From Elusimicrobiota bacterium (GTDB taxonomy: Bacteria; Elusimicrobiota; Elusimicrobia; UBA1565; UBA9628): DNA of 64,000 nucleotides. The translations under genes were made by a program, and so were the position numbers. Under the pieces are notes generated by a model. The model had not been told where the DNA came from and ran no database searches. It was given only the letters and a program-made list of their open reading frames with translations. Every line of letters begins with the position of its first letter. Positions within the stretch are counted from its first letter, which is position 1. This document shows, piece by piece, positions 1 to 64,000 of this stretch. The stretch covers positions 1 to 64,000 of the forward strand of contig JACPFR010000025.1 of the NCBI GenBank assembly GCA_016182905.1, read 5' to 3'.

Positions 1-1
1 C

Positions 2-148
2 GCGCGGCCCCTCAAGCAGATCGTCGAGCGCCAGCTGTCCGACGCCATCGTCGAGGCCGAGCTCGAGGGCCGCATCGGCGAGGGCGACGCGGTCAAGATC
101 GACTGGGACGCGCAGAAGAACGCGTTCACGGCGGACAAGAAAAATTAA
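2..148 (+). CDS. Clp/Hsp100 AAA+ ATPase, C-terminal end only
   Basis: Only the last 48 codons are inside the window; the frame is open from base 2 and ends in TAA. The visible protein begins ARPLKQIVERQLSDAIV and continues into ...EGDAVKID. ARPLK followed by a helix and a short G-D-x-V-x-(I/V)-D strand is the C-terminal D2-small domain of ClpB/ClpA/ClpC unfoldases, which form hexamers that thread protein substrates using ATP. The fragment is too short to separate ClpB (disaggregase) from ClpA/ClpC (protease partners). The Lys/Asn-rich tail AFTADKKN has no recognisable motif. Confidence 0.7.
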   Translation, partial: ARPLKQIVERQLSDAIVEAELEGRIGEGDAVKIDWDAQKNAFTADKKN

Positions 149-154
149 GGTCCC

Positions 155-176
155 GGACTGTCTCCGGAAACAGCCG
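155..176 (+). terminator. imperfect hairpin after the Clp gene
   Basis: GGACTGTCTCCGGAAACAGCC is an imperfect palindrome 6 bases after the Clp stop codon. It resembles the perfect palindrome at 10224-10251 (GACTGTTTCCGGAAACAGTC core) but lacks a clear T-run, so it may be a weak terminator or a decayed copy of that element. Confidence 0.35.
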
Positions 177-201
177 CCCCACGGCGCGGCTTCATAACGG
201 G

Positions 202-207
202 TAAAAT
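202..207 (+). promoter_or_regulatory. -10 element of a predicted leaderless promoter
   Basis: TAAAAT ends 6 bases before the GTG start at 214. No Shine-Dalgarno sequence lies between them, so transcription should start at or next to the GTG. No good -35 is visible. Confidence 0.5.
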
Positions 208-213
208 CTCAAC

Positions 214-1017
214 GTGACCAGCAAAAAAGCCGGAGCCGTGCACCTGCGCGACTGGGGCGGGCCGGGCGCGCCGCTCCTCCTGACCCACGGCATGGCCGCG
301 CACACGCACTGGTGGGACGCCGTCGTCCCCCGCTGGAAGGGCGTCTTCCACGCCGCCGCGCTCGACTTCCGCGGCCACGGCGACAGCGACTGGCTGTCGA
401 GCGGCGAGCCGTACGTGTCGCCGCGCTGGGTCGAGGACATCGAGACCGCGCGCAAGGCCCTGGGCTGGGAGCGCTTCATCCTCGTCGGCCACTCGATGGG
501 CGCGCGCATCGCCCTCGACTACGCCGAGCGCCACGGCGAGCGCCTGCGCGGAGTCTGCGCGATCGACTTCCTGCCCGAGTTCTACGAGTCGCGCACGCGC
601 ACCCACGAGAAGGTCCGCTCGCGGCCGCAGCCCGTCTACGCCGACGAGGAGACGATGCTCGCCAAGTTCCGCCTCCAGCCGCCCGGGACTTTGCTCGACG
701 AGCGGGCCCTCCGCGAGCTGGGACGCCACGGGGTGAAGAAGACCGCCGCGGGCTGGTCCTGGAAGTTCGACTGGCGCTCGTTCCTCTTCCCGTACGGCCC
801 GGTCTGGGAGCAGCTGCCGAGGGTCGCCGTGGACGCGCTGATCGTGCGCGGCGAGCACAGCACGATCATGACCCGCGAGGTCCTGGACAAGGTCGTCGCC
901 GCGCTGCCGCGCGGCCGCGGCGCCGAGATCGCCGGGGCGCATCACCACATCCCCCTCGACAAGCCCGCGGACCTGGCGGCCGCCGTCTCCGCCTGGGCGT
1001 CGTCCCTGCAGGCGTGA
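214..1017 (+). CDS. alpha/beta-fold hydrolase
   Basis: A 267-residue single-domain alpha/beta hydrolase with no signal peptide, so it is cytoplasmic. LLLTHGM (about residues 21-27) is the oxyanion strand, VGHSMG (91-96) is the nucleophile elbow with Ser94, and AGAHHHIP near the C-terminus supplies the histidine. The acid position reads RGEHS, so Glu may stand where Asp is usual. The GTG start is chosen because a TAAAAT hexamer ends 6 bases upstream. The stop overlaps the ATG of the MOSC gene (GTGATG), so the two are translationally coupled. Substrate cannot be told from sequence. Confidence 0.85.
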   Translation: MTSKKAGAVHLRDWGGPGAPLLLTHGMAAHTHWWDAVVPRWKGVFHAAALDFRGHGDSDWLSSGEPYVSPRWVEDIETARKALGWERFILVGHSMGARIALDYAERHGERLRGVCAIDFLPEFYESRTRTHEKVRSRPQPVYADEETMLAKFRLQPPGTLLDERALRELGRHGVKKTAAGWSWKFDWRSFLFPYGPVWEQLPRVAVDALIVRGEHSTIMTREVLDKVVAALPRGRGAEIAGAHHHIPLDKPADLAAAVSAWASSLQA

Positions 1018-1658
1018 TGGAGATCGCCTCGATCTGCGTCGGCCCCGCCCGCAGGATCCCCTGGCGCGGGGAGACCGTCGCCACCGCCATCTTCAAGGCC
1101 CCGGTCGAGGAAGCCCGCGTCGCGGCGCTCGGCCTCGAGGGCGACGAGCAGGCGGACCCGGCCGTGCACGGCGGCCCGGGCAAGGCGGTGTACGCGTACT
1201 CGGCCGATCACTATCCATGGTGGAAGCAGCGGCTGCCGGGCAGGGAGCTGGCCTTCGGCGCCTTCGGCGAGAACCTGACCGTCTCGGGCTTCGACGACGA
1301 GGACGCCTGCCTCGGGGACGCCTACCTCGCCGGCTCGGCGCTGCTGATCGCGGCGCAGCCGCGCCTGCCCTGCGCGAAGCTGGGCCTGCGCTTCGACGAC
1401 CCGGGCATGGTCAAGCTCTTCGCGCAAAGCCTCCGCCTCGGCGTCTATTTCCGCGTCGCGAGGCCCGGACGCGTGCGCCGCGGGGACGCGTTCGAGAAGG
1501 TCTCCGAGCACGCGCTCCGCCTCCCGGTCCCGGAGCTCGCCCGGCTGTACTTCGACCCCGGGCTCACGGCCGAGAAGGCCCGGCCCGCGCTCGAGCATCC
1601 CGCGCTCGAAGACAACTGGCGCGCGATGCTGGCCAAGCGCCTGCGCGCCGGGGCTTAA
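1017..1658 (+). CDS. MOSC-domain protein (YiiM-like)
   Basis: A 213-residue protein made of a MOSC domain (molybdenum cofactor sulfurase C-terminal). The early AVHGGPGKAVYAY segment, GAFGENLTVSG, and QPRLPCAKLGLRF with the conserved cysteine match the YiiM group, which in E. coli detoxifies N-hydroxylated bases and amidoximes with a Mo cofactor. The C-terminal three-helix region (ELARLYFDPGL...) is also YiiM-like, and the length is close to E. coli YiiM. It starts inside the stop codon of the hydrolase upstream. Confidence 0.85.
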   Translation: MEIASICVGPARRIPWRGETVATAIFKAPVEEARVAALGLEGDEQADPAVHGGPGKAVYAYSADHYPWWKQRLPGRELAFGAFGENLTVSGFDDEDACLGDAYLAGSALLIAAQPRLPCAKLGLRFDDPGMVKLFAQSLRLGVYFRVARPGRVRRGDAFEKVSEHALRLPVPELARLYFDPGLTAEKARPALEHPALEDNWRAMLAKRLRAGA

Positions 1659-1663
1659 AAAGA

Positions 1664-1671
1664 GATAATAT
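1664..1671 (+). promoter_or_regulatory. -10 element (GATAAT/TAATAT) before a GTG start
   Basis: GATAATAT lies 3-5 bases before the GTG at 1675 and after the MOSC stop, with no Shine-Dalgarno sequence. This fits a leaderless transcript. Confidence 0.5.
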
Positions 1672-1674
1672 CGC

Positions 1675-2898
1675 GTGGACCCCGCCGAACGCTCGCGCCT
1701 GGCCTCGCTTCGCGCGCTGAACATACTGGACACGCTCCCCGAGGAGCGCTTCGACCGGATCACGCGCCTGACCCAGAGGACCTTCGGCGCGCCGATCGCC
1801 CTCATCACGTTCATCGACGAGAACCGCGTCTGGTTCAAGTCCCGCATGGGCCTGGCCGAGGCCGAGATGCCGCGCAACGGCTCCTTCTGCGAGGAGACCT
1901 TGGCCTGCGACGGGCTGATGATCGTCCCGGACGCGTCGAAGGATCCGCGTTACTCCGCCCATCCGCTCGTCGCGGGCGGGCCGAAGATACGCTTCTACGC
2001 CGGCCAGCCTCTCCAGGGCCCGGACGGGAAGGTCGTCGGCACCTTGTCCTTGCTCGACGTCGCGCCGCGCGACCTGGATATCGAGCAGCGCCGGGCCCTG
2101 CGCGACCTGGCCGGCATGGTCCAGGACCAGCTCGCCGGCTCCGGCGACAAGGAAGCGCCGCCCGACGAGCACGCGCGCCTGCTCGCCCGCCTGCGCCTGA
2201 CGCCGGAGCACGCGACGGGGCGGCGCCGGATCCAGCTCGCTTTCCTCGCGATCGCGGTCGCGCTGCTCGCGGTCACGGCGTTCTCCATGCGCCTGGCCGG
2301 CAAGCTCTCGGCCGACGCGGACCGCATCGAGGCCCTCATGGCCGCCCCCGAGCGGCCGTCGGCCTTCGAGGAGATGAAGGCGCCCCTCGACCGCCTGCGT
2401 TCGACCGCGCGCTTCTTCCGGATCGCCGTCGGCGTGCGCGGGCTCATGGGGCTGACCTTGGTGTTCTCCGTCCTCGTCATCTTCGACCGTCACATGGACG
2501 GGCGCCTCTCGGCCATGGCCGCCATCGAGCTCGACCGCACGCGCCTCCAGGCGGTCATCGACGCCATCGGCGACGGCGTCGTCGTCGCCGACGCGGGCGG
2601 GCGCTTCACCGTGTTCAATCCCGCCGCCGAGCGCATCCTCGGCCTCGGCATGGTCGACGACCCCGATCACTCGGACCGCTTCTACCTCTCTTTCTTCGAG
2701 GACGACGGCGCCGCGTGCCTCCCCGAGAGGCATCCCTTGAAGCGCGCGATCGCGGGGGAGACCGTGCGCGGCGAAAGGCTGGTCGTGCGCAACGAGCGGC
2801 GCCCCGGCGGCGTCCAGGTCGGGATCACCGCCACGCCGGTCCGCGCGTTCGACGGGACGCCGGCGGGCGGCGTCATCATCTTCCGTGATCTGGCGTAG
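1675..2898 (+). CDS. GAF - two TM helices - PAS sensor protein without an output domain
   Basis: A 407-residue protein. Residues about 10-155 are a GAF domain of the type found at the N-terminus of sensor kinases (LNILDTLPEERFDRIT, then GAPIALITFIDENRVWFKS). Two hydrophobic helices follow at about 187-206 and 250-270, separated by a short predicted periplasmic loop. Residues about 290-400 are a PAS domain (IDAIGDGVVVADAGGRF...FNPAAERILG). The chain ends right after the PAS domain in IIFRDLA, where a kinase or GGDEF domain would normally begin; a stop follows and no output domain lies downstream. It may act through a partner or be a truncated sensor. The GTG start is supported by the -10 hexamer next to it. 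Confidence 0.8.
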   Translation: MDPAERSRLASLRALNILDTLPEERFDRITRLTQRTFGAPIALITFIDENRVWFKSRMGLAEAEMPRNGSFCEETLACDGLMIVPDASKDPRYSAHPLVAGGPKIRFYAGQPLQGPDGKVVGTLSLLDVAPRDLDIEQRRALRDLAGMVQDQLAGSGDKEAPPDEHARLLARLRLTPEHATGRRRIQLAFLAIAVALLAVTAFSMRLAGKLSADADRIEALMAAPERPSAFEEMKAPLDRLRSTARFFRIAVGVRGLMGLTLVFSVLVIFDRHMDGRLSAMAAIELDRTRLQAVIDAIGDGVVVADAGGRFTVFNPAAERILGLGMVDDPDHSDRFYLSFFEDDGAACLPERHPLKRAIAGETVRGERLVVRNERRPGGVQVGITATPVRAFDGTPAGGVIIFRDLA

Positions 2899-2919
2899 AC
2901 CCGCCGCGCGCCGTTTCCT

Positions 2920-3372
2920 ATGAACGACCGAAAGTACTGCTTCGTCGCCACCGGCTACCTGGTCCGCGACGGCAAGACCCTCCTCCTCAAGCACAAGAAG
3001 CTCGGGATGTGGCTGCCGCCGGGCGGCCACATCGAGGACGGCGAGACGACCGACGAGGGCGTCCTGCGCGAGGTGCGCGAGGAGACCGGCCTCGAGGCCG
3101 ACTTCATCGCTCCGCCGCGCGCCCCGGTGATGCGCGGCGGCCGGGTCGAGTCCCTGCACGAGCCCCAGCGCGTGCAGATCGAGGAGATCCCCGGCCACAA
3201 CCACCACATCGACTTCATCTACTACCTCCGCGCCCGCCCCGGCGAGCACGCCCACCGCCCGGACGAGAGCGACGACATCCGCTGGCACTCGCACGAGGAC
3301 CTGGGCCTGCCCCACGTCCCCGACGAGGTCCGGGAGTCGGGCCGCGACGCCATCCGCCTCGTCGGCGGCTGA
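2920..3372 (+). CDS. NUDIX hydrolase
   Basis: A 150-residue single-domain protein with a complete Nudix box at about residues 38-60: G-x5-E-x7-REVREETGL, read here from GGHIEDGE through REVREETGL. The family hydrolyses nucleoside diphosphates linked to another moiety using Mg2+ bound by the box glutamates. The substrate is not evident. The start ATG lies 21 bases after the stop of the sensor gene. No Shine-Dalgarno sequence is obvious. Confidence 0.9.
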   Translation: MNDRKYCFVATGYLVRDGKTLLLKHKKLGMWLPPGGHIEDGETTDEGVLREVREETGLEADFIAPPRAPVMRGGRVESLHEPQRVQIEEIPGHNHHIDFIYYLRARPGEHAHRPDESDDIRWHSHEDLGLPHVPDEVRESGRDAIRLVGG

Positions 3373-3385
3373 GCCCCCGCCTCCC

Positions 3386-3414
3386 TTGACAGGGATGACT
3401 CCCCGGTCTACACT
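3386..3414 (+). promoter_or_regulatory. sigma70-type promoter TTGACA-17-TACACT
   Basis: A perfect -35 TTGACA (3386-3391), a 17-base spacer and TACACT (3409-3414). The ATG at 3436 follows with GGAGG at 3426-3430, giving an ordinary leader of about 15 bases. Confidence 0.8.
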
Positions 3415-3435
3415 GCCCCAGCAACGGAGGAGATC

Positions 3436-3996
3436 ATGACCCGACAGTTCACCGTCGTTCTCGGACTCGGATTCGCTCTCGCGGCCGCCCTGGGCGGCCC
3501 CGCGCTCGCCCAGCAGCCGAAGGAGGCCGGCGCCTCGGAGAAATGCCTCGGCGGAGCCTCGGGCGACAAATGCGGCGGGGCGGCCGCCGCCCAGGAGCAC
3601 GACCTGCGGGTCGTGTTCGACAAGGAAGGCGCCAAGGGCGAGATCAAGTGCAAGAAAGGCAAGCTCAAGGACGGGAAGGTGGAGTTCGAGAAATGCCTGC
3701 AGGACAAGCTCGACAAGTACGAGGACGTCGCGGTCCTGAAGAAGATCGTCGCGAAGGAGCAGCTCGCCAAGCTTCCCGCCAAGAAGAAGCGGCTGGCCAA
3801 GAAGCTCGCCTTCTATGACTCCGCCCGCAAGGAGCTGAAGGGTAAGCTCGCCGAGATGGGCGAGGCCAAGAAGGAAGACATCGAGTACAAGAAGGCGGAA
3901 GGCGCGCTCGAGAAGATCGACAAGGAGTTCGACAAATCGCTCGCCGAGTGCGCGAAGGAAGACAAGGCCGACTTCGCCTGCCCGACGAAGGACTAG
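3436..3996 (+). CDS. secreted Lys-rich protein of unknown function
   Basis: A 186-residue protein with a clear signal peptide: positive n-region MTRQ, hydrophobic core, cleavage near PALAQQ. The mature part opens with paired cysteines (KCLGG, DKCGG), later has EIKCKK and KCLQDK, and ends in a long charged Lys/Glu-rich region (about 90-180) predicted to be helical or coiled. I recognise no family. It has its own consensus promoter and a GGAGG ribosome site. Its TAG stop overlaps by 4 bases the stop of the convergent gene (shared CTAG at 3993-3996). Confidence 0.8.
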   Translation: MTRQFTVVLGLGFALAAALGGPALAQQPKEAGASEKCLGGASGDKCGGAAAAQEHDLRVVFDKEGAKGEIKCKKGKLKDGKVEFEKCLQDKLDKYEDVAVLKKIVAKEQLAKLPAKKKRLAKKLAFYDSARKELKGKLAEMGEAKKEDIEYKKAEGALEKIDKEFDKSLAECAKEDKADFACPTKD

Positions 3997-5426
3997 TTCC
4001 TGCTCAAGGCCTTGAGCAGCAGCGCCGCCGCGGCGACGACGGCCAAGACGTAGACTCCGGTCTTCCGTTCCGCCGTTCTCCGCTCCTCGGGCGGGGGCGG
4101 CGGAGCGGAGGGCGCGGCCGAGGCGCGCGGCGAGGGAGAGCCCGGCGCTCCCGCTGAGACCGGCGAGACGCCCTCCGCCGCCGAGGCCGGCTCCCGCGCG
4201 ACGGAAGGCGCATGGACCGCCTCCGGGGCGGAGCCTCCCGCGGACCCGCCCAGGCCGCGGGCCAGCTCCCCCATCCGGGCGAGCAAGGAGGCCAAAGACG
4301 GAGAGCGGCGCCCGCCGGCTCCGAGCTTTTCCGCGGCCAGGTCCTCGGCCGCGGCGAGGCGCCGGTCCTCCTCGGTGTACTCCCCGAACCCCTCGTCCTC
4401 GCCGTCGATCTCCTCCTGGGCGGCGCTCCAGACCGCGTCGAGGTCCTCCGGCGGGACGTCCTGGCCCTTGCGGTAGGAGCCTTCAGCGGCGTGCGGGTTG
4501 CAGGTCCCCGACAGGCCGCTGCATGAGGCGGACCATTGGAAATCCCGGGCCTGCGCGGTCATGCCGATGTCCTTGAAGGCGGTGGCGCGGAGCTCCGGCC
4601 GCGCCGCGAAATCGCGCTTGAGGTCGGCGAACTTCTCTCGCGGGAGCACCGCGAAGAAGTCCGGACGCCGCACGAGCGCGGCCGGCTCCGCGCGCAGCGC
4701 CTCGCGGAGACGGTCGAGCTCGGGCTCCGTCGCGGGGGTCCCGTCCGCGCGCTGGATGGCGGGTTCGCCGCGCGGGCCCGCGCCGACCTTGAGCCCCTGC
4801 TCGCGGAAGGTCGCGGCGTAGCCCGTTCGCGCCGCCAACGCCAGCTCCGGGACGCTCCGCGTCCCGGCCGGCGCGGCGGCCGTCCCCGGCTGGGAAGGGC
4901 CGGCGCTCCCCGCGGGCGGCTCTTCGGCCGGCAGGAAGCTCCGGCGCATGGTGTCCGCCGCTCCGGCCGCCCGGCGCATCGTCCGCGCGCGCCGCTCTCC
5001 GGCGTCCCGGCGCAGGACCTCGGTCCGCTCGGCGCTGGGCGGAGGGCCCGCCGAAGGCGGCGCCGCGGAGGCCTCCGCGGGCATCAGCGCGGCCGACGGC
5101 TCCCCGGGGACCGGCGGCGGCGCGGCGGCGGCCGGGTCGGGCGCGCCGGCCTCGGCCTCGATGGCCGAGATCACTTCGTTCTCCTTATTATTCTTGACTT
5201 TTTTCTTCTCGAGAAGATAGGGCTTGCAGTCGCCGGTCTTCTTGCAGGCGCTGAATTTCTTCTTCAGCATCGTCGCGTATTCATCGTCCAGGGGCTTGAC
5301 GTCCACCCCGGCGGCGTCGAGCGTCTTACGCGGCTCATCGAGCTTCCCCTCGTCGAGCTGTCCCCGGGCCGGAGAAGCGGCCAAAGCGGCGGCCACGAGG
5401 GCGGCGGCGAGTCGCGGAAGGCTCAT
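3993..5426 (-). CDS. secreted Ala/Pro-rich protein with C-terminal membrane segment
   Basis: A 477-residue protein with an N-terminal signal peptide (MSLPRLAAALVAAALAASPARG) and a C-terminal hydrophobic segment (VYVLAVVAAAALLLKAL) followed by SRN, so it is exported and tail-anchored. After the signal there is a small Cys-containing domain (FSACKKTGDCKPYLLE), a low-complexity Ala/Pro linker, a more ordered middle (about 195-330) with SCSGLSGTCNP, and a second Pro/Ala-rich linker before the anchor. No family recognised. The start is firm: TTGACA-17-TAAACT ends 6 bases before the ATG and there is no Shine-Dalgarno sequence. Confidence 0.75.
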   Translation of the reverse strand: MSLPRLAAALVAAALAASPARGQLDEGKLDEPRKTLDAAGVDVKPLDDEYATMLKKKFSACKKTGDCKPYLLEKKKVKNNKENEVISAIEAEAGAPDPAAAAPPPVPGEPSAALMPAEASAAPPSAGPPPSAERTEVLRRDAGERRARTMRRAAGAADTMRRSFLPAEEPPAGSAGPSQPGTAAAPAGTRSVPELALAARTGYAATFREQGLKVGAGPRGEPAIQRADGTPATEPELDRLREALRAEPAALVRRPDFFAVLPREKFADLKRDFAARPELRATAFKDIGMTAQARDFQWSASCSGLSGTCNPHAAEGSYRKGQDVPPEDLDAVWSAAQEEIDGEDEGFGEYTEEDRRLAAAEDLAAEKLGAGGRRSPSLASLLARMGELARGLGGSAGGSAPEAVHAPSVAREPASAAEGVSPVSAGAPGSPSPRASAAPSAPPPPPEERRTAERKTGVYVLAVVAAAALLLKALSRN

Positions 5427-5432
5427 GTCCAG

Positions 5433-5461
5433 AGTTTAACGGCCGGATCGGCCGGTGTCAA
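5433..5461 (-). promoter_or_regulatory. consensus leaderless promoter TTGACA-17-TAAACT-6-ATG
   Basis: On the minus strand a perfect -35 (5456-5461), exactly 17 bases, then TAAACT (5433-5438) and 6 bases (CTGGAC) to the ATG at 5426. This is the cleanest example of the leaderless arrangement in the window. Confidence 0.85.
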
Positions 5462-5487
5462 TCGCCCGGCCCCTCGACGAGGAATCC

Positions 5488-5516
5488 TTGACCTACGAGG
5501 GGAAATCATGTTGAAT
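5488..5516 (+). promoter_or_regulatory. candidate promoter TTGACC-17-TTGAAT
   Basis: TTGACC (5488-5493), 17 bases and TTGAAT (5511-5516) upstream of the SWIB gene, leaving a leader of roughly 50 bases. The -10 is weak. Confidence 0.45.
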
Positions 5517-5573
5517 TAAGCCTTACGCCGGGTAAAGCCCTTCGAGGCGCCGGCTTCAAGGAGATAAATCACC

Positions 5574-5831
5574 ATGGCGAAGAAGGCGAACGCGGCGTTC
5601 ATGAAGCCCCTCACCCCCAGCGACAAGCTCGCTGAGATCGTCGGCAGCAAGCCCCTCCCCCGCACCGAGGTCGTCAAGAAGCTCTGGGCGTACATCAAGA
5701 AGAACAACCTGCAGGACAAGAAGAACAAGCGCAACATCAACGCCGACGCGGCGCTGAAGGCCGTGTTCGCCGGCAAGGCGACGGTCAACATGTTCGAGAT
5801 GACCAAGCTCGTCTCCAAGCACCTGAGCTAA
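5574..5831 (+). CDS. SWIB/MDM2-domain protein
   Basis: An 85-residue basic protein that is almost entirely a SWIB domain (about residues 8-83): FMKPLTPSDKLAEIVG, LPRTEVVKKLWAYIKKNNLQ and NMFEMTKLVSKHL. SWIB domains are best known from eukaryotic chromatin remodelling subunits. Free-standing bacterial copies occur in Chlamydiae and other phyla and are thought to bind DNA or nucleoid proteins, but their role is not settled. AAGGAG lies 10 bases before the ATG, and a strong terminator follows, so it is a monocistronic unit probably expressed at a fair level. Confidence 0.9.
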   Translation: MAKKANAAFMKPLTPSDKLAEIVGSKPLPRTEVVKKLWAYIKKNNLQDKKNKRNINADAALKAVFAGKATVNMFEMTKLVSKHLS

Positions 5832-5865
5832 GTCTTTGACCGTCCGGGGAGACCCGGAAAGTCGG

Positions 5866-5899
5866 AAGGCCCCCGCGCGAGCGGGGGCCTTCTTCGTTT
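5866..5899 (+). terminator. intrinsic terminator of the SWIB gene
   Basis: Perfect 11-bp stem AAGGCCCCCGC (5866-5876) / GCGGGGGCCTT (5881-5891) with a GCGA tetraloop, followed by CTTCGTTTT. Confidence 0.9.
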
Positions 5900-5948
5900 T
5901 ACGGATTTGATAAACTGGCGCAGGTGGGCGAAAAAAAACTCGGGGGTC

Positions 5949-6025
5949 TGGTGGCGCGTACGGGATTTGAACCCGTGATCTTCGCCTTGAGAGGGCGACG
6001 TCCTAGGCCGCTAGACGAACGCGCC
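5949..6025 (-). tRNA. tRNA-Glu (CTC)
   Basis: Read on the minus strand the acceptor stem is GGCGCGT (6025-6019) pairing with ACGCGCC, followed by an encoded A-CCA end at 5949. The T-arm contains GGGTTCAAATCCC. The anticodon stem TCGCC/GGCGA closes the loop CTCTCAA, giving anticodon CTC for the GAG codon that dominates in this GC-rich genome. All four arms pair well. Confidence 0.95.
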
Positions 6026-6063
6026 ACCAGAACCCCGAGAACGGAAGGTGCCCCATCTTACCA

Positions 6064-6465
6064 ATTCCGACGAGGCTGAGGCAACTGTGCATCGTCGCGG
6101 CGCTGGCCGCGGCGGCGGCGTCCTGCGGGACCCTCGAGAAGGCCTTCGCCCCGGCCCCCAACCCCTGGCCCATCCCGCGCGAGAGCCGCGTGCGCCGGGA
6201 CGGCCGCCTCCTGCGGGTGTACGGCGCTTCCCTCAAGAGCCGGGCGGACGCCGAGGCCGACGCGAAGCGGTCCTTCGAGGCCTGGATGTGGAGCCTCGAC
6301 CTCGGAGACGACATCCCCGAGCGCAAGGCGCTGATCGACCGCATCGTGAACTCGAAAGCCGCCCTGCCGGTGCCGTCGCCGGTCCCGGAGAAATCCGGCT
6401 TCACGTCGATCATCGAGATCGACCTGCCGAGCCTCCAGAAGCGCCTCGGCACCCACTATGAGTGA
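6064..6465 (+). CDS. small putative lipoprotein, unknown function
   Basis: The frame carries a lipoprotein-like signal (RLRQLCIVAALAAAAASCGTL, lipidated Cys at AASC) followed by a soluble region with RLLRVYGASLKSRADAEA and SIIEIDLPSLQKRLG. No ATG/GTG/TTG precedes the signal in frame. The best candidates are ATT at 6064 or CTG at 6076; the first standard start is GTG at 6190, which would remove the signal. I give the ATT with reservation. The stop overlaps the next ATG by 8 bases (ATGAGTGA), so the gene is coupled to the S9 peptidase downstream. Family unknown. Confidence 0.55.
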   Translation: MPTRLRQLCIVAALAAAAASCGTLEKAFAPAPNPWPIPRESRVRRDGRLLRVYGASLKSRADAEADAKRSFEAWMWSLDLGDDIPERKALIDRIVNSKAALPVPSPVPEKSGFTSIIEIDLPSLQKRLGTHYE

Positions 6466-8257
6466 ACGCGTCCCGCGCGAGCTGCTGTTCGGCAACCCCG
6501 AGAAAGCCTCGCCGAAGATCTCCCCGAACGGCAGGCTCTGGGCCTATCTCGCCCCGGACGAGGGCGTCCTCAACATCTGGGCCGGCCCCGAGGGCGGCGA
6601 CGCGCGGCCCCTGACCAACGACCGCGGCCGCGGCATCCGCGTGTTCCTCTGGGCCGAGGATGAACGGTCGATCCTGTACGTCCAGGACCGCGACGGGGAC
6701 GAGAACTGGCATCTGTACCAGACCGACGTCGAGACCGGGGTCACCCGCGACCTGACTCCGTACCCGGGCGTTCAAGCCCAAATAGTCGCCACCGAGCCGC
6801 GTTTCCCGAACGAGATCCTCGTCGCGCTCAACGACCGCGACCCCAAGCTCCACGACGTCTGGCGTCTCGACCTCACGACCGGCGCGCGGACCCTGGAGGC
6901 GACGAACCCCGGCGACGCGATCGGCTGGCTGGCGGACCACGACTTCAAGATCGGCCTGCACAAGGCGACGACGCCCCAGGGCGGGACGGTCCTGCGCCTG
7001 CGCGACGGCGACGGCTGGAGGGACCTCCTGTCCTGCGGCCCGGACGACGCGCTCGGCGCCCACGGGTTTTCGCCCGACGGCGAGAACGTCTATATCGAGT
7101 CGAGCGTGGGCCGCGACACGACGGCCCTGCTCGAGGTCCCGCTGTCCGGCGGCCCGGCCAAGGTCCTGGCCGAGCACCCGGAGTCGGACCTGGGCTCGGT
7201 CCTGATCCACCCGCGCCGCTACCACGCCGAGGCGGCGTCCTTCGAGGTCGACCGCGTCACCTGGCGCGCGCTCGACCCCGCCGTGAAGACGGACATCGCC
7301 GCGATGGCCGCCCTGCAGGGCGAGGTCACCATCGTCTCGCGTAACGACGCGGACACGGTCTGGTACCTGCTCGTCAACAAGCCCGACAAGTCGCCCGCCT
7401 TCCTGCGCTGGAACCGGGTCGGCCGCGTCGCGACCCCGCTCTTCTCCACGCGCCCGAGGCTCGACGCCTACGCGCTCGCGCCGATGAAGCCGGTCAAATA
7501 CGCCGCGCGCGACGGCCGCGCGGTGCGCGGCTACCTGACGACGCCCGCGGGCGCCCCGGCCGGCAAGCTGCCTCTCGTCCTCCTGGTCCACGGCGGTCCC
7601 TGGGTCCGCGACCACTGGGGCTTCCACCCCGAGGCGCAGTGGCTCGCGAGCCTCGGCTACGCCTGCCTGCAGCTCAACTACCGCGGCTCCGCCGGCTTCG
7701 GCAAGGCGCACCTCCACGCGGGGGACCGCGAGTGGGGCGCCAAGATGCAGGACGACCTCACCGACGGCGTGGAGTGGGCGGTGTCGCAGGGCGTCGCCGA
7801 CCCGGGGCGCGTCGCGATCTACGGCGGCTCTTATGGCGGCTACGCCGCGCTCGCCGGGGCGGCGTTCACGCCCGACGTCTACAGGTGCGCGATCGACGTG
7901 GTCGGGCCCTCGAACCTGATCACGCTCATCCAGTCCATCCCGCCGTACTGGGCGCCGCTGAAGCGCACCTTCGACCTGCGCGTCGGCTCGATCGAGACGG
8001 AGGAGGACTTCTTGAAGTCCCGTTCCCCCTTGTTCCACGTCGACAAGATCGACATCCCGCTCTTGATCGCCCAGGGCGCGCACGACCCGCGCGTGAAGCA
8101 GGCCGAGTCGGAGCAGATCGTCGCGGCCCTGCGCGCGAAGGGCAAGCCCGTCGAGTACCTGCTCTATCCCGACGAGGGCCACGGCTTCGCCAGGCCCGCC
8201 AACCGCCTCGACTTCTACGCCAAGGCCGAAGCCTTCCTCGCCAAGCATCTGGCGTAG
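6458..8257 (+). CDS. S9 family peptidase (prolyl oligopeptidase/acylaminoacyl peptidase type)
   Basis: A 599-residue protein without a signal peptide. Residues about 15-330 form a beta-propeller gate with repeated strand motifs (GAHGFSPDGENVYI and similar). Residues about 345-599 are the hydrolase domain: oxyanion strand LLVHGGPW, nucleophile elbow GGSYGGY with Ser458, acid in AQGAHDPRVK (about Asp542) and His in DEGHGFARP (about 573). The family cleaves short peptides, often after proline or N-acylated residues. It is coupled to a small lipoprotein gene through an 8-base overlap. Confidence 0.92.
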   Translation: MSERVPRELLFGNPEKASPKISPNGRLWAYLAPDEGVLNIWAGPEGGDARPLTNDRGRGIRVFLWAEDERSILYVQDRDGDENWHLYQTDVETGVTRDLTPYPGVQAQIVATEPRFPNEILVALNDRDPKLHDVWRLDLTTGARTLEATNPGDAIGWLADHDFKIGLHKATTPQGGTVLRLRDGDGWRDLLSCGPDDALGAHGFSPDGENVYIESSVGRDTTALLEVPLSGGPAKVLAEHPESDLGSVLIHPRRYHAEAASFEVDRVTWRALDPAVKTDIAAMAALQGEVTIVSRNDADTVWYLLVNKPDKSPAFLRWNRVGRVATPLFSTRPRLDAYALAPMKPVKYAARDGRAVRGYLTTPAGAPAGKLPLVLLVHGGPWVRDHWGFHPEAQWLASLGYACLQLNYRGSAGFGKAHLHAGDREWGAKMQDDLTDGVEWAVSQGVADPGRVAIYGGSYGGYAALAGAAFTPDVYRCAIDVVGPSNLITLIQSIPPYWAPLKRTFDLRVGSIETEEDFLKSRSPLFHVDKIDIPLLIAQGAHDPRVKQAESEQIVAALRAKGKPVEYLLYPDEGHGFARPANRLDFYAKAEAFLAKHLA

Positions 8258-8351
8258 GCCTTTAGCACGAAAATAGGCCGGGCCCTACGCCTGGGCTTCG
8301 GTAGGCCTTCCGGTGCTGAATATCCCGTCGAGAACAACCTACCATGGAGGC

Positions 8352-8975
8352 ATGATCCCTTCCCCGCTCCGCCGGGCCCTGCTGCTCCTCGCCGTCGCCG
8401 CTTTCCTGATCACCCGCGCCGCGGCCCAGAACGCCGACGCCGCCTTCGCCTCCGCGCTCCGGGAGGGCGCTCCCTCCTTCGCGCGGATCGCGCAGTTCAA
8501 GGCCAAGCCCCGGAAGCCCGTCCCCCAGACGAAGGGTCCGAGCGCCTCCGAGGCCGTCTGGGCGAAGGTCCTCGAGACCGTCAAGCGCGACGGCAAGTAC
8601 AGGCCCGACAGCGCGTTCGCTCCCGGCTCGTTCTCCATCGAGGACACCGTGGGAGACCCGAAGGCGGACCACTCGACCCAGGGCATCTCGGTGTTCGGCA
8701 TGCTCAACGACGAGGAGCGGTTCGAGGCGCTGAGCGTGATGCTCGTCTTCAGGGATCACAAGCTCGACCCCAAGGACGGAAACTGGCACATCGAGCAGTG
8801 GCTCTTCCAGACCGACGTCTACGGCGAGGTCGCCGAGCTCGCCGCCGGCACGGTCATCAAGACCCAGGACGGCAAGGTCGTGGGGACGACGCGCAGCGCG
8901 ATCAGCCCCTCCGATCCCAAGGTCCAGGCTCGGTACGACGCGATGCTCGCGCACTGGGCCGAGCGGAAGCCTTAA
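8352..8975 (+). CDS. secreted protein of unknown function
   Basis: From the ATG at 8352 the protein has 207 residues and a good signal peptide (MIPSPLRRALLLLAVAAFLITRAAAQ). An in-frame GTG at 8313 would add 13 residues before the signal and is less likely. A TACCAT hexamer ends 6 bases before 8352 (8340-8345), matching the leaderless layout seen elsewhere, although the 6 bases happen to read GGAGGC. The mature part contains FGMLNDEERFEALSVMLVF and WHIEQWLFQTDVYGEVAEL. No family recognised. The protease gene follows after 11 bases, so the two probably form an operon. Confidence 0.75.
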   Translation: MIPSPLRRALLLLAVAAFLITRAAAQNADAAFASALREGAPSFARIAQFKAKPRKPVPQTKGPSASEAVWAKVLETVKRDGKYRPDSAFAPGSFSIEDTVGDPKADHSTQGISVFGMLNDEERFEALSVMLVFRDHKLDPKDGNWHIEQWLFQTDVYGEVAELAAGTVIKTQDGKVVGTTRSAISPSDPKVQARYDAMLAHWAERKP

Positions 8976-8986
8976 GGAGCATGACC

Positions 8987-10213
8987 ATGAGACTCCTCCC
9001 CCTCGCTCTCGCCCTGACGCTCGCGATGCCGGCCTCCGCGGCCTCGACCGACTCCGATTTCTCGGCCTCGCTCGGCGGCATCGGCGAGAACCTCATCGGC
9101 CGCGCGAAGGCGCTCAAAGGGAACTACCGGCTGGCGACCCAGGAGTCCGGGCCCAACGACCCCATCCTGCTCGCCCAAAAGCCGCTGCTCGACCTCATCA
9201 AGAGGGTGGAGCCCTCGGTCGTGTTCCTCGTGATGACGGCCCAGGGCGAGGGGGCCTCGAAGAAGCCCGGCAGCGGGATCTGCACCGGCTTCTTCACGGA
9301 CGCCTTGAAGGAGCTCGGCCGCCCGAGCGTCATCACGACCAACGCCCACTGCGTCGAGAAGCTGGCGGTCGGTGCCGAGATCCAGGCCGGACTTTACACC
9401 GGCGACGACAACCGCCCCAAGATGACGAAGGGCAGGGTCCTCGCCTACGGCAGCAGCACCGCCGCCAAGGACATCGCCTTCGTCGAGCTCGTCGACCGGA
9501 GCCTCGACCGCCGCCCGCTCCCGCTGTGGTCGAAGCTCGACCGCGGCGAGCAGGTCATCGCGATCGGCAGCCCCCTGGGCATGACCTTCTCGGTCTCGCG
9601 CGGCATCGTCAGCGCGCTCGAGCGCGACCGCCTGAGCGGCGCGTTCGTGCTCGAGATGAACCAGGCCGACGTCGCCGTCAACCCCGGCAACTCCGGCGGC
9701 CCGCTGTTCAACATGTGGGGCAGCGTCGTCGGCATCAACACGATGATCGCCTCCCAGTCCGGCGGCTTCGAGGGCATCAGCCTGTCCGTGCCCTCGTCCT
9801 ACATCACCTTGGCGATGAAGCAGTACAAGCGGACCGGCAACCTGAAGCCGGGCGCGATGCAGGTGGAGGTCTCCCCCTCGACCGAGACGCTGAAGCTGAC
9901 CGTGCGCAAGGTCGTCCCCGGCGGTCCCGCCGACGCGGCGAAGATGCGGACCGACGACCAGCTGATCGCGGTGGACGGCGTCGACCTGAGCGGCCCGAAC
10001 AACGAGGCCGCGATGAAGGCCTTCCTGACCTACGTGAAGTACCGCTCCCCGGGCGAGACGATCTCGGTGACCGTGCGCCGTGGCGGCAAGGACGTCGCGC
10101 TGACGGTCACGCTCGGCGAGGCGAAGCCGCCGGAGCCGCCCCGACCCGAGTGGGCGCCGATCCCGCCCAAGGAAAAAGCCGACAAGTCCGGCCCGACCGG
10201 CTTCTCGATCTGA
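8987..10213 (+). CDS. secreted HtrA/Deg-like serine protease with PDZ domain
   Basis: A 408-residue exported protease. The start at 8987 is chosen over the ATG at 8981 because AAGGAG (8974-8979) is then 7 bases away, and it gives the signal peptide MRLLPLALALTLAMPASA. The trypsin-like domain has a full triad: His121 in TNAHCVE, Asp162 in AKDIAFVEL, Ser236 in NPGNSGGPL. A PDZ domain (about 290-375) follows, with LTVRKVVPGGPADAAKM and QLIAVDGVDL, then a Pro/Lys-rich tail. The family does periplasmic protein quality control. A strong terminator follows immediately. Confidence 0.92.
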   Translation: MRLLPLALALTLAMPASAASTDSDFSASLGGIGENLIGRAKALKGNYRLATQESGPNDPILLAQKPLLDLIKRVEPSVVFLVMTAQGEGASKKPGSGICTGFFTDALKELGRPSVITTNAHCVEKLAVGAEIQAGLYTGDDNRPKMTKGRVLAYGSSTAAKDIAFVELVDRSLDRRPLPLWSKLDRGEQVIAIGSPLGMTFSVSRGIVSALERDRLSGAFVLEMNQADVAVNPGNSGGPLFNMWGSVVGINTMIASQSGGFEGISLSVPSSYITLAMKQYKRTGNLKPGAMQVEVSPSTETLKLTVRKVVPGGPADAAKMRTDDQLIAVDGVDLSGPNNEAAMKAFLTYVKYRSPGETISVTVRRGGKDVALTVTLGEAKPPEPPRPEWAPIPPKEKADKSGPTGFSI

Positions 10214-10219
10214 CCGGCG

Positions 10220-10260
10220 GCCGCCCCGACTGTTTCCGGAAACAGTCGGGGCGCCTTTTT
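10220..10260 (+). terminator. intrinsic terminator with a perfect 28-base palindrome
   Basis: CCCCGACTGTTTCC (10224-10237) is followed directly by its exact reverse complement (10238-10251), then GCGCC and TTTTT. It ends the protease transcript. Its core resembles the imperfect palindrome at 155-176. Confidence 0.85.
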
Positions 10261-10290
10261 CGGGGACCCGCGCCGGCGCGAGTCCGCCTC

Positions 10291-10319
10291 TTGACGGGCG
10301 GGGGAAGGCGGAGCATAAT
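10291..10319 (+). promoter_or_regulatory. promoter TTGACG-17-CATAAT
   Basis: TTGACG (10291-10296), exactly 17 bases, CATAAT (10314-10319). The ATG at 10329 lies 9 bases after the hexamer, so the leader is only 2-3 bases at most. Confidence 0.75.
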
Positions 10320-10328
10320 CGGGGGGAC

Positions 10329-10577
10329 ATGGCCTCCCCCCTGCTGCTGATCGCGGTCCTGGCCGTCCCCGTCCTCGCCCAGAAGGTCCCGGACTGCATC
10401 CACGTCTCGACGACCGCGGTCCGGCTCCGATACAAGCCCGACCTCGACTCGGTGCGCGACTGCCAGGAGAAGGCGCGCCGGAAGCTCATCGACGACGCCC
10501 AGGACAAGGGCAAGCCGCTCTCGTACGCGAGGATCGAGAGGATCGACGACCAGCAGAGGGCCGAGGTCCGAGAGTTT
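10329..10577 (+). pseudogene. N-terminal part of a frameshifted secreted protein gene
   Basis: The ATG at 10329 opens a signal peptide (MASPLLLIAVLAVPVLAQ) and a mature region with VPDCIHVSTTAVRLRYKP, a second Cys in VRDCQEKA, and ending ...RAEVREF at 10577. Beyond this the frame turns into an Arg-rich sequence typical of a wrong frame in GC-rich DNA, while the continuation (LANSGTIIEG...) is in the next frame from 10576. Removing one T from the TTT at 10575-10577 would give an unbroken protein of about 229 residues with VRELANSGT at the join. The promoter upstream is intact. Family unknown. Confidence 0.65.
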
Positions 10578-11016
10578 GGCCAACAGCGGCACGATCATCG
10601 AGGGCTCGACGAAGAACAACCGCGGCCTCGGCGGGGTGACCGACGAGGACCTGTCCCGGGTCTCCGCCGAGGAGGGCGCCGAGGTCGGCGCCCTCGAAGA
10701 TCGCCTGCACGCGGCGGCGGGCGACGGCAAGGACGGCATCACGCCCGCGATGGGACGCGACCTCATCGACTCCCTGACCAAGAAGCAGGGCTTCGTGAGC
10801 GCGGACATGAAGGACCTGATCGACTCCGTCGTCCGCGACGGCGGCAAGCTCACGCCCGAGACGATGAAGAAGCTGCAGAGCGCGGGACGCGCGGCGAAGG
10901 GCGCGGGCCTCGACCTCAACATCGACAAGGGCACCGAGAAGGCCCTGCTCGAGCGCGACTTCGACGCGGACAAGGAACCGGCGCCCGCGCCCCCCGCCGA
11001 CCCCGGCAATCTGTAA
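10576..11016 (+). CDS. C-terminal part of the frameshifted secreted protein
   Basis: This 146-codon frame (nominal TTG start at 10576) is probably not an independent gene. It has no signal, no Shine-Dalgarno sequence and no promoter, and it continues the exported protein begun at 10329. It is acidic and helical, with repeated short units (GITPAMGRDLIDSLTKK, FVSADMKDLIDSVVRDGG, KLTPETMKKLQSAG) that look like three related helix pairs. It ends in a Pro/Ala-rich tail. No family recognised. Confidence 0.6.
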   Translation: MANSGTIIEGSTKNNRGLGGVTDEDLSRVSAEEGAEVGALEDRLHAAAGDGKDGITPAMGRDLIDSLTKKQGFVSADMKDLIDSVVRDGGKLTPETMKKLQSAGRAAKGAGLDLNIDKGTEKALLERDFDADKEPAPAPPADPGNL

Positions 11017-11019
11017 AAT
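11014..11019 (+). promoter_or_regulatory. -10 element of a predicted leaderless promoter
   Basis: TAAAAT ends 6 bases (AGACGG) before the GTG at 11026. It overlaps the end of the upstream reading frame. Confidence 0.55.
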
Positions 11020-11025
11020 AGACGG

Positions 11026-12126
11026 GTGAAGACAAAACCCGGCGTCCTGCCTCTTTTCCGTCACCTGACGTCCGTCCCCACCGCTCCCTTCCGCGAGACC
11101 GCCGTATCGAGGAAAGCCCTCGAGTGGATCCGCGACAACCTCGGCTCGCGCGTGAAGGTCCGCCGCCTGCGCGGCGGCTTCATCGTCTCCTACCGCGGCG
11201 CCGGCGCGGGCCCGGCGCTGTGCCTGGCGGCCCACCTCGATCATCCCGCCTTCGACCTGGTCAAGGTCGGGAGGACGGGCGCCGCCGCGCGCCTGCGCGG
11301 CGGACTGCCCCCCCACCTGCTGGCGGGCGCCGCCGTCGAGGCCTTCCCGAAGGTCCCGAAGGACAACCGGCCGCTCGCGCGCGGCGTGATCGGCCCGCGG
11401 CCGAGTGAGGACGGCGGCGCGTGGACGATCGCGTGGAACGAGCCCCTGAAGAACGGCGTCAAGCCCGACTTCGCCGTCCTGTCCCTGCCGGCCTGCGCGG
11501 TTAAGGAAGGCTGGCTGCTGTCGCGCTCGGTGGACGACCTCCTCGGCTGCGCGATCAGCCTCGAGGCGATGCGGCGCCTGGCGAAGGCGCGCGCGAAGGT
11601 CAACCTGACCGTCCTGCTCAACCGCGCCGAGGAAGTCGGCTTCGTGGGCGCGCTCGACATGATCAGGTCCGGGAAGCTGTCCGCCCTGGACTCCTATCTG
11701 TCGATCGAGTCGTCGCGGGAGCTGCCGGGCTCGAAGCCCGGGCAGGGCCCCACGGTCCGCCTCGGGGACAAGGCCTCGGCCTTCGATCCCAACCTCACCG
11801 CTCTGCTCGACGACGCGGCCGAGGCGCTGCGCAAGCGCGGCGCCAAGGTCCAGCGCCTGCGCCTGACCGGCGGGACCTGCGAGGCGACGGCCTACCTGGC
11901 CTTCGGCTACGAGGCCGGCGGCGTGGCGATCCCCCTCGTCGACTACCACAACGGCTGGGGCGCCGACGCGGTCGCGCCCGAGAAGGTGCGGCTGTCGGAC
12001 GTCGAGGGCGGCGTCAAGCTGCTCACGGCGGCGTCGAGGCTGTTCGGCGCGAAGCTCCTGCGCGGCGCCCTGCGCGCGCGGCTCGAGAAGCGCCACGACG
12101 GCGAGAAGCGCTCGCTCGCGCCTTAA
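11026..12126 (+). CDS. M42-like metallo-aminopeptidase
   Basis: A 366-residue cytoplasmic enzyme of the M42/glutamyl aminopeptidase type, which normally forms a large tetrahedral complex that trims peptides. Metal-ligand motifs are in order: AAHLDHPAF (His, Asp), RSVDDLLG (bridging Asp), NRAEEVGFVGA (catalytic Glu and Glu ligand), SIESS and finally VDYHNGWG (His). The first motif reads H-L-D rather than the common H-x-D-E-I-G continuation, so assignment within the M20/M42 clan is by overall pattern. The GTG start is set by the -10 hexamer 6 bases upstream. Confidence 0.8.
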   Translation: MKTKPGVLPLFRHLTSVPTAPFRETAVSRKALEWIRDNLGSRVKVRRLRGGFIVSYRGAGAGPALCLAAHLDHPAFDLVKVGRTGAAARLRGGLPPHLLAGAAVEAFPKVPKDNRPLARGVIGPRPSEDGGAWTIAWNEPLKNGVKPDFAVLSLPACAVKEGWLLSRSVDDLLGCAISLEAMRRLAKARAKVNLTVLLNRAEEVGFVGALDMIRSGKLSALDSYLSIESSRELPGSKPGQGPTVRLGDKASAFDPNLTALLDDAAEALRKRGAKVQRLRLTGGTCEATAYLAFGYEAGGVAIPLVDYHNGWGADAVAPEKVRLSDVEGGVKLLTAASRLFGAKLLRGALRARLEKRHDGEKRSLAP

Positions 12127-12206
12127 AAAAACCGTGACACCGCGGCGATAGACCCGCCGCCGGCGCGCGAGCTACCATGGCCTCCGAGGACAAGGAGGAG
12201 AAGACC

Positions 12207-12791
12207 ATGGCGAACGAACTGCAGGGCTTCAGGGTCGCGATGCTGGTGACGGGCGGATTCGAGGAGTCGGAGCTCGTCGAGACGAAGAAGGCCCTCGAGG
12301 CGGCGGGCGCGGCGGTCAAGATCGTCTCCCCGGTCACCGGCGAGGTCCAGTCGGCGAGGCACGGCAACCCCGGCGACATGTTCCGCGTGGACGCGCTGCT
12401 CGGCCAGACCCACGCCGGCGAGTACGACGCCCTGGTCCTGCCCGGAGGCGTCGCCAGCCCCGACCGGCTGCGCATCATGCCCGCGGCCGTCGCCTTCGTG
12501 AAGCATTTCGTCGAGTCGGGCAAGCCGATCGCGGCCATCTGCCACGGCCCCTGGACCTTGATCGAGGCCGGCGGCGTGCGCGGCCGCCGCCTGACGTCGT
12601 GGCTCTCCCTGAAGACCGACCTGGTCAACGCGGGCGCCAAGTGGGTCGACCAAAAGGTCGTCGACGACCGGGGGCTGGTGACGAGCCGCCGCCCCGACGA
12701 CCTTCCCGCGTTCGTCGCGAAGACGATCGAGGTGTTCGCCGCGAGCCGCCTCGCGCACACGGGCGTCTCCCGTCCCGGGAATCGCCGATGA
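12207..12791 (+). CDS. DJ-1/PfpI family protein
   Basis: A 194-residue single-domain protein. The start at 12207 is preferred over the in-frame ATG at 12177 because AAGGAGG (12192-12198) then sits 8 bases upstream. It has the DJ-1/PfpI core: VAMLVTGGFEESELVE with the conserved glutamate, YDALVLPGGVASPD, and the nucleophile elbow AAICHGPWTLIEA with the reactive Cys. C-H-G-x-W is typical of the PfpI/YhbO/YraA branch, reported as glyoxalase/deglycase-like stress proteins. The stop overlaps the ATG of the ferredoxin gene by 4 bases. Confidence 0.92.
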   Translation: MANELQGFRVAMLVTGGFEESELVETKKALEAAGAAVKIVSPVTGEVQSARHGNPGDMFRVDALLGQTHAGEYDALVLPGGVASPDRLRIMPAAVAFVKHFVESGKPIAAICHGPWTLIEAGGVRGRRLTSWLSLKTDLVNAGAKWVDQKVVDDRGLVTSRRPDDLPAFVAKTIEVFAASRLAHTGVSRPGNRR

Positions 12792-13114
12792 CGTACGTCA
12801 TCACGGAGAAGTGCCTGGGCGAGCGCTACGGCGACTGCGTGGCGGTCTGCCCCGTCGAATGCATCCATCCGATCGAGCACGAGGGCAAGCCCTTCATGAT
12901 CATCGACCCTCAGGTGTGCATCGAATGCGGCGTCTGCCTGCCGGAGTGCCCGATCGGCGCGATCGTCTCGTCCGAGGGCGAGGCGCCCTCGGACGCCGCG
13001 CTCGCCGCGAGCCTGGCGCCGCAGGCCATCGAGTACGAGAAGGCGCACGGCAAGGCCCCGACGCGGCCGCCGAACGAGCCGCCGAGGCGCCCGGAGAACA
13101 AGCTCGTGAAATGA
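12788..13114 (+). CDS. ferredoxin, 7Fe type
   Basis: A 108-residue ferredoxin. The first cluster segment is C-x7-C-x3-C-P-x2-C (CLGERYGDCVAVCPVEC) and the second is CIECGVCLPECP. This Cys spacing is that of 7Fe ([3Fe-4S]/[4Fe-4S]) ferredoxins such as Azotobacter FdI; the extra cysteine usually found 3 residues after the first is Glu here. A Pro/Arg-rich 35-residue tail (PTRPPNEPPRRPENK) follows the cluster domain. It is coupled to the DJ-1-like gene by an ATGA overlap. It would carry electrons for a redox enzyme not visible nearby. Confidence 0.9.
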   Translation: MTYVITEKCLGERYGDCVAVCPVECIHPIEHEGKPFMIIDPQVCIECGVCLPECPIGAIVSSEGEAPSDAALAASLAPQAIEYEKAHGKAPTRPPNEPPRRPENKLVK

Positions 13115-13130
13115 GGACGCCTCCGCCCCC

Positions 13131-13158
13131 TTGCTAAATCCTCCCACGGCGCTACAAT
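13131..13158 (+). promoter_or_regulatory. promoter TTGCTA-16-TACAAT
   Basis: TTGCTA (13131-13136), 16 bases, TACAAT (13153-13158). The ATG at 13170 is 11 bases downstream, predicting a leader of about 5 bases. Confidence 0.6.
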
Positions 13159-13169
13159 GATGAGCGCAG

Positions 13170-13838
13170 ATGCGACTCGAACGTTATTTCGGCCTCAACG
13201 ACCCGGTCTCCAGCCTCAGCCATCTCACGGCGGCGGTCGGGGCCTTGGGCGGCACCTTCTTCCTCTACAAGAAGGGACGCGGCGACGCCTTACGCGTCTC
13301 TTCGCTGATGATCTTCAGCGCCTCCTTGCTGTTTCTCTTCGCGATGAGCGGCGTGTATCACGGCCTGCCTCCCGGGCCGACGCGGGTCATCTTCCGGCGG
13401 CTCGACTACGCCGGCATCTGGCTCGTCATCGCCGGATCGGCCACGCCGGTGCACGTCCTGCTCTTCAAGGGCCACTGGCGCTGGGGCCTGACCGCGCTGT
13501 TCTGGGGCGCGGCGCTCACGAGCCTCGTGCTCATCGACGTGTATTTCAGCACCTTGCCGTACTGGGCGATCGTGACGGCCTACATCGGCGTGGCTTCGCT
13601 CGGCGTCATCTCTTTCGTCCGCATCACCGCCCGCTACGGCTGGAAGGAGTCGGCCCTGCTGTTCCTCGGAGGCATCGCCTACATCGCCGGGGCGGTCATC
13701 GACTTCCTTGACGGGCCCGTGATCTTCACCGGCGTCCTCGGCGCGCACGAGCTGTTCCACTTCCTCGTCATCGTCGGGGCGTCCCTGCACTGGAGCTTCA
13801 TCTACAACTGGGCGGGGCGGCAGGACCTCGCCCGCTGA
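13170..13838 (+). CDS. hemolysin III / PAQR family membrane protein
   Basis: A 222-residue protein with seven predicted membrane helices. It has the family's conserved residues: SGVYHG near the end of helix 2, the LDYAGIW aspartate, and AHELFHFLVIVGASLHW in the last helix, which together form the putative metal site related to adiponectin receptors and ceramidases. Bacterial members (YqfA, HlyIII) are inner-membrane proteins of uncertain enzymatic role. The start fits the promoter 11 bases upstream. Confidence 0.9.
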   Translation: MRLERYFGLNDPVSSLSHLTAAVGALGGTFFLYKKGRGDALRVSSLMIFSASLLFLFAMSGVYHGLPPGPTRVIFRRLDYAGIWLVIAGSATPVHVLLFKGHWRWGLTALFWGAALTSLVLIDVYFSTLPYWAIVTAYIGVASLGVISFVRITARYGWKESALLFLGGIAYIAGAVIDFLDGPVIFTGVLGAHELFHFLVIVGASLHWSFIYNWAGRQDLAR

Positions 13839-13844
13839 GCCCGG

Positions 13845-14009
13845 TCAGGCGGCGCGCAGGTTCCGCCAGATCCCGTACCAGAACCGCCCGCTGGCCGTGG
13901 ACATCGACGGCCGGCGCGCGTCGCGCACCAGCCGCCGGCCGTCCTTGCCCGCCCCGTGCTCCCGACCGGCCGCCGGCCGTTGCGCCGCCTTCGCATCCTT
14001 GATCGCCAT
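13845..14009 (-). CDS. small basic protein, 54 residues, unknown
   Basis: A 54-codon frame from ATG 14009 with GGAGGA 7 bases upstream. The N-terminal half is basic and hydrophilic (MAIKDAKAAQRPAAGREHG) and the C-terminus is aromatic (GRFWYGIWRNLRAA). Support for a real gene: a good ribosome site, a hairpin (GCCGGAA/TTCCGGC) between the predicted transcription start and the ribosome site, a TATGAT hexamer at 14043-14048, and four TTGA repeats at 11-base spacing just upstream. It resembles nothing I recognise; the tryptophan-rich tail could be membrane-active or a peptide precursor, but this is speculation. Confidence 0.5.
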   Translation of the reverse strand: MAIKDAKAAQRPAAGREHGAGKDGRRLVRDARRPSMSTASGRFWYGIWRNLRAA

Positions 14010-14040
14010 CTCGCGTCCTCCGCCGGAAGATTCCGGCTCT

Positions 14041-14096
14041 TGATCATAGGAACGCGGGCTCAACTTTCCGTCAAGCGGCGGTCAAATATCCGTCAA
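14041..14096 (-). promoter_or_regulatory. four TTGA(C/G) direct repeats at 11-base period plus -10
   Basis: On the minus strand TTGA occurs at 14096, 14085, 14074 and 14063, each exactly 11 bases apart (three are TTGAC, the last TTGAG). TATGAT (14048-14043) follows, then the small gene at 14009. An 11-base direct-repeat period is what OmpR/PhoB-type regulators bind. No normal -35 is placed 17 bases from the hexamer, as expected for an activator-dependent promoter. Confidence 0.5.
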
Positions 14097-14097
14097 A

Positions 14098-15393
14098 TCA
14101 CTCGAGCGCGGCTTCGGCGCGCTCGATGTCGGCGAGCGCCGCGCGGGCGCCGGGGCTGTCCGTCAGCGCGAGGACGCGCTCGTAGGCCGCGCGCGACGCG
14201 GCGTAGTCCTTCTCCTGGAAGCAGATCATCCCCAGGAGGAACTGAGCCCGGGCGTTGTTCGGCGCGCAGGAGGCGGTCTGCTCGAACAGCGCGCGCGTCG
14301 AGCGGTAGGTGAGGTTGCGCGCGGCGGCGATGGGGACCCACAGCGCGAGGAGGGCGGCGAGCGCGACGGCGCCGCGCTCGGAACGGCCGAGGAGATGAGC
14401 GAGCAGGAGACAGAGGCCCGCGGCCGGGAGATACAGGTAGCGGTCCGCGACGGGGCTGACGTTCGAGAAGGGGATCAGGTGCAGAAAAGGCGCGAGAGCG
14501 AGGGGGATCCAGGCCAGGGAGAACAGGCCCTCTTTGGAGCGGCGGAGGAGGACGGCGGCCGCGGCGAAGACGCCGAGCCAGAGCGGCCACCACGGGCCGG
14601 AGGGCAGGGTGCGCTCGAGGCACAACGGATACGGGACGGCGAGGGTGCGCAGATAAAAGGAGAACGACTCCAAGGACGAGTACTCGAAACGGACGGGGAA
14701 GGCGCGCGGGGGAGTGAGGACGGAGAAACGGAGCACGAGATAAACGGCGCTGAGGGCGGCGACGGCGGCGGCGAGGGTCTTCAGCCGGGGGAGCTCGGCG
14801 CGGGCGAACAGCACGACGTAGAGGATCGATATCGGAACGGCGACGAGGGCGGACTCCTTGGAGAGGAGGCCGAGGGCGAGGAAAAAACAGATCTTGAACG
14901 GCGACGGGTGATCCTTGTCGGCGCAATACTCGATCACCGAAAGGAGAACGGCGAGGATGCAGGATGCGGCGAACAGGTGGCCTTTGAACGAGGAGAAGTT
15001 GAGGAGCTCGGTGTGGGCTGGGAAAAAAGCGAAGAGGCACGCCGCGTAGATCGCCGGCCGGCGGCCGGCGTCTAATCGCTGGGCGACCCGATATAGAAGC
15101 ACGGCGTTCAGGAAGTGGAGGCAAAGGCCGAACGAACGGTAGATCAACGGGAATGAATGGGTCGCGTAATGGAACAAGGTGACTGCCGGTTGATAGGTCC
15201 GCTCCGCGGCGAAGAGAAAATAATCTCGAGAGAACAGACCGCTCAGGAACTCCCCTAGGCCCAAACGGAACGCCGGGTTATCCCTGACGTGAGAGACATC
15301 GTCATAGATGACGGGAGACACGAGCGCCGGCGCGTAGATGAGGGCTATGGCGCCGGCGAGCGCGGCGGAGCCGCGCTTGCTCATACCTTTCAT
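14098..15393 (-). CDS. GT-C-like multipass membrane protein with C-terminal TPR (TMTC-like)
   Basis: A 431-residue protein with about 10 membrane helices and a short C-terminal TPR-like region (NNARAQFLLGMICFQEKDY, AYERVLALTDSPGARA). Near the N-terminus VIYDDVSHVRDNPAF gives the Asp-Asp loop typical of GT-C glycosyltransferases, including TMTC/PMT-type O-mannosyltransferases that use lipid-linked sugars. The start at 15393 overlaps the stop of the upstream PAP2 gene (ATGA); an alternative ATG is at 15384. With a PAP2 enzyme in the same operon, a role in lipid-linked sugar transfer at the envelope is plausible but inferred. Confidence 0.65.
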   Translation of the reverse strand: MKGMSKRGSAALAGAIALIYAPALVSPVIYDDVSHVRDNPAFRLGLGEFLSGLFSRDYFLFAAERTYQPAVTLFHYATHSFPLIYRSFGLCLHFLNAVLLYRVAQRLDAGRRPAIYAACLFAFFPAHTELLNFSSFKGHLFAASCILAVLLSVIEYCADKDHPSPFKICFFLALGLLSKESALVAVPISILYVVLFARAELPRLKTLAAAVAALSAVYLVLRFSVLTPPRAFPVRFEYSSLESFSFYLRTLAVPYPLCLERTLPSGPWWPLWLGVFAAAAVLLRRSKEGLFSLAWIPLALAPFLHLIPFSNVSPVADRYLYLPAAGLCLLLAHLLGRSERGAVALAALLALWVPIAAARNLTYRSTRALFEQTASCAPNNARAQFLLGMICFQEKDYAASRAAYERVLALTDSPGARAALADIERAEAALE

Positions 15394-16274
15394 GAAGACA
15401 AACGGCGGTGGGTGACCTCGCCGGCCCAGAGGCAAACGACGGCCAGGAATATGCCGGCCGGAACGTCGACGAGGTAGTGCCAACCGAGCAGGACCGTGGA
15501 CGAGATCACCACGACGTTTAGAACGAACAGCGCCGCAAAAATATTCTTTCGCGGCAAAACGGCGTAGGTCGCCAAAACCGACCAAGCGACGTGGAATGAA
15601 GGGAAGGCGATCAAACCGCCCAACAGCGTGGTCACCGGCTGGAAATTATGGACCTGCTCGTATTTCCAATGCGTCAGGCGCTGGACCTGGAGGAAGTGCG
15701 GGCTGTCGAAGACGCCGGCGGGCCCCGAGGACGGGAAGAAATAATAGATCAGGCTGCCGAAGAACGACGAGTACACGACCGCGTACAGGAACGCGCGCAG
15801 ACGCAGCCGGTCGTGCGCGAGGGCGGCGATGCACGGCGCCAGGATGAGCTGAAGCTCGGTCGAGTTGTAGCATACGACGAGGAATGAACGCAGCGACGGC
15901 CTCTCCGCGACCCAGCGCAGCACCGCGACCGTGTCCCAGCCGAGGGCCGCGTCCCAGCGGGCGAGCGAGTGATCGATCCGCGGGAAGGGCGAGTACTGGA
16001 TGCCCGTGGTGAGGACCCCCATGACGGCCGCGGTCAGGGCGTAGAAGGCGAGGTTGACGGCCGCGAAGGACGCGTAGGGGGAGCGCCGGCGCACCCAATG
16101 GCCGAAGACCGCGAAATCCAGCGCCACGAAGGCCAGCCACCAAGCTTCGCGCGGGAAATAGCTGACGCCCGTGTAGCGGAAGAACGCCGCGTTGACGGCG
16201 AAGAGGACGCCCGCCGTCAGCAGGGCCGCCAGAAGCCAGCCGGCCAGCCAGCGGTCCTCGCGCGAAAGTGTCAC
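15390..16274 (-). CDS. PAP2-superfamily membrane protein (PSFH type)
   Basis: A 294-residue protein with six or seven membrane helices. The PAP2 catalytic motifs are AFPSFHVAWSV (C2, with the phenylalanine variant seen in inositolphosphotransferase/IPC-synthase-like members) and GWHYLVDVPAG (C3 His and Asp). The classic C1 K-x6-R-P is not evident. Members dephosphorylate or exchange head groups on lipid phosphates. The GTG start at 16274 is supported by TACACT ending 6 bases upstream. It is the first gene of a two-gene operon. Confidence 0.8.
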   Translation of the reverse strand: MTLSREDRWLAGWLLAALLTAGVLFAVNAAFFRYTGVSYFPREAWWLAFVALDFAVFGHWVRRRSPYASFAAVNLAFYALTAAVMGVLTTGIQYSPFPRIDHSLARWDAALGWDTVAVLRWVAERPSLRSFLVVCYNSTELQLILAPCIAALAHDRLRLRAFLYAVVYSSFFGSLIYYFFPSSGPAGVFDSPHFLQVQRLTHWKYEQVHNFQPVTTLLGGLIAFPSFHVAWSVLATYAVLPRKNIFAALFVLNVVVISSTVLLGWHYLVDVPAGIFLAVVCLWAGEVTHRRLSS

Positions 16275-16280
16275 ACCCGG

Positions 16281-16286
16281 AGTGTA
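16281..16286 (-). promoter_or_regulatory. -10 element TACACT, leaderless
   Basis: TACACT ends 6 bases (CCGGGT) before the GTG at 16274. The divergent -10 at 16308-16313 is only 21 bases away, so the two promoters overlap. Confidence 0.55.
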
Positions 16287-16307
16287 CCGCAATCGCCTCG
16301 AATTTGG

Positions 16308-16313
16308 CAAAAT
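16308..16313 (+). promoter_or_regulatory. -10 element CAAAAT, leaderless
   Basis: CAAAAT ends 6 bases (GGGCCC) before the ATG at 16320. Its -35 region would fall on the -10 of the opposite promoter. Confidence 0.45.
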
Positions 16314-16319
16314 GGGCCC

Positions 16320-17048
16320 ATGAAGAACATCCCCGTCCTCCTGGCCCTCCTCGCCGCGCTGACCCCCGCCGCCCACGCCGACCCTTTCGCCGACTTCCAG
16401 ACGCAGGTCCGCGCCGAGTACGTCAAGCCGTTCGCCCTTGACCTCGGCGGCGTCCTCGGCGGGGCCTCGGCTCACACCGGCCGCACGCTCGGCCTGCCCG
16501 GCTTCTGGGCGGGGGCCGTCGGCTCGGTGCAGCTCCGGCCGGACGCCAACGACCGCGTGCTCCGCGACGCGGGCGTGAAGGCCTTCGGCGTGCCTTTGAT
16601 CGAGGCCGGCGTCGGCCTGCCCTTCAAGATCGACGTCGTCGTCCACGGCATGAGCGCGATGGGCGCCTCGATCTACGGCGGCGGCCTGCGCTATGGAGTC
16701 TACCGCACCGACCTCGTCGACACCTTCCTGCCGAACGTCTCGGTCTCCGCCTTCGGCGACAAGGTCAACCACAAGCATTTCAGCGCGTCCCACGGCGCGC
16801 TCAACGCCGCGGCGACCTGGAACCTCCCGATCGTCAAGCCGTTCTTCGTCGCGGGCTACGACGTCACCGAGGTGAAGGTCGGCGCGGCGACCTTCCCGGG
16901 CGTGGCCGGCATGAAGGCCACCGCCCGCGGCTCGCGCTTCTCGGCCGGCGTGGACGTCCACCCCCTTCCCCTCATCAGCCTGCGCGGCGCCTACACTTTG
17001 CGCCACGGCATCCCGGGCTTCGACCTCGGCCTCGGAGCGCAGTTCTAG
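16320..17048 (+). CDS. predicted outer-membrane beta-barrel protein
   Basis: A 242-residue protein with signal peptide MKNIPVLLALLAALTPAAHA and a mature part of alternating polar/hydrophobic strands rich in Gly and aromatic residues (ASIYGGGLRYGVYRTD, FFVAGYDVTEVKVG, ISLRGAYTLRHGIP), ending in LGAQF. A terminal phenylalanine is the usual outer-membrane assembly signal. No specific family is recognised. The following gene starts one base after the stop. Confidence 0.7.
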   Translation: MKNIPVLLALLAALTPAAHADPFADFQTQVRAEYVKPFALDLGGVLGGASAHTGRTLGLPGFWAGAVGSVQLRPDANDRVLRDAGVKAFGVPLIEAGVGLPFKIDVVVHGMSAMGASIYGGGLRYGVYRTDLVDTFLPNVSVSAFGDKVNHKHFSASHGALNAAATWNLPIVKPFFVAGYDVTEVKVGAATFPGVAGMKATARGSRFSAGVDVHPLPLISLRGAYTLRHGIPGFDLGLGAQF

Positions 17049-17049
17049 G

Positions 17050-17622
17050 ATGGCGATCTACACGCGGACGGGCGACAAGGGCGACACCGGGCTGTTCGGC
17101 GGCGACCGGGTGCCCAAGTGCGACCCCCGCGTGGACGCGTACGGCGAGATCGACGAGCTCAACAGCGCTCTCGGCCTTTCCCGCGCGCTGTTCCGCGAGG
17201 ATCCCGCTCTCAAGACCGTGGACGAGGGCCTCGCGCGCGTGCAGGCCGAGTGCTTCATCATCGGCGCCCTGCTCGCCACCCCCGCCGACAAGCTCGGGAA
17301 GCTCACCCCGCCTTTCGACACCGGCCTCCCCGCGGACGCCCCCAAGCGCCTCGAGACGGAGATCGACGCCTGGGACAAGCACCTGACGCCGCTGAAGACC
17401 TTCATCCTTCCCGGCGGCGGCCGCGCGGGCGCGGCCCTGCACCTGGCGCGCGCCGTCAGCCGACGCGCCGAGCGCGCCGCCGTCGCGCTGTGCAGCGTCG
17501 ACGCCGTGCCGGAAGGCGTGATCGTGTATTTGAATCGATTATCCACATGGTTATTCGTCGCCGCAAGATTCGTTAATAAAGAAACGGGCCATGCCGAAAC
17601 CCCCTGGACAGGTCTGAAATAA
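17050..17622 (+). CDS. cob(I)alamin adenosyltransferase, PduO type
   Basis: A 190-residue enzyme that transfers adenosyl from ATP to cob(I)alamin to make coenzyme B12. N-terminal YTRTGDKGDTGLFGG is the ATP-binding signature, VDAYGEIDELNSALG and SRRAERAAV carry conserved substrate contacts, and LNRLSTWLFVAARFVN is the C-terminal signature, with Thr where most members have Asp. The last 30 or so codons are clearly less GC-rich than the rest, and this continues into the next gene. TAATG joins the two genes. Confidence 0.93.
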   Translation: MAIYTRTGDKGDTGLFGGDRVPKCDPRVDAYGEIDELNSALGLSRALFREDPALKTVDEGLARVQAECFIIGALLATPADKLGKLTPPFDTGLPADAPKRLETEIDAWDKHLTPLKTFILPGGGRAGAALHLARAVSRRAERAAVALCSVDAVPEGVIVYLNRLSTWLFVAARFVNKETGHAETPWTGLK

Positions 17623-18572
17623 TGGACGCGGTCGTCGTAAGGGGCGTCATCCACGATTACCCCGCCAAACGAAAGTCTGCCGCGCGAAGAGCGCTCAATG
17701 ACGTGTCGTTCTCCGTCGCCGAAGGCGAATTGTTCGGCCTATTGGGCCCGAACGGAGGCGGCAAAAGCACGCTTTTCCGGATCCTCGCCACCTCATTCCC
17801 CCCCACGAGCGGATCGGCGGCGATCCTGGGTCGTGATTTGATCGCCGATCCGGCTTCGGTGAGGCCGTTTCTGGGGATCGTTTTCCAGTACCCGTCTCTC
17901 GACAACAAGCTGACGGTGCGCGAGAACCTGACTCACGGCGGAAGACTTTACGGCCTCTCTGGGACGATCTTAACGAAGCGTATCGACGAGATGCTCGGCC
18001 ATTACCGCCTGACCCCGCGCGCCGGCGACCTGTGCGGGACGCTCTCCGGCGGCCTGCGCCGCCGCGTCGAGCTGGCGAAGAGCCTCCTGCATCGGCCTTC
18101 GGTCGTGCTGCTCGATGAGCCCTCCACCGGTCTCGACCCCGCCGCGCGCCAGGACCTGTGGGAGCACCTGCTGAAGCTCAAGGCCGAGGGCGCCGCCATC
18201 CTGACGACGACCCACCTGATGGACGAGGGCGAGCGCTGCGACCGCGTCGCCATCCTCGACCAAGGCAAGATCGTCGCCCTCGGCGCGCCTTCCGCGCTCA
18301 AGGCCGAGATCGGCGGCGACGTGATCACGATCGAGACCGACGACGCGTCGGGCCTGCGCGACGAGATCACGAGGAAGTTCGGCGTCACGCCCCAGGCCTT
18401 CGGCGCGACGCTGCGCCTCGAGCGCGCCGCGGGCCACGCCTTCATCCCCCAGCTCGTCGAGGCCTTCCCCGGGCGGCTGCGCACGGTGAGCCTCTCCCGC
18501 CCGAGCCTCGAGGACGCGTTCCTGCACCACGCGGGCCGGCGCTTCGCCGACTCCGACGAGGCCTCCAAATGA
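17622..18572 (+). CDS. ABC transporter ATP-binding protein (DrrA/ABC-2 type)
   Basis: A 316-residue ATPase: Walker A GPNGGGKST (about 42-50), signature LSGGLRRRVE, Walker B VVLLDEPSTGLD, and the switch histidine in TTTHLMDE. The extra 80-residue C-terminal domain is typical of DrrA-type exporters for drugs, lipids or polysaccharides. It is coupled to its permease by a 4-base overlap. The first 120 codons are less GC-rich than the remainder. Confidence 0.93.
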   Translation: MDAVVVRGVIHDYPAKRKSAARRALNDVSFSVAEGELFGLLGPNGGGKSTLFRILATSFPPTSGSAAILGRDLIADPASVRPFLGIVFQYPSLDNKLTVRENLTHGGRLYGLSGTILTKRIDEMLGHYRLTPRAGDLCGTLSGGLRRRVELAKSLLHRPSVVLLDEPSTGLDPAARQDLWEHLLKLKAEGAAILTTTHLMDEGERCDRVAILDQGKIVALGAPSALKAEIGGDVITIETDDASGLRDEITRKFGVTPQAFGATLRLERAAGHAFIPQLVEAFPGRLRTVSLSRPSLEDAFLHHAGRRFADSDEASK

Positions 18573-19336
18573 GCGCCCTCCTGACCCTCTGGGAGCGCGA
18601 CATCGTGCGCTTCTTCCGCGACAAGCCGCGCGTGATCGGCGGCCTCGTCCCGCCGATCGTGTTCTGGCTCCTCATCGGGGCCGGCCTCGGCACCTCCGTG
18701 CACGTGCCCGGCGCGCCGGAGGGCATGAGCTTCCTCCAGTATTTCTACGCGGGGACCTTGGTCCTGATCGTGCTGTTCACCTCGATCTTCGCGACGATCT
18801 CGATCATCGAGGACCGGCACGAGGGCTTCCTGCAGGCCGTGCTCGTGGCCCCCGTCCCGCGCCTGTCCATCGTGCTCGGCAAGGTGCTGGGCTCCTCGAC
18901 GGTCGGGCTCGCGCAGGGCCTCGCCTTCCTCGCGCTCGCCGGAGCCGCCGGCCTGCATCCCGGCCTGCACGGCTACGCGCTGGCCTTCGCCGTCCTGACG
19001 CTCTCCTCGATCGGCCTGACGGGCCTCGGCTTCTGCATCGCCTGGGTGCTCGACTCCTCGCAGGGCTTCCACGCCGTCATGAATCTTTTCCTCATCCCGA
19101 TGTGGATGCTGTCCGGCGCCTTGTTCCCGTCCGCCACCGCGCCGCGCTTCCTGCAATGGGTCATCGCGGCCAACCCGGTGTCCTACGCGGTCACCGGGCT
19201 CCAGCGCGCCCTGCTCCCCTCGGTCGTCGCTGAAGGAGCCGCCTCGATGGGCTGCTGCCTCTGGGTCCTCGCCGCCTTCGCGGCCGTCATGATCGGGACC
19301 AGCGTCTTCGTCGCCTCCCGCCGCGACGCGCGCTGA
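18569..19336 (+). CDS. ABC-2 type transporter permease
   Basis: A 255-residue inner-membrane protein with six predicted helices and an N-terminal amphipathic elbow (WERDIVRFFRDKPRVIGG). SIIEDRHEGFLQAVLVAPV and LFPSATAPRFLQWVIAANPVSY are ABC-2 family signatures, matching the DrrB/NodJ-like branch. With the preceding ATPase it makes a two-gene exporter. The substrate cannot be inferred; the neighbouring envelope-protein genes give only a general context. Confidence 0.92.
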   Translation: MSALLTLWERDIVRFFRDKPRVIGGLVPPIVFWLLIGAGLGTSVHVPGAPEGMSFLQYFYAGTLVLIVLFTSIFATISIIEDRHEGFLQAVLVAPVPRLSIVLGKVLGSSTVGLAQGLAFLALAGAAGLHPGLHGYALAFAVLTLSSIGLTGLGFCIAWVLDSSQGFHAVMNLFLIPMWMLSGALFPSATAPRFLQWVIAANPVSYAVTGLQRALLPSVVAEGAASMGCCLWVLAAFAAVMIGTSVFVASRRDAR

Positions 19337-19349
19337 GCGACCCCGGAGG

Positions 19350-20606
19350 TCAGTTCTTCGACCGGAGCGCCGGCGGCAGCAACTTCGTCGGCAGGGGCAG
19401 GGACCGCTGGTCGCGAAGGATGTGATGCAGGCCCTGGTTGGGGTCCGTGGGGTGGAAGAAGGGGATCTCGGCGCGCTGGAAATCGAACTGAACGAGCAGG
19501 CCCACCGTGTGCCCGCCGTTGCCGTGGCCGCGGGAGGCGTTGAACCCGTAGCCGTAGCCGCTCAGGACCTGCCAGGCCTTCGAACGCGAGACGTACAGGG
19601 CGCCGAAGCCGACGCCGGAGTGGGTCTTGCCGCGCTGGGCGAAGCCCTCGGCGTAGTCGACCAAAGCCGTCGAGGCGGTGACCATCCCCGTCCAGGTCTT
19701 CTTGTCGCGGCTCAACGGGACGATATAGCTGCCGCCGAGGAGGCCGTAACGCCGGGCGCTGATCTCCTCGTAATAATACCCCGGCAGCGAGAGCGGGAAT
19801 TCCGTGGCCATCGGCAGGTCTCCGCCCAGCCGGTAGGCGCTGAAGCGGTCGGCGCGGATGCTCGTGCCCCCGCTCAAGGTCGCGATGAAGCGGTCCGGAG
19901 AGCTCGGCTCGTTGTAGATGAGCAGGGCCCGCCCCCAGAACAGCTGCGAGTTGGGCTCGATGCGGCGGTCGCCTCCGTAGCCGTAATCCATCGGCGCGAG
20001 GCGCCAGCGGCCCTCGTACCAAGCGGAGACCTCCATCGCCAGGTTGGGGACGAGATAAGGCTCCCTTCCCCCCAGGCGCAGGCCCGCCCGCCCGTTGACC
20101 TCGGTCTGGGCCTCGGGCATGGCGAAGGCCCGGTCCGTCGTGTCGTCCCGCGTGTACTTGGAGTAATGGCTCTCGACGCGGAGTATGCCGGCCAGCGGGA
20201 CGGGGCCTTGCGGAGGGAAATCATGGTAAAGGCTGAGGGAGGCGCGGGCCCCGTCTCCCCGGTAGGATTCGCCTCTCACGAAGCGGTCCTGGCGGATCTC
20301 GGTGTGGCTGTCGGCGAAGGCGCCTCCCGCCAGGCCGAGGCCGAGGTCGGTCTTCTCCCCGAGAGCCTTCTTGAAGCCGAGCTCGGAGTCGGCGTAGGCG
20401 GGCGCCACGATCAGCCGCAAGGCGCGCTTGGGCGAGAGGAACCTGGGCACGTTCAGGTAGTAATACGCGTAGGCGGCCAGCGGTCCCCGGCCGTCGACCG
20501 CCTGGTTGAAGCCCAGCTGCAGCAGCTGCCGCCGCTCCGGATCGATCTGGGCGCGGGCCGGGACGGCCCCCGCGCACAGCAGGAACGGGATGATCAGCCA
20601 TCGCAC
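19350..20606 (-). CDS. secreted, predicted outer-membrane beta-barrel protein
   Basis: A 418-residue protein. The GTG start at 20606 (VRWLIIPFLLCAGAVPARAQ signal) is preferred over the ATG at 20642 because CATAAT ends 6 bases before the GTG. The mature part has many aromatic-flanked beta strands (YAYYYLNVPRF, AWYEGRWRLAPMDYGYGG, YYYEEISARRYGLLGGSYIV) typical of a 12-16 strand barrel, with a Pro/Lys-rich tail after the last strand rather than a terminal aromatic residue. No family assignment. Confidence 0.7.
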   Translation of the reverse strand: MRWLIIPFLLCAGAVPARAQIDPERRQLLQLGFNQAVDGRGPLAAYAYYYLNVPRFLSPKRALRLIVAPAYADSELGFKKALGEKTDLGLGLAGGAFADSHTEIRQDRFVRGESYRGDGARASLSLYHDFPPQGPVPLAGILRVESHYSKYTRDDTTDRAFAMPEAQTEVNGRAGLRLGGREPYLVPNLAMEVSAWYEGRWRLAPMDYGYGGDRRIEPNSQLFWGRALLIYNEPSSPDRFIATLSGGTSIRADRFSAYRLGGDLPMATEFPLSLPGYYYEEISARRYGLLGGSYIVPLSRDKKTWTGMVTASTALVDYAEGFAQRGKTHSGVGFGALYVSRSKAWQVLSGYGYGFNASRGHGNGGHTVGLLVQFDFQRAEIPFFHPTDPNQGLHHILRDQRSLPLPTKLLPPALRSKN

Positions 20607-20612
20607 GCGTCG

Positions 20613-20618
20613 ATTATG
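20613..20618 (-). promoter_or_regulatory. -10 element CATAAT, leaderless
   Basis: CATAAT ends 6 bases (CGACGC) before the GTG at 20606 and is preceded by TTGG, giving an extended -10 feel. Confidence 0.5.
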
Positions 20619-20675
20619 CCAAGAGAGCCATTGCGGGGACATGGCTCCGAGGCGACGTTTCCGCGACGCCCGGGG

Positions 20676-21215
20676 TCACTCCGGCTTGTAGTCGGGGTCG
20701 CAGCCGCGTCCGACGAGGATGACGCCCGTGTTGGTCGCCCGGCAGCGCTCGACGAGGCCGCGAGGGCAGCAGCGCTCCTTGATCTCGTCGTAGTTCGCCG
20801 AGCTCGCGCAGTTCCCGTCGGAGGACGCCGAGAGGATGCGGCATTTCACCTCGACCCGGTCCTTGATGCCGTCCAGGGCGCGCTTGGTGACCTTCGCCAC
20901 CGGGAGCGAACGGGCGCGCTGGGCCGCCGGGGACAACGGGATGGCCGGCGCGGAGATCGTGGCGGTGGACTTCTCCGGCTCGTAGGCCGACTTCGGACGC
21001 TGATACGGCTTCGGCACCCGGCCTTTCTTGTCGGACGTGACCAGTTCCGCCGCCCCCGAGCTCCCGCCCTTGTTGCCGGACATGCCGCCGCCGGCCTTCT
21101 CCTCCTCCTTCTTCTCCGGCGCCGGGCCGCAGCTCCCCCCCTCGTCGCCGCAGCCGAGCGCGGAGAAGACGAGCAAGGCGTTCAGGAACGCCAGGAGGCG
21201 CAGGCCCGGTCCCAT
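20676..21215 (-). CDS. Cys-rich putative lipoprotein
   Basis: A 179-residue protein with a lipoprotein signal (MGPGLRLLAFLNALLVFSALGC, lipidated Cys22). A Gly/Lys/Glu low-complexity linker follows (about 28-65), then a compact C-terminal domain (about 100-179) with six cysteines (VKCRILS, GNCASS, ERCCPRG, ERCRAT, GCDPDY) that could form three disulfides. Family unknown. The start is firm because TTGACG-17-TAAACT ends 6 bases before the ATG. Confidence 0.7.
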   Translation of the reverse strand: MGPGLRLLAFLNALLVFSALGCGDEGGSCGPAPEKKEEEKAGGGMSGNKGGSSGAAELVTSDKKGRVPKPYQRPKSAYEPEKSTATISAPAIPLSPAAQRARSLPVAKVTKRALDGIKDRVEVKCRILSASSDGNCASSANYDEIKERCCPRGLVERCRATNTGVILVGRGCDPDYKPE

Positions 21216-21221
21216 CCCCAG

Positions 21222-21250
21222 AGTTTAAGACGCCGCGGCGGTTTCGTCAA
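21222..21250 (-). promoter_or_regulatory. leaderless promoter TTGACG-17-TAAACT-6-ATG
   Basis: TTGACG (21245-21250), 17 bases, TAAACT (21222-21227), then CTGGGG and the ATG at 21215. It sits back-to-back with the divergent promoter at 21254. Confidence 0.85.
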
Positions 21251-21253
21251 CCC

Positions 21254-21282
21254 TTGTCGCCCTTCCTCGGCCTTGCTAGACT
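21254..21282 (+). promoter_or_regulatory. leaderless promoter TTGTCG-17-TAGACT-6-ATG
   Basis: TTGTCG (21254-21259), 17 bases, TAGACT (21277-21282), then CTCGGC and the ATG at 21289. Confidence 0.8.
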
Positions 21283-21288
21283 CTCGGC

Positions 21289-22080
21289 ATGATCCAAGAC
21301 CTGCTCGGCTCGATCGCCTCGACGCAAGCCTACCGCCGTTTCGCCGCGGAGAAGACCAGCCGCACCGTCCTCTACCTCTTCTTCATCAGCCTGATCTTCA
21401 CGATCGGCGGCTCGATCGCCATGCAGATGCGCATCGGACCCGTGGTCGACCAGACCTTCGCCTGGCTCGCCGCCGAGGTCCCGACCTTGACCTTCTCCGC
21501 CGGCAAGGTCACGAGCTCCGAGCCCGCCGCGAAGCGCCTGGTGCACCCCCAGGCCCCCGAGGTCGCCGTCATGATCGACACGGCCCGCACCGAGCCGGTG
21601 ACCTTGCAGGTCATGCAGGAGAGCAAGGTCCTCGCCTACCTGACCAACAACGCCCTGAGCATCGACCAGGGCGGGAAGCTCGAGACCTACGACCTCTCCA
21701 AGGCCGCCCTCGAGCGCCCCATGGTCGTCGACTCCAAGTTCTTCCGCGAGGCGGCCGGCGCGCTGAAGAAGGTCGTCTATCCTCTCGCGATCGTCACCGT
21801 GTTCGTGTTCGCCGCGGGCTGGACGGCCTTCGCCGGGCTGGTCTACACCTTGGTCGCCATGCTCCTGCAGGCGATCGGGGGCGGCGCCCTGACCTTCGGC
21901 GCCCTATTCCAGATCGCGATCCACGCGCAGACGACCGCCCTGCTCGCGCGGATCGTCCTGTCCTTCCTGCCGTTCGCGGTCCCGCTCTCCGGCCTGCTGA
22001 CGATCATCATCACCTCGGTCTATCTCTGGCTGGCCGTGAAGGCCAACGCGGCCGCGGCCGCCGAGACCTCGGCGATTTGA
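21289..22080 (+). CDS. DUF1189-like membrane protein
   Basis: A 263-residue protein: one N-terminal membrane helix (about 26-45), a soluble region of about 100 residues (EVAVMIDTARTEPVTLQVM...), then four helices from about 160 to the end. This layout and the conserved internal Tyr-Asp-Leu segment match DUF1189, a family without assigned function. The next gene starts with TTG inside the stop region (TTGA), so the two are coupled, followed by namZ in the same operon. Confidence 0.65.
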   Translation: MIQDLLGSIASTQAYRRFAAEKTSRTVLYLFFISLIFTIGGSIAMQMRIGPVVDQTFAWLAAEVPTLTFSAGKVTSSEPAAKRLVHPQAPEVAVMIDTARTEPVTLQVMQESKVLAYLTNNALSIDQGGKLETYDLSKAALERPMVVDSKFFREAAGALKKVVYPLAIVTVFVFAAGWTAFAGLVYTLVAMLLQAIGGGALTFGALFQIAIHAQTTALLARIVLSFLPFAVPLSGLLTIIITSVYLWLAVKANAAAAAETSAI

Positions 22081-22481
22081 GGGCCGCCGCCGCGCTGGCG
22101 CTGCTCGCCGCCCTGGCCGGAGGCTGCGAGTGGCTGACCGGCGACTTCCGCCTCTCCGGCGTCGTCGAGATCTCTCCCGCCCTCGAGGCGCGCATCCCGA
22201 AGACGAACTCGGTGCTGTTCGTCATCGCGCAGAACGCCGGCGGCGTGCCCGTCGCCGTCCACCGCATCGTCAATCCCGAGTTCCCGGCCCCGTTCTCGAT
22301 GTCGCCCCAGGACCTGCTCGTCCCCGGCATCCGCCGCAACGAGCACCTCGTCGTCGTCGCCCGCCTCAACGCGCACGGCATACTCGGCGCCCCCAAGCCG
22401 GGCGACCTCGAGGGCCGCTGCGCGGAGGCCGCTCATCCCGGCGACCGCGGCGTGAAGGTCCGGCTCGATAAAGCGCTATGA
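22077..22481 (+). CDS. lipoprotein with CcmI/CycH-like C-terminal domain
   Basis: A 134-residue protein starting at the TTG overlapping the previous stop; it has no better start, and this one gives a lipoprotein signal (MRAAAALALLAALAGGCEWL). The rest matches the periplasmic C-terminal domain of the cytochrome c maturation protein CcmI/CycH: SVLFVIAQNAGGVPVAVHRI, a strand ending in F-x-M, HLVVVARLNAHG and PKPGDLEG. Here it is separated from the TPR part and attached to a lipid anchor. Its ATGA overlap with namZ suggests envelope rather than cytochrome work, but that is inference. Confidence 0.65.
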   Translation: MRAAAALALLAALAGGCEWLTGDFRLSGVVEISPALEARIPKTNSVLFVIAQNAGGVPVAVHRIVNPEFPAPFSMSPQDLLVPGIRRNEHLVVVARLNAHGILGAPKPGDLEGRCAEAAHPGDRGVKVRLDKAL

Positions 22482-23707
22482 AAGAACACCGGCTCGCCGT
22501 CCTCGTCCTCGCCGCCTTGCTGTCCGTCCCTCGCGCCGCCGCCGCCGCGCAGGTCCTCGCGGGCATCGACGTCCTCGAGGAGGACGGCTTCCGTCCGCTG
22601 CAGGGCCGGCGCATCGGCCTCATCACGAACCACACGGGCAAGGATCGCGCCGGCCGCTCGACGATCGAGGTGCTCGCCCACGCGCCCGGCGTGACGCTCG
22701 CCGCGCTGTTCACGCCCGAGCACGGCCTCAAGGGGACGATCGAGGAAGGCCAGCCGTCCTCGGGGACCGTCGTGCTCGAGGACGGACGCAGGGTCCCGCT
22801 GTTCAACAGCCTTTACGGCCCGGAGACCGCCCGCGCCCCCACGCCTGAGATCCTCGCCGACCTGAAGCTCGACGCCCTCGTCTTCGACATCCAGGACATC
22901 GGCGCGCGCTTCTACACCTACTCGGCCAGCATGGCCATCGCGATGGAGGCGGCCGCGAAGAGCGGCCTGCGCTTCGTCGTTCTCGACCGCCCCAACCCGA
23001 TCTCCGGGACCGTCGTCGAGGGCCCCTTGCTCGACCCGAGCATCCGCCACATCACCGCGTACTTCCCGATCCCGGTCCGGCACGGCCTGACGATGGGCGA
23101 GCTCGCGCGGCTGCACAGCCAGTCCGGCAAGGCGGGCGCCGACCTCGAAGTCGTCCGGCTCAAGGGCTGGAAGCGGGAGTTCTGGTACGACGACACCGAC
23201 CTGCCCTGGACCCCGCCCTCGCCGAACATGCCCGACCTCGACGCCGCGGCCCTGTACCCCGGCGTCGGCTGCTTCGAGGCGACGAACGTCGCGGTCGGCC
23301 GCGGCACGCCGGTCCCCTTCCGCTGGATCGGCGCCCCCTGGTTCGACTCCCGGAAGGTCCTCAAGCGCCTCAAGAAGGCGAAGCTCGCGGGCGTCTCCTT
23401 CGAGCGGGAGGAGTTCACGCCGACGAAAAGCGTCTATGAAGGCAAGCGCTCGCCGGGCATCCGCGTCAGGATCACCGATCGGAACAAGATCCGCCCGCTC
23501 GAGGTGTTCGCGCACCTCGTGACCGCGGTGCGCGACGCGCATCCCCGGGACTTCGTGGTGCGCTGGCCGGAGATCCGGCGCATGGTCGGAACGGACCGCT
23601 TCAAGGAGCTCTACGAGTCGAAGGCCGACGCGAAGACCCTCATCCGGCACTTCGATGAAGGCCCGGCGCAGTTCGAGGCCGCCCGCCGCTCCGTGCTGCT
23701 TTACTGA
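22478..23707 (+). CDS. namZ: exo-beta-N-acetylmuramidase NamZ-like (DUF1343)
   Basis: A 409-residue secreted enzyme (signal MKEHRLAVLVLAALLSVPRAAAA). DUF1343/GH171 proteins remove non-reducing MurNAc from peptidoglycan fragments. The hallmarks are intact: LITNHTGKD (residues 49-56), LFTPEHGLKG (78-87), SLYGPE, FDIQDIGARFYTY (136-148) and VLDRPNPISG. The C-terminal domain ends RRSVLLY like the family. It is followed after 5 bases by a paralogue and lies next to a convergent nagZ-symporter operon, pointing to peptidoglycan salvage. Confidence 0.88.
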   Translation: MKEHRLAVLVLAALLSVPRAAAAAQVLAGIDVLEEDGFRPLQGRRIGLITNHTGKDRAGRSTIEVLAHAPGVTLAALFTPEHGLKGTIEEGQPSSGTVVLEDGRRVPLFNSLYGPETARAPTPEILADLKLDALVFDIQDIGARFYTYSASMAIAMEAAAKSGLRFVVLDRPNPISGTVVEGPLLDPSIRHITAYFPIPVRHGLTMGELARLHSQSGKAGADLEVVRLKGWKREFWYDDTDLPWTPPSPNMPDLDAAALYPGVGCFEATNVAVGRGTPVPFRWIGAPWFDSRKVLKRLKKAKLAGVSFEREEFTPTKSVYEGKRSPGIRVRITDRNKIRPLEVFAHLVTAVRDAHPRDFVVRWPEIRRMVGTDRFKELYESKADAKTLIRHFDEGPAQFEAARRSVLLY

Positions 23708-23712
23708 CCCGC

Positions 23713-24840
23713 ATGAGGCGGCTCCTCCTCCTGGCGGCCGTATCGGCCTGCGCGTGCTCCGGCCCGGACGCCAGACGCGCCCCGGCGTCGGGCACCATGT
23801 CCGGGCTCGACGTCCTCGTCGCGCAGGGGTTCAAGCCCCTGCGCGGGAAAAAGATCGCCCTGATCGCCGACGCCTCGGCGCTCGACCGGCGCGGACGCCG
23901 CGCCGCGGACCTCCTCGCCGCGGCGCCGAGCGTCCGGCTGACCCGGGTCTACGCTCCGGCCGGAGGGCGCATCGAGGAGGCGCGCTTCGATCCCGACCGG
24001 CTCGCCGGCCTCGACGTCCTGGTCTTCGACGCGCAGGACTCCGGCGCCCGCTTCGACGTCCTCCTCGCCGGGATGGCGCTGGCGCTGGAGGCGGCGAAGG
24101 CGGCGGGCGTGGACTTCATGGTGCTCGACCGTCCCAACCCGATCCGAGGCGACATCGTCGAAGGTCCTCTCCTCGCCGATCCGAGCCTGCGCTTCCTGAC
24201 TCCGACCGCCTTCTTCCAGGTCCCCGTCCGCCACGGGCTCACGGCGGGCGAGATGGCGCTGTGGCATAACCGCTCCGTCGGCCACCGGCGCCTGAGCGTC
24301 GTCAAGATGCAAGGCTGGGAGCGCGCCCTCTGGCACGACCAGACCGGCCTCGCCGCGCCGAACATGCCCGGCGCGGAGGCGTCCGCCCTCTACCCGGGCA
24401 TCGGCATCTTCGAGGCCTCCAACATCGCGGTCGGCCGCGGGACGCCCGCGCCGTTCCGCTGGATCGGCGCCCCGTGGATGAAGGCGGAGGAGATCGTCTC
24501 CCGCCTGCAGGGGACCGTCGAAGGCGTCGAGTTCTCCGTCCAGGACTACACGCCGGCCAAGAGCGTCTTCGCCGGCCAGGCCTGCCGCGGCGTGAAGATC
24601 ACCGTCACCGACCGCGACGCGATGCGCTCCCTCGCGGTGTTCCGCCACCTCGCCCTCGCCCTGCGCGAGTTCAACCCCAAGGAGTTCGAGTGGCGCTGGG
24701 ACGAGGCCAAGCGCATGGTCGGCGTCGACGAGTTCCGCCTCCTCTGGGAGACGGGCGCCGGCGACGAGGCCTTCATCGCCCTCTTCGACAAGGGCCCCCG
24801 CGACTTCGAGCCCTCCCGCCGCTCCGTGCTCCTGTATTAG
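23713..24840 (+). CDS. DUF1343/NamZ paralogue with lost active-site motifs, lipoprotein
   Basis: A 375-residue paralogue of the preceding NamZ. It keeps VLDRPNPI, VPVRHGLT, EASNIAVGRGTPAPFRW and the C-terminal RRSVLLY, but NHTG is replaced by ADAS (IADASALD, about 51-58) and PEHG by PAGG (about 81-84). The segment of about 20 residues carrying SLYGPE is deleted. It also has a lipoprotein signal (lipobox VSAC, Cys13) instead of a cleaved signal. These changes suggest a membrane-tethered non-catalytic partner, perhaps a sugar-binding protein, rather than an active muramidase. Its TAG stop shares its last base with the palindromic element that follows. Confidence 0.85.
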   Translation: MRRLLLLAAVSACACSGPDARRAPASGTMSGLDVLVAQGFKPLRGKKIALIADASALDRRGRRAADLLAAAPSVRLTRVYAPAGGRIEEARFDPDRLAGLDVLVFDAQDSGARFDVLLAGMALALEAAKAAGVDFMVLDRPNPIRGDIVEGPLLADPSLRFLTPTAFFQVPVRHGLTAGEMALWHNRSVGHRRLSVVKMQGWERALWHDQTGLAAPNMPGAEASALYPGIGIFEASNIAVGRGTPAPFRWIGAPWMKAEEIVSRLQGTVEGVEFSVQDYTPAKSVFAGQACRGVKITVTDRDAMRSLAVFRHLALALREFNPKEFEWRWDEAKRMVGVDEFRLLWETGAGDEAFIALFDKGPRDFEPSRRSVLLY

Positions 24841-24904
24841 GTGTCAGGCATTCCGCTTTTTTCACTTTTCGGAGAAAAGTGAAAAAAGCGGAATGCCTGA
24901 CACC
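24840..24904. repeat. 65-base perfect palindrome, MITE/REP-like derivative of the RAYT element
   Basis: GGTGTCAGGCATTCC... (24840-24870) is a 31-base arm, GGA a 3-base spacer, and 24874-24904 its exact reverse complement. The arm is nearly the same as the terminal repeat of the RAYT element at 36170 (GGTGCCTGGCATTCC...). It has no coding content. It lies between two convergent genes and would also act as a bidirectional terminator. Confidence 0.85.
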
Positions 24905-24909
24905 ACCTC

Positions 24910-26418
24910 CTAGCGGCCTTCGCCGTCGAGGGCGGGGGCGAGGACCCAGCCGAGGCCGAAGGTGCCGACCGTGCCGATGATGACGAGCCAGCTCCAGCCG
25001 AGCGGGATGATGGCCTTCTCGGACAGGACGAGCAGGACCGCGTTGACGACCGCCATGGAGCCCATCGCGACGACGACGGCCTTGTCGCCCTTGCGCTTGG
25101 TGGCCATGCCGAGCAGGAACACGCCGAGCAGCGAGCCGTAGGTCACGCCGCCGATCTTGAAGGCCAGCCACAGCATCTTGTCGAAGAAGCTGAAGAAGTA
25201 GGCGATGCCCGCCAGCGCGAGGGCGAACAGGGCCACGCAGACGCGGGAGACCTTCAGGTAGTGCGCCTGCGACTCGGCCGTCGCGACCAGCGGCTTGTAC
25301 AGGTCGTTGACGAACACCGCCGTCAGCGACGCGAGCGGGGAGTCGATCGAGGCCATCACGATCGCCGTCAGCACCGCGCCGCGCAGGAACCGCGGCATCA
25401 CCGTGGCCGCGAAGTGCGGGTAGATCTTGTCGAGCTTCTCCGGGAGCGCCAGGCCGGGGTTCTGCTTGTAGAAGACGAACAGCAAGGTCCCCACCGCGAC
25501 GAAGACGACCAAGGTCAGCAGGGACCCGGCGATCGAGAGCAGGATCGTCTTCTGGCTGTCGCGCCGCGTCTCGACGGTGAGCAGCTTCTGCGTCATCTCG
25601 TGGTCCGTGCCGAAGGCGGCGGTCGAGCCGACGAAGCCGTTGAGGATCGCGATCCAGACGATGTTCGGGTTGCCGAAGAACTTGGCGAGGAAGCCCGGCT
25701 CCATCACGTTGGGACCCCAGTTGAGGATCCGGATCTTGCCGGCCTCGGACGCGAGCTGAAGGGCCGCCGGGAGGCCGCCCTCGATGCGGTGGATCAGGAA
25801 GGCGATGGTCACCGCCCCGACGCCGAGGAAGGTCAGCGCCTGGAGGACGTTGGTCCACACCACCGACTCGATGCCGCCGTAGGCGATGTACGCCACGCTG
25901 ACGACGGTGAACAGCGCGATCGTCGGCGCGATGTGCCAGCCGAGGAGCACGCTGACCGCGACGCTCGCGGCCATCAGGCGCACGCCCGAGGCGAGGAGCC
26001 GCGTGACGAAGAAGAAGCCGGTGGCCGTGTACTGGCTGCTCGGACCGAACCGCTGGCGCAGGTATTCGTAGATGGTCGTGCTGTTGTACTTATAGAAGGC
26101 GGGGATGAAGAGGAACGCGATCAGGATGCGCGCGCCGGCGGAGCCGATGAAGAACTGCATGTAGCCCCAGTCCTCGCGGAACGTCGTCGCCGGCACGCCG
26201 ATGATGGTCATCGCGCTGATCTCGGTGGCGACGAAGGAGAGCATCGCGGCCCACCACGGTATGCGCCGGCCGCCGAGGAAGAAGTCGTTCGTGTTCTTGG
26301 AGCCGCGCCCGCCCCACCAGCCGACGAGGAACATCAAGGTGAGCGTCCCGAGCAGCACGGTGAAGTCCGCCGCGGTCAGCGCGGAGCCGCCCGTGAACCA
26401 CGAATTGGCTTCATTCAT
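24910..26418 (-). CDS. sodium:solute symporter (SSS family)
   Basis: A 502-residue inner-membrane protein with about 13 helices. SSS signatures: DFFLGGRRIPWWAAMLSFVATEISAMT in helix 2 (short motif GGRRIPWW), AYIAYGGIESVVWTNVLQ, and GTDHEMTQKLL. The family imports sugars, amino acids, nucleosides or sialic acid with Na+. It is the second gene of an operon with nagZ (8-base overlap) and sits opposite namZ, so an amino sugar or muropeptide-derived product is the likely cargo. This is inferred from context only. Confidence 0.9.
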   Translation of the reverse strand: MNEANSWFTGGSALTAADFTVLLGTLTLMFLVGWWGGRGSKNTNDFFLGGRRIPWWAAMLSFVATEISAMTIIGVPATTFREDWGYMQFFIGSAGARILIAFLFIPAFYKYNSTTIYEYLRQRFGPSSQYTATGFFFVTRLLASGVRLMAASVAVSVLLGWHIAPTIALFTVVSVAYIAYGGIESVVWTNVLQALTFLGVGAVTIAFLIHRIEGGLPAALQLASEAGKIRILNWGPNVMEPGFLAKFFGNPNIVWIAILNGFVGSTAAFGTDHEMTQKLLTVETRRDSQKTILLSIAGSLLTLVVFVAVGTLLFVFYKQNPGLALPEKLDKIYPHFAATVMPRFLRGAVLTAIVMASIDSPLASLTAVFVNDLYKPLVATAESQAHYLKVSRVCVALFALALAGIAYFFSFFDKMLWLAFKIGGVTYGSLLGVFLLGMATKRKGDKAVVVAMGSMAVVNAVLLVLSEKAIIPLGWSWLVIIGTVGTFGLGWVLAPALDGEGR

Positions 26419-27838
26419 CTGTTTCTCCTAGAAAATGACCCGCCGCCGCGGCCTGGGCCGCTTCGGCGCGAGAGTACACGCAGAGCCCGGCCGTCCTCGC
26501 GGGGAGGCCGGACAGGACGAACGGGCTGCCGAAGCTGATCGCCGTCGCGCCGGGCGCGGAGCGCAGCGCCGCGACGAGGCGGCCGCGCGAGGCGTCGTCG
26601 AGGCGGATGCGGCCGGAGTACGCGCGAGGGCCGACGAAGATCCCGGCGACCAGGGCCTCGTCCTTGCGCGCCTTCCCGTTCCGGGCGACGCGGACGCGGA
26701 CGCCGAAGCGCCTCAGGGCGGCGACGAAGCCGGAGCCCGAGAGCGGGTCGCGCTTCCCGGCCTGAGGCTCGAAGTAGGCGACGCGCTTCGGCGCGGGCCC
26801 GAAGGGCGGCCGCGTCCAGGCGGCGCAGGCGGAAAACAGCGGGGCCGCCTCGCGGCGGTGCGCGGCGCCGCCCACCGACGACGGGGACGGCCGCGGGGAG
26901 CGAACCCGGCGCAAGGCCGCGTCGAGGCGGCGCTCCGCCTCCGCGCAGCGCCGGCGGAAGGCCGCGTCGCGCCCGGCCTCGACGCGCAGCTCGGCGACCA
27001 AAGCGGCCGCGTCCTTCGGCACGAGCAGGACGTCGGCGCCGGCGCGCAGCGCCAGCAAAGCGGCCTCGCGCTCGCCCCAGTGCTTGGCGATGGCGCCCAT
27101 GTCGAGCGCGTCGGTGGCGATCAGGCCGCGGAAGCCCCAGCCGCGGAGGAGCCTCGGCCCCGCCGCGGACAAGGTGAACGGGAGCCTCGCCGGGTCGAGC
27201 GCCGGAACGACGAGATGTCCGAGCATGACCGCGTCCGCGTCGCTCGTGAGAGCCCGGAAAGGAGCCATCTCGCGACGATTCAATAGCGCGCGGGGCGCGG
27301 CGACCGTCGGCAGGTCCAGGTGGGAGTCCTCCGTCGTGGAGCCGTGGCCGGGGAAGTGCTTGAGGCAGCCGAGCGCGCCGGCGTCGCGCAGGCCGGAGAG
27401 GTAGGCGCGCGCCAGCCGCGCGGCCTCCCGCGGGTCGCGGGAGAAGGAGCGGAGGTTGACGATCGGGTTCCTCGGCTCGCTCAGGAGATCGAGGACCGGC
27501 GCGAGGACCCAGTCCACCCCGAGCGCCCGCGCCTCGCGGCCCGTGATCCGTCCTTTCTCCCGCGCGACCGCCTCCGAGCCCGACGCGCCGACCCCCAGGT
27601 TGGTCGGCAGGGGCGTGGAGCCGGGAACGTGGACCCAGGCGCCTTCCTCGTAGTCCGCGCAGATCAGCAGCGGCCGCTTGGCCGCGCGGCGCAGGCGTCG
27701 CGTCAGGGCTGAAACGGTCCGCGGCGTGCCGCGATAGAGGCAGAAGCCGCCGACGCCGAGCCGGACCAGAGCCTCGGCTTCGCGCGGGTCTTGCTTTCCG
27801 ACGGTGAAGCCGGGGAACACCAGGCGCGCGGGATCCAC
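26411..27838 (-). CDS. nagZ: beta-N-acetylhexosaminidase NagZ-like (GH3)
   Basis: A 475-residue enzyme with no signal peptide. The GH3 core is at about 1-340: ICADYEEG, KHFPGHGSTTEDSHLDLP with the catalytic Asp-x-His dyad of NagZ (DSH), and IATDALDMGAI with the nucleophile Asp. An extra C-terminal domain of about 130 residues (PKRVAYFEPQAG ... FGSPFVLSGL) resembles the GH3 C-terminal alpha/beta sandwich. NagZ removes GlcNAc from GlcNAc-anhydroMurNAc peptides in cell-wall recycling. The GTG start at 27838 has CAGAAT ending 6 bases upstream (weak). It leads the symporter operon. Confidence 0.87.
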   Translation of the reverse strand: MDPARLVFPGFTVGKQDPREAEALVRLGVGGFCLYRGTPRTVSALTRRLRRAAKRPLLICADYEEGAWVHVPGSTPLPTNLGVGASGSEAVAREKGRITGREARALGVDWVLAPVLDLLSEPRNPIVNLRSFSRDPREAARLARAYLSGLRDAGALGCLKHFPGHGSTTEDSHLDLPTVAAPRALLNRREMAPFRALTSDADAVMLGHLVVPALDPARLPFTLSAAGPRLLRGWGFRGLIATDALDMGAIAKHWGEREAALLALRAGADVLLVPKDAAALVAELRVEAGRDAAFRRRCAEAERRLDAALRRVRSPRPSPSSVGGAAHRREAAPLFSACAAWTRPPFGPAPKRVAYFEPQAGKRDPLSGSGFVAALRRFGVRVRVARNGKARKDEALVAGIFVGPRAYSGRIRLDDASRGRLVAALRSAPGATAISFGSPFVLSGLPARTAGLCVYSRAEAAQAAAAGHFLGETDE

Positions 27839-27880
27839 TCGCGGATTCTGCCTTTTAAGGGCTCTTCTCGGCAATAAAAG

Positions 27881-27886
27881 TATAAT
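27881..27886 (+). promoter_or_regulatory. -10 element TATAAT
   Basis: A perfect TATAAT with no clear -35. The ATG at 27914 is 27 bases downstream, with only a weak purine-rich ribosome site. Confidence 0.5.
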
Positions 27887-27913
27887 CGCCCCTTGCCACA
27901 CTCTCCTTAGAGC

Positions 27914-28640
27914 ATGCACGCCCCTCTTCTCGCCCTCCTGGTCGCCTTCCTCGGGAGCCCCGCGTCCGCCCAGTCCCCCACGACGGCGGCGTACGACGTC
28001 AAGGCGACGCCGCTCGACGACCTGTCGCGCGAGCTCCTGACCGAGACTGGCTACGTGATCCGCGACGACGGCAAGATCTGGGACAACATCGCCGACAACG
28101 CGGTGCGCCACGACGAGATGTCCTACCTGCTCGCGCGCCTGGCCGGCGCCCGCCGCCTGAAGGCCCTCCTCGAGCTGAACCTCATCCTGAACCGCTCGGA
28201 GGGCGAGAAGAAGCTCACCGCGGACGAGCGCGAGACCGTGCGCAAGATCCTGCGCAAGCATTGGGCCGTCTTCGGCGTCGGCACGCGCAAGGACTTCCGC
28301 TCCTATTTCACCGTGCGGGAGCTCACCGAGGAGCTCGACAAGATCCCGCCGCGATTCGACCGCGGCTCCGCGCTGCTGATGCGCGACCCGGACCCCGCGA
28401 CGGCCCCGTCCCGGACCTTGACCGCGGCGCCGATCTCCGTCACGGCGCCGCCGCCCGCCGAGACCTACGCGCCGGTCCCCCTGCCGGCGCCGGCCCCGGA
28501 GGCAGCGCCGGCGCCCGAGGCGCCGCGCCAGTTCATCCCGCGTTCCGTGCTGACCCCTTTCCTCGAGCCCCCATCCCTGCGCCGGCCTTCCCCCTTCGCG
28601 CCGCGCGCGAAGCCCGCCGCGCCCAGCGCCGCCCGCCATC
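27914..28640 (+). pseudogene. N-terminal part of a frameshifted secreted Ala/Pro-rich protein gene
   Basis: ATG 27914 opens a signal peptide (MHAPLLALLVAFLGSPASAQ) and an ordered helical region (about 25-145: VRHDEMSYLLARLAGARRLK, LTADERETVRKILRKHW, YFTVRELTEELDKIPPRF), then a Pro/Ala linker. Near 28600-28640 the frame loses normal codon character and becomes Arg-rich, while the Pro/Ala linker continues in the frame used from 28671. A one-base gain or two-base loss in the GC-rich stretch is the simplest explanation. If restored the protein would be about 760 residues. No family recognised. Confidence 0.6.
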
Positions 28641-28670
28641 GCCCCGGCGATAGCCGCCGTTCTGGGCGCC

Positions 28671-30197
28671 ATGGCGCCCGTCGACGGTCCGCGCCCGGCG
28701 CCGACGCCGGCTCCAGCGATCGCCGCCGCGCCCGCTCTGGCTCCCGCGCTGGCCCCCGCGCCGGCCCCCGCGCCGGCTCCTCAGCCCCTTCCCTCCGCGG
28801 TCTTCACGGCGCCTCCGCCCGAGCTGACGCCGAGGAACATCCCCGTCACCTCGGCGCCCCCCGCGCCGCCGCCTTCGCGCGCCCCCGTCCCGGCGCCCCC
28901 GCCGCCCGCGAGCGCGCCGCCGACGAACGCACTGTTCGGCTCCGCCCCGCCCGCCCAGCCGGCGACCCCGGGCGGACTCGGCACCCTGCAGCCGTGGATG
29001 CCGCCCTCGGCCGCGGACGCGGCGAAGCCCGCGGCTGCGCCCGCCGCCGCGGCGTCCGCCGCCGCGGCGCCTCCCGTCGCCGCCGCTCCCGTCGAGACCC
29101 CCAAGGTCAGCCAGGACGCGACGCAGGCCGAGTACGACGCGTTCGTCGCCAACGGACCCTACGGCCGCGAGGGACAAGCCCTCTTGAAGATGCTCGCGGA
29201 GAAGTCGCCGGAGTTCTGCCGCGCGATCCTGCGCCGCACGGTCGTGCGCGGCGCGCCGCTGATCGTCTTCGACGGCGCGCGCGCCGGCTCCGACCGCCGC
29301 GCGGGCTTCGCCGTGCCCGATCCCGCCCACCGCGGGGTGACCATCGCCCTCAGCGCGGGGCCGCTGCTCGTCGAGCGCAAGAAGGGCATGTTCTCCAAGA
29401 CCTTGATCGCGCTCCCCGAGGACCCGCGCGCCTGGGCGGAGCTCGGCGTGGCGCCGCCCGCGCTCGACGCGCTCAAGAAGAACGCGGCCCCGACCGCGCA
29501 GGAGAACGGCCCCTGGGGCGTGGTCCGCGTCTACGGCGACCGCAGCCGCCACGGGACCTACTCCCCCCAGGAGCAGGCCGGAGAGCTGCTCGAGCGGCTT
29601 CTGCTGCTCGGCCTCGAGCGCGAGGGCTTCGCGTCCTCGACCTACGCGGCCCGCGTCTGGGCGCGCGCCGCCCGCCTGCTGTTCTCCGCGCGCGTCGCCG
29701 AGGACTACGGCAGCGACGCCTTCCTCGATCCCGACCGGAGGATGGAGCTGCGCGAGTGGATCGAGCGCGGAGACGAGTCGGCCGACCTGCTCGTCGCCTC
29801 GTGGTCCTCCTCCCGGGGCAACGTCCTGGACCCGCGCCGCGGCGGGCCCGAGTCGCAGTCCCGCTACGAACGGCAGGCGCGCGAGTCGTGCACCCGCTCC
29901 TTGCTCGCCGACCACCTGGCCGAGGCCGCCCGCAACCTCGCCGCGCGCGTGCGCGCGGTCGAGGCGCTCGCCGAGACCGGCCTGATCACCGCCGACGCCG
30001 CGCGCGCCTCGGCGGAGAAGGCCGCGAACGAGGAAGCCGCCGCGCGAAGCGCGCTGCTCGCCTCGCCGCCCGCCTGCGACGGACGCTTCGGCGCCGACGA
30101 AGCCGGGCTGCGGCGCTCGTCCGCCCTGCTCGCCGAGGTCTCGCGCGCCGAGCGCGCGTTCCGCGAGCGCAAGTCCCGAGGCTCGAACCATGAATAG
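28671..30197 (+). CDS. C-terminal part of the frameshifted secreted protein
   Basis: A 508-codon frame from a nominal ATG at 28671 with no ribosome site; the same frame is already open and Pro/Ala-rich from about 28605. About 150 residues of Ala/Pro low complexity (repeats of APAPAP and AAAP) precede an ordered domain (about 160-500) with FCRAILRRTVVRGAPLIVFDGARAG split across strands, LALEREGF-like segments, YAARVWARAARLLFSARVAEDYG and coiled Ala-rich helices at the end. Probably the distal part of the protein begun at 27914. Its stop overlaps the next ATG by 8 bases (ATGAATAG). Confidence 0.65.
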   Translation: MAPVDGPRPAPTPAPAIAAAPALAPALAPAPAPAPAPQPLPSAVFTAPPPELTPRNIPVTSAPPAPPPSRAPVPAPPPPASAPPTNALFGSAPPAQPATPGGLGTLQPWMPPSAADAAKPAAAPAAAASAAAAPPVAAAPVETPKVSQDATQAEYDAFVANGPYGREGQALLKMLAEKSPEFCRAILRRTVVRGAPLIVFDGARAGSDRRAGFAVPDPAHRGVTIALSAGPLLVERKKGMFSKTLIALPEDPRAWAELGVAPPALDALKKNAAPTAQENGPWGVVRVYGDRSRHGTYSPQEQAGELLERLLLLGLEREGFASSTYAARVWARAARLLFSARVAEDYGSDAFLDPDRRMELREWIERGDESADLLVASWSSSRGNVLDPRRGGPESQSRYERQARESCTRSLLADHLAEAARNLAARVRAVEALAETGLITADAARASAEKAANEEAAARSALLASPPACDGRFGADEAGLRRSSALLAEVSRAERAFRERKSRGSNHE

Positions 30198-30816
30198 CGT
30201 CCTCGCCGCCGCCCTCCTGCTCCTGTCCTCCGGCGCGTCGGCCGGAGATTGGCTCGCCGACGCCGACAAGGCCGCGCGCGAGGCCGCGATCCCCGGCGCC
30301 GCCAAGCCCGAGGCGCCGAAAGCCGCCTGGACGCCCTTCGTCCCCGCGTCGCGCCTGTTCTCCGGAGAGATCCCGGTCAACGGCTGGTGGCCGATGGAGG
30401 AGGAGACCGCGACCGGCTCCGTCTTCCGGCTGCTCGGCGGCGACTCGCAGTCGGGCGCGGTCCGCACCGTTCTGTCCGTGCGCTTCTACGACAAGGACAC
30501 CCCCGGCTTCCTGCCGATCAAGCAGGCGGTGGACCTGATGCGCCGCGAGAACAAGGAGACCGGCCGCTCGATCACGCCGGTGCGTCCCGTCCGCGTCGGC
30601 CTCGGCCTGGCCCGCACCTTCGAGATCGTGGAGACGCGCCGCGTCCCGTCGGACGACGGGCCGTCCTTCGAGGAGGAGCTGCACCATTACGTCGCGGTGA
30701 TCCCGGTCGGCGAGGCGTACTACCTCGTGCGGCTGGTCTCGTCCCGGGCGACCTACCTCGACTACCGCGACGACTTCGTGCGGTTCCTGAAGTCGCTGCG
30801 CTCGCTGTCCCGTTAG
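30190..30816 (+). CDS. secreted protein of unknown function
   Basis: A 208-residue protein with signal peptide MNSVLAAALLLLSSGASA. The mature part has mixed alpha/beta character: FSGEIPVNGWWPMEEE, VLSVRFYDKDTPGFLPIKQAV, a gap, then HHYVAVIPVGEAYYLVRLVS and a C-terminal helix YRDDFVRFLKSLRSL. This layout resembles small envelope-stress or PsbP-like folds, but no family is secure. It is translationally coupled to the gene upstream. Its stop overlaps by 4 bases the stop of the convergent hydrolase-transglycosylase gene. Confidence 0.75.
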   Translation: MNSVLAAALLLLSSGASAGDWLADADKAAREAAIPGAAKPEAPKAAWTPFVPASRLFSGEIPVNGWWPMEEETATGSVFRLLGGDSQSGAVRTVLSVRFYDKDTPGFLPIKQAVDLMRRENKETGRSITPVRPVRVGLGLARTFEIVETRRVPSDDGPSFEEELHHYVAVIPVGEAYYLVRLVSSRATYLDYRDDFVRFLKSLRSLSR

Positions 30817-32429
30817 GGAAGGGCCTTGAGCTCGGCGCGCAGCTCGAGCACCACGCGAACGTAGTTCTCGGAGTGGTTGTAGGCGTACACCGCGCGCCCG
30901 ACCGCGGACTCCGGCGTGAACGGCTCGCCGGCGCGATAGCCGTGGCGGGCGAGGTAGTTCGCGGCGCTGCCCAGCGCGTCCGCCCAGCCGAACAGGCCGC
31001 GCCGCCCGTCGCCGTCGGCGTCGACCGCGTAGACGTTCGCGCTCGAGGGCATGAACTGCACGAGGCCGAAGGCGCCGGCGTACGAGCCGAGCCACGCGTG
31101 CGCGTCCGCGCCCTCGGCGGCGGCGAAGACGAGAAGCTCGGCGAGCTCGCGCACCGCCCAGTCCGAGCGCCTGGGGACCTTCAAGGCGATCGTCCACAGC
31201 GCCGAGCCGACCGGCATCTTGCCGGTGTAGGCGCCGAAGCGCGTCTCCACGCCGGCGTGCGCGGCGAGCAGATAAGCGTCCACGCCGAAGCGCCCCTCGG
31301 TCGCGGTCAAGGTTCCCCTGTTGTCCGCGAGGAAGCGCGCGCCCGCGGCGAGGCTCTGCGGGTTGATGAATATCCTGCGGTACTCGTCGTACGGCAGGGC
31401 CTCGCCCGGCTTGCCGAAGCGGTCGGGGATGCCGGGGATCACCGCGAGGCGCGGATCGGCGAAGAAGGCGTCCACCGCCGCGGCCGGCACGCGGCCGTTC
31501 AGGCGGGCGAAGACGCCCGCGCGGACCTGCTCCGGCGTCTTGGCGTCTGGCGCCGCGGCGGGACGCGAGGACTTCGCCATGCGGCCGGCCTCCGCCAGGC
31601 CCGCCTGAAGCAGCGAGGCGAAGGCGGCGTCGCCGAAGGCCTGCGCGCGCGCCGGACGGGGGCCCAGGACCGCGGCCGCGACGACGGCCGTCAGGAGGCT
31701 CTTCTTCAGGAAGCCGGCGCACAGGCGCGTCAGGCGCTCCCGGCGGTCGAGGAAGTCGTGGGCCGCGCCGCGCTCGACGACGAGCCGGGCGTTCGGGCCG
31801 GCGCACTTCGCGATGCGCCGGGAGACGATCACCGGGATCGTCTGGTCCGCGTCCCCGTGCACGAGCAGCAGCGGGGCCTTGATGCGGCTCGCCGCGCGGC
31901 CCGGGTCGAAGGCGGTCACGGCTTTCCGGAAGTCGGCGGCCAGCGCCTTCGGCGCGAGCGTGTTCAGAGGCCGGGAGAGGCGCTTGATGAAGTCGATCGT
32001 GCCCGGGCCGACCATCTCGGCGCCGCCGGCGGGAGCGACCGCCACGACGGCGCGCAGCTTCGGGTCGCGCGCGGCGGCGTTGAGCGCCGTCCAGCCGCCC
32101 ATGCTGAAGCCGAACAGGGCCACGCGGCGCGGGTCCACGAACGCAAGCCTGCGCGCGGCCGACAAGGCGGCGGCCGCCTGCGCGGGCAAGGTCGTGAAGC
32201 GGTACTTTCCCCCCGAGCCCCAGGCGCCGAGGAAGGAGGGCGCGACCGACGCGATGCCCTGCGCCATCAGGGCGCGCTGGATGTCGACGCTCTTCTCCGA
32301 GCCCGGGAAGCCGTGGAGGAACAAGACCGTGGGGAAGCGCCTCGTCTCCGGCCCCTCGGGCCGGTGATAATGGACGAGCATCTTCTGGCCCTTCACCCGG
32401 AATATCTCGGTGCCGGCGCGCGCGTTCAT
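30813..32429 (-). CDS. fusion: alpha/beta hydrolase - signal anchor - MltB-type lytic transglycosylase
   Basis: A 538-residue two-enzyme protein. Residues about 1-240 are a complete cytoplasmic-type alpha/beta hydrolase: FLHGFPG (37-43), LFGFSMGG with Ser109, HGDADQT with Asp195, GAAHDF with His224. Residues 242-263 read like a Sec signal (KKSLLTAVVAAAVLGPRPARAQ). Residues about 270-538 are an MltB-like domain: GVETRFGAYTG with catalytic Glu395, SYAGAFGLVQFMPSS, YAVDADGDG, SAANYLARHGYRAG. No stop separates the parts. The topology works as N-in/C-out: hydrolase in the cytoplasm, transglycosylase in the periplasm. Either a real fusion or a gene pair joined by stop loss. TAGAAT ends 6 bases before the ATG. 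Confidence 0.88.
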   Translation of the reverse strand: MNARAGTEIFRVKGQKMLVHYHRPEGPETRRFPTVLFLHGFPGSEKSVDIQRALMAQGIASVAPSFLGAWGSGGKYRFTTLPAQAAAALSAARRLAFVDPRRVALFGFSMGGWTALNAAARDPKLRAVVAVAPAGGAEMVGPGTIDFIKRLSRPLNTLAPKALAADFRKAVTAFDPGRAASRIKAPLLLVHGDADQTIPVIVSRRIAKCAGPNARLVVERGAAHDFLDRRERLTRLCAGFLKKSLLTAVVAAAVLGPRPARAQAFGDAAFASLLQAGLAEAGRMAKSSRPAAAPDAKTPEQVRAGVFARLNGRVPAAAVDAFFADPRLAVIPGIPDRFGKPGEALPYDEYRRIFINPQSLAAGARFLADNRGTLTATEGRFGVDAYLLAAHAGVETRFGAYTGKMPVGSALWTIALKVPRRSDWAVRELAELLVFAAAEGADAHAWLGSYAGAFGLVQFMPSSANVYAVDADGDGRRGLFGWADALGSAANYLARHGYRAGEPFTPESAVGRAVYAYNHSENYVRVVLELRAELKALP

Positions 32430-32435
32430 ACGACG

Positions 32436-32441
32436 ATTCTA
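32436..32441 (-). promoter_or_regulatory. -10 element TAGAAT, leaderless
   Basis: TAGAAT ends 6 bases (CGTCGT) before the ATG at 32429. It is part of a 51-base divergent intergenic region. Confidence 0.55.
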
Positions 32442-32468
32442 GCGCAAATCCCGGCGCTCAAGACTCGC

Positions 32469-32474
32469 TATAAT
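32469..32474 (+). promoter_or_regulatory. -10 element TATAAT, leaderless
   Basis: A perfect TATAAT ends 6 bases (CTCCGC) before the GTG of udk at 32481, with no Shine-Dalgarno sequence. Confidence 0.6.
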
Positions 32475-32480
32475 CTCCGC

Positions 32481-33125
32481 GTGGCGCAAAACTCCGAAAC
32501 CCGGCCGCGCGTCGTCCTCGGCGTCGCCGGCGGCAGCGGCTCCGGGAAGTCCTGGCTCGCGAAAGCGGTCGTCGACGCCTTCCCGGAACAGACCACGGTC
32601 ATCTGCCACGACTGGTACTACCGCCACAACGGGGACCTCGACGAGGCGGAGGCGCTGAAGCTCAACTTCGACCACCCGCGCTCGCTCGACACGGCCCTGA
32701 TGTGCCGCCAGCTCGACCAGCTCAACGCGGGCCGCGCGATCGACGCCCCGATCTACGACTACGCGACGCACAGCCGCCTGAAGGAGAAGCGGCGCGTCGA
32801 GCCGCGCCCGCTGATCATCATCGACGGCATACTCGTGCTCACGGAGAGATCCCTGCGCGACCGGATGACCGTCTCCGTGTTCATCGAGACGCCCGACGAC
32901 ATCCGCCTGATGCGCCGCGTGCGCCGGGACTGCAACGAGAGGCGCGTGGAGCTCGACGAGACCCTGCGCCTGTACGAGGAGTTCGTGCGCCCGATGCACC
33001 GGCGCTACGTCGAGCCGTCCTCCCACCACGCCACCTGGATCTGGTCGCAGCTCGAGGACAAGACCTTCCCCAGCCTGCTGATCACCGACCTCAGGCGCCG
33101 CCTCTCCGAAAAAGTCCCCGCATGA
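32481..33125 (+). CDS. udk: uridine kinase
   Basis: A 214-residue P-loop kinase: Walker A GGSGSGKSWLAK, HDWYYR and NFDHPRSLD (nucleoside-binding residues), APIYDYATHSR, IIIDGILVL (Walker B-like) and the lid segment RRVRRDCNERR. These are uridine/cytidine kinase hallmarks; the enzyme phosphorylates uridine to UMP in pyrimidine salvage. The GTG start is fixed by TATAAT 6 bases upstream. It overlaps the next ATG by 4 bases. Confidence 0.9.
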   Translation: MAQNSETRPRVVLGVAGGSGSGKSWLAKAVVDAFPEQTTVICHDWYYRHNGDLDEAEALKLNFDHPRSLDTALMCRQLDQLNAGRAIDAPIYDYATHSRLKEKRRVEPRPLIIIDGILVLTERSLRDRMTVSVFIETPDDIRLMRRVRRDCNERRVELDETLRLYEEFVRPMHRRYVEPSSHHATWIWSQLEDKTFPSLLITDLRRRLSEKVPA

Positions 33126-34015
33126 GCCCCCGGCGCTACCGTCCGAGCTACGAGGCGCGGCCGGTCTTCGAAGGCTTGAGCCGCACCAAGGTCGACACGC
33201 CGGCCTTCCAACTGACGTCGGGCGTCGTCCTGTTCGCGGTCGGCCTGATCATGTTCCAGGTGCACCCTCCGGAGGGCGAGTGGACCGCGGGCACCATGGC
33301 CTGCTGGAGCGCCGGCGCCTGGGCCGGGGCGATCGCGGGCGGAGTCCTGCTGTTCGCGGCCTTCCAGAGCCTAGCCCGCGCCCGCGCCCGGGTCCAAGCC
33401 TTCGCCGCGGGCTCCCCCGACGCGTGGCGGCTCGACTATGATTGGACCCCGGGAGCGATCCGCGACCGAGCCGTGGCCGCGGCCGCCGAGGCCGTGCTCT
33501 GGATCGCCGTATCCGGGACGCTCGGCGTCGCCGCCCTGCTGCTCTCGCGCGGCGCCGACCCGCTCGTCCGGATCGTCGCGCTGTGCCTCGTGGGCCTCTC
33601 CGCGCTCTGCGCCTGGCTCTCGTCGGGCACCTTGCGGCAGGGGCTCCTGTTCGGGGAATCCGTCCTGCGCTGGGACGGCGGCGGGCCTTTGCGCGCCGGG
33701 ACCGACTGGACCGGGTCCGTCGCGGTGGCCGAGCGCGTGAGCGCCCCTTACGCCCACCTCCAATTCATCAAGGAGGTCAAGACCGGGAGCGGCGACGAGG
33801 TCTCCTACTCCCGCCGGGAACACGACCGCATCGACCTCGCGGCCCGGCTCGAGCGCGCCGCGGACGGGCGGAAGACCCTGCGCCTGACCGCGAGCCTCCC
33901 CGCGGACGCGCCGTCGACCGAGCTGTCCCGCGACCCCGCCCGTTACTGGGAGCTGCGCCTCGCCGACGACGCATCGGGCTGGGCGACGACCTTCCTGGTC
34001 CCCGTCTACCGCTGA
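33122..34015 (+). CDS. membrane protein of unknown function
   Basis: A 297-residue protein with four predicted membrane helices in two pairs (about 30-48/58-80 and 123-140/145-165), then a soluble C-terminal domain of about 120 residues with EVKTGSGDEVSYSRREHDRIDLAARL and RYWELRLADD. This 2+2 helix layout followed by a beta-rich domain is seen in several DUF3592-like proteins, but I cannot assign a family. It is coupled to udk by ATGA. The convergent S46 peptidase gene ends 3 bases after its stop. Confidence 0.75.
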   Translation: MSPRRYRPSYEARPVFEGLSRTKVDTPAFQLTSGVVLFAVGLIMFQVHPPEGEWTAGTMACWSAGAWAGAIAGGVLLFAAFQSLARARARVQAFAAGSPDAWRLDYDWTPGAIRDRAVAAAAEAVLWIAVSGTLGVAALLLSRGADPLVRIVALCLVGLSALCAWLSSGTLRQGLLFGESVLRWDGGGPLRAGTDWTGSVAVAERVSAPYAHLQFIKEVKTGSGDEVSYSRREHDRIDLAARLERAADGRKTLRLTASLPADAPSTELSRDPARYWELRLADDASGWATTFLVPVYR

Positions 34016-34018
34016 CGG

Positions 34019-36118
34019 CTACTTCCTGCCGGCGACCTCGTCGGCGAGCGCCCCCATCCCGTAGACGGCGCGCAGCGCCTCGAGGATGCCCGAGGAGTGA
34101 ACCGCGACCGTGCGGTTGCGCGCGTCGTCGTAGGCGTAGCGCCCGACGAGCGAGTGGATGTTGCCGTCGAACACGAGCCCGACGTACTCGCCTTTCGCGT
34201 TGACGATCGGCGAGCCGGAATTGCCGCCGATGATGTCGTTGGTGGTCACGAAGTTGACCTTCGTGCCGAGCTTGAGCTTGGCCTTGGCGGCCTTGACGCG
34301 CGGCGCGAGGTCGAACGGGGGCTTCTCGGAGTGGCCGATCGCGCGGTCATAGAGCCCGTAAAAGGTCGTGAACGGCGCCACCAGAGTCGTCCCCTGCTCG
34401 TAGCCCGCCACCTTGCCGTAGGACATCCGGAGCGTGAAGGTCGCGTCGGGATAGGTGGACTTGCCGTACACGGCGAAGCGCGCCTTGGCGATGCGGTTTC
34501 CCTCGGCCACGGTCACGCTCTCGATCTCGTCCTCGTACCACTTGCGCTGCGCGCGGTACACAGGGTCGAGCTTGCGCGCCCAGACGATCAGCGCGTCGTC
34601 CGAGTCCGCGACGGCCTTCTCGCCGCCCTCGATCAGCTTCCTGCGCGCGGCGACGTCGAACAGCCTCGTGCCCGCGATCAGGTCCTTGGCGACCTTCGCC
34701 GGCTCCCCGCCGCCGATGGCGGCGCGCACGAAGTCGTCGTTCTCGCCGAGCTCGCGGACCGCGTCCTCGAGGGCGCGGCGGAGGAAGAACTCCTCCATGT
34801 CGGGATACATCGGCGCCGGGGAGAACAGGCGGAACTTCAGGGACTCGAGAGCCGAGTCGCGGAACTCCTCGTAGCGCTTGTCGTTGGGCTTGGCGACCTC
34901 GGCGACGTACCGGACGACGGTGTTGGCCAGGCCCGCGACCTTCGTCGCGTCGAAGCGGCGGTACGTCGTCTGGATGCGGCGGTCGCCGGCCTTCTTGGTC
35001 GCCGCGGCGATCTTGTCCCACGAGCCCTTCGCGCCCGCGGTCGACTCGTCCTTGGACTCGGCGACGGACTTGCGCAGCCCGTCCTCGGCGGCCCTCAGCG
35101 AGCCCAGGAGCTTCGGATCGAGCAGGCCCTCGTACTCGCCGGTCACGGCCTTGATCGCGTTCTCGATGCCGAAGATGCGGTCCTTGGAGCGGCGCTGCTG
35201 CTCGGCGCCGAGCTTGGCGTAGGCGTAGTAGTCCGCGCGCTTCTCGGCGGCGGCCTTCAGGTACAGCGGCAGGCCGAGGTCCCGCGCGTACTCGAGCTGG
35301 GCGACGGTGTCGAGGCGGTCGGTGCGGCCCGGATGGCCGGTCACGAAGACGAGCTCGCCGTCGGCGGCGCCGTCCTTGGACCACTTCAAGTAGTGCTCGA
35401 TCTTCACGGGCTTGCCGTTCTCGTAGACGCGGAAGAACGCGAAGTCGAGCGCGAAGCGCGGGTAGGTGAAGTTGTCGGAGTCGCCGCCGTAGAACGCGGC
35501 CTGCAGCTCGGGAGCCATGACGAGGCGCATGTCGGTGTACTTCTTGTAGCGGTACAGCCAGTACTCCCCGCCCTGGTACAGCTCGACGACGTCGGAGCGC
35601 AGCCCCGTCTCGTCGGTCGAGGCCTTCGTGATGCGAGAGATCTCCCCCTTGCGCTGCTCGTTCTGGTCCTTGTCGGAGGCCTTCGGGTCCACCGCCCCGC
35701 GGACGCGGGCCGTGACGTCCTCCATCGAGACGAGGACGTTGACCTCGAGGTCGGGGCAGGCGATCTCGCCCTTGAGGCCCTTCGCGAAGAAGCCCTCCTT
35801 CACGTAGTCCTTCTTCGGCGTGGACATCTTCTGCAGCTGGCCGAGCGCCACGTGATGGTTCGTCAGCACGAGGCCGTTCTTCGACACGAACGCCCCCGAG
35901 CCGCCGTCGTTGAAGCGCACCGAGGCCAGGCGCAGGTGGTCGATCCACTCCTGCTTCGGCGTGAAGCCGTAGCGGTCCCTGAGGAGCTTGATCGGGAGGT
36001 TGTCGAACGTCCACATGCCCTCGTCGCCGCGCAGCTGCGGCGTCGCGGCGACGGTCAGCGCCGCGGCCATCACGGCGGCGCGTGCGGTGCGATTGCGGGT
36101 CTGGGGGGTCGCGGACAT
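34019..36118 (-). CDS. S46 family dipeptidyl-peptidase (DPP7/DPP11 type)
   Basis: A 699-residue exported serine peptidase from the ATG at 36118, which has AGGAG 8 bases upstream; an upstream in-frame start at 36181 lacks a signal. The N-terminus MSATPQTRNRTARAAVMAAAL is a signal, and mature GDEGMWTFDNLP is the family's typical start. Catalytic residues: His in LTNHHVALG (about 88), Asp in GGDSDNFTYPRF, Ser in IIGGNSGSPI (about 633). S46 enzymes release dipeptides from extracellular peptides, chiefly in Bacteroidetes and a few other phyla. TAGAAT (36145-36150) is the likely -10. Confidence 0.93.
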   Translation of the reverse strand: MSATPQTRNRTARAAVMAAALTVAATPQLRGDEGMWTFDNLPIKLLRDRYGFTPKQEWIDHLRLASVRFNDGGSGAFVSKNGLVLTNHHVALGQLQKMSTPKKDYVKEGFFAKGLKGEIACPDLEVNVLVSMEDVTARVRGAVDPKASDKDQNEQRKGEISRITKASTDETGLRSDVVELYQGGEYWLYRYKKYTDMRLVMAPELQAAFYGGDSDNFTYPRFALDFAFFRVYENGKPVKIEHYLKWSKDGAADGELVFVTGHPGRTDRLDTVAQLEYARDLGLPLYLKAAAEKRADYYAYAKLGAEQQRRSKDRIFGIENAIKAVTGEYEGLLDPKLLGSLRAAEDGLRKSVAESKDESTAGAKGSWDKIAAATKKAGDRRIQTTYRRFDATKVAGLANTVVRYVAEVAKPNDKRYEEFRDSALESLKFRLFSPAPMYPDMEEFFLRRALEDAVRELGENDDFVRAAIGGGEPAKVAKDLIAGTRLFDVAARRKLIEGGEKAVADSDDALIVWARKLDPVYRAQRKWYEDEIESVTVAEGNRIAKARFAVYGKSTYPDATFTLRMSYGKVAGYEQGTTLVAPFTTFYGLYDRAIGHSEKPPFDLAPRVKAAKAKLKLGTKVNFVTTNDIIGGNSGSPIVNAKGEYVGLVFDGNIHSLVGRYAYDDARNRTVAVHSSGILEALRAVYGMGALADEVAGRK

Positions 36119-36144
36119 GGGAAAGCCTCCTGAAGAAGGCGCTG

Positions 36145-36150
36145 ATTCTA
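36145..36150 (-). promoter_or_regulatory. -10 element TAGAAT (leadered gene)
   Basis: TAGAAT 26 bases before the ATG at 36118, leaving room for a Shine-Dalgarno AGGAG. It contrasts with the leaderless promoters. Confidence 0.45.
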
Positions 36151-36169
36151 GCAAACCGCCGATATGGCT

Positions 36170-37005
36170 GGTGCCTGGCATTCCACTTTTTCACTTTTCG
36201 TCATGCAACTTTTTCCGGGGCTCATTCGTATGATAGGTATGGGACGACGACCACGCGTTCACTTTTCAGGGGCGGTCTTCCACGCGATAGCTCACGGGGT
36301 GGAGGGTCAGGACATCTTCCTCGATGATGCGGACCGCGTGAATTTCCTGGATGACCTGCGCCGTCTGGTCCAAGAATCCGGGGCCAGCCTCCTCGCCTAT
36401 TGCCTCATGGGCAACCACTTTCACCTCGCGATACAAGTCGGGAACATCACCCTCTCGTCGATCATGCACCGCCTACTGACCCGCCACGCGAAGGCCTTCA
36501 ATCTGCGTCACGATCGGAAGGGCCATTTGTTCTGGTCTCGCCATGATGAGTTTCTATGCAGCGACGAGAAATACTTGGCCGGCCTGATCCGCTACATCCA
36601 TATGAATCCGGTCAAAGCGGGGCTCGTGAAGAAGCCCGAAGATTGGCCGTGGTCGAGCTTGGAAGGTAACCCGATGCCCGCGGATGCCGCCGGAGGCATC
36701 GATGAATTCGATCCCTGGGCCCGGGTCGAAACAACCCCGCCAGACCTGGTCCGGCCTGCCCAGATCGACATGCCGAGCATCGACGAACTTGGGCTGGGAA
36801 TCGCCAATAGAATGGGTATCCCGGTCCCGGAACTTCGTTCCAATACCTACTGCAGGCCGGTAGTCGCCGCGAAAAGACTTCTTACCCGGGAGGCCATCAA
36901 AAGCGGACACCCACTCGTTGCCATCGGGCGCTGGTTGAATTCGTCACCAGCGACGATAAGCCGCTACGCCCGGAGCAATAGTGAAAAAGTGGAATGCCAG
37001 GCACC
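36170..37005. mobile_element. RAYT (TnpA-REP) element with 25-base inverted terminal repeats
   Basis: GGTGCCTGGCATTCCACTTTTTCAC (25 bases; shown in parts as GGTGCCTGGC, ATTCC, ACTTTTTCAC) at 36170-36194 is repeated exactly inverted at 36981-37005. The element carries one transposase gene and has a lower GC content than its surroundings. It lies between the S46 promoter and the 3' end of the histidine kinase gene. Confidence 0.85.
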
Positions 37006-37024
37006 AATCAGATCGCGACGGTGA
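36203..37024 (+). CDS. REP-associated tyrosine transposase (Y1 HUH, TnpA-REP)
   Basis: From the ATG at 36203 (MQLFPGLIRMIGMGRR, matching the start of the second copy at 58097) the protein has 273 residues. The Y1-HUH core: GAVFHAIAHG, the metal-binding CLMGNHFHLAIQV, and LIRYIHMNPVKAGLV with the catalytic tyrosine. The C-terminal 60 residues form a helix-turn-helix-like region (LVAIGRWLNSSPATISRYAR). The reading frame runs through the right terminal repeat and ends 19 bases into flanking DNA, overlapping the histidine kinase 3' end. RAYT proteins mobilise REP palindromes as single strands. Confidence 0.92.
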   Translation: MQLFPGLIRMIGMGRRPRVHFSGAVFHAIAHGVEGQDIFLDDADRVNFLDDLRRLVQESGASLLAYCLMGNHFHLAIQVGNITLSSIMHRLLTRHAKAFNLRHDRKGHLFWSRHDEFLCSDEKYLAGLIRYIHMNPVKAGLVKKPEDWPWSSLEGNPMPADAAGGIDEFDPWARVETTPPDLVRPAQIDMPSIDELGLGIANRMGIPVPELRSNTYCRPVVAAKRLLTREAIKSGHPLVAIGRWLNSSPATISRYARSNSEKVECQAPIRSRR

Positions 37025-38771
37025 AGAAGAACTCGCTGCCTTTGCCGGGCTCGGAGCGCAGGCCGGCCGAGCCGCCGTGGGCCTCGGCGACGCTCTTGAC
37101 GAAGGCCAGGCCGAGGCCGAAGCCGGGGATCTGGCCGGTGAAGTCCGCGTCGATCTGGTAGAACTTGCGGAAGAGCTTGGGCTGCTCCTCCCCGGGGATG
37201 CCGGGGCCGTCGTCCTTGACGGCGAACCGGAGGAAGCCGTCCGTCCGCGCGACGGCCACCTCGACGCCCTTCTTCGGCGCGGGGTTGAACTTCACCGCGT
37301 TCTCGACGAGGTTGGCGACGGCCTCCTTGACGAGGAACGCGTCGACCTTCGCCTTCGGCAGCGACGCCGCGGTCTTCGCGTCCCAGGCTACCGTGACGCC
37401 CGCCCCGAACTCGAGCCCGCGCAAGGCGGCGTCCACGACGTCCGCCGGCGCGGTCTCCGCGCGGTCGAGGACGATGTTCTCGGGGCTCTGCACGGCGGTG
37501 AAGGTGATCAGCTTCTCGACGAGGCGGGCGAGCTTCTCGTCTTCGCCCTGGATCTTGGAGAGCATCTTGCGCTGGTCAGGGCTGAAGTTCTTCTCGTCGC
37601 CGCGCAGCAGCTCCAGGTTGCCGAGCGCGATGGCCAGCGGCGTGCGCAGCTTGTGCGAGACGATGGACAGGAAGTTGCGGGCGAGGGACTCCCCCCGCTT
37701 CTCGAGCGTCGCGTCGTGGAAGATCATCAGGAAGCCGGCGTGGACGTTGTGGTCGCCGAGCCGGTCGGCCACGCCGGAGAGGATCAGCAGCTGCGGCGCC
37801 TCGCGGCGGAGCTCGAACGGCGTGATGCGCGACCTCCCCGCGAGGACGGCCGGGAGCGGGGGCTTGGCCGTGTAATCCGGCGTCACGGCCTCGGCCATGG
37901 TGGCCGCCGGGCGGTCCTGGCGGCCGAGCAAAGCGCGGGCGGCGGGGTTCATCAGGAGGACGCGGCCGTCCGGGTCGGTGAGGACCAGCCCCTCGCGCGT
38001 GTCGTTGAAGATGTTCGCGAGCTTCTCCTTCTCCTCCTGGAGGCCGCGGAACAGCAGGGAGTTGGCCACGGTCATCTCGTTGAACGCGCGCGCGAGCGTG
38101 CCGATCTCGTCCCGGGACTTCACCTCGACCTGGACGCTGAAGTTGCCGCGGCCGGCCTCGCGCGCGGCGGCGGCGAGCTTCGGCAGGGCGCGGGTGATCC
38201 AGCCCACGATCAGGATCGTGCCGAGCGCCGACACGAGGGTCGCGACGGCGGCGATCGCGATGATCTTCCGCTTCGGCGCCCGCAGCGCCTCCTCGAGCGA
38301 GCGCTCGTTGAAGCCGATGCGGGCCGTCCCCACGCGCCGCGGCCCGACCACGATCGGCGCGCTGAGGTCGTAGACGACGCCTCCCCCGTCCTCCCGATGC
38401 CGCTGGAGCTCGACGCGGTCCGAGGCCAGCGCCTTCACCGAGAACGGGTCCGCGAGGCGGTCTCCGATGCGCGTCGGGTCGCTGTGCGAGAGCACCGCCC
38501 CGTCCTTGTCGACGACGCCGGCGTAGGTGACCGCCTTCTCCTTGACCATCTCCTCGACGTGGAAATGCAGGGAGAACGGGTCGAGCTTCGGGAAGATCGC
38601 CTCGCGCGAGGAGCGCGCGAAGAACTCCGCGCGGACCTTCATCTCGCCGATCAGCCCTTCCTCGATGCCGCTGACGATCTGGCGCGCCATCAGGGCGATG
38701 ACCGAGAGCACGAGCAGGCAGGTCAGCAGGGAGAGCTTGGCGGAGAGCGAGCGGAGCGGGTTCATCTTCAT
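37008..38771 (-). CDS. sensor histidine kinase (HAMP-PAS-HisKA-HATPase)
   Basis: A 587-residue kinase: TM1 about 12-30, periplasmic sensor about 30-165 (AVTYAGVVDKDGAVLSHSDP, a Cache-like segment), TM2 about 170-195, HAMP (about 195-250), PAS (about 255-360; NIFNDTREGLVLTDPDGRV), HisKA with SHKLRTPLAIAL (His at about 370; Lys replaces the usual Glu), HATPase with NLVENAVKFN, DDGPGIPG and GFGLGLAFVKSV. It starts in a TGATG overlap with the upstream FN3 protein gene, so it belongs to the PorV-FN3 operon. The divergent response regulator at 43135 is the likely partner. Its last bases are overlapped by the RAYT transposase frame. Confidence 0.9.
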   Translation of the reverse strand: MKMNPLRSLSAKLSLLTCLLVLSVIALMARQIVSGIEEGLIGEMKVRAEFFARSSREAIFPKLDPFSLHFHVEEMVKEKAVTYAGVVDKDGAVLSHSDPTRIGDRLADPFSVKALASDRVELQRHREDGGGVVYDLSAPIVVGPRRVGTARIGFNERSLEEALRAPKRKIIAIAAVATLVSALGTILIVGWITRALPKLAAAAREAGRGNFSVQVEVKSRDEIGTLARAFNEMTVANSLLFRGLQEEKEKLANIFNDTREGLVLTDPDGRVLLMNPAARALLGRQDRPAATMAEAVTPDYTAKPPLPAVLAGRSRITPFELRREAPQLLILSGVADRLGDHNVHAGFLMIFHDATLEKRGESLARNFLSIVSHKLRTPLAIALGNLELLRGDEKNFSPDQRKMLSKIQGEDEKLARLVEKLITFTAVQSPENIVLDRAETAPADVVDAALRGLEFGAGVTVAWDAKTAASLPKAKVDAFLVKEAVANLVENAVKFNPAPKKGVEVAVARTDGFLRFAVKDDGPGIPGEEQPKLFRKFYQIDADFTGQIPGFGLGLAFVKSVAEAHGGSAGLRSEPGKGSEFFFTVAI

Positions 38772-41215
38772 CAGTAGAGCACCGCGATCTTGAGCTTCTG
38801 GGTGCTGACGCGCGAGCCGTAGCGCTTCTCGATCACCGCGACGTAGCCGCCCGGGGACACGCGCATGCCGGAGTCGTTGTTCCCGTTCCAGGTCATGATC
38901 TGGTTGCCGCCGGCGAACGCGCGCGCGTCGCTGCGTACCAGGCGCCCCTGGAGCGTGAAGATCTTGAGCGTGACGTCGGCCGCCTCCTCGAGGTAGAAGC
39001 CGATCTGCGCGTCGCCGCGAGCGGGGCTGAAGGGGCTCGGCCAGGTGAAGGGCTTGGAGATCGGCACGTTCTGCGCGGGGATGAACACGGGCACCGCCGC
39101 GCTGACCGGCGAGAAGAGGCTGTAGACGCCGGCGTTGGAGCGCGCCCGCACCTGGGCGTAGTAGCTGCGGCCGGTGAGCATGCCCGTCGCGGAGTAGGAC
39201 GCGACGGACACGTTCCCGGCGAACAAGTCGCTGGCGCCCGGCAGCGAGCCGACGATCAGGTTGTAGTCGAGGATGCCGACCGGGCTCGTCGCCTCGGCCC
39301 AGGCGAAGACGGCGTTCCCGTCGTACGAGAACGCGCGGTCCGATATCGGCGCGCCCGGGGCCGCGGGCGCCGTCGTGTCCGAGAGGTTGCCCGCGGTCGT
39401 CGAGATCACCGTCGAGAAGGCGCTCGGCGTGCCGCTGCGGTTGACGGCGCGCACGCGCAGGAAGTACTGCGTGCCCGGGGTCAAAGTGAAGAAGGTGGCC
39501 GACAGCGCGAGCGTGGTCGAGGAGTCGGTCAGCGAGAAGAAGTTGTCCGAGGACACCTGGGCCGTGTACAGCGTGTCCGTGGGGTTGGACCCGGCTGACC
39601 ACGTGAAGACGCCGCTCGTGATGTGGATCGGCCCCGCGGCCGGCGACGCGGGAACGGCGGCGAGCGTCGCCGTCGACTGTGTCGCGAGGTAGGCCGTAGG
39701 GACGCCGTCGAGGTTCACGGCCCGCACGCGGAAGTAATAGGTCGTGTTGGGGGACAGTCCGGCGGGCGATGAGGATACCGCCGCGGCGAAGGTCGTCGAG
39801 ACCGGCGCCGCGAAAGCCGACGAGGTCGAGGCGTCGAGCTCGTAGGTCGTGTACGAGGGATTCGCCCCGGCCGACCAGCCGAAGGTCAGAGAGGTCGCCG
39901 CGAGGGCGCTGAACGCGGGCGCCGAGGGCTCGGCCGCCAAGGTATGCGTGGAGACCGCGTTCGAGGGGAGCGAGTCCCCCCAATCAGTGTAGGCGGTCAC
40001 GAAGCGCATGTAGGTCGTGTTCGGCGTCAGCCCCGTTTCCGTGGTTCCCGAGGCCAGGCTCGATGCGGTCGTCTGAGGGGTGGAATAGGGCGCCGTGGCG
40101 CTCGAAGGGAACAACCGATACGACTGCGAAGCGGCGGGACCGTCGCCGAACGAAGGTGCGGTGCTCCAGGTCCAACTGATCGAGGTCGAGTGGACGGTCG
40201 AGGCGGCGAAGGCGGACGCGGAGGAAGCGACGACGCCGAAGCTCACGGAGCCGACGGCTCCCGCCGCCGGCGGAGTGGAAGAATCGACGCTGCCCGAGAC
40301 GAAGACGCCGCCAGCCGTGCCGGCTGCGGTCGACAGAGTCACGACGCCGAACGAAGACGAGGAGTAGAAGAGCTTGATGCGCCCGCCGCCGCCTCCGCCG
40401 CCAGGGGCTTTATTGGGAAAAACGAAACTAGAGGTCACGTTTCCGCCGCCATGCCCCTTGGCCGACAACCGGGATCCGTCCGCGAGCGTGAGCCCCCCCG
40501 TCGCTCGCAGAAGGATGGTCCCGCCGCCGCCGCCGCCGCCGCCGCCGGGATGGACCTGGCTCGCGGTGACGGTCACGACGTTGGCCGTCGATCCGTCGAC
40601 GAGGATCGAGCCCGTGATGGTCATCGACGCGGCCTCGATGTAGATCGCTGCGCCGCCAAAAGCCCCCGCCCCTCCGGCCACGACCGCTCCGCCGCCGCCC
40701 CCTCCTCCGCCGGAACCTTGAAAGGCGTCGTCCGCGGAGATCGGGCTCGTCACCGTTCCCGTCGAGCCATAGCCGGCTCCGCCCGCGGCCCCGACGCCGC
40801 CGCCGCTGTCGCCCGCGCCTGCGCCGCCCGCGCCTCCGCCTCCTCCTCCGCCGCCTCCTTTGGCCGCCGCCGCGCCGCTACCGCCTCCGCCGGTGCCTCC
40901 GCCGGTTCCGCTCGACCCTGAACTGGAAGAGTCGCCGCCCCCGCCGCCGGGCTGGCCCCGTCCCACGCCGTTGATGACGCCCGTGATCGAGACGGTCGAG
41001 GCATAGACCACGAGGTTCGGACCTGAGGCGAGCCCCGCGACGAAACCGGTGACGCCCGCCGGCACGGTGAATGAAGAGACGTTCGTATAAACGCCGGAGA
41101 GCGTGTCGCCGTTGGCGACGGTGAGCCCTCCGCCTTGGTAGTCTCCGGCGGGCAGCAGCGCGGCGCGGGCCGCGGAGGAGAGCAGAAGCGACGACAGGAT
41201 CAGCTTCGCGATCAT
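38771..41215 (-). CDS. large secreted Gly-rich/fibronectin type III protein with FlgD-like C-terminal domain
   Basis: An 814-residue exported protein (signal MIAKLILSSLLLSSAARA). After a short N-terminal beta region come long glycine tracts (about 85-270, runs of 7-9 Gly), resembling Gly-rich surface proteins. Three or four FN3 modules follow (about 330-690; ETGLTPNTTYMRFVTAY, GLSPNTTYYFRVRAVN, TLTPGTQYFLRVRAVN). The last 90 residues (WPSPFSPARGDAQIGFYL, TLKIFTLQGRLVR, NNDSGMRVSPGGYVAVI) are a FlgD Ig-like/type A sorting-like domain. It lies between a PorV-type gene (ATGA overlap) and a histidine kinase gene. Probably displayed on the cell surface. Confidence 0.85.
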   Translation of the reverse strand: MIAKLILSSLLLSSAARAALLPAGDYQGGGLTVANGDTLSGVYTNVSSFTVPAGVTGFVAGLASGPNLVVYASTVSITGVINGVGRGQPGGGGGDSSSSGSSGTGGGTGGGGSGAAAAKGGGGGGGGGAGGAGAGDSGGGVGAAGGAGYGSTGTVTSPISADDAFQGSGGGGGGGGAVVAGGAGAFGGAAIYIEAASMTITGSILVDGSTANVVTVTASQVHPGGGGGGGGGTILLRATGGLTLADGSRLSAKGHGGGNVTSSFVFPNKAPGGGGGGGRIKLFYSSSSFGVVTLSTAAGTAGGVFVSGSVDSSTPPAAGAVGSVSFGVVASSASAFAASTVHSTSISWTWSTAPSFGDGPAASQSYRLFPSSATAPYSTPQTTASSLASGTTETGLTPNTTYMRFVTAYTDWGDSLPSNAVSTHTLAAEPSAPAFSALAATSLTFGWSAGANPSYTTYELDASTSSAFAAPVSTTFAAAVSSSPAGLSPNTTYYFRVRAVNLDGVPTAYLATQSTATLAAVPASPAAGPIHITSGVFTWSAGSNPTDTLYTAQVSSDNFFSLTDSSTTLALSATFFTLTPGTQYFLRVRAVNRSGTPSAFSTVISTTAGNLSDTTAPAAPGAPISDRAFSYDGNAVFAWAEATSPVGILDYNLIVGSLPGASDLFAGNVSVASYSATGMLTGRSYYAQVRARSNAGVYSLFSPVSAAVPVFIPAQNVPISKPFTWPSPFSPARGDAQIGFYLEEAADVTLKIFTLQGRLVRSDARAFAGGNQIMTWNGNNDSGMRVSPGGYVAVIEKRYGSRVSTQKLKIAVLY

Positions 41216-43074
41216 CGGGTGTACCGCAGCGCCGCCTGGATCTTCTCCTTCAAGGTCCGCGCCGAGTCGGAGGACGGGTCGATCTGGAGGAGCTCGTCGG
41301 TCAGCGCGTCGGCGGCCTTGTAGCCGCCCTTGAGGTACTGCTCGACGGCGCGGTAGTAGAGCTGCTCGAACTCCTTGCGCTTGGCGGGGGTCAGGTCCTT
41401 CTGCACCGAGGCGCGAAGGGACGCCGCGCGCTCCGCCAGGCCCGGCTCGTCGGGAACCTCTCGCAGCGCCGCCTCGACGCTGCGCAGGGCCTCGGAGAAA
41501 TCCTTCACGGAGGCGTGGGCGTCGGCCTCGGCGAGCTTCGTCTTGACGAGCTCCTTGCCCTGGCGCCGGACCTGCTCGATGAAGCCGGCGACCTGCGCGT
41601 TGCCCGGGAAGCGCTTGCGCGCCTTCTCCGCCTCGAGCAGCGCCTGGCGCAGCTGGCCGCGGGTGAGGAAGGTCGAGGCCTGGGCGAGGGCCAAGGCGAT
41701 CTCGCCGGCCGACTGCGCCTCGCGCAGGCCCTCCAGGCGCGTGCGCTCCTCGACGGACAGGTCCCGGTCGATGCGCGCGAGCTCGCGCGCGGCCTCGGCG
41801 TGGTCGCGGTCGAGCTCGAGCACGCCGCGCCAGTACTGGCGGCTGGCGAGCAGGTTGCCCTGGCGGTCCTGCTCGCGCGCGAGCGCCGCGCCGCGCTCGA
41901 TCATCTGGCGCTTGAGAGACTCGTCCCACTTCGCGGTCGTGTTGTTGATCTTCGCGCGGATCTCGCCGTTGCGCGGGTCGAGCAGCGACGCCGCCTCGAG
42001 GTCGCGCAGCGCCTCCTGGATCCGGTCGCGGCGCAGCTCCTCGTCGGCCTTCGCGAGGTACGCCTTCGACAGGCGCGCGCCCTCGACGTAGGACAGCTTG
42101 CGGATGCCGCTGCGGATCGTCTCCTCGAGCTCCTCCGGCGTCTGGCCGAAGCGCTGGGTGAAGGTGAACAGGCTGCCGACGCCCAGGTCGCCGAGCGAGG
42201 CGGCGTAGTCGAAGCTCGAGTTGCCGAAGCGCACGCCGACGCCGGTGCTCAGGGCCCGGTCGCGCATGCCGAGGCGAAGAGCGAGCAGGCGCTGATACTG
42301 GAGCTCGACGCCCCCGGACACCGCGAGGCTCTCGTTCTGCGCCTTCGAGAATTTGAGCGCGGTCAGCGCGCGCATCGACGAGGACAGCTTCCAGAGGTAG
42401 GCGGGCGAGACGTCGATCACGCGCGGATAGGCCACCGGCGAGGACACGAAGGTGAGCTTGGGCGCGACGAGGTTCGAGACCATGAGGCCGACCGAGACCC
42501 GGTCGTCGGGCGAGAAGATGATCCCGGCGTCGGCGCCGCGCCCGGAAGCCGAGGTCGAGCCGACCGACTCGCTGACGGACTTGACCGTCACGCCGAGGGA
42601 GAGCGGCTTCGGGCGCCGCAGCCAGGAGGCGCCCGCGAGCCAGGGCAGAGCGAACGCGCGGCCCCAGCCGCCGGCCAGCGCGCTCTGCGTGATGGAGAAG
42701 TTCGACGGCGCGTCGTTGGGGCCGGAGCGCGCCTCGAAGCCGCCGGAGGACTGACGGACGTAGCCGAGCCCGAAGCCTCCCCAGCGCGCGGTAGCCAGGC
42801 CGCCGGAGATGAAGTCGAAGGTCGTGTCCTCGAACAAGGTCACGTGCGTGGCGCCGGCCTCGGGCTTGGCGAGGCGGGCCAGGCCCGCGGGGTTCCAGGA
42901 CAGGGCGGTCGCGTCGTCGACGACGGCCGTCATCGCGCCGCCGAGCGCCGCGCCGCGCGCGTTCGCGTCCTGGCGCAGGAAAGCGCCCGCGCCCGCCTGC
43001 CCCCACGCGGTGAGAGGCGAGGAGACGGCGTATAATAGGAAAAGAACGAGGCGGGATATCTTCAAGACGCCCAC
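41212..43074 (-). CDS. PorV/UPF0164-type outer-membrane protein with C-terminal TPR-like helices
   Basis: A 620-residue protein. The GTG start at 43074 gives the signal GVLKISRLVLFLLYAVSSPLTAWGQ (TTG at 43065 is an alternative). Residues about 25-310 are the PorV/UPF0164 barrel: GAFLRQDANARGAALGGAMTA, DDATALSWNPAGLA, GVTVKSVSESVGS, GAGIIFSP-like and ALKFSKAQNESL strands. Residues about 320-620 are TPR-like helical repeats (LSKAYLAKADEELRRDRIQEALRDL, ALLEAEKARKRFPGNA, ALRSVEAALREVPDEPGLA). PorV is the outer-membrane shuttle of type IX secretion in Bacteroidetes. Joining it to a periplasmic-sized TPR scaffold is unusual. It leads the operon. Confidence 0.85.
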   Translation of the reverse strand: MGVLKISRLVLFLLYAVSSPLTAWGQAGAGAFLRQDANARGAALGGAMTAVVDDATALSWNPAGLARLAKPEAGATHVTLFEDTTFDFISGGLATARWGGFGLGYVRQSSGGFEARSGPNDAPSNFSITQSALAGGWGRAFALPWLAGASWLRRPKPLSLGVTVKSVSESVGSTSASGRGADAGIIFSPDDRVSVGLMVSNLVAPKLTFVSSPVAYPRVIDVSPAYLWKLSSSMRALTALKFSKAQNESLAVSGGVELQYQRLLALRLGMRDRALSTGVGVRFGNSSFDYAASLGDLGVGSLFTFTQRFGQTPEELEETIRSGIRKLSYVEGARLSKAYLAKADEELRRDRIQEALRDLEAASLLDPRNGEIRAKINNTTAKWDESLKRQMIERGAALAREQDRQGNLLASRQYWRGVLELDRDHAEAARELARIDRDLSVEERTRLEGLREAQSAGEIALALAQASTFLTRGQLRQALLEAEKARKRFPGNAQVAGFIEQVRRQGKELVKTKLAEADAHASVKDFSEALRSVEAALREVPDEPGLAERAASLRASVQKDLTPAKRKEFEQLYYRAVEQYLKGGYKAADALTDELLQIDPSSDSARTLKEKIQAALRYTR

Positions 43075-43098
43075 GAAGGGTAACAGGGATAATAGGAT

Positions 43099-43128
43099 TT
43101 GGTCAAGCGCTCCGATGTTTTCTAAAGT
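43099..43128 (+). promoter_or_regulatory. promoter TTGGTC-18-TAAAGT, leaderless
   Basis: TTGGTC (43099-43104), 18 bases, TAAAGT (43123-43128), then AGACGC and the ATG at 43135. Confidence 0.6.
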
Positions 43129-43134
43129 AGACGC

Positions 43135-43809
43135 ATGGCGAAGCTTCTCATCATCGAGGACGACGGGGACCTCCAGCAGGTGCTCTCGGTCGTATTCAAC
43201 CGCGAGGGCTACGAGCTGCACTACGCCTTCAACGGCAAGGAGGGCTACGACAAGATGCTCGCGGTGCAGCCCGACGTGGTGCTGCTCGACCTGATGCTGC
43301 CCGTGCTCAACGGCGTCGAGGTGCTCAAGCTCGTCACGACCAACACCTCGCTCAAGGACATCCCGATCATCGTCATGACCGCGCACGGAGACAAGGCGGA
43401 CATGCTCGAGCATTCGATCAAGGCCCAGGGCGTGCGCGCCTACCTGAAAAAGCCTTTCGAGCTCGGGGAGATCCGCTCCCTCGTGCGGCGCATGCTGACC
43501 CAGTATCCGCGCAATCCGGTGACCGCCGCGGAGATCGCCAAGGGCGAGGTCCGCCTCGACGTCAAGTTCCGCACGGTGTGGGTGAAGGACCGGATGGTGG
43601 CCACCTTGTCGCCGATGAAGGCCGCCGTGCTCCAGGCGCTGCTGGAGGCCAAGGGCGCGGTCAAGCGCGAGAAGCTGCTGCAGGCGGTCTGGGGCGACAA
43701 GAGCTCGGTGCCCGCGATGGAGAAGACCATCCAGCGCCTGCGCGAGGATCTCGGCGCCGAGGGACGGCGCCTGCAGACCACCGCCGAAGGCTACGAGATC
43801 GTCGGCTGA
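43135..43809 (+). CDS. OmpR/PhoB-family response regulator
   Basis: A 224-residue regulator: receiver domain about 1-120 with acidic pocket EDD (8-10), phosphorylated Asp52 in VVLLDLMLP, Thr in IVMTAHGD and Lys105 in YLKKPF; winged-helix domain about 130-224 (MKAAVLQALLEAKGAVKREKLLQAVWG, then KTIQRLREDLGAEGRRL and TTAEGYEIVG). It is divergent from the PorV-FN3-histidine kinase operon and is the likely partner of that kinase. It may control the surface-protein operons on both sides. The start is fixed by TAAAGT 6 bases upstream. Confidence 0.92.
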   Translation: MAKLLIIEDDGDLQQVLSVVFNREGYELHYAFNGKEGYDKMLAVQPDVVLLDLMLPVLNGVEVLKLVTTNTSLKDIPIIVMTAHGDKADMLEHSIKAQGVRAYLKKPFELGEIRSLVRRMLTQYPRNPVTAAEIAKGEVRLDVKFRTVWVKDRMVATLSPMKAAVLQALLEAKGAVKREKLLQAVWGDKSSVPAMEKTIQRLREDLGAEGRRLQTTAEGYEIVG

Positions 43810-43840
43810 CCGCCGCTGACAACTCCTGACAGGAGCGGTC
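43808..43840 (+). terminator. possible terminator hairpin after the response regulator
   Basis: GACCG (43808) and CGGTC (43836-43840) can pair around an inner stem CTCCT-gac-AGGAG. Only TT follows, and the -35 of the next promoter begins at 43841. Confidence 0.35.
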
Positions 43841-43868
43841 TTGCCCTTCCCGAGGGGCCTGCTATCCT
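43841..43868 (+). promoter_or_regulatory. promoter TTGCCC-16-TATCCT
   Basis: TTGCCC (43841-43846), 16 bases, TATCCT (43863-43868), then 6 bases (TAGGGC) to an in-frame ATC at 43875 that opens a good signal peptide. Confidence 0.6.
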
Positions 43869-43874
43869 TAGGGC

Positions 43875-46800
43875 ATCAGACGCCTCGCCCCCCTCGTCGT
43901 GCTCGCTCTTAACGCCTCCTGGCTCGGGGCCATTTCCTCTTATAGCCGCGCCGCGGAGTGGACCGCGACGACGGCGCTGCCGGACTCCATTCAAGGTCAC
44001 GCCCTCGTCTATTCCTCCAATCGCCTGTTCCACACCGGCGGGATCAGCTACAACGGAGGAATCCTCGACGGGGTGAAGGTCTATTCCGCCTCGGCTTCGG
44101 ACGCGGGCGCGGTGGGCGCCTGGACCGCCGGCGCGCCTTTGCCGGAAGCGGTGTACTACCACGCGGGCGCGACGGTCAACGGTCATCTGTACGTCCTCGG
44201 CGGCTTCCACTACACGGACGCGGACGGCATGGTCGTGTCGAACGTCGTGTACCGTTCGAAGATCGGCTCCGACGGCGCCGCCGGCGCCTGGCAGACGACG
44301 ACGGCCCTGCCCGAGCCCGTCTTCTTCCCGAGCGCCGCCGTCTGGAGCGGCCGCATCTACATCACCGGCGGCTGGAACGGCTCGACCTTGGTCAACAAGG
44401 TCTACTCGGCCGAGGCGCGCGAGGACGGGAGCCTCGGCCCCTGGGTCGCGCAGAAGTCCCTGCCCGAGGCCGTTTACACCCATGCCGCGGTCTCCAACGG
44501 CACCCTCTACGTGCTCGGCGGCACCGTCAACGGCGGCGCGGACATCCAGAATTCGGTCTACTTCGCCAAGATCAACGCCGACGGCACCCTCGACGACTGG
44601 GCCGCGACGACCCCGCTGCCGTCGCCGGTCTCCAACCACGGCGCCGTGGTGGCCAACGGCCGGGTGATGGTCTTCGGCGGCTGGACCGGCGCGGCGCCGA
44701 CGGCGTCGGTCAACGCCGCCGCGGTCGAGCCCGCCGGCGGCCTCGCGCCATGGTCGGCCGAGACCCCGCTGCCGCGCCCGCTGTACCTGTTGGCGTCGGC
44801 CGCGAGCCCCTCCCACATCTTCGTCAGCGGCGGCATCGACTCCGTCGACACCCGCGGCGAGGTGTACTCCCTGCCGCTTCCCCCCGCGCCGGCTCCGCTC
44901 CCGCCGCCCCCCCCGACGGACGCCCTGCCGCCGCGCACGACGATCGCCTTCGGCAGCCCGTTTTACGGAGGGGCCCCTTTCATCTCGCCCGATACCCCCG
45001 CGTCGCTCGCGGCGGTCGACGACGCGACGGCCGTCGGCGACGGGGCCGGCGTCGGCGTCGCCTCCACGCAGTGGGCCGTCGACGACGGGACCTTCACCGC
45101 GTACACCGCGCCGATCCGCCTGACGGCCGACGGCGGCCACTGGATCCGCTTCCGCAGCGTCGACGCCCTGGGCCACGCCGAGGACCTGCGCGCCTCGTCG
45201 GCCGCGGTCGACGGGACGCCCCCCGCGTCCGCGCTCGAAGTCGGCTCGCCGAAGGCCGTGCTCTCGACCGGGAAGGTCGTCGTCGGACCCGGCACCGCGC
45301 TCGCCGTCTCCGCCGCGGACCCCGTCGTCAACGGCGCGGCCTCCGGCGTCGCCGCGACGCTCGCCGCCGTCGACGGCGGCGCGCTCGCCGCCTCGTCTTC
45401 GTCCTTCGTCCTCCCCGCCGCCGACGGCGCCCACGAGATCTCGATGCGCTCGACCGACAACGTGGGCAACGAGGAGTCCGTCCGCCGCGAGACGGTGTAC
45501 CGCGACGGGACGGCGCCCGTCACCGCGATCGCCTTCTCCGCCGCGCCGTACGCGTCCCCCTCGGGCCCGATCTACGGCGCCGGCCTCGAGATCGGCTTCA
45601 CCGCCTCGGACCCGGTCTCCGGCGGCGTGGCCGCGGGCGTGCATCACACCGAGTTCGCCTTCGACGGCGGCGCCTCGACGAAGTACGCGGGCCCGTTCGG
45701 CGCGGCCGAGGGCGCGCGCACGCTCTCCTACCGCAGCGTGGACTCCGTGGCGAATGAGGAGCCGTCCCGCGTCGTCGCCTTCCAGGTGGACGCCACGCCG
45801 CCGATGAGCTCCCTCTCGGTCTCGGGCGGGACGACGTTGTTCGGCGAGGACCTGGCCGCGTCCGGCTCTCAGATCTCCCTGTCCGCCGAGGACCCCGTCT
45901 CCGGCGGCGTCGCCTCCGGGGTCGCGAGCCTCGTCTACAGCGTGGACGGCGGCGCCGACCAGGCCTATGCCGGCCCCTTCTCCGTCGGCGAAGGCCGCCA
46001 CACGGTGAGCTTCGGCGCGGTGGACCGCGCGGGCAACGCCGAGGACCGCCGCACCGCCGCGGTCTCTCCCGGAGCCTTCCTGACCGCCGCGCTCACGGGC
46101 CTCGACTCGGTCGACTTGTCGGGCAAGGCCAAGGTCACGGGCGACGTCGTCGGCCTGACCGTGACCGTGAACGGCCAAAGCTCGGTCACCGGGACGATCA
46201 CCCGGGGCGCGGCCGCCGCGCCGGCCTACGATCTGGACGCGGCGCGGGCCTGGGCGCAGGCCGACAACGACAACGCGGCGATCCCCGCCGCGTATCTCAA
46301 GGACGGCGCGCTGGCCTTGACCGGCGGCAGCCTGGAGCTTCCCGAAGGCGACTATTACTTCACGGGCCTGAGCCTGGCCGGGCAGTCGCGGCTGACCGTC
46401 GCGGGGCGGGTCAACGTCTTCCTTCACGGCCCGCTGTCGGTCGAAGGCGGCGCCGAGCTCAACGCGGAGGGCGCGGCGGACGGCCTGTGGATCGTCGCCG
46501 ACGCCGGGGACGCGAGCGTGGCCGGAAACGCCCGCTCGGCGTTCAACCTGTTCGCCCCGCGCTCCGCGGTCAGCGTCGCCGGCGGCGGGCAGTTCGCCGG
46601 CCGGGTGCTCGCCCGGACCGTGGCGGTGTCCGGCAAGGCCGTCCAGCCGTCCACGACGGGGCTTCCGCCGTCGACGCACGCTCCGAAGGGACCCTCGACC
46701 CGCGCGCCGCGCGCCGCCCGCGAAGGGAAGGGAACCGCGGGCGGCGGCCACGCCGGGGGGCGCGACGAGGAGGTCGCGTCCTCGACCCTCGAGCGGCGCG

Positions 46801-47711
46801 CCCCCCGCAAGGAGACGAGCGGCCCGGTCCAGCCCGCGCCGAGTTCCCTCTCCTCCGCGGTCCCCGAGGTCCGCTCCGCGCGCGCGACCCGCGTGAAGTC
46901 CTCGATGCCCGCCCTGGCCTTGTCGGCCCGCGCGGCCTTCTCGTCCGTCGGCCGCGAGGCCCACGCCGTGCGCTCCAAGGACCGCACCGCGGTCGTCTTC
47001 CCCGAGGGCGCGGTCACCTCCCCGGTCGGCGTGACCGTGTCCACGCCCAAGACGAGCGACCTCATCGAGACCCGGCGCCGGGCCTCCGTCGAGTCGCGCA
47101 AGGGCCTCGTCGCGGCGTCCGCGGGCGTGCAGTACGGTCCCGAGGGGACCCGCTTCGCCAAGCCCGTCACCTTGGAGCTGCCCTACGACCGCGCGGCCCT
47201 CCCGAAGGGAGTCTCCGAGAGCGACCTCGCCGTCCACTACTGGAACCCGGTCCTCGGCGACTGGGAGAAGCTCGACTCGAGCGTGGACGCCCGCGATCAG
47301 ATCGTCCGCGCCCAGACCACGCACTTCTCGCTGTACCAGGTCTTCGGCGGCGGCTCCCCCGCGTCGGCGCCGTCGGGCCCCAACGACCCGACCTTCGCGG
47401 TCCACGCCGGCTACGCCTTCCCCAACCCCTCGCGCGGCGGCGCTCCGGTCGTCATCCGCGTCCAGCCCGGCCTCGCCGACTCGGTCTCGGTGCGCGTCTA
47501 CGACCTCTCCGGCCGCATGGTGCACGAATCCTCGAATTTCACGAACCGCGGCGGGGTCGACGACGGGAACGGCTTCGGCTCGCAGTTCACCTTCGAGCAC
47601 GTCTGGGACGTCGCCGGCGTGGGCTCGGGCGTGTACAACTTCGTCGTCACGGGGCGCAAAGCCGGCGCGAGCGACATCAAGGCGACCGGCAAGGTCGGGG
47701 TGATCAAATGA
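43875..47711 (+). CDS. large secreted kelch/Ig-like surface protein with FlgD-like C-terminal domain
   Basis: About 1,278 residues. ATC at 43875 (IRRLAPLVVLALNASWLG) gives a proper signal peptide and lies 6 bases after TATCCT; the first standard start is GTG 43899, which truncates the n-region. Residues about 25-330 are kelch-type propeller repeats (LYVLGGFHYTDADG, IYITGGWNGSTLVNKVY, LYVLGGTVNGGAD, VMVFGGWTGAAP). About 345-740 are OmpL47/Ig-like repeats (IRFRSVDALGHAEDLR, ISMRSTDNVGNEESVR, LSYRSVDSVANEEPSR, VSFGAVDRAGNAEDRR). A beta-helix-like part, a basic linker and a ZU5-like domain (VFPEGAVTSPVGVTVS) follow. The end (AFPNPSRGGAPVVIRV, VRVYDLSGRMVHESS) is FlgD/sorting-like. It is coupled to a PorV-type gene by ATGA. 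Confidence 0.85.
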   Translation: MRRLAPLVVLALNASWLGAISSYSRAAEWTATTALPDSIQGHALVYSSNRLFHTGGISYNGGILDGVKVYSASASDAGAVGAWTAGAPLPEAVYYHAGATVNGHLYVLGGFHYTDADGMVVSNVVYRSKIGSDGAAGAWQTTTALPEPVFFPSAAVWSGRIYITGGWNGSTLVNKVYSAEAREDGSLGPWVAQKSLPEAVYTHAAVSNGTLYVLGGTVNGGADIQNSVYFAKINADGTLDDWAATTPLPSPVSNHGAVVANGRVMVFGGWTGAAPTASVNAAAVEPAGGLAPWSAETPLPRPLYLLASAASPSHIFVSGGIDSVDTRGEVYSLPLPPAPAPLPPPPPTDALPPRTTIAFGSPFYGGAPFISPDTPASLAAVDDATAVGDGAGVGVASTQWAVDDGTFTAYTAPIRLTADGGHWIRFRSVDALGHAEDLRASSAAVDGTPPASALEVGSPKAVLSTGKVVVGPGTALAVSAADPVVNGAASGVAATLAAVDGGALAASSSSFVLPAADGAHEISMRSTDNVGNEESVRRETVYRDGTAPVTAIAFSAAPYASPSGPIYGAGLEIGFTASDPVSGGVAAGVHHTEFAFDGGASTKYAGPFGAAEGARTLSYRSVDSVANEEPSRVVAFQVDATPPMSSLSVSGGTTLFGEDLAASGSQISLSAEDPVSGGVASGVASLVYSVDGGADQAYAGPFSVGEGRHTVSFGAVDRAGNAEDRRTAAVSPGAFLTAALTGLDSVDLSGKAKVTGDVVGLTVTVNGQSSVTGTITRGAAAAPAYDLDAARAWAQADNDNAAIPAAYLKDGALALTGGSLELPEGDYYFTGLSLAGQSRLTVAGRVNVFLHGPLSVEGGAELNAEGAADGLWIVADAGDASVAGNARSAFNLFAPRSAVSVAGGGQFAGRVLARTVAVSGKAVQPSTTGLPPSTHAPKGPSTRAPRAAREGKGTAGGGHAGGRDEEVASSTLERRAPRKETSGPVQPAPSSLSSAVPEVRSARATRVKSSMPALALSARAAFSSVGREAHAVRSKDRTAVVFPEGAVTSPVGVTVSTPKTSDLIETRRRASVESRKGLVAASAGVQYGPEGTRFAKPVTLELPYDRAALPKGVSESDLAVHYWNPVLGDWEKLDSSVDARDQIVRAQTTHFSLYQVFGGGSPASAPSGPNDPTFAVHAGYAFPNPSRGGAPVVIRVQPGLADSVSVRVYDLSGRMVHESSNFTNRGGVDDGNGFGSQFTFEHVWDVAGVGSGVYNFVVTGRKAGASDIKATGKVGVIK

Positions 47712-48610
47712 GGCTCCTCCTCCCCGCCCTGCTGCTTCTGGCCGCCGGCGCGGTCCGCGCGGCCGAAACCGCCGCCTTCCTCGACATCGGCGTCGGCGCC
47801 CGCGGCATCGGCATGGGCGGCGCCTACACGGCCCTCGCGGACGATTCCAGCGCGGTGTACTGGAACCCCGCCGGCCTCGCCCGCGTGGAGAAACGCGAGG
47901 TCTCGGTCAGCCACGCCGAGCTCGGCCTCGGCACGCGCGAGGACTTCCTCGCCTACGCCCATCCGACCTCGCGCGGAACCGTCGCCGCGGCGATGACCTA
48001 CCTGAGCCAGGGCGCCATCTCCGGCCGCGACGCGACCGGCCGGCCGACCGGCGACTTCCAGGCCTCGGACGCGGCCTTCGCCGGCGCCTACGCGGTCAAG
48101 GCCGAGGTCGCGGACCTGGGCGTCTCCGTGAAGTACCTGCGCAGCCACATCGCCTCCTCCGAGGCGCAGGGCGTGGCCGCCGACCTCGGCGCGCGCCGGG
48201 CCTTCGACGGCGCCGGCCCCGGCAAGCTCGTCGTCGGCGCCGCGCTGCGCAACATGGGCCCGGGCCTGAAATACGACGATCAGCGCAACGACCTGCCCCT
48301 GCGCCTCGCCGGCGGCGCGGCCTACTCGTTCGCCGCCGGGCGCACGCTCGCCTTCGAGATCCAGAGCGCGCCGCGCGGCGGCGGCGCCGACGGAGGCTTC
48401 GGCGGCGAGTTGAAGGTCATGGAGGGCGCGCTCCTGCGCCTGGGTTGGTCGACGAAGAGCGCCGCGCCGGAGGGCTCCGGCTTCGACGCCGCGCGCGGCC
48501 TCACGGTCGGCCTCGGACTCGAGCGCTCCGGCTTCCTGTTCGACTACGCGGCGCAGGCCGCGGGAGAGCTCGGCGCGGCCCACCGCTTCACGCTCGCGAA
48601 GCGGTTCTGA
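47708..48610 (+). CDS. PorV/UPF0164-type outer-membrane protein
   Basis: A 300-residue barrel with signal MRLLLPALLLLAAGAVRAAE. The UPF0164/PorV start is evident: AAFLDIGVGARGIGMGGAYTA, LADDSSAVYWNPAGLARV, followed by regular beta strands (VAAAMTYLSQGAISGRD, LGVSVKYLRSHI, GLTVGLGLERSGFLFDYA) and a C-terminal phenylalanine (TLAKRF). It overlaps the upstream surface-protein gene by 4 bases and is probably its export or anchoring partner. Unlike the copy at 41212 it has no TPR extension. Confidence 0.9.
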   Translation: MRLLLPALLLLAAGAVRAAETAAFLDIGVGARGIGMGGAYTALADDSSAVYWNPAGLARVEKREVSVSHAELGLGTREDFLAYAHPTSRGTVAAAMTYLSQGAISGRDATGRPTGDFQASDAAFAGAYAVKAEVADLGVSVKYLRSHIASSEAQGVAADLGARRAFDGAGPGKLVVGAALRNMGPGLKYDDQRNDLPLRLAGGAAYSFAAGRTLAFEIQSAPRGGGADGGFGGELKVMEGALLRLGWSTKSAAPEGSGFDAARGLTVGLGLERSGFLFDYAAQAAGELGAAHRFTLAKRF

Positions 48611-48619
48611 GCCCGGCGC

Positions 48620-48919
48620 CTAACCGCCGACGCGCTTGACCTTGTACCCGTCGGCGAGGAGGAGCTTCTCGATCTTGTCGCGGTGGTCGCCCTGGAACTC
48701 GAAGCTCCCGTCCTTGAGCGTCCCGCCGCAGCCGAGCGCCTTCTTGAGGCGGCCCAGCATCGCGTCCTTGTGGGTCGGGTGCATCACGAGCCGCTCGACG
48801 CGGGTGACGCCGGAGCCCTTCGCGCCCCGCTGGAACGAGAGCCGCACGGGCTCGGGCTGGCGGGGCGTTCCGGGCTTCCCCCAGTCGGGATCGCTCGAGT
48901 ACACGACCTTGTCGCTCAT
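48620..48919 (-). CDS. SUI1/eIF1-family translation factor (YciH-like)
   Basis: A 99-residue protein with the SUI1 fold: VRLSFQRGAKGSGVTRVERLVMH, LKKALGCGGTLKDGSFEFQGDHRDKIEKLL (key piece GCGGTLKDG) and C-terminal LADGYKVKRVGG. Bacterial YciH proteins resemble eIF1 and influence start-codon selection in vitro. It starts inside the stop codon of the alpha/beta hydrolase gene upstream (ATGA). In a genome that seems to use many leaderless starts, an initiation-fidelity factor is notable. Confidence 0.93.
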   Translation of the reverse strand: MSDKVVYSSDPDWGKPGTPRQPEPVRLSFQRGAKGSGVTRVERLVMHPTHKDAMLGRLKKALGCGGTLKDGSFEFQGDHRDKIEKLLLADGYKVKRVGG

Positions 48920-49731
48920 GACTGAAAGAACTCCAGGAGGCGGGGGTTCGCGCGCTCGGGCGCGTCCTCCTGAGGGGCGTGGCCGCAGGCGTCGAGGATG
49001 CAGAGGGTCGCGTTGGGCATCTCTTTGACCAGCCGCTCCGCGCCCGCGCGGCCGACCATCTTGTCGAGCTCGCCGACGAGCACGAGAGTCGGGTGGGTCA
49101 CGTCGCGGTAGCGCTTGATGCGCTCGCGGTGGTCGGGCGGGATCGCGCGGCGGACGAACTCGGCCACCGCGCGGCGGCCCGCGGCGCTCTTCAGCGCGTG
49201 GCCGTACTCGGCGACCATCCGCTCGTCGACCTTGCTCTTGTCGACGAAGGTGGCGTTGGCGATGTACCGCAAGGTCACGTCGCCCAACGCCCACTCGTAG
49301 AGGCCGCCGATCACGGGCCAGGACAGGGGCCAGAGCATCTTCGGCCGGTTCTCGACGTAGGCGGGCGTGCCGAACAGCGCCATGCGTTCGACCCGGGACG
49401 GGGCCTCCATCGCGGTCCACAGCGACAGCACGCCGCCCATCGAGTTCCCGGCGAAGCGCGCGCTCTTGATCCCGGCGTGATCCATGAACTTCAGGATCCA
49501 GGCATGCAGGCCGTGGATCGAGTAGTCGAAATCCCAGGGCTTGTCGGTGCGGCCGAAGCCGGGCAGGTCGGGCGCGAACACCTCGTAATGCTTGGCCAAT
49601 TCGGGGAGGGCGTAGCGCCAGGAATAGGACGACGCCCCCAGTCCGTGGAGCAGGATCACCGGCTCGCCCTTCCCCCCGCGCAGCACGTTGGTCTTGAGGC
49701 CGGCCACCGTCATCGTCTCGGTGCGGATCAC
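48916..49731 (-). CDS. alpha/beta-fold hydrolase
   Basis: A 271-residue hydrolase with all catalytic elements: LLHGLGASSYSW, nucleophile FAGNSMGG, acid LVGELDKMVG, His in ACGHAPQEDAP. No signal peptide. The GTG start at 49731 is chosen because TACAAT ends 6 bases before it; this shortens the longest open frame by 17 residues of non-conserved sequence. Resembles haloperoxidase/MhpC-type hydrolases, but the substrate is unknown. Confidence 0.87.
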   Translation of the reverse strand: MIRTETMTVAGLKTNVLRGGKGEPVILLHGLGASSYSWRYALPELAKHYEVFAPDLPGFGRTDKPWDFDYSIHGLHAWILKFMDHAGIKSARFAGNSMGGVLSLWTAMEAPSRVERMALFGTPAYVENRPKMLWPLSWPVIGGLYEWALGDVTLRYIANATFVDKSKVDERMVAEYGHALKSAAGRRAVAEFVRRAIPPDHRERIKRYRDVTHPTLVLVGELDKMVGRAGAERLVKEMPNATLCILDACGHAPQEDAPERANPRLLEFFQS

Positions 49732-49737
49732 CCCTGT

Positions 49738-49743
49738 ATTGTA
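49738..49743 (-). promoter_or_regulatory. -10 element TACAAT, leaderless
   Basis: TACAAT ends 6 bases (ACAGGG) before the GTG at 49731. Confidence 0.6.
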
Positions 49744-49827
49744 GCGGTAATATCGGATAAATCCAGAGACCTCTGGACCCATGTTCCAGGGACCGGGAGG
49801 CCCTCCCCGGACGGCGGGTTTTTCGCC

Positions 49828-49833
49828 TATCCT
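49828..49833 (+). promoter_or_regulatory. -10 element TATCCT, leaderless
   Basis: TATCCT ends 6 bases (TCCAGG) before the ATG at 49840. The same hexamer precedes the surface protein at 43875. Confidence 0.55.
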
Positions 49834-49839
49834 TCCAGG

Positions 49840-51300
49840 ATGACGCGACGCTCATTCTCCGCGCTCCTGGCCGCGGTCCTCGGCCTGGCCCCGTTCCCGG
49901 CCTGGTCCCAGGTCGGCCGCGTCTCCCTGCGGGCCCCCTCCGCTCCCGCCCTGAACGTCTCGGCCGGCGCGCTCAACGCGGCGAGCGTCTCCCCCCTCCC
50001 GCCCGCCTCCTTGGCGCCCGCCCTCGCGCCCGTTCTCGCGCCGGCCCTGACCGCGCCGGTCCTCTCCGCTCCCGCCCTCCCGGCGAAGGCGACGCGCCCC
50101 GCCGATCGGCCGAAGGCGCCGCAAAGCCCCGTCGCCCTGTCTCCCGTCCGCGTCCTGGCCCAGGCGGCCGAGCGGGCCGCCGTCGCTCCCGAAACCATCG
50201 GCCGGCTGTACGACGACGCCCCCGCCGCCCCCGATTTCGCCGCGTTGACCTCGGTGAGGACGCCGGAGGCGCCCGCTCCCTGGCGCCCTTCCGCATTCCT
50301 CTTGAAGCCCGCGGCCGCGGCCGTCAACGCCTGGCGCCGCTCCGGCCACGAGAAGCGCCTCGGCCGCCTCGGCCCCGGAGAGCGGGTCACCACCGAAGAG
50401 ATCGGCATGAGGCAGACCTTGTCCGAGGCTCACGACGCCCTCGCCGCCGGGCGCCTGCAGGACGCCCTCGAGGGCCTGACCCGCCTGTTCAAGGGCGCCG
50501 GCGCCAACCGCTGGTATCGCGCCAACCCCGTCTACGCGCCCTATCAGCGCCAGGGCCACGACTACATCCGCTTCGTCGAGCGCGCGGTCAAGCTCGCCTA
50601 CGAGCGGGCGCACGGCCGCGCGCGCGACGCCGCCCTCATCGCCGAGGCCCGCGCCGCCGCGCGCTCCGGCGGCCTCCTCGGCCATGAATGGCGCACGACC
50701 GCCATACAGGACCGCGGCTCGGCCCACTGCGCGCATCACGCCCTGTTCAACGCGATCTCGGCCTCCGTCGGCTTCGTCTACCCGCTCTCCGTGCACCGCT
50801 TCATCGAGCGCGCCCGCGAGACCCTCAACGTGCGCGCGGAGACGCTGACGGGCAAGACGGGCGCCGAGCTCGCCGCCCTCGAGCGCGGCCTCGGCCTCAA
50901 GCTCGGCGTCGACGTCGGCGAGGGCATGGGTACCGCGGAGATCGAGAAGTGGGCGCAGGCCCTCGGGATGAGCTTCGAGGCCCGCGGCCCGCCTCACGGC
51001 GACGCGCGCTGGAGCGCGCTGCTCGGCTCCGGCAAGGAGGTCCTGATCAGCCTGCGCCTGTTCCACGAGCGCTTCAAGCACTCGCCCGAGGAGCGCGCGC
51101 TCCACGGCCACGACTACGAGACGCTCCACCACGAGGTCTACCTGCTCGGCGCCTTCGACAGCCCCTCGCGCGGCGTCCGCCTGTACATGGTCCAGGACTC
51201 CGGCTCGGGCGCCACCGATCTCTACACCGCCGAGGAGCTCTCCGCCGCCGCCTCCGGCCTCCAGCTCGTCGGGACGCCGTCCCCGGTGGCCCTGCCGTGA
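49840..51300 (+). CDS. secreted protein with papain-like cysteine peptidase domain (putative)
   Basis: A 486-residue exported protein (signal MTRRSFSALLAAVLGLAPFPAWS). Residues about 25-160 are an Ala/Pro-rich low-complexity stretch, perhaps a propeptide. From about 180 on the protein is ordered. IQDRGSAHCAHHALFNAIS has the Gln...Cys arrangement of papain-like enzymes, HHEVYLLGAFDSPSRGV supplies a His after a strand, and YMVQDSGSGATDLYT an Asp/Asn position. The family is not identified, so the peptidase call rests on this Cys-His-Asp order. The stop overlaps the GTG of the deaminase gene (GTGA). Confidence 0.65.
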   Translation: MTRRSFSALLAAVLGLAPFPAWSQVGRVSLRAPSAPALNVSAGALNAASVSPLPPASLAPALAPVLAPALTAPVLSAPALPAKATRPADRPKAPQSPVALSPVRVLAQAAERAAVAPETIGRLYDDAPAAPDFAALTSVRTPEAPAPWRPSAFLLKPAAAAVNAWRRSGHEKRLGRLGPGERVTTEEIGMRQTLSEAHDALAAGRLQDALEGLTRLFKGAGANRWYRANPVYAPYQRQGHDYIRFVERAVKLAYERAHGRARDAALIAEARAAARSGGLLGHEWRTTAIQDRGSAHCAHHALFNAISASVGFVYPLSVHRFIERARETLNVRAETLTGKTGAELAALERGLGLKLGVDVGEGMGTAEIEKWAQALGMSFEARGPPHGDARWSALLGSGKEVLISLRLFHERFKHSPEERALHGHDYETLHHEVYLLGAFDSPSRGVRLYMVQDSGSGATDLYTAEELSAAASGLQLVGTPSPVALP

Positions 51301-52307
51301 GCGCCGCCCTCGACGCCTTCGCCGCGGCCCTGCCCAAGGCCGAGCTCCATCTCCACATCGAGGGGACCTTGGAGCCCGAGCTCATGTTCGAGCTCGCGCG
51401 CCGCAACTCGGCCAAGCTCCGGTTCTCCTCGGTCGAGGCGATCAAGGCGGCCTACGCCTTCGACGGCCTGCAGAGCTTCCTCGACGTCTACTACGAGGGC
51501 GCCGGGGTGCTGCGCACCGAGCGCGATTTCCACGACCTGGCATGGGCGTACTTCGTCCGCGTGGCGCCCATGAACGTGAGGCACGCAGAGATCTTCTTCG
51601 ACCCGCAAACGCACACAAGTCGTGGCGTTCCATATGAGGCCGTGATTTCCGGCCTGACCCGAGCATGCCGCCGTGCCGAGAAAGAATTGGGCATCACCTC
51701 GAAGCTCATCCTTTGCTTTCTCCGGCATCTCGACCAGGAATCCGCCCTCGAGACCTTGGCCGAAGCCCTTCCGTTCGGCGGCCTCTCCGGCGTCGGCCTC
51801 GACTCCTCGGAAAAGGGCCGCCCTCCGTCGCTGTTCAAGGACGTGTTCGCCAAGGCCCGCGCCGCCGGCCTGCGCTGCGTGGCTCACGCCGGCGAGGAAG
51901 GCCCCCCGTCCTACATCGTCGAGGCGTTGGATCTCCTCATGGTCGAGAGGATCGACCACGGCGTCCGCTGCCTCGAGGACCCCGAGCTGGTCAAGCGCCT
52001 CGCCGCCGAGGGGACGGCCCTGACCGTCTGCCCCCTCTCCAACCACAGGCTCCGCGTGTTCGCCGCGCTGGAGGACCACAACCTGAAGGACCTGCTCGCG
52101 GCGGGGGTGCTCGCCTCCGTCCACTCCGACGACCCCGCCTACTTCGGCGGCTACGTGGACGCCAACTACCGGGACACCGCGCGGGCCCTGGGGCTGACGA
52201 AGGCCGATCTGAGAACCCTGGCGCGGAACTCCTTCCTGTCGTCCTGGCTGAGCGGCCCCGAGAAGGACCGGCACCTCGCCGCGATCGACGGGATCACGGC
52301 CTCCTGA
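51297..52307 (+). CDS. adenine/adenosine deaminase family protein (adenine deaminase type)
   Basis: A 336-residue metal-dependent deaminase. HLHIEGTL holds the first zinc ligands, VAHAGEEGP the His and Glu of catalysis, ERIDHGVRC the base-contacting His, and SVHSDDPAYFGGYVDANY the Asp pair. DDPAYFGGY is characteristic of the adenine deaminase branch rather than adenosine deaminase. It converts adenine to hypoxanthine in purine salvage. The GTG start overlaps the previous stop. A terminator follows at once. Confidence 0.9.
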   Translation: MSAALDAFAAALPKAELHLHIEGTLEPELMFELARRNSAKLRFSSVEAIKAAYAFDGLQSFLDVYYEGAGVLRTERDFHDLAWAYFVRVAPMNVRHAEIFFDPQTHTSRGVPYEAVISGLTRACRRAEKELGITSKLILCFLRHLDQESALETLAEALPFGGLSGVGLDSSEKGRPPSLFKDVFAKARAAGLRCVAHAGEEGPPSYIVEALDLLMVERIDHGVRCLEDPELVKRLAAEGTALTVCPLSNHRLRVFAALEDHNLKDLLAAGVLASVHSDDPAYFGGYVDANYRDTARALGLTKADLRTLARNSFLSSWLSGPEKDRHLAAIDGITAS

Positions 52308-52328
52308 CCCCCGATCCGCGGGGGTTTC
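52307..52328 (+). terminator. terminator after the deaminase gene
   Basis: ACCCCCG (52307-52313), loop ATCCG, CGGGGGT (52319-52325), then TTC. The stem starts in the stop codon. Confidence 0.65.
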
Positions 52329-52340
52329 ATCAAGCAAGAC

Positions 52341-52365
52341 GACCCTCTGCGTTCCGCAGAGGGTC
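52341..52365 (-). terminator. hairpin ending the small-protein transcript
   Basis: GACCCTCTGCG, a 3-base loop and its exact complement (11-bp stem). On the minus strand it begins 3 bases after the stop of the 50-residue gene. No long T-run follows. Confidence 0.6.
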
Positions 52366-52367
52366 GC

Positions 52368-52520
52368 TTACTTCGTCATCGCGACGGCGAACCGCGCCAG
52401 CACGGTCGCGCGCCGCAGGTCCGGCTTGGGCCGGAGGTCGGTCGGGATCAGCGCCCGGCACGCCTCCAGCGCCACGTCGAAGGCCGTCACGGCCTTCTGC
52501 TTGCGGTGCTTCTTCCTCAC
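52368..52520 (-). CDS. small basic protein, 50 residues, unknown
   Basis: GTG 52520 to TAA 52368 encodes a 50-residue protein: a strongly basic start (MRKKHRKQKAV), then AFDVALEACRALIPTDLRPK and PDLRRATVLARFAVAMTK, predicted as two helices. It is too short to score by length, but an AAGGAGGTGATCC Shine-Dalgarno sequence (13 bases complementary to the 16S tail) sits 4 bases before the GTG (GGAGG to GTG 9 bases), and a hairpin follows the stop. A consensus promoter lies at 52734-52761. The sequence could bind RNA or DNA; no family is recognised. Confidence 0.65.
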   Translation of the reverse strand: MRKKHRKQKAVTAFDVALEACRALIPTDLRPKPDLRRATVLARFAVAMTK

Positions 52521-52523
52521 CTT

Positions 52524-52536
52524 GGATCACCTCCTT
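52524..52536 (-). promoter_or_regulatory. 13-base extended Shine-Dalgarno sequence
   Basis: AAGGAGGTGATCC is the full reverse complement of the canonical 16S rRNA 3' end (GGATCACCTCCTT). It decides the GTG start at 52520. Confidence 0.8.
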
Positions 52537-52548
52537 GCGTATTTCCCT

Positions 52549-52586
52549 GAAAACGAAGAGCCCCGGGCTCGCAGGCCCCGGGGCTC
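52549..52586 (-). terminator. intrinsic terminator inside the small-protein leader (attenuator candidate)
   Basis: On the minus strand GAGCCCCGGG, a 9-base loop, CCCGGGGCTC, then TTCGTTTTC. It lies between a 19-codon leader frame and the 50-residue gene. A second GAGCCCC at 52603-52609 could pair with the 3' arm and prevent the hairpin. Confidence 0.65.
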
Positions 52587-52612
52587 CCGCCGCGCGCGCC
52601 GAGGGGCTCGCG

Positions 52613-52672
52613 CTAGACGGGCGCCTCCGCGCCGCGGTACGATCCGGACCGGCTGGTCGATTCGATGTTCAT
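52613..52672 (-). CDS. possible leader peptide, 19 residues
   Basis: ATG 52672 to TAG 52613 encodes MNIESTSRSGSYRGAEAPV; the same frame is open from an upstream ATG at 52702 (29 residues), across a run of eight T. It lies at the head of a strong-promoter transcript and 26 bases before a terminator hairpin. The ribosome site (GGCGGAACG) is modest. It could be a leader peptide or a tiny product in its own right; coding is not proven. Confidence 0.35.
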   Translation of the reverse strand: MNIESTSRSGSYRGAEAPV

Positions 52673-52733
52673 CGTTCCGCCAAAAAAAAGGCCGCGATCC
52701 ATGGCGCGCCGCGCGCGCCCGTCGTGACACTGG

Positions 52734-52761
52734 AGTATAGCCGAAACCCTTGTTTTGTCAA
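52734..52761 (-). promoter_or_regulatory. consensus promoter TTGACA-16-TATACT
   Basis: A perfect -35 (52756-52761), 16 bases, TATACT (52734-52739). It drives the minus-strand leader and 50-residue gene, with a predicted start near 52727. It sits right after the esterase gene's stop. Confidence 0.8.
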
Positions 52762-52772
52762 GGGCTCCGGGC

Positions 52773-53780
52773 TCAGCCGATGCGGCGGGCCCGGGCGGCG
52801 AGCAGGGGCAGGGACTTGTCGAGGCGGTCGTTCATGTCGAAGTGGCCGAACGCGTGCTCCTCGTGGACGTGGCGGACCTTCAGCGCCTTGAGGGCGTCGG
52901 ACAAGCGGCGCGCGCCGAGGTGCAGGCAGTACTCGTCCTTGACGCCCGCGTCGAACCAGAGCGTCTTGAGGCGCCGCAGGGCGCCGGCGTGCTTGGCCGC
53001 CGCGTGCACCGGGTCGAGGGCCTGCCATCGCTTCCACACCGCGGGGACCAGCTCTCCGGTGCGGAGGTCGCAGGGCAGGTCGAAACCGAGCGCGGCTTTC
53101 TCGTTGGGCGAGTAGCAGGCGGCCATCGCGATCATGTTCACCGCCGCGTGGTCGAAGCTCTCCTTGGCCCGGGAGGCCCTGAATTCATCGATGAAGCGCT
53201 TGGGCGAGCCGCCGTAACGGCCGAGCGCGGTCACGAACTTGTACATGTCCGTCCCGTAGGCGGCCTCGAAGCCCATGTCGCCGCTGTGGCTGACGCAATG
53301 ACCGAAGACCTCGGGATGACGCATCGCCAAGGTCAGCGCGCCGAAGCCGCCGGAGGACTTGCCGATGATCGCGCGGCCCTCGGGATGCCTCACCGTGGAG
53401 TGCTTGCCGTCGATGTAACCCACGACCTCGTACACCGCGAAGTCCGCGTAGCGGCCGGTCGCCGTCGAGTTCAGGTACTGCGAGCCGCCGTAGGCCGTGA
53501 AGCCGTCGACGATGACGATGAGCGCCTCGCGCGCCTTGCCCTGCTCGATGAGCCGGTCGAAGCGCTCGGCGATGTTCTCCTTCCAGGGGTTGTAGTTGAT
53601 CGCGCCGCGGGCGGTGCCGGTGAAGCCGGGAAGGTAGTACAGGACGGGGTAGCGGCGGCCGCGCACGGTCCCGTAGGTCGGCGGCAGGTAGACGGGGATA
53701 TCGCGGCGGCGCGGGTCGCCGAGCGGGTTTTCCTTGAGCACGATGCTCGAGATGGTCTCGATCTGAACGCGGCCTTTCAT
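52773..53780 (-). CDS. esterase D/antigen 85-like putative esterase
   Basis: A 335-residue member of the putative esterase family (EstD/Fes/antigen 85 type) with no signal. VYLPPTYGTVRGRRYPVLYYLPGF is the typical N-terminal strand pair (key YPVLYYLPGF). IIGKSSGGFGAL holds the nucleophile Ser, DAGVKDEYCLHLGAR the acid region, and HAFGHFDM the His. The start ATG overlaps the murQ stop by 4 bases and has GGAGGG upstream. It is last in the ndk-hydrolase-murQ-esterase operon. The substrate is unknown. Confidence 0.85.
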   Translation of the reverse strand: MKGRVQIETISSIVLKENPLGDPRRRDIPVYLPPTYGTVRGRRYPVLYYLPGFTGTARGAINYNPWKENIAERFDRLIEQGKAREALIVIVDGFTAYGGSQYLNSTATGRYADFAVYEVVGYIDGKHSTVRHPEGRAIIGKSSGGFGALTLAMRHPEVFGHCVSHSGDMGFEAAYGTDMYKFVTALGRYGGSPKRFIDEFRASRAKESFDHAAVNMIAMAACYSPNEKAALGFDLPCDLRTGELVPAVWKRWQALDPVHAAAKHAGALRRLKTLWFDAGVKDEYCLHLGARRLSDALKALKVRHVHEEHAFGHFDMNDRLDKSLPLLAARARRIG

Positions 53781-54685
53781 CGCTGTCCCTCCAAAACCCG
53801 GCGCAAGGCCCCGCCCGAGCCCGCGAGCAGCGCGCGGGCGTCCGCGGCGGACAGGCCCTTGCGCGCCATCACGACGGCGGTCTTCACGCTCCCGCCCGAG
53901 GCGCGGAACAGGGAGCGGGCGCGGGCGGGCGCGACGCGGCCGAGGTCGGCGACGATGCGCTCGCCCCGCAGCCGCAGCTTGCGCGAGGTCGGCTTGAGGT
54001 CCACCATCCAATGGTCGTACACCTTGCCGATCTTGATCATAGCGCCCGTGGTCAGCGCGTTGAGGACGAGCTTGGCGGCGGTGCCCGCCTTCAGGCGCGT
54101 CGAGCCGGTCACGACCTCGGGGCCGACGAGCGGCGCGATCACGATGTCGGCGTGACGGCCCTTCGGGCGGCCGTTGGAGGTGACCAGGATCGTCGCGGCC
54201 CCCCGCTTCTTCGCCTCGGCCAGGGCGGCGTGGACGAACGGGGTCACCCCGCTGGCGGCGACGCCGATCACCGCGTCGCCCTTTCGGACGGACGAGGCCG
54301 CCTTGCGGCCGAGTCCGGGCTCGTCCTCGGCGCCTTCCTTGGCGCGGAACACCGAGCGCCTGCCGCCGGCGATGACCGCGCGGATCTGGCGCGGCGTCGT
54401 GTTGAAGGTGGGCGGGCACTCGGCCGCCTCGAGGACGGCCAGCCGCCCGCTGGTGCCGGCGCCGAGCAGCAGAACCGAGCCGCCGGAGGCGAGGGTGCGC
54501 GCGAGCGCGTCGACGCCCTGCGCCAGCTCGCGCGCGACGCGCGCGACGGCGAGCGGGACGAGGCGGTCCTCGGCGACGATGAGCTCGACGATGCGGGACG
54601 AGGACTTGGTGTCGACGTCCCGCGTGCGCGGGTTGGCCTGCTCCGTCGGCAGGCGCGCGTAGGCCCGGGCGGAGAGGAGGGCCAC
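53777..54685 (-). CDS. murQ: N-acetylmuramic acid 6-phosphate etherase
   Basis: A 302-residue SIS-domain enzyme that cleaves the lactyl ether of MurNAc-6-P to give GlcNAc-6-P and D-lactate. LPTEQANPRTRDVD is the MurQ N-terminal signature, LLGAGTSGRLAVLEAAECPPTF the sugar-phosphate loop with the catalytic Glu (short form GAGTSGRLAVLEAAECPP), and VGVAASGVTPFV the second SIS loop, with Val where most members have Arg. VTGSTRLKAGTAAKLVLN is also conserved. GTG start 2 bases after the upstream stop. It connects to namZ/nagZ at 22-28 kb: together they would turn cell-wall fragments into GlcNAc-6-P. Confidence 0.92.
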   Translation of the reverse strand: MALLSARAYARLPTEQANPRTRDVDTKSSSRIVELIVAEDRLVPLAVARVARELAQGVDALARTLASGGSVLLLGAGTSGRLAVLEAAECPPTFNTTPRQIRAVIAGGRRSVFRAKEGAEDEPGLGRKAASSVRKGDAVIGVAASGVTPFVHAALAEAKKRGAATILVTSNGRPKGRHADIVIAPLVGPEVVTGSTRLKAGTAAKLVLNALTTGAMIKIGKVYDHWMVDLKPTSRKLRLRGERIVADLGRVAPARARSLFRASGGSVKTAVVMARKGLSAADARALLAGSGGALRRVLEGQR

Positions 54686-54686
54686 C

Positions 54687-55601
54687 TTAATCGTCGCTGT
54701 CGTCGGCCGGCTGAACGGCCGGCGGCGGCGTGCCGGTGTCGTCGATCAAGGTCTTGCCTTCCATCGGGTCGCCGTTGAGGATGGTCCCGGTCGAGACCGC
54801 CGTCGCCTCGGGCGCGATCGGGTCGCCGAGCCAGTCGATGACCCGGCCGACCAAGGCGCGCTGGGCCCGGAACATGCGGGTGCCGCGCTCCTGCGGGACC
54901 GAGATCAAGGTCGCGTGGCGCTCGCCGACGGCGGCCTTGGCGAACGCGTGCAGGATCGGGACCTCCTTGGCGGTGCGCTTGTCCGCCTCGGAGTAGACCA
55001 TCAGCACGGGCGTCGGGATCGCGCGCTTGAGGGCGCGCAGGGCGTTCGGCGTGAGGACCTCCTGCCAGCGCATGCCCGGGGAGAGCATCACGACGAGCGG
55101 CACCTTCTGGTGCGTCGCCGCGTAGCGGATGGCGATGCTGCCGCCGACCTCGGAGCCGATGAGCCCGATCGAGTCCTCGGGGACGCCCTGGCCCGCGAGC
55201 CAGCCGACGGCGGCCTCGGCGTCGCGCGACATGTCCGCGAAGTCGTTGGCGGTCGGCGTGGCCCGCAGCTTCTTCCAGGTCAGCTCCTCGCCGGAGGGGC
55301 TGACCCGGCTCTCGCCGTGGCCGCGCAGGTCGACGGCCATCACGCCGTAGCCCGCCCGGGTGAGCGGGAACGCCAGGCGCTTCCAGTCCTCCTTGCGCTG
55401 CCCCGTGCCGTGCAGCAGCAGCAAGGTCATCTTGCCGGGCACCGACGGCGCGAACATCGCCTTCAGCGCCCAGCCGTCGACGGTCTTCAGCTCGACGGCC
55501 TCTCCCGGCAGGGAAGGACCGGCGGGCTTCGCCGGCTTGGGAGCCGGAGCGGCTCCCGCGGACAGCGCCAGGGCGGCGACGAGGAGGACCGCGGACTTCA
55601 T
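54687..55601 (-). CDS. secreted alpha/beta-fold hydrolase with non-canonical nucleophile
   Basis: A 304-residue exported protein (signal MKSAVLLVAALALSAGAAPA, then a Pro/Lys linker). The fold is clear: LLLLHGTGQRKEDW, VMAVDLRGHGES, and a nucleophile elbow reading LIGSEVGGSIAI. In the G-x-Nu-x-G pattern the nucleophile position is Glu, not Ser. The acid position YSEADKRT is kept, but the final His motif reads QERGTRMF with no His. It may be a binding protein or use different chemistry. A 40-residue acidic tail ends DDSDD. The gene is 4 bases after ndk and 1 base before murQ. Confidence 0.8.
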   Translation of the reverse strand: MKSAVLLVAALALSAGAAPAPKPAKPAGPSLPGEAVELKTVDGWALKAMFAPSVPGKMTLLLLHGTGQRKEDWKRLAFPLTRAGYGVMAVDLRGHGESRVSPSGEELTWKKLRATPTANDFADMSRDAEAAVGWLAGQGVPEDSIGLIGSEVGGSIAIRYAATHQKVPLVVMLSPGMRWQEVLTPNALRALKRAIPTPVLMVYSEADKRTAKEVPILHAFAKAAVGERHATLISVPQERGTRMFRAQRALVGRVIDWLGDPIAPEATAVSTGTILNGDPMEGKTLIDDTGTPPPAVQPADDSDD

Positions 55602-55605
55602 GGCG

Positions 55606-56064
55606 TTAAGGGATGATCTCGTCCTTCTTGAACCACAGGGCGACTTCCTTCGCCGCGTCCGACGGGTCCGAGGAGGCGTGGATCACGTTCTCGAACTGCT
55701 TGGTGACGGAGTTCATGCGGCCGAACGAGCCGCGGATGGTCCCGGGGGCGGCGGCCTCCGGGTTCGTGGCGCCGGCGACGGCGCGGACGGCCTTGATCGC
55801 GTTCTCGCCGCGGTACACGAGGGCGAGGATGCGGCTGTCGGCGATGCCGTGATAGCCGCCGCGGATGTACTTGATCAGGTCCTCGAAGAAGGGCTTGTCG
55901 GAGAGGGAGGAGTAGTGGTCGCGCGCCAGCTTGTCGGTCACGCAGATCATTTTCGCGCCGACCATCTCGAGGCCGGTGGCGTCGAGGCGGTCGATGGTGA
56001 GGCCGGTCAGCTTGCGGAAGGCGCCGTCCGGCTTGATGAGGATGAGCGTCTGTTCAATAGCCAT
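55606..56064 (-). CDS. ndk: nucleoside diphosphate kinase
   Basis: A 152-residue enzyme that balances NTP pools. LILIKPDGAFRK is the N-terminal signature, GTIRGSFGRM the nucleotide site (usual G-x-I-R-G-D/S), and FENVIHASSDPSDA carries the phosphorylated His. Slightly longer than the usual 140 residues at the C-terminus. TAGAAT ends 6 bases before the ATG, so the operon transcript is predicted to be leaderless. Confidence 0.95.
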   Translation of the reverse strand: MAIEQTLILIKPDGAFRKLTGLTIDRLDATGLEMVGAKMICVTDKLARDHYSSLSDKPFFEDLIKYIRGGYHGIADSRILALVYRGENAIKAVRAVAGATNPEAAAPGTIRGSFGRMNSVTKQFENVIHASSDPSDAAKEVALWFKKDEIIP

Positions 56065-56070
56065 GCGCCG

Positions 56071-56076
56071 ATTCTA
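56071..56076 (-). promoter_or_regulatory. -10 element TAGAAT, leaderless
   Basis: TAGAAT ends 6 bases (CGGCGC) before the ndk ATG at 56064. Confidence 0.6.
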
Positions 56077-56158
56077 GCGAATATGCGCCTAAGAAGGAAG
56101 TGCGCGGGGAAGGCGGACTCTTCTTTGTTTGCCGCGGGCGGATAATATATCGTTGACC

Positions 56159-57292
56159 ATGCGCTCCTGGCTCCTGGTCCTCGCCCTTGCCGCGCCGGCC
56201 GCGGCCGCCCCGCCCGAGATGGAACGGGAGTTGGCGGGCGTCGTCGACCTGTTCTACGACATGGATTTCGACAAGGCCCGGGCCGCCTCCGACGCGCTGG
56301 CCGCGCGCCATCCCAAGCACCCCGCCGGCGCCTTCTACCGCGGCGTGTCGACCTACCAGCGCTGGATCGCCGAGGGCATGCGCTCGACCGACACCTACCG
56401 GGCCTTCGAGCGCGACAGCGAGGCCGCCGAGGCGGCGGCCAAGGCGCTGATGGCCTCGCACCCCGCGGAGGCCCATTATTACCTGGGAGCCACGCTCGGA
56501 TTCCGCGCGCGCGCGAACGTGGCCCGCAGGAACTTCTTCCGCGCCCTTCCCGACGGCTCCGCGGCGGTCAAGCACCTGAAGAAGGCCCTCGACCTCGATC
56601 CGACGCTGTCCGACGCGCGCCTGGGCATGGGCATGTTCCATTATTTCGCCGCGCGCATGCCCTCCGGCGCCAAGCCGTTCGCGTACCTGATCATGGGCGT
56701 GGGCGCCGACCGCAAGCTCGGCCTCTCCGAGCTGTGGAGCGTCGCCGAGACCACGGGCATCGCCCGCATGGAGGCCCGCTCCGTGCTCGCGGTCATCCTC
56801 TCGAAGGACGAGGAGGCCGACTGGGAGGGCGCCGAACGCCTGCTCGCCGAGCTGACCGCGCGCTATCCCCACAACCCGATCTACCGCCTGCGCCGCGCCT
56901 ACGTCGCCGAGCGCCGCGGCCGGTTCGACGAGGCCGTCGCGCTCGCCGACCCCGACGGCAAGTGGATCGGGACCCTGCACCATTCGGTGCGCACGCCCGC
57001 GCGCGCGTGGGCGCTGTACCGCGCGGCCGAGAGCCGCCTGCTCCAGGGCCGCGCCGCGGAGACCGAGCGCTGGCTCGCCGCGCTCGACCGGCTGCCCCAT
57101 CCGCGCGGCATGAAGGACTGGGTGCTCCTGCGCCGCGCGAACCTGCTCGACTTCCACGGGAAGACCGGAGAGGCCGACGCGCTCTACGGCCGGATCAAGG
57201 ACAAGACCGCCGCCGCCCTCGCCAAGCGCTTCCGCGCCGAGCGCTACCCTGCCGGCCCCAAGGACACCGCTCCCTTCTTCACCGGCTACTGA
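56159..57292 (+). CDS. secreted TPR-repeat protein
   Basis: A 377-residue protein. The ATG at 56159 gives a signal peptide (MRSWLLVLALAAPAAAA). The mature protein is all-helical with TPR-like pairs: FYDMDFDKARAASDALAARHP, AEAHYYLGATLGFRARAN, AVKHLKKALDLDPTLSDARLG, GAERLLAELTARYPHNPIYR, and LHHSVRTPARAWALYRAAES. The conserved RxxFFRALPDG and MGMFHYFAARMPSGAK segments point to a conserved bacterial family whose function I do not know. GATAATAT (56141-56148) is a possible -10. The RAYT transposase frame runs into its 3' end. Confidence 0.8.
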   Translation: MRSWLLVLALAAPAAAAPPEMERELAGVVDLFYDMDFDKARAASDALAARHPKHPAGAFYRGVSTYQRWIAEGMRSTDTYRAFERDSEAAEAAAKALMASHPAEAHYYLGATLGFRARANVARRNFFRALPDGSAAVKHLKKALDLDPTLSDARLGMGMFHYFAARMPSGAKPFAYLIMGVGADRKLGLSELWSVAETTGIARMEARSVLAVILSKDEEADWEGAERLLAELTARYPHNPIYRLRRAYVAERRGRFDEAVALADPDGKWIGTLHHSVRTPARAWALYRAAESRLLQGRAAETERWLAALDRLPHPRGMKDWVLLRRANLLDFHGKTGEADALYGRIKDKTAAALAKRFRAERYPAGPKDTAPFFTGY

Positions 57293-58097
57293 TAATCTTG
57301 GTGTCAGGCCTGGCAGTATCGGCAGTATTATTCCGGATATAGCGTCCGACTGAGCTTTGATCGAGATTAAGCCATCTCGCGAGGACAATCAAACGATGAC
57401 CTTGCCGCGCGGCTTCCCGAGCGAACCTGCGTTTCGCCGCTATGGTCCGCCTGGCGCGGCTTTCCGAACGCAATTCCTCCAAAGGGATTCCCGTCAAAGC
57501 GGCGATCTCGGCACCGATGTCGGCAAGTTCTCGCCTATCGGAATGCTCTAACCGGATCAAATCGGGTGCGATTTCATCCTTGAGCCATGGATCGAATTCC
57601 GAAAGATCGCCCTCGGAATTTCCGGGCGGCTGGCGGGACGAGCTCGACCAAGGCCAATCCTGCGGCCTCGAAACGAGGCCCGCCCTCACGGGATTCATGT
57701 GGATATATCGGACTAAGCTGAGCAAGTATGCATCGTCGAGGCATAGGTTCGCCTCGTGTCGGGCCTGAAAAAGATGGCCCGTCCGGTCGTACAGGCGGTT
57801 GAACGATTTCGCGTAACCGGTGAGGAAACGGAGCATGATCGCCGCCAAAGGGATGTGCCGTACTCGGATGGCGAGATGGAAATGATTGCCCATCAGACAA
57901 TAGGCAATGATCTCACAGGACGAATCACTCGCGATCCGGAACAGCCTGTCCAGGAAATTCGTCCGGTCACAATCATCGATGAAGATGGCGCACCGGTTGA
58001 CGCCGCGCGCCATCACATGATAGACCGCGCCTGGAAAATGAATTCTCGCTCGTCGTCCCATACCAATCATACGATTGAGGGGACGAAAAAGTTGCAC
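57279..58097 (-). CDS. REP-associated tyrosine transposase (Y1 HUH, TnpA-REP), second copy
   Basis: A 272-residue homologue of the transposase at 36203, starting at a GTG that matches that copy's ATG (VQLFRPLNRMIGMGRRAR). The Y1-HUH motifs are GAVYHVMARG, CLMGNHFHLAIRV and LVRYIHMNPVRAGLV (catalytic Tyr). The C-terminus has the HTH-like LIVLARWLNLDQSSVGRYIR. It is clearly diverged from the other copy (perhaps half the residues identical by eye), so this is not a recent duplication. The frame reads through the terminal repeat into flanking DNA and overlaps the TPR gene's last codons. Confidence 0.92.
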   Translation of the reverse strand: MQLFRPLNRMIGMGRRARIHFPGAVYHVMARGVNRCAIFIDDCDRTNFLDRLFRIASDSSCEIIAYCLMGNHFHLAIRVRHIPLAAIMLRFLTGYAKSFNRLYDRTGHLFQARHEANLCLDDAYLLSLVRYIHMNPVRAGLVSRPQDWPWSSSSRQPPGNSEGDLSEFDPWLKDEIAPDLIRLEHSDRRELADIGAEIAALTGIPLEELRSESRARRTIAAKRRFAREAARQGHRLIVLARWLNLDQSSVGRYIRNNTADTARPDTKIISSR

Positions 58098-58135
58098 GGC
58101 TCCCGAATACTGCCGATACTGCCAGGCCTGACACC
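57300..58135. mobile_element. RAYT element with 30-base inverted terminal repeats
   Basis: The arm at 57300-57329 starts GGTGTCAGGCCTGGCAG and is exactly inverted at 58106-58135. The first 10 bases (GGTGTCAGGC) are shared with the palindrome at 24840 and differ by two bases from the element at 36170. The inner parts of the repeats differ (ACTGCCGATACTGCC here), which suggests each transposase has its own cognate hairpin. Confidence 0.87.
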
Positions 58136-59196
58136 TAATTCATGATGGCGTCGGTGAAGCGGGTTTTCTCCACCCAGAAGACGCGGAAGCCCGTGCCGGA
58201 GGGCGCGACGCGAGGGTGAGAGGCTGGGTCGTTCTCCCCGGACAGGGGCTTCGGCTTAGACCACGATCTCCCGTCGGCGCTCACGGCGGCCCAGATCCGG
58301 CCGCCGTCGTTCCATGCGGCGGCGAGGCGGGATCCGGACGAGGCCAGGTCGGCGTGCTTGGCGCCCGGCCCCCCCAGCTTCACGGGGCGTCCCCAGGCCA
58401 GGCCGTCCGGCGAAGGGACCGCGTACACCCCCGCCTTGCCCTCCTTGCCGGTCCATACCAGGGCGGTCACCCCGCCGCCCGCGGAAGCGAGCGCACCGCC
58501 CACGTGGGGGCAGCCGTTGAAGCCCCAGTCGAACGGCCCGGCGGCCGCGGGCTTACTCCAGGTCTTCCCCCCGTCCCGCGAGACGACCGTGCGCATGTCG
58601 CGCGGGTCCTTGTCGCGATACATCGCGTACACCTCGCCGCCGCCGGCGGCGAGCGCCGCGTTCCAGCAGCACTCGCACGCGTCCGGATCGAGCGTGACGG
58701 GCGAAGACCAGGTCCGGGCTCCGTCCGTCGAGCGCGACGCCAGCACTTTCGAGTTGGTCTTTCGATCGAGCCACACCGCGTGCAGGACGCCGGACGAGAC
58801 CGCCAGCGCGGGAAAGCGGCGGCCGAACGGCGTTCCGTCCGCGGGGCTCGCCGCCTCGCTCCAGGACCGGCCTCCGTCCGTCGACCGCGCGACCGCCAAG
58901 GGCCCGGAGCCGTACGGCCCGTTGCCGGGGCGGGCCCACATCGCGTAGACCTCATCGCCCTCCGCCGCCACGCGCGCGTCGCCCGCCCCGAACCGGTAGG
59001 CGGGACGGCCGGCGTCCACGCGGACCGGCGCGCTCCAGGTCCTGCCGCCGTCGTCGGATCGAAGGTAGGTCAGGGCGACCTCCTTGCCGGACTCGCCCTC
59101 GAGGCGGTGCAGGCGGCCGCGGTCGGCATGGACGTCGAAGCCGCCGGGCGCCGCCGAAGCGGCCACGGCGAGAAGCGCGAAAAGATGAGCGATCAT
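58135..59196 (-). CDS. secreted sialidase-like (BNR/Asp-box) beta-propeller with CECC motif
   Basis: A 353-residue protein with signal MIAHLFALLAVAASAAPG and four Asp-boxes (SDDGGRTW, STDGGRSW, STDGARTW, SRDGGKTW), so it folds as a beta-propeller. True sialidases also need an Arg triad and Tyr/Glu nucleophile, which are not evident. It has a striking DPDACECCWNAAL segment in the middle and one Cys in FNGCPHVGG, features of a bacterial sialidase-like group often found beside TonB receptors. It follows the TonB receptor gene with AGGAGG upstream. Its TAG stop is completed by the first base of the RAYT repeat. Confidence 0.8.
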   Translation of the reverse strand: MIAHLFALLAVAASAAPGGFDVHADRGRLHRLEGESGKEVALTYLRSDDGGRTWSAPVRVDAGRPAYRFGAGDARVAAEGDEVYAMWARPGNGPYGSGPLAVARSTDGGRSWSEAASPADGTPFGRRFPALAVSSGVLHAVWLDRKTNSKVLASRSTDGARTWSSPVTLDPDACECCWNAALAAGGGEVYAMYRDKDPRDMRTVVSRDGGKTWSKPAAAGPFDWGFNGCPHVGGALASAGGGVTALVWTGKEGKAGVYAVPSPDGLAWGRPVKLGGPGAKHADLASSGSRLAAAWNDGGRIWAAVSADGRSWSKPKPLSGENDPASHPRVAPSGTGFRVFWVEKTRFTDAIMN

Positions 59197-59205
59197 GATT
59201 GCCTC

Positions 59206-61308
59206 CTAGAAGTGAAAAGTAAGCCCGCCGTACGCCGAGCGGCCCTGCCCGGCGAAGAACGCCTGCTTCGCCAAAAGGCTCGCCGGCGTGTCCGAGCTCG
59301 CGTCCGCGACGGTGACGGCGGAACCGTCATAGGCGATGTTCATCAGGTTGCGCAGGTCGAAGGTCATAGTCACTTGGCTGACCGGGCCCCACGACACGCC
59401 GCGCTTCCAGTGCGCGTTCAGGTTCAGCACGGTGTACCGCCTCGCGCGCAGGGTGTTCGCGTTGTTGACCGCGTAGTCCGAGACCTGGTTCGCCTCGACC
59501 CAGCCCCCGGGGAGCCCGGGCCGGTCCCAGCCGGCGCGCGCGTTGAGCACCGAGCGCTCGACGCCGGGAACGCGCGACCCCGCGCGGTCGATCGAGAGGC
59601 CGCCGCCGGCGGACTCGCGGAAGGTCCTGTACACATGGTCGTTGAATGTCCAGGCGCCGGCGAGCAGGAGCCCCTCGGGGCTTCGCCAGTCGGCCCACAG
59701 CTCGGCGCCGCGATGGTCGGCGCGCGGCGCGTTCGCGGTGAAGGCGCCGAGTCCCGCCCCCGGGGTCTGGGTGACGAACTCGTTCCAGTAGACCTCATAG
59801 TAGGCGGCCGCGTCCCAGGACAGGCCGCCGGACTTCCCGCCCGCGCCGGCCTCGAAGCCCAGGTTGCGCTGGGGCTTGAGGCCGGTGTTGTTTCCCGTCA
59901 GGCCGTCCGGCGTGGTCGTCAACTGGCCGATCCCGGGCGTGCCGTAGCCCATGCCCGCGCGGGCCCGGCCGGTCCAGGCTTCCGCCTTGCAGCTCAGCGC
60001 CGCCTCGGGCGCCGCGTTGTGGAACACGCGGTCGGCATCCGCGCGCGAATAGGTCTCCGCGCCCGTGCGGGTCCGCACCGCGGCCTTCACCTGCGACCGC
60101 TCGACGCCGAGCCCCGCGATCGCCGTCCATCGCGGCGACACCTCCAGTTCCTCGCGGAGGCGGAAGCCGAGGTTCTGGTGGAAGCCGCGCGTGCTCGACT
60201 GCAGGGCGCCGCGCGTCCCGGCCCAGTCGGCGAGGTTCCGGAACGACGCGGACTCCTGCTCCATCCGGTTGAAGAACACGCCCGCGTAGTGCTTCGCGCT
60301 CAGCCCGCCGATCGTCCCCTCGCGCGTCACGTCGGCGTATTGATGGAAGTTCGGATTGACCGTGTCCGAGATCGTGCCGAAGGTCTGGTCGATGTCCTTG
60401 ACGTCGTACGCGCCGAGGAAGCGCCAGCCCGTCTCGGGATCGAGCCGCTGCTCGTAGCGCCCGCCGAGGATCGTCCGGCGGTCCCGCCGGCTCTGTGAAG
60501 CCCGCTCGGCGCTGACGCTCCCGACCCCCGTCACGTTCGTGAGGCCGGCGCTCCGGGGATCGGCGTCCATCTGAGCCCGGGAGAGGCGGCTCGGGACCTG
60601 CGCCTCCATGTCGTTGTTCAGGAACTTGAAGACCACCGTGCGCGACTCGTCGAGGTAGAACCGGCCGACGACGTTCTCGGTCACGGTCTTGTAGCCGTTG
60701 TAGTAGGTGTAGCCGTCGGCGCGGATGTGGCTGACGAAGGCCGAGTACTCGAAGGACTTCGTCCGGCGGCCGAGATGCAGGCGCTCGTTCTGATAGCCGT
60801 ACGAGCCGGCGGTGACGCCGGCGTCGAGGCCGTCGACGTCGCGCCCGAGCCGCGTGCGGAAGTTCACCGCGCCTCCGAGCGCATAGTTGTCGTGCAAGGA
60901 CGACGACGGCCCGCGCAGGACGTCGATCCCCTCGTAGGCGTTGGGGTCGTGGATGTCGGTGCGGGAGAGGCCGTCGGACTGCGTGACGGGGAACCAATCC
61001 TCGTACATTTTAATATTCCGGATCGCGAAGCTCGTCTTCGCGCCGGAGCCGCGCACGGAGATCGACACGTCGCGCGGGCCGTTGGACTGCTTGGCGAGAA
61101 CGCCGGGCGTCTTGTCCATCAGGTCCTTGAGGCTGAAGGCGTCGACGGATTCGATCACGCCGCGCTCGACCCGCCCGATCGCGCGGGCGGACGGGTTCTC
61201 CTGGATCCGGGCTCCCAGGACGACGACGGGCTCGAGCATGGCTGCTTCTTCGGAACGGCACGGCGACGACAGGACGGCGAACGCCAGGACGGCGAAAAAT
61301 AAACGCAT
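59206..61308 (-). CDS. TonB-dependent receptor
   Basis: A 700-residue outer-membrane receptor with signal MRLFFAVLAFAVLSSPCRS. The plug (about 30-150) has VVVLGARIQENP in the TonB-box region, LKDLMDKTPGVLAKQSNGPRDVSISVRG (key SISVRGSGAKTSFAIRNI) and GIDVLRGPSSSLHDNYALGGAVNF. A 22-strand barrel follows, ending GGLTFHF with a terminal aromatic residue. The ligand is not evident; neighbours with CxxC and CECC motifs hint at a metal or metal chelate such as copper, but this is inference. GGGAGG lies 5 bases before the ATG. Confidence 0.92.
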   Translation of the reverse strand: MRLFFAVLAFAVLSSPCRSEEAAMLEPVVVLGARIQENPSARAIGRVERGVIESVDAFSLKDLMDKTPGVLAKQSNGPRDVSISVRGSGAKTSFAIRNIKMYEDWFPVTQSDGLSRTDIHDPNAYEGIDVLRGPSSSLHDNYALGGAVNFRTRLGRDVDGLDAGVTAGSYGYQNERLHLGRRTKSFEYSAFVSHIRADGYTYYNGYKTVTENVVGRFYLDESRTVVFKFLNNDMEAQVPSRLSRAQMDADPRSAGLTNVTGVGSVSAERASQSRRDRRTILGGRYEQRLDPETGWRFLGAYDVKDIDQTFGTISDTVNPNFHQYADVTREGTIGGLSAKHYAGVFFNRMEQESASFRNLADWAGTRGALQSSTRGFHQNLGFRLREELEVSPRWTAIAGLGVERSQVKAAVRTRTGAETYSRADADRVFHNAAPEAALSCKAEAWTGRARAGMGYGTPGIGQLTTTPDGLTGNNTGLKPQRNLGFEAGAGGKSGGLSWDAAAYYEVYWNEFVTQTPGAGLGAFTANAPRADHRGAELWADWRSPEGLLLAGAWTFNDHVYRTFRESAGGGLSIDRAGSRVPGVERSVLNARAGWDRPGLPGGWVEANQVSDYAVNNANTLRARRYTVLNLNAHWKRGVSWGPVSQVTMTFDLRNLMNIAYDGSAVTVADASSDTPASLLAKQAFFAGQGRSAYGGLTFHF

Positions 61309-61348
61309 GTATCCTCCCTATGATCGACGCGCCGAGAGGCGCGGACGG

Positions 61349-61729
61349 CTAGGCGGGGAGGACGGTCTTGGGCGGAGGGACGACGGGGCGGGACGGACGG
61401 GAAGCGCCGAACGGCGACGACAAAACGGCGGGGGTGCGCGCGGGAAGCACGGCCCGCGGATCCGAAACGGCGGAAACGGCGAGATCGAGGCCCGGGGAGG
61501 ACCGCAGGATCGAGGGACCTTGCTCGGCTTTGGCGCCTTTTTCGACGATGCGGCACATGCGGCACGGCTTCTCGCCGGAGAAGGTGGACGACACGACCTC
61601 CGCCAAAGACGATTCGCCGGCGCGCGCCGCGATCATGCTCGCCCACGCCGCGCTCTGGAGGGCCACCCAATGCGCGCCGGTGCCGTACAGCACCGAGGCG
61701 ACGAGCAGCAGGCGAAGGAGCTTCCTCAC
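61349..61729 (-). CDS. small secreted/anchored protein with CxxC motif
   Basis: A 126-residue protein starting at GTG 61729 (TATAAT ends 6 bases upstream): MRKLLRLLLVASVLYGTG signal or anchor, then a helical part, EKPCRMCRIVEKGAKAEQ with a Cys-x2-Cys pair, and a Pro-rich tail ending PVVPPPKTVLPA. The C-x2-C in a small exported protein upstream of a TonB receptor resembles DUF2946-like proteins of metal-uptake loci; the match is loose. It is first in the operon with the receptor and the CECC propeller. Confidence 0.65.
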   Translation of the reverse strand: MRKLLRLLLVASVLYGTGAHWVALQSAAWASMIAARAGESSLAEVVSSTFSGEKPCRMCRIVEKGAKAEQGPSILRSSPGLDLAVSAVSDPRAVLPARTPAVLSSPFGASRPSRPVVPPPKTVLPA

Positions 61730-61735
61730 GCCGGG

Positions 61736-61741
61736 ATTATA
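61736..61741 (-). promoter_or_regulatory. -10 element TATAAT, leaderless
   Basis: A perfect TATAAT ends 6 bases (CCCGGC) before the GTG at 61729. Confidence 0.6.
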
Positions 61742-61746
61742 CCAGC

Positions 61747-62262
61747 TTACGGACGCAGAGGGCAGGCGCTGTAGGCGACGTCCTTCTTGAGGAAGGGCGC
61801 CAGGTCGCGGCAGTCCACGCTGTGCGCGGTCTTGAGCGTGGAGAGCGAGCCGTCCTTCAGGGAGCAGCGCTCGACGGCCGCGCAGATGTCGCAGTCCTCG
61901 TGGTAGAAGAAGGCGTCCGTCGTCGTCAACAGGACGAGCGACAGGCCGCTCCGGGAAAAGCCCTTGCTCAGGACGCCCTTGAAGTCGCGCACGTCGACGC
62001 CGAAGGCCTTCTTGATCGCGGCCTCGCAGCGGGGAAGGGCCGCGTAGGCGGCGTCGATCTGCGCGGGGGGGCAGGTGGGCGCGGTCGCCTCGATCTTCCG
62101 CTCGCGGGAGCGCTTCGCCTGGGCGGCGGCGACCTTGGCCGAGGACTCGTTGATGGCGTCGATGGCCGCGCTGAAGGCGTCCTCGGAGGGCGTGGCGAAG
62201 GCGGACGACGAGAGAAGGGCGAGGAAAAGACCGGCGGCGAAAGGGGTTTTGACGCGGTTCAT
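61747..62262 (-). CDS. secreted Cys-rich protein of unknown function
   Basis: A 171-residue protein with signal MNRVKTPFAAGLFLALLSSSAFA. A helical N-terminal part (SAAIDAINESSAKVAAAQAK) is followed by a domain with seven cysteines (APTCPPAQ, LPRCEAA, EDCDICAAVERCS, VDCRDLA, SACPLRP), including C-x2-C, and a strand LSLVLLTTTDAFFYHE. Likely disulfide-bonded in the periplasm. No family recognised. TATAAT ends 6 bases before the ATG. Confidence 0.7.
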   Translation of the reverse strand: MNRVKTPFAAGLFLALLSSSAFATPSEDAFSAAIDAINESSAKVAAAQAKRSRERKIEATAPTCPPAQIDAAYAALPRCEAAIKKAFGVDVRDFKGVLSKGFSRSGLSLVLLTTTDAFFYHEDCDICAAVERCSLKDGSLSTLKTAHSVDCRDLAPFLKKDVAYSACPLRP

Positions 62263-62268
62263 GAGGAG

Positions 62269-62274
62269 ATTATA
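62269..62274 (-). promoter_or_regulatory. -10 element TATAAT, leaderless
   Basis: TATAAT ends 6 bases (CTCCTC) before the ATG at 62262. Confidence 0.6.
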
Positions 62275-62354
62275 CCGCGCCCTCCCCGTCGAAGGATATC
62301 GGGCTTAAGGCCCACCGCCGGCGGCCGGGAGGCCTAGAGGGCCGGGGCAGCGGC

Positions 62355-62394
62355 TTGACGGCCGGTTTCATGAGGTCGGTATATTTAATAGAAT
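62355..62394 (+). promoter_or_regulatory. promoter region of the receiver-lysS operon
   Basis: TTGACG (62355-62360) with TATATT 19 bases on (62380-62385), and TAGAAT (62389-62394) ending 7 bases before the ATG at 62402. Two alternative -10s are possible; the second would make the mRNA leaderless. Confidence 0.45.
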
Positions 62395-62401
62395 CGGGGC
62401 C

Positions 62402-62788
62402 ATGGCGCGGATACTGCTCGTCGACGATGAGCGAGACGTCGTCACGCTCATCAAATTCATGCTCGAGAAAGACGGACACACGGTCATCGCCGCTTACGAC
62501 GGAGCCGAGGCCCTCGCCAAGGTCGGCCTCGAGCCGCGCGACGAGACGACCGTCATCCCCGACCTCGTCATCCTCGACGTCATGATGCCCGTCATGGACG
62601 GCTACGCGGTATGCGCCCGCCTGCAGGAGGACGCCCGCACCAAGGCCGTTCCCGTCCTCGTGCTGACCGCCAAGGGGGCGGTGAAGGACCATTTCAACCC
62701 GGACTGCCGCGTGACCGAGCACCTCGAGAAGCCCTTCGATCCCAAGATGCTGCGCGAGCTGGTCGCCAAGCTGCTGGAGAAGCGCTGA
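62402..62788 (+). CDS. receiver-only response regulator
   Basis: A 128-residue CheY-like protein with no output domain: acidic pocket VDDE (7-10), phospho-acceptor Asp59 in LVILDVMMPVMDGY, Thr in LVLTAKG and Lys in HLEKPF. It has an unusual 6-8 residue insertion before the Asp strand (LEPRDETTVIPDL) that its neighbour also has (IEPPDHSRPLPDL), so the pair arose by duplication. The next gene begins in a TGATG junction. Confidence 0.9.
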   Translation: MARILLVDDERDVVTLIKFMLEKDGHTVIAAYDGAEALAKVGLEPRDETTVIPDLVILDVMMPVMDGYAVCARLQEDARTKAVPVLVLTAKGAVKDHFNPDCRVTEHLEKPFDPKMLRELVAKLLEKR

Positions 62789-63195
62789 TGCCCTCCATCC
62801 TCGTCGTCGACGACGAACCCGATATCGTCACCTTGCTGCGCTTCGCCCTCGAGAAGGAGGGCTACGCGGTCGGCGAGGCCGGCAACGGCCAGATCGCGCT
62901 CGAGCGCCTCGGCATCGAGCCCCCCGACCACTCGCGCCCCCTGCCCGACCTCATCGTCCTCGACATCATGATGCCGGTGATGGACGGCTACCAGCTCAAC
63001 ATGCGCCTGCAGACCGAGCCGCGCGCCAAGGACATCCCCATCCTCGTGCTGACCGCCAAGGGCCAGAAGATGCGCGACCTCTTCGAGATGGCGCCGAACG
63101 TGGCGGCCTACGTGCAGAAGCCTTTCGACCCCAAGATGCTCCGCGAGCTCATCGCCGGCATCCTCGCTTCACGCGGAGAAAAGAAGAATGTCTGA
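62788..63195 (+). CDS. receiver-only response regulator, tandem paralogue
   Basis: A 135-residue CheY-like protein, paralogous to the preceding one: VVDDEPD pocket, Asp59 in LIVLDIMMPVMDGY, Thr in LVLTAKG, Lys in YVQKPFDPKMLREL (this last segment is shared with the neighbour). No effector domain and no kinase gene nearby. Its stop overlaps the lysS ATG by 8 bases, so it is co-translated with lysyl-tRNA synthetase. Confidence 0.9.
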   Translation: MPSILVVDDEPDIVTLLRFALEKEGYAVGEAGNGQIALERLGIEPPDHSRPLPDLIVLDIMMPVMDGYQLNMRLQTEPRAKDIPILVLTAKGQKMRDLFEMAPNVAAYVQKPFDPKMLRELIAGILASRGEKKNV

Positions 63196-64000
63196 CGCGC
63201 CCAAGGTTCCCGCCGCACCCGCCCCCGCAGCCGACGGCCGCGGCCTGGAAGAATTGATGGCCTTGAAGAAGGCCAAGATCGCCGACATGCGATCCCGCAA
63301 TATCGACCCTTTCCCGTCCCGCACGGTCCGCAAGAATGATTGCTCCGCCGTCCGTCCTCTGAGCGCCGGCCTGACCGAGCCCATGCAGCACTCGACGGAA
63401 AAGGTCGCCATCGCCGGCCGCCTCGTCGAGCTGCGCGACATGGGCAAGTCCATCTTCGGCCGCCTCGCCGACCTGTCGGGCAACGCCCAGGTGTACTTTA
63501 AGAAGGACGCCCTGCCCGAGGACGTCTTCGCGTTGGTCAAGCGGGACCTCGCCGTCGGCGACTTCGTCGCGGCCTCCGGCTCGGTGTTCATCACCAAGAC
63601 CGGCGAGCCCACCGTCGCCGTCGAGCACGCGGCCGTCCTCGCCAAGGCCATCCGGCCGATGCCCGAGAAGTGGCACGGCATCACCAACACCGAGCTGCGC
63701 TACCGGCAGCGCCATCTGGACCTCGTGTCCACCGCCGAATCGCGGGAGACTTTCATAAAGCGCGCCAAGATCGTCTCGACCATCCGCCGCGTCCTCGACT
63801 CGCGCGGCTACGTCGAGGTGGAGACCCCCGTCCTGCTCGGCCAGGCCGGCGGCGCCTCCGCCCGCCCCTTCCACACGCGCCACAACGCCCTCGAGCAGGA
63901 CATGGTCCTGCGGATCGCCACCGAGCTCTACTTGAAAAAGCTCGTCATCGGCGGCTTGGATCGCGTCTACGAGATCGGCCGCGTGTTCCGCAACGAGGGC
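63188..64000 (+). CDS. lysS: lysyl-tRNA synthetase, class II, N-terminal part
   Basis: The gene runs off the window; 271 codons are visible. After a Pro/Ala-rich start (MSDAPKVPAAPAPAADG) comes the anticodon-binding OB domain (VAIAGRLVELRDMGKSIFGRL), then class II motif 1 (FIKRAKIVSTIRRVLDSRGYVEVETPVL; key GYVEVETPVL) and the start of motif 2 (VYEIGRVFRNEG). KWHGITNTELRYRQRHLDL is the class II LysRS signature. It charges tRNA-Lys. ATG 63188 overlaps the previous stop by 8 bases. The remaining C-terminal catalytic core is outside the window. Confidence 0.95.
   Translation, partial: MSDAPKVPAAPAPAADGRGLEELMALKKAKIADMRSRNIDPFPSRTVRKNDCSAVRPLSAGLTEPMQHSTEKVAIAGRLVELRDMGKSIFGRLADLSGNAQVYFKKDALPEDVFALVKRDLAVGDFVAASGSVFITKTGEPTVAVEHAAVLAKAIRPMPEKWHGITNTELRYRQRHLDLVSTAESRETFIKRAKIVSTIRRVLDSRGYVEVETPVLLGQAGGASARPFHTRHNALEQDMVLRIATELYLKKLVIGGLDRVYEIGRVFRNEG

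Follow-up and report, generated by a model that had tools for sequence, protein, structure and literature searches.

A putative uORF-controlled transcription attenuator ahead of an orphan small basic protein gene in the Elusimicrobiota

Introduction

In the Actinobacteria, translation of the upstream open reading frame (uORF) in the leader of whiB7/wblC favors a terminator, whereas its disruption favors an antiterminator and read-through, and the leader acts as a general translation sensor (PMC11550727). The duf1127-1 gene of Sinorhizobium meliloti, which codes for a small Arg-rich protein, has a leader with a uORF for 29 amino acids and premature termination, and is induced by translation inhibitors (PMC12218461). 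In Escherichia coli, the toiL uORF of topAI senses many ribosome-targeting antibiotics and acts through access to the ribosome-binding site, with Rho (PMC12121999). Translational stress in Anabaena switches on a silent operon of 26 tRNAs together with rtcB, and a slipin gene is among the de-repressed genes (PMC10272220). Furthermore, one report presents an RtcB-encoding RNA repair operon as regulated by damaged tRNAs (PMC7790460).

Here we describe a locus in a 64,000-nucleotide stretch of DNA (the window) from a 4.0-Mb Elusimicrobiota genome, for which the original prediction was an attenuation system that governs a small protein and is controlled by a peptide or a ligand. We infer from a comparison of related leaders that the locus is a uORF-mediated attenuator of the whiB7/wblC type. 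Within the open-access papers searched, it is apparently the first attenuator with such a logic in the Elusimicrobiota and the first to be proposed for an operon of a tRNA array and RtcB.

Results

An orphan small gene with a conserved upstream plan

The locus is flanked by an esterase gene (Pfam PF00756) on one side and a convergent adenosine-deaminase-like gene on the other. When the minus strand is read directly, all of the predicted elements are found where they had been placed, including the near-consensus promoter, the T8 run (52689-52682), the GC-rich terminator hairpin with its U-rich tail ahead of the gene and the hairpin after the gene (Table 1). The single tRNA gene within the window codes for tRNA-Glu(CTC) and is located at 5949-6025.

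Table 1. Features of the small-gene locus, in the direction of transcription (window coordinates).
Feature	Position	Strand	Description
Sigma-70 promoter, TTGACA-16-TATACT	52734..52761	-	TTGACA 52761-52756, 16 nt, TATACT 52739-52734
T1, promoter-proximal hairpin with U8	52682..52728	-	GUCACG-(inner hairpin)-YGYGGC; terminator-like
Leader ORF, 19 codons	52613..52672	-	MNIESTSRSGSYRGAEAPV, then stop; same-place ORFs in other leaders
Putative antiterminator, 5' strand (region 2)	52616..52635	-	Within the last codons of the leader ORF
Hairpin C, from leader stop codon to T2	52592..52613 (approximate limits)	-	Same-place hairpin predicted in nearly all leaders, sequence unrelated
Putative antiterminator, 3' strand	52571..52591	-	T2 5' arm and the nucleotides immediately before it
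T2, intrinsic terminator	52550..52588	-	GGGAGCCCCGGGGCC...GAGCCCGGGGCTC; hairpin 52588-52558, U-rich tail to 52550
Shine-Dalgarno sequence	52524..52536	-	AAGGAGGTGATCC; complementary to the 16S rRNA 3' end
50-codon gene, GTG start	52368..52520	-	Orphan protein, basic (pI 11.3); helical hairpin predicted
Terminal hairpin	about 52340..52366	-	GACCCTCTGC-GGAAC-GCAGAGGGTC; between convergent genes; same-place hairpins in homologues

A six-frame search of whole genomes recovered the 50-codon gene from 10 of the 19 genomes of the genus, from one other genus of the family and from one other family of the order, which gives 11 homologues in the order besides that of the window; a marginal thirteenth match (G074) was left out of the count. 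The homologous contigs belong to Elusimicrobia MAGs, several of which are of groundwater origin. The frame is unbroken in every homologue, with a pN/pS ratio of 0.48, and judged by its sequence the gene is real. The neighboring genes vary among the genomes, and the small gene thus stands alone. Its DNA identity (91-97%) can be set against 74-89% for the adenosine deaminase gene and 81-88% for the esterase gene, and its synonymous divergence is low; extra constraint at the RNA level or high expression is perhaps behind this conservation.

Neither product of the locus had been recognized in the original prediction, and the 50-residue protein indeed has no relative in Pfam, NCBIfam, PHROGs or PDB, and no match to DUF1127 in Pfam. 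An AlphaFold model consists of two helices (pLDDT 87), and a fold search of PDB with this model gave no significant match, the fold being too simple to place. We also considered a phage or defence gene, an idea that was dropped for want of any viral relative, with no matches among viral contigs. As a guess from its regulation and its charge, the protein is possibly RNA- or ribosome-binding.

The order of sigma-70 promoter, T1, leader ORF, T2, strong Shine-Dalgarno sequence and gene is conserved in the relatives within the order, and promoter, terminator and Shine-Dalgarno sequence precede every homologue whose upstream region is not cut by a contig end. In a scan of 2 kb the promoter is the sole promoter-like site, with 11 of 12 matches where 0.1 sites were expected, and strong promoters of the form TTGAC-N14-GGCTATACT are generic in the genus (0 for the control pattern). 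The Shine-Dalgarno sequence, rightly predicted to be very strong, is a 13-nt match to the anti-Shine-Dalgarno sequence that occurs in exact form just twice in the 4-Mb genome.

A promoter-proximal hairpin shared by few genomes

The T1 hairpin begins a few nucleotides past the expected transcription start and consists, in the relatives, of GUCACG and CGUGGC on either side of an inner hairpin whose sequence varies, with a U-run at the end. It is canonical in the relatives but degenerate in the window, where it contains an A.C mismatch, and its folding energy compared to shuffled sequences has a z-score of about -3.3 to -4 in seven relatives and -0.21 in the window. The folding energy of the whole transcript is unremarkable (z -1.35). 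Among 341 genomes in the phylum, 5 contain the exact T1 motif, each time ahead of a small basic gene (0 for the reversed-pattern control); four of these genes are the 50-codon gene and the fifth codes for a different basic protein of 59 amino acids. Since T1 is located upstream of the leader ORF, it cannot be controlled by translation of the leader. T1 probably acts near the promoter as an extra terminator or pause site and thereby holds down basal expression, which is the least certain step of our model.

A leader ORF with an unconstrained peptide

Two starts had been predicted for the leader ORF, of which the shorter, giving 19 codons, is backed by the relatives, and the 29-codon start at 52702 is not. 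ORFs of 19-42 codons are located at the equivalent place in 10 other small-gene leaders (19-28 codons among the homologues of the 50-codon gene), and ORFs of 48-49 codons in three leaders of tRNA arrays, so that a short ORF lies between promoter and terminator in 11 leaders of small genes and 3 of arrays. The leader ORF is missing from three homologues (G052, G013, G005), whose leaders are probably simplified. The leader ORFs have weak Shine-Dalgarno sequences, with a U-run roughly 5-30 nt, mostly 9-16 nt, upstream of their start codons. The first codons are often rare for this GC-rich genome, but ordinary genes begin alike and we give this little weight.

Within the genus, the leader peptide is not under purifying selection for its amino acids (pN/pS 1.05), and the leader identity is 67-74%, as compared to the much higher identity of the small gene. 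The leader peptides contain no run of one codon, and no sequence is common to those of different families. Taken together, this makes it unlikely that a single amino acid is sensed, and amino-acid attenuation was dropped for lack of a regulatory codon run. A search of Rfam 15 gave sub-threshold chance matches only, with no riboswitch or known structured leader, and a search with leader DNA outside the homologous loci gave just short terminator-like matches. The leader ends can pair, as in a 6S-like RNA, but this candidate was rejected because the leader is short or missing in three homologues.

Complementarity between the end of the leader ORF and the terminator

The comparison of relatives lends good support to the original prediction of an attenuator of the small basic protein with mutually exclusive structures. 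The competitor it had named for the 3' arm of the terminator, GAGCCCC at 52603-52609, is present in the window and missing from all 13 other leaders compared, and is thus a feature of this genome only. A check for loss of the 50-codon frame or of the alternative pairings found both kept in the relatives. The conserved competitor is the stretch of the last approximately seven codons of the leader ORF, which is complementary to the 5' arm of T2. This arm starts 19-29 nt past the leader stop codon, without exception.

The pairing was spotted by eye and tested afterward. The duplex is GGCUCGG(a)GGC/GCCCCGGGCC in the genus, GGGCAG(a)GGGG/CCCCCUGCCC, CGGGCA(c)GGGG/CCCCUGCCCG and GGCGGG(a)GGGG/CCCCCCCGCC in a second gene family, and GCAUGGG/CCCAUGC in the tRNA-array leaders. 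The duplexes of leaders with their own arms have energies of -19 to -28 kcal/mol, and the cleanest cases contain a single bulge, a purine or C, at the equivalent place. Compared to dinucleotide shuffles of the ORF end, the duplex energies have p-values of 0.003-0.17, that of the window (0.15) being not significant.

In a more realistic test, the RNA was folded only as far as the T2 5' arm, mimicking the moment when this arm has just left the RNA polymerase. Pairing of the arm with region 2 reached 0.78 in the window, as compared to a mean of 0.12 for the shuffles, none of which in 100 attained the observed value, and 0.57-0.99 in the 10 other small-gene leaders. The observed pairing was attained by 0 of 100 shuffles in five relatives of the genus and by 1 in the sixth (G010), by 1-4 of 100 in the second gene family, by 0-7 of 100 in the array leaders and by 11 of 100 in G025. 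Thus, 13 of 14 leaders have more pairing than shuffles of the same composition at a level of 7 in 100 or better. When the footprint of a ribosome at the stop codon was masked, 10 of the 11 small-gene leaders lost the pairing, and addition of the 3' arm of T2 then allowed this terminator to fold; this simple mask failed to abolish the pairing in G025 and in two of the three array leaders. A predicted mutually exclusive antiterminator that a ribosome could mask is accordingly well developed in the small-gene leaders, and weaker in G025 and the array leaders.

Of the antiterminator cells in the genus, 92% are paired, with little covariation because the sequences are too similar. The argument for an antiterminator is instead based on the finding that unrelated sequences keep the complementarity. 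Full-length RNA at equilibrium favors T2 in nearly all leaders, which means that the switch must be kinetic.

The same type of leader on other genes

The 59-residue basic protein downstream of the fifth exact T1 match has homologues in two sister genomes with the same full plan. No homology to the 50-residue protein was detected, and a relationship between the two was rejected. In this orphan family of 56-59 residues (G047, G053, G045), the same leader type has an extra hairpin right before its Shine-Dalgarno sequence.

A slightly looser T1 pattern recovered a second locus in the genome of the window (contig C38) and loci in two relatives, in which promoter, T1, a leader ORF of 48-49 codons and T2 are followed by a tRNA gene array that is partly degenerate. 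At the locus in the genome of the window (G000:C38, about 178-4619), nine tRNA genes were found along with further degenerate tRNA-like segments, and after these a slipin/SPFH gene (Band_7, E 2e-29) and a gene for the RNA ligase RtcB (E 1e-127). With SPFH and RtcB genes downstream of a tRNA cluster, this locus has the composition of a tRNA array-slipin-RtcB RNA-repair operon. The array and its leader persist in G007 (C117), with a fragment of RtcB, and in G003 (C109), where RtcB is absent. Another family of the order also has slipin and RtcB genes together with a tRNA array (G055, C162, about 4516-8916), without a recognizable T1 leader, and the other RtcB loci inspected in the order have no tRNA array.

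Discussion

In our view, the locus is likely to be an attenuator of transcription under uORF control, through which impaired translation would switch on the 50-residue basic protein. Ribosomes that finish the leader ORF would cover the antiterminator strand while at the stop codon, T2 would fold and transcription would stop after about 180 nt. If ribosomes stall early or fail to load, owing to inhibition of translation or to shortage or damage of tRNAs, the antiterminator could seize the emerging 5' arm of T2, the RNA polymerase would read through and the small protein would be made at a high rate. T1 would act near the promoter, as a terminator that sets a basal level or as a pause. Our best guess is that the general status of translation is more likely to be the signal than the specific peptide or ligand originally proposed, because of the unconstrained leader peptide, the lack of a codon run and the lack of an Rfam riboswitch. 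The original observation was confirmed and an attenuator is the right kind of system, but the particular switch first put forward was wrong, and the signal probably so.

We also considered the possibility that the unit of T1, leader ORF and T2 is itself the gene, with short RNAs (about 45 nt for T1 and about 180 nt for T2) or the leader peptide acting in trans and the small gene read by leakage. Two terminator-like sites upstream of the gene and the occurrence of the leader before three unrelated downstream genes or arrays would suit such a unit, which is nevertheless improbable, given that the leader diverges fast relative to the small gene, that the peptide is unconstrained in the genus, that a 13-nt Shine-Dalgarno sequence follows T2 and that no RNA or peptide sequence is common between the families, internal complementarity being what persists. 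An ordinary constitutive small gene, with T2 and also T1 as weak terminators or elements of RNA stability and the leader ORF as incidental, also strikes us as unlikely. It would explain why the three homologues without a leader ORF retain one or two terminator-like hairpins, and GC-rich RNA does offer many alternative pairings, but the pairing of the ORF end with the T2 5' arm exceeds that of shuffles in nearly all leaders, with unrelated sequences at a constant position.

Likewise, termination could depend on the binding of the small basic protein itself, of some other protein or of a ligand to T1 or the leader RNA. The small size and the high pI of the protein, and the fact that T1, the best-conserved RNA motif, is beyond the control of the downstream leader ORF, are in line with autoregulation; we give it the lowest probability, since T1 and the leader are found as well in front of a tRNA array and of the gene for a non-homologous protein, so that the 50-residue protein is not the common ligand, and since Rfam contains no matching riboswitch. 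T1 itself may terminate at a basal level, cause a pause or stabilize the 5' end. The last of these roles, in which the hairpin and U-run serve as a stabilizer and as a U-rich (S1) ribosome entry site for the leader ORF and T2 is the sole terminator, is compatible with the attenuator model and would account for the U-run ahead of leader starts with poor Shine-Dalgarno sequences. We regard it as doubtful, although as a more serious candidate than the preceding three, because a GC-rich stem that abuts U5-U9 is a textbook intrinsic terminator and because G052 retains T1 without having a leader ORF.

If the attenuator model is correct, the occurrence of the same type of leader on the tRNA array with slipin and RtcB elsewhere in this genome suggests a small regulon for translation stress and RNA repair, of which the small basic protein would be one output. 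Such a target fits the sensing of translation status, in view of the stress induction of the trn operon and rtcB in Anabaena and the control of the RtcB operon by damaged tRNAs, and would give the attenuator an unexpected link to RNA repair. One hypothesis, which we put forward tentatively and at somewhat less than even confidence, is that the Elusimicrobiota have a dedicated regulon for translation damage that is controlled solely in cis, by a modular two-terminator attenuator with a leader ORF placed before unrelated effectors, namely an RNA-repair operon with reserve tRNAs and two or more families of tiny basic proteins that are unrelated to each other. If true, these protein families would be new factors in translation stress or RNA repair. 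On the attenuator model, the orphan small protein gains a regulatory context, a predicted condition for its expression, which is impaired translation, and a link to the operon of RNA repair and tRNA array.

Comparison with known systems

The closest likeness is to whiB7/wblC, with which the proposed attenuator would share the logic of uORF, intrinsic terminator and antiterminator, and the general mode of sensing. The target of that system is a transcription factor, whereas the targets here would be an orphan small basic protein and an operon with a tRNA array and RtcB; the phylum is different, no sequence relation is expected and there is an extra promoter-proximal hairpin with a U-run, T1 being an unusual addition to the plan of a uORF attenuator. 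The duf1127-1 leader resembles the locus in its uORF and in its downstream gene for a small basic or Arg-rich protein, and would share with it premature termination and induction upon inhibition of translation, but it has no intrinsic terminator, with Rho proposed instead, sensing takes place at the start of the uORF, and the protein described here is not a Pfam DUF1127 protein. With the attenuators of the trp, his and ilv type, the locus would share a leader ORF and an antiterminator and terminator with one common strand, but not the regulatory codon run, and its downstream genes are non-biosynthetic. Similarly, toiL is a uORF that serves as a sensor, but it does not act on an intrinsic terminator. 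Finally, the trn operon and TrcR regulon of Anabaena are the counterpart of the second locus in the genome of the window, with its tRNA array, slipin and rtcB. The Anabaena genes are controlled by a DNA-binding repressor and do not form one operon, whereas here a leader attenuator would stand ahead of the array, slipin and rtcB together.
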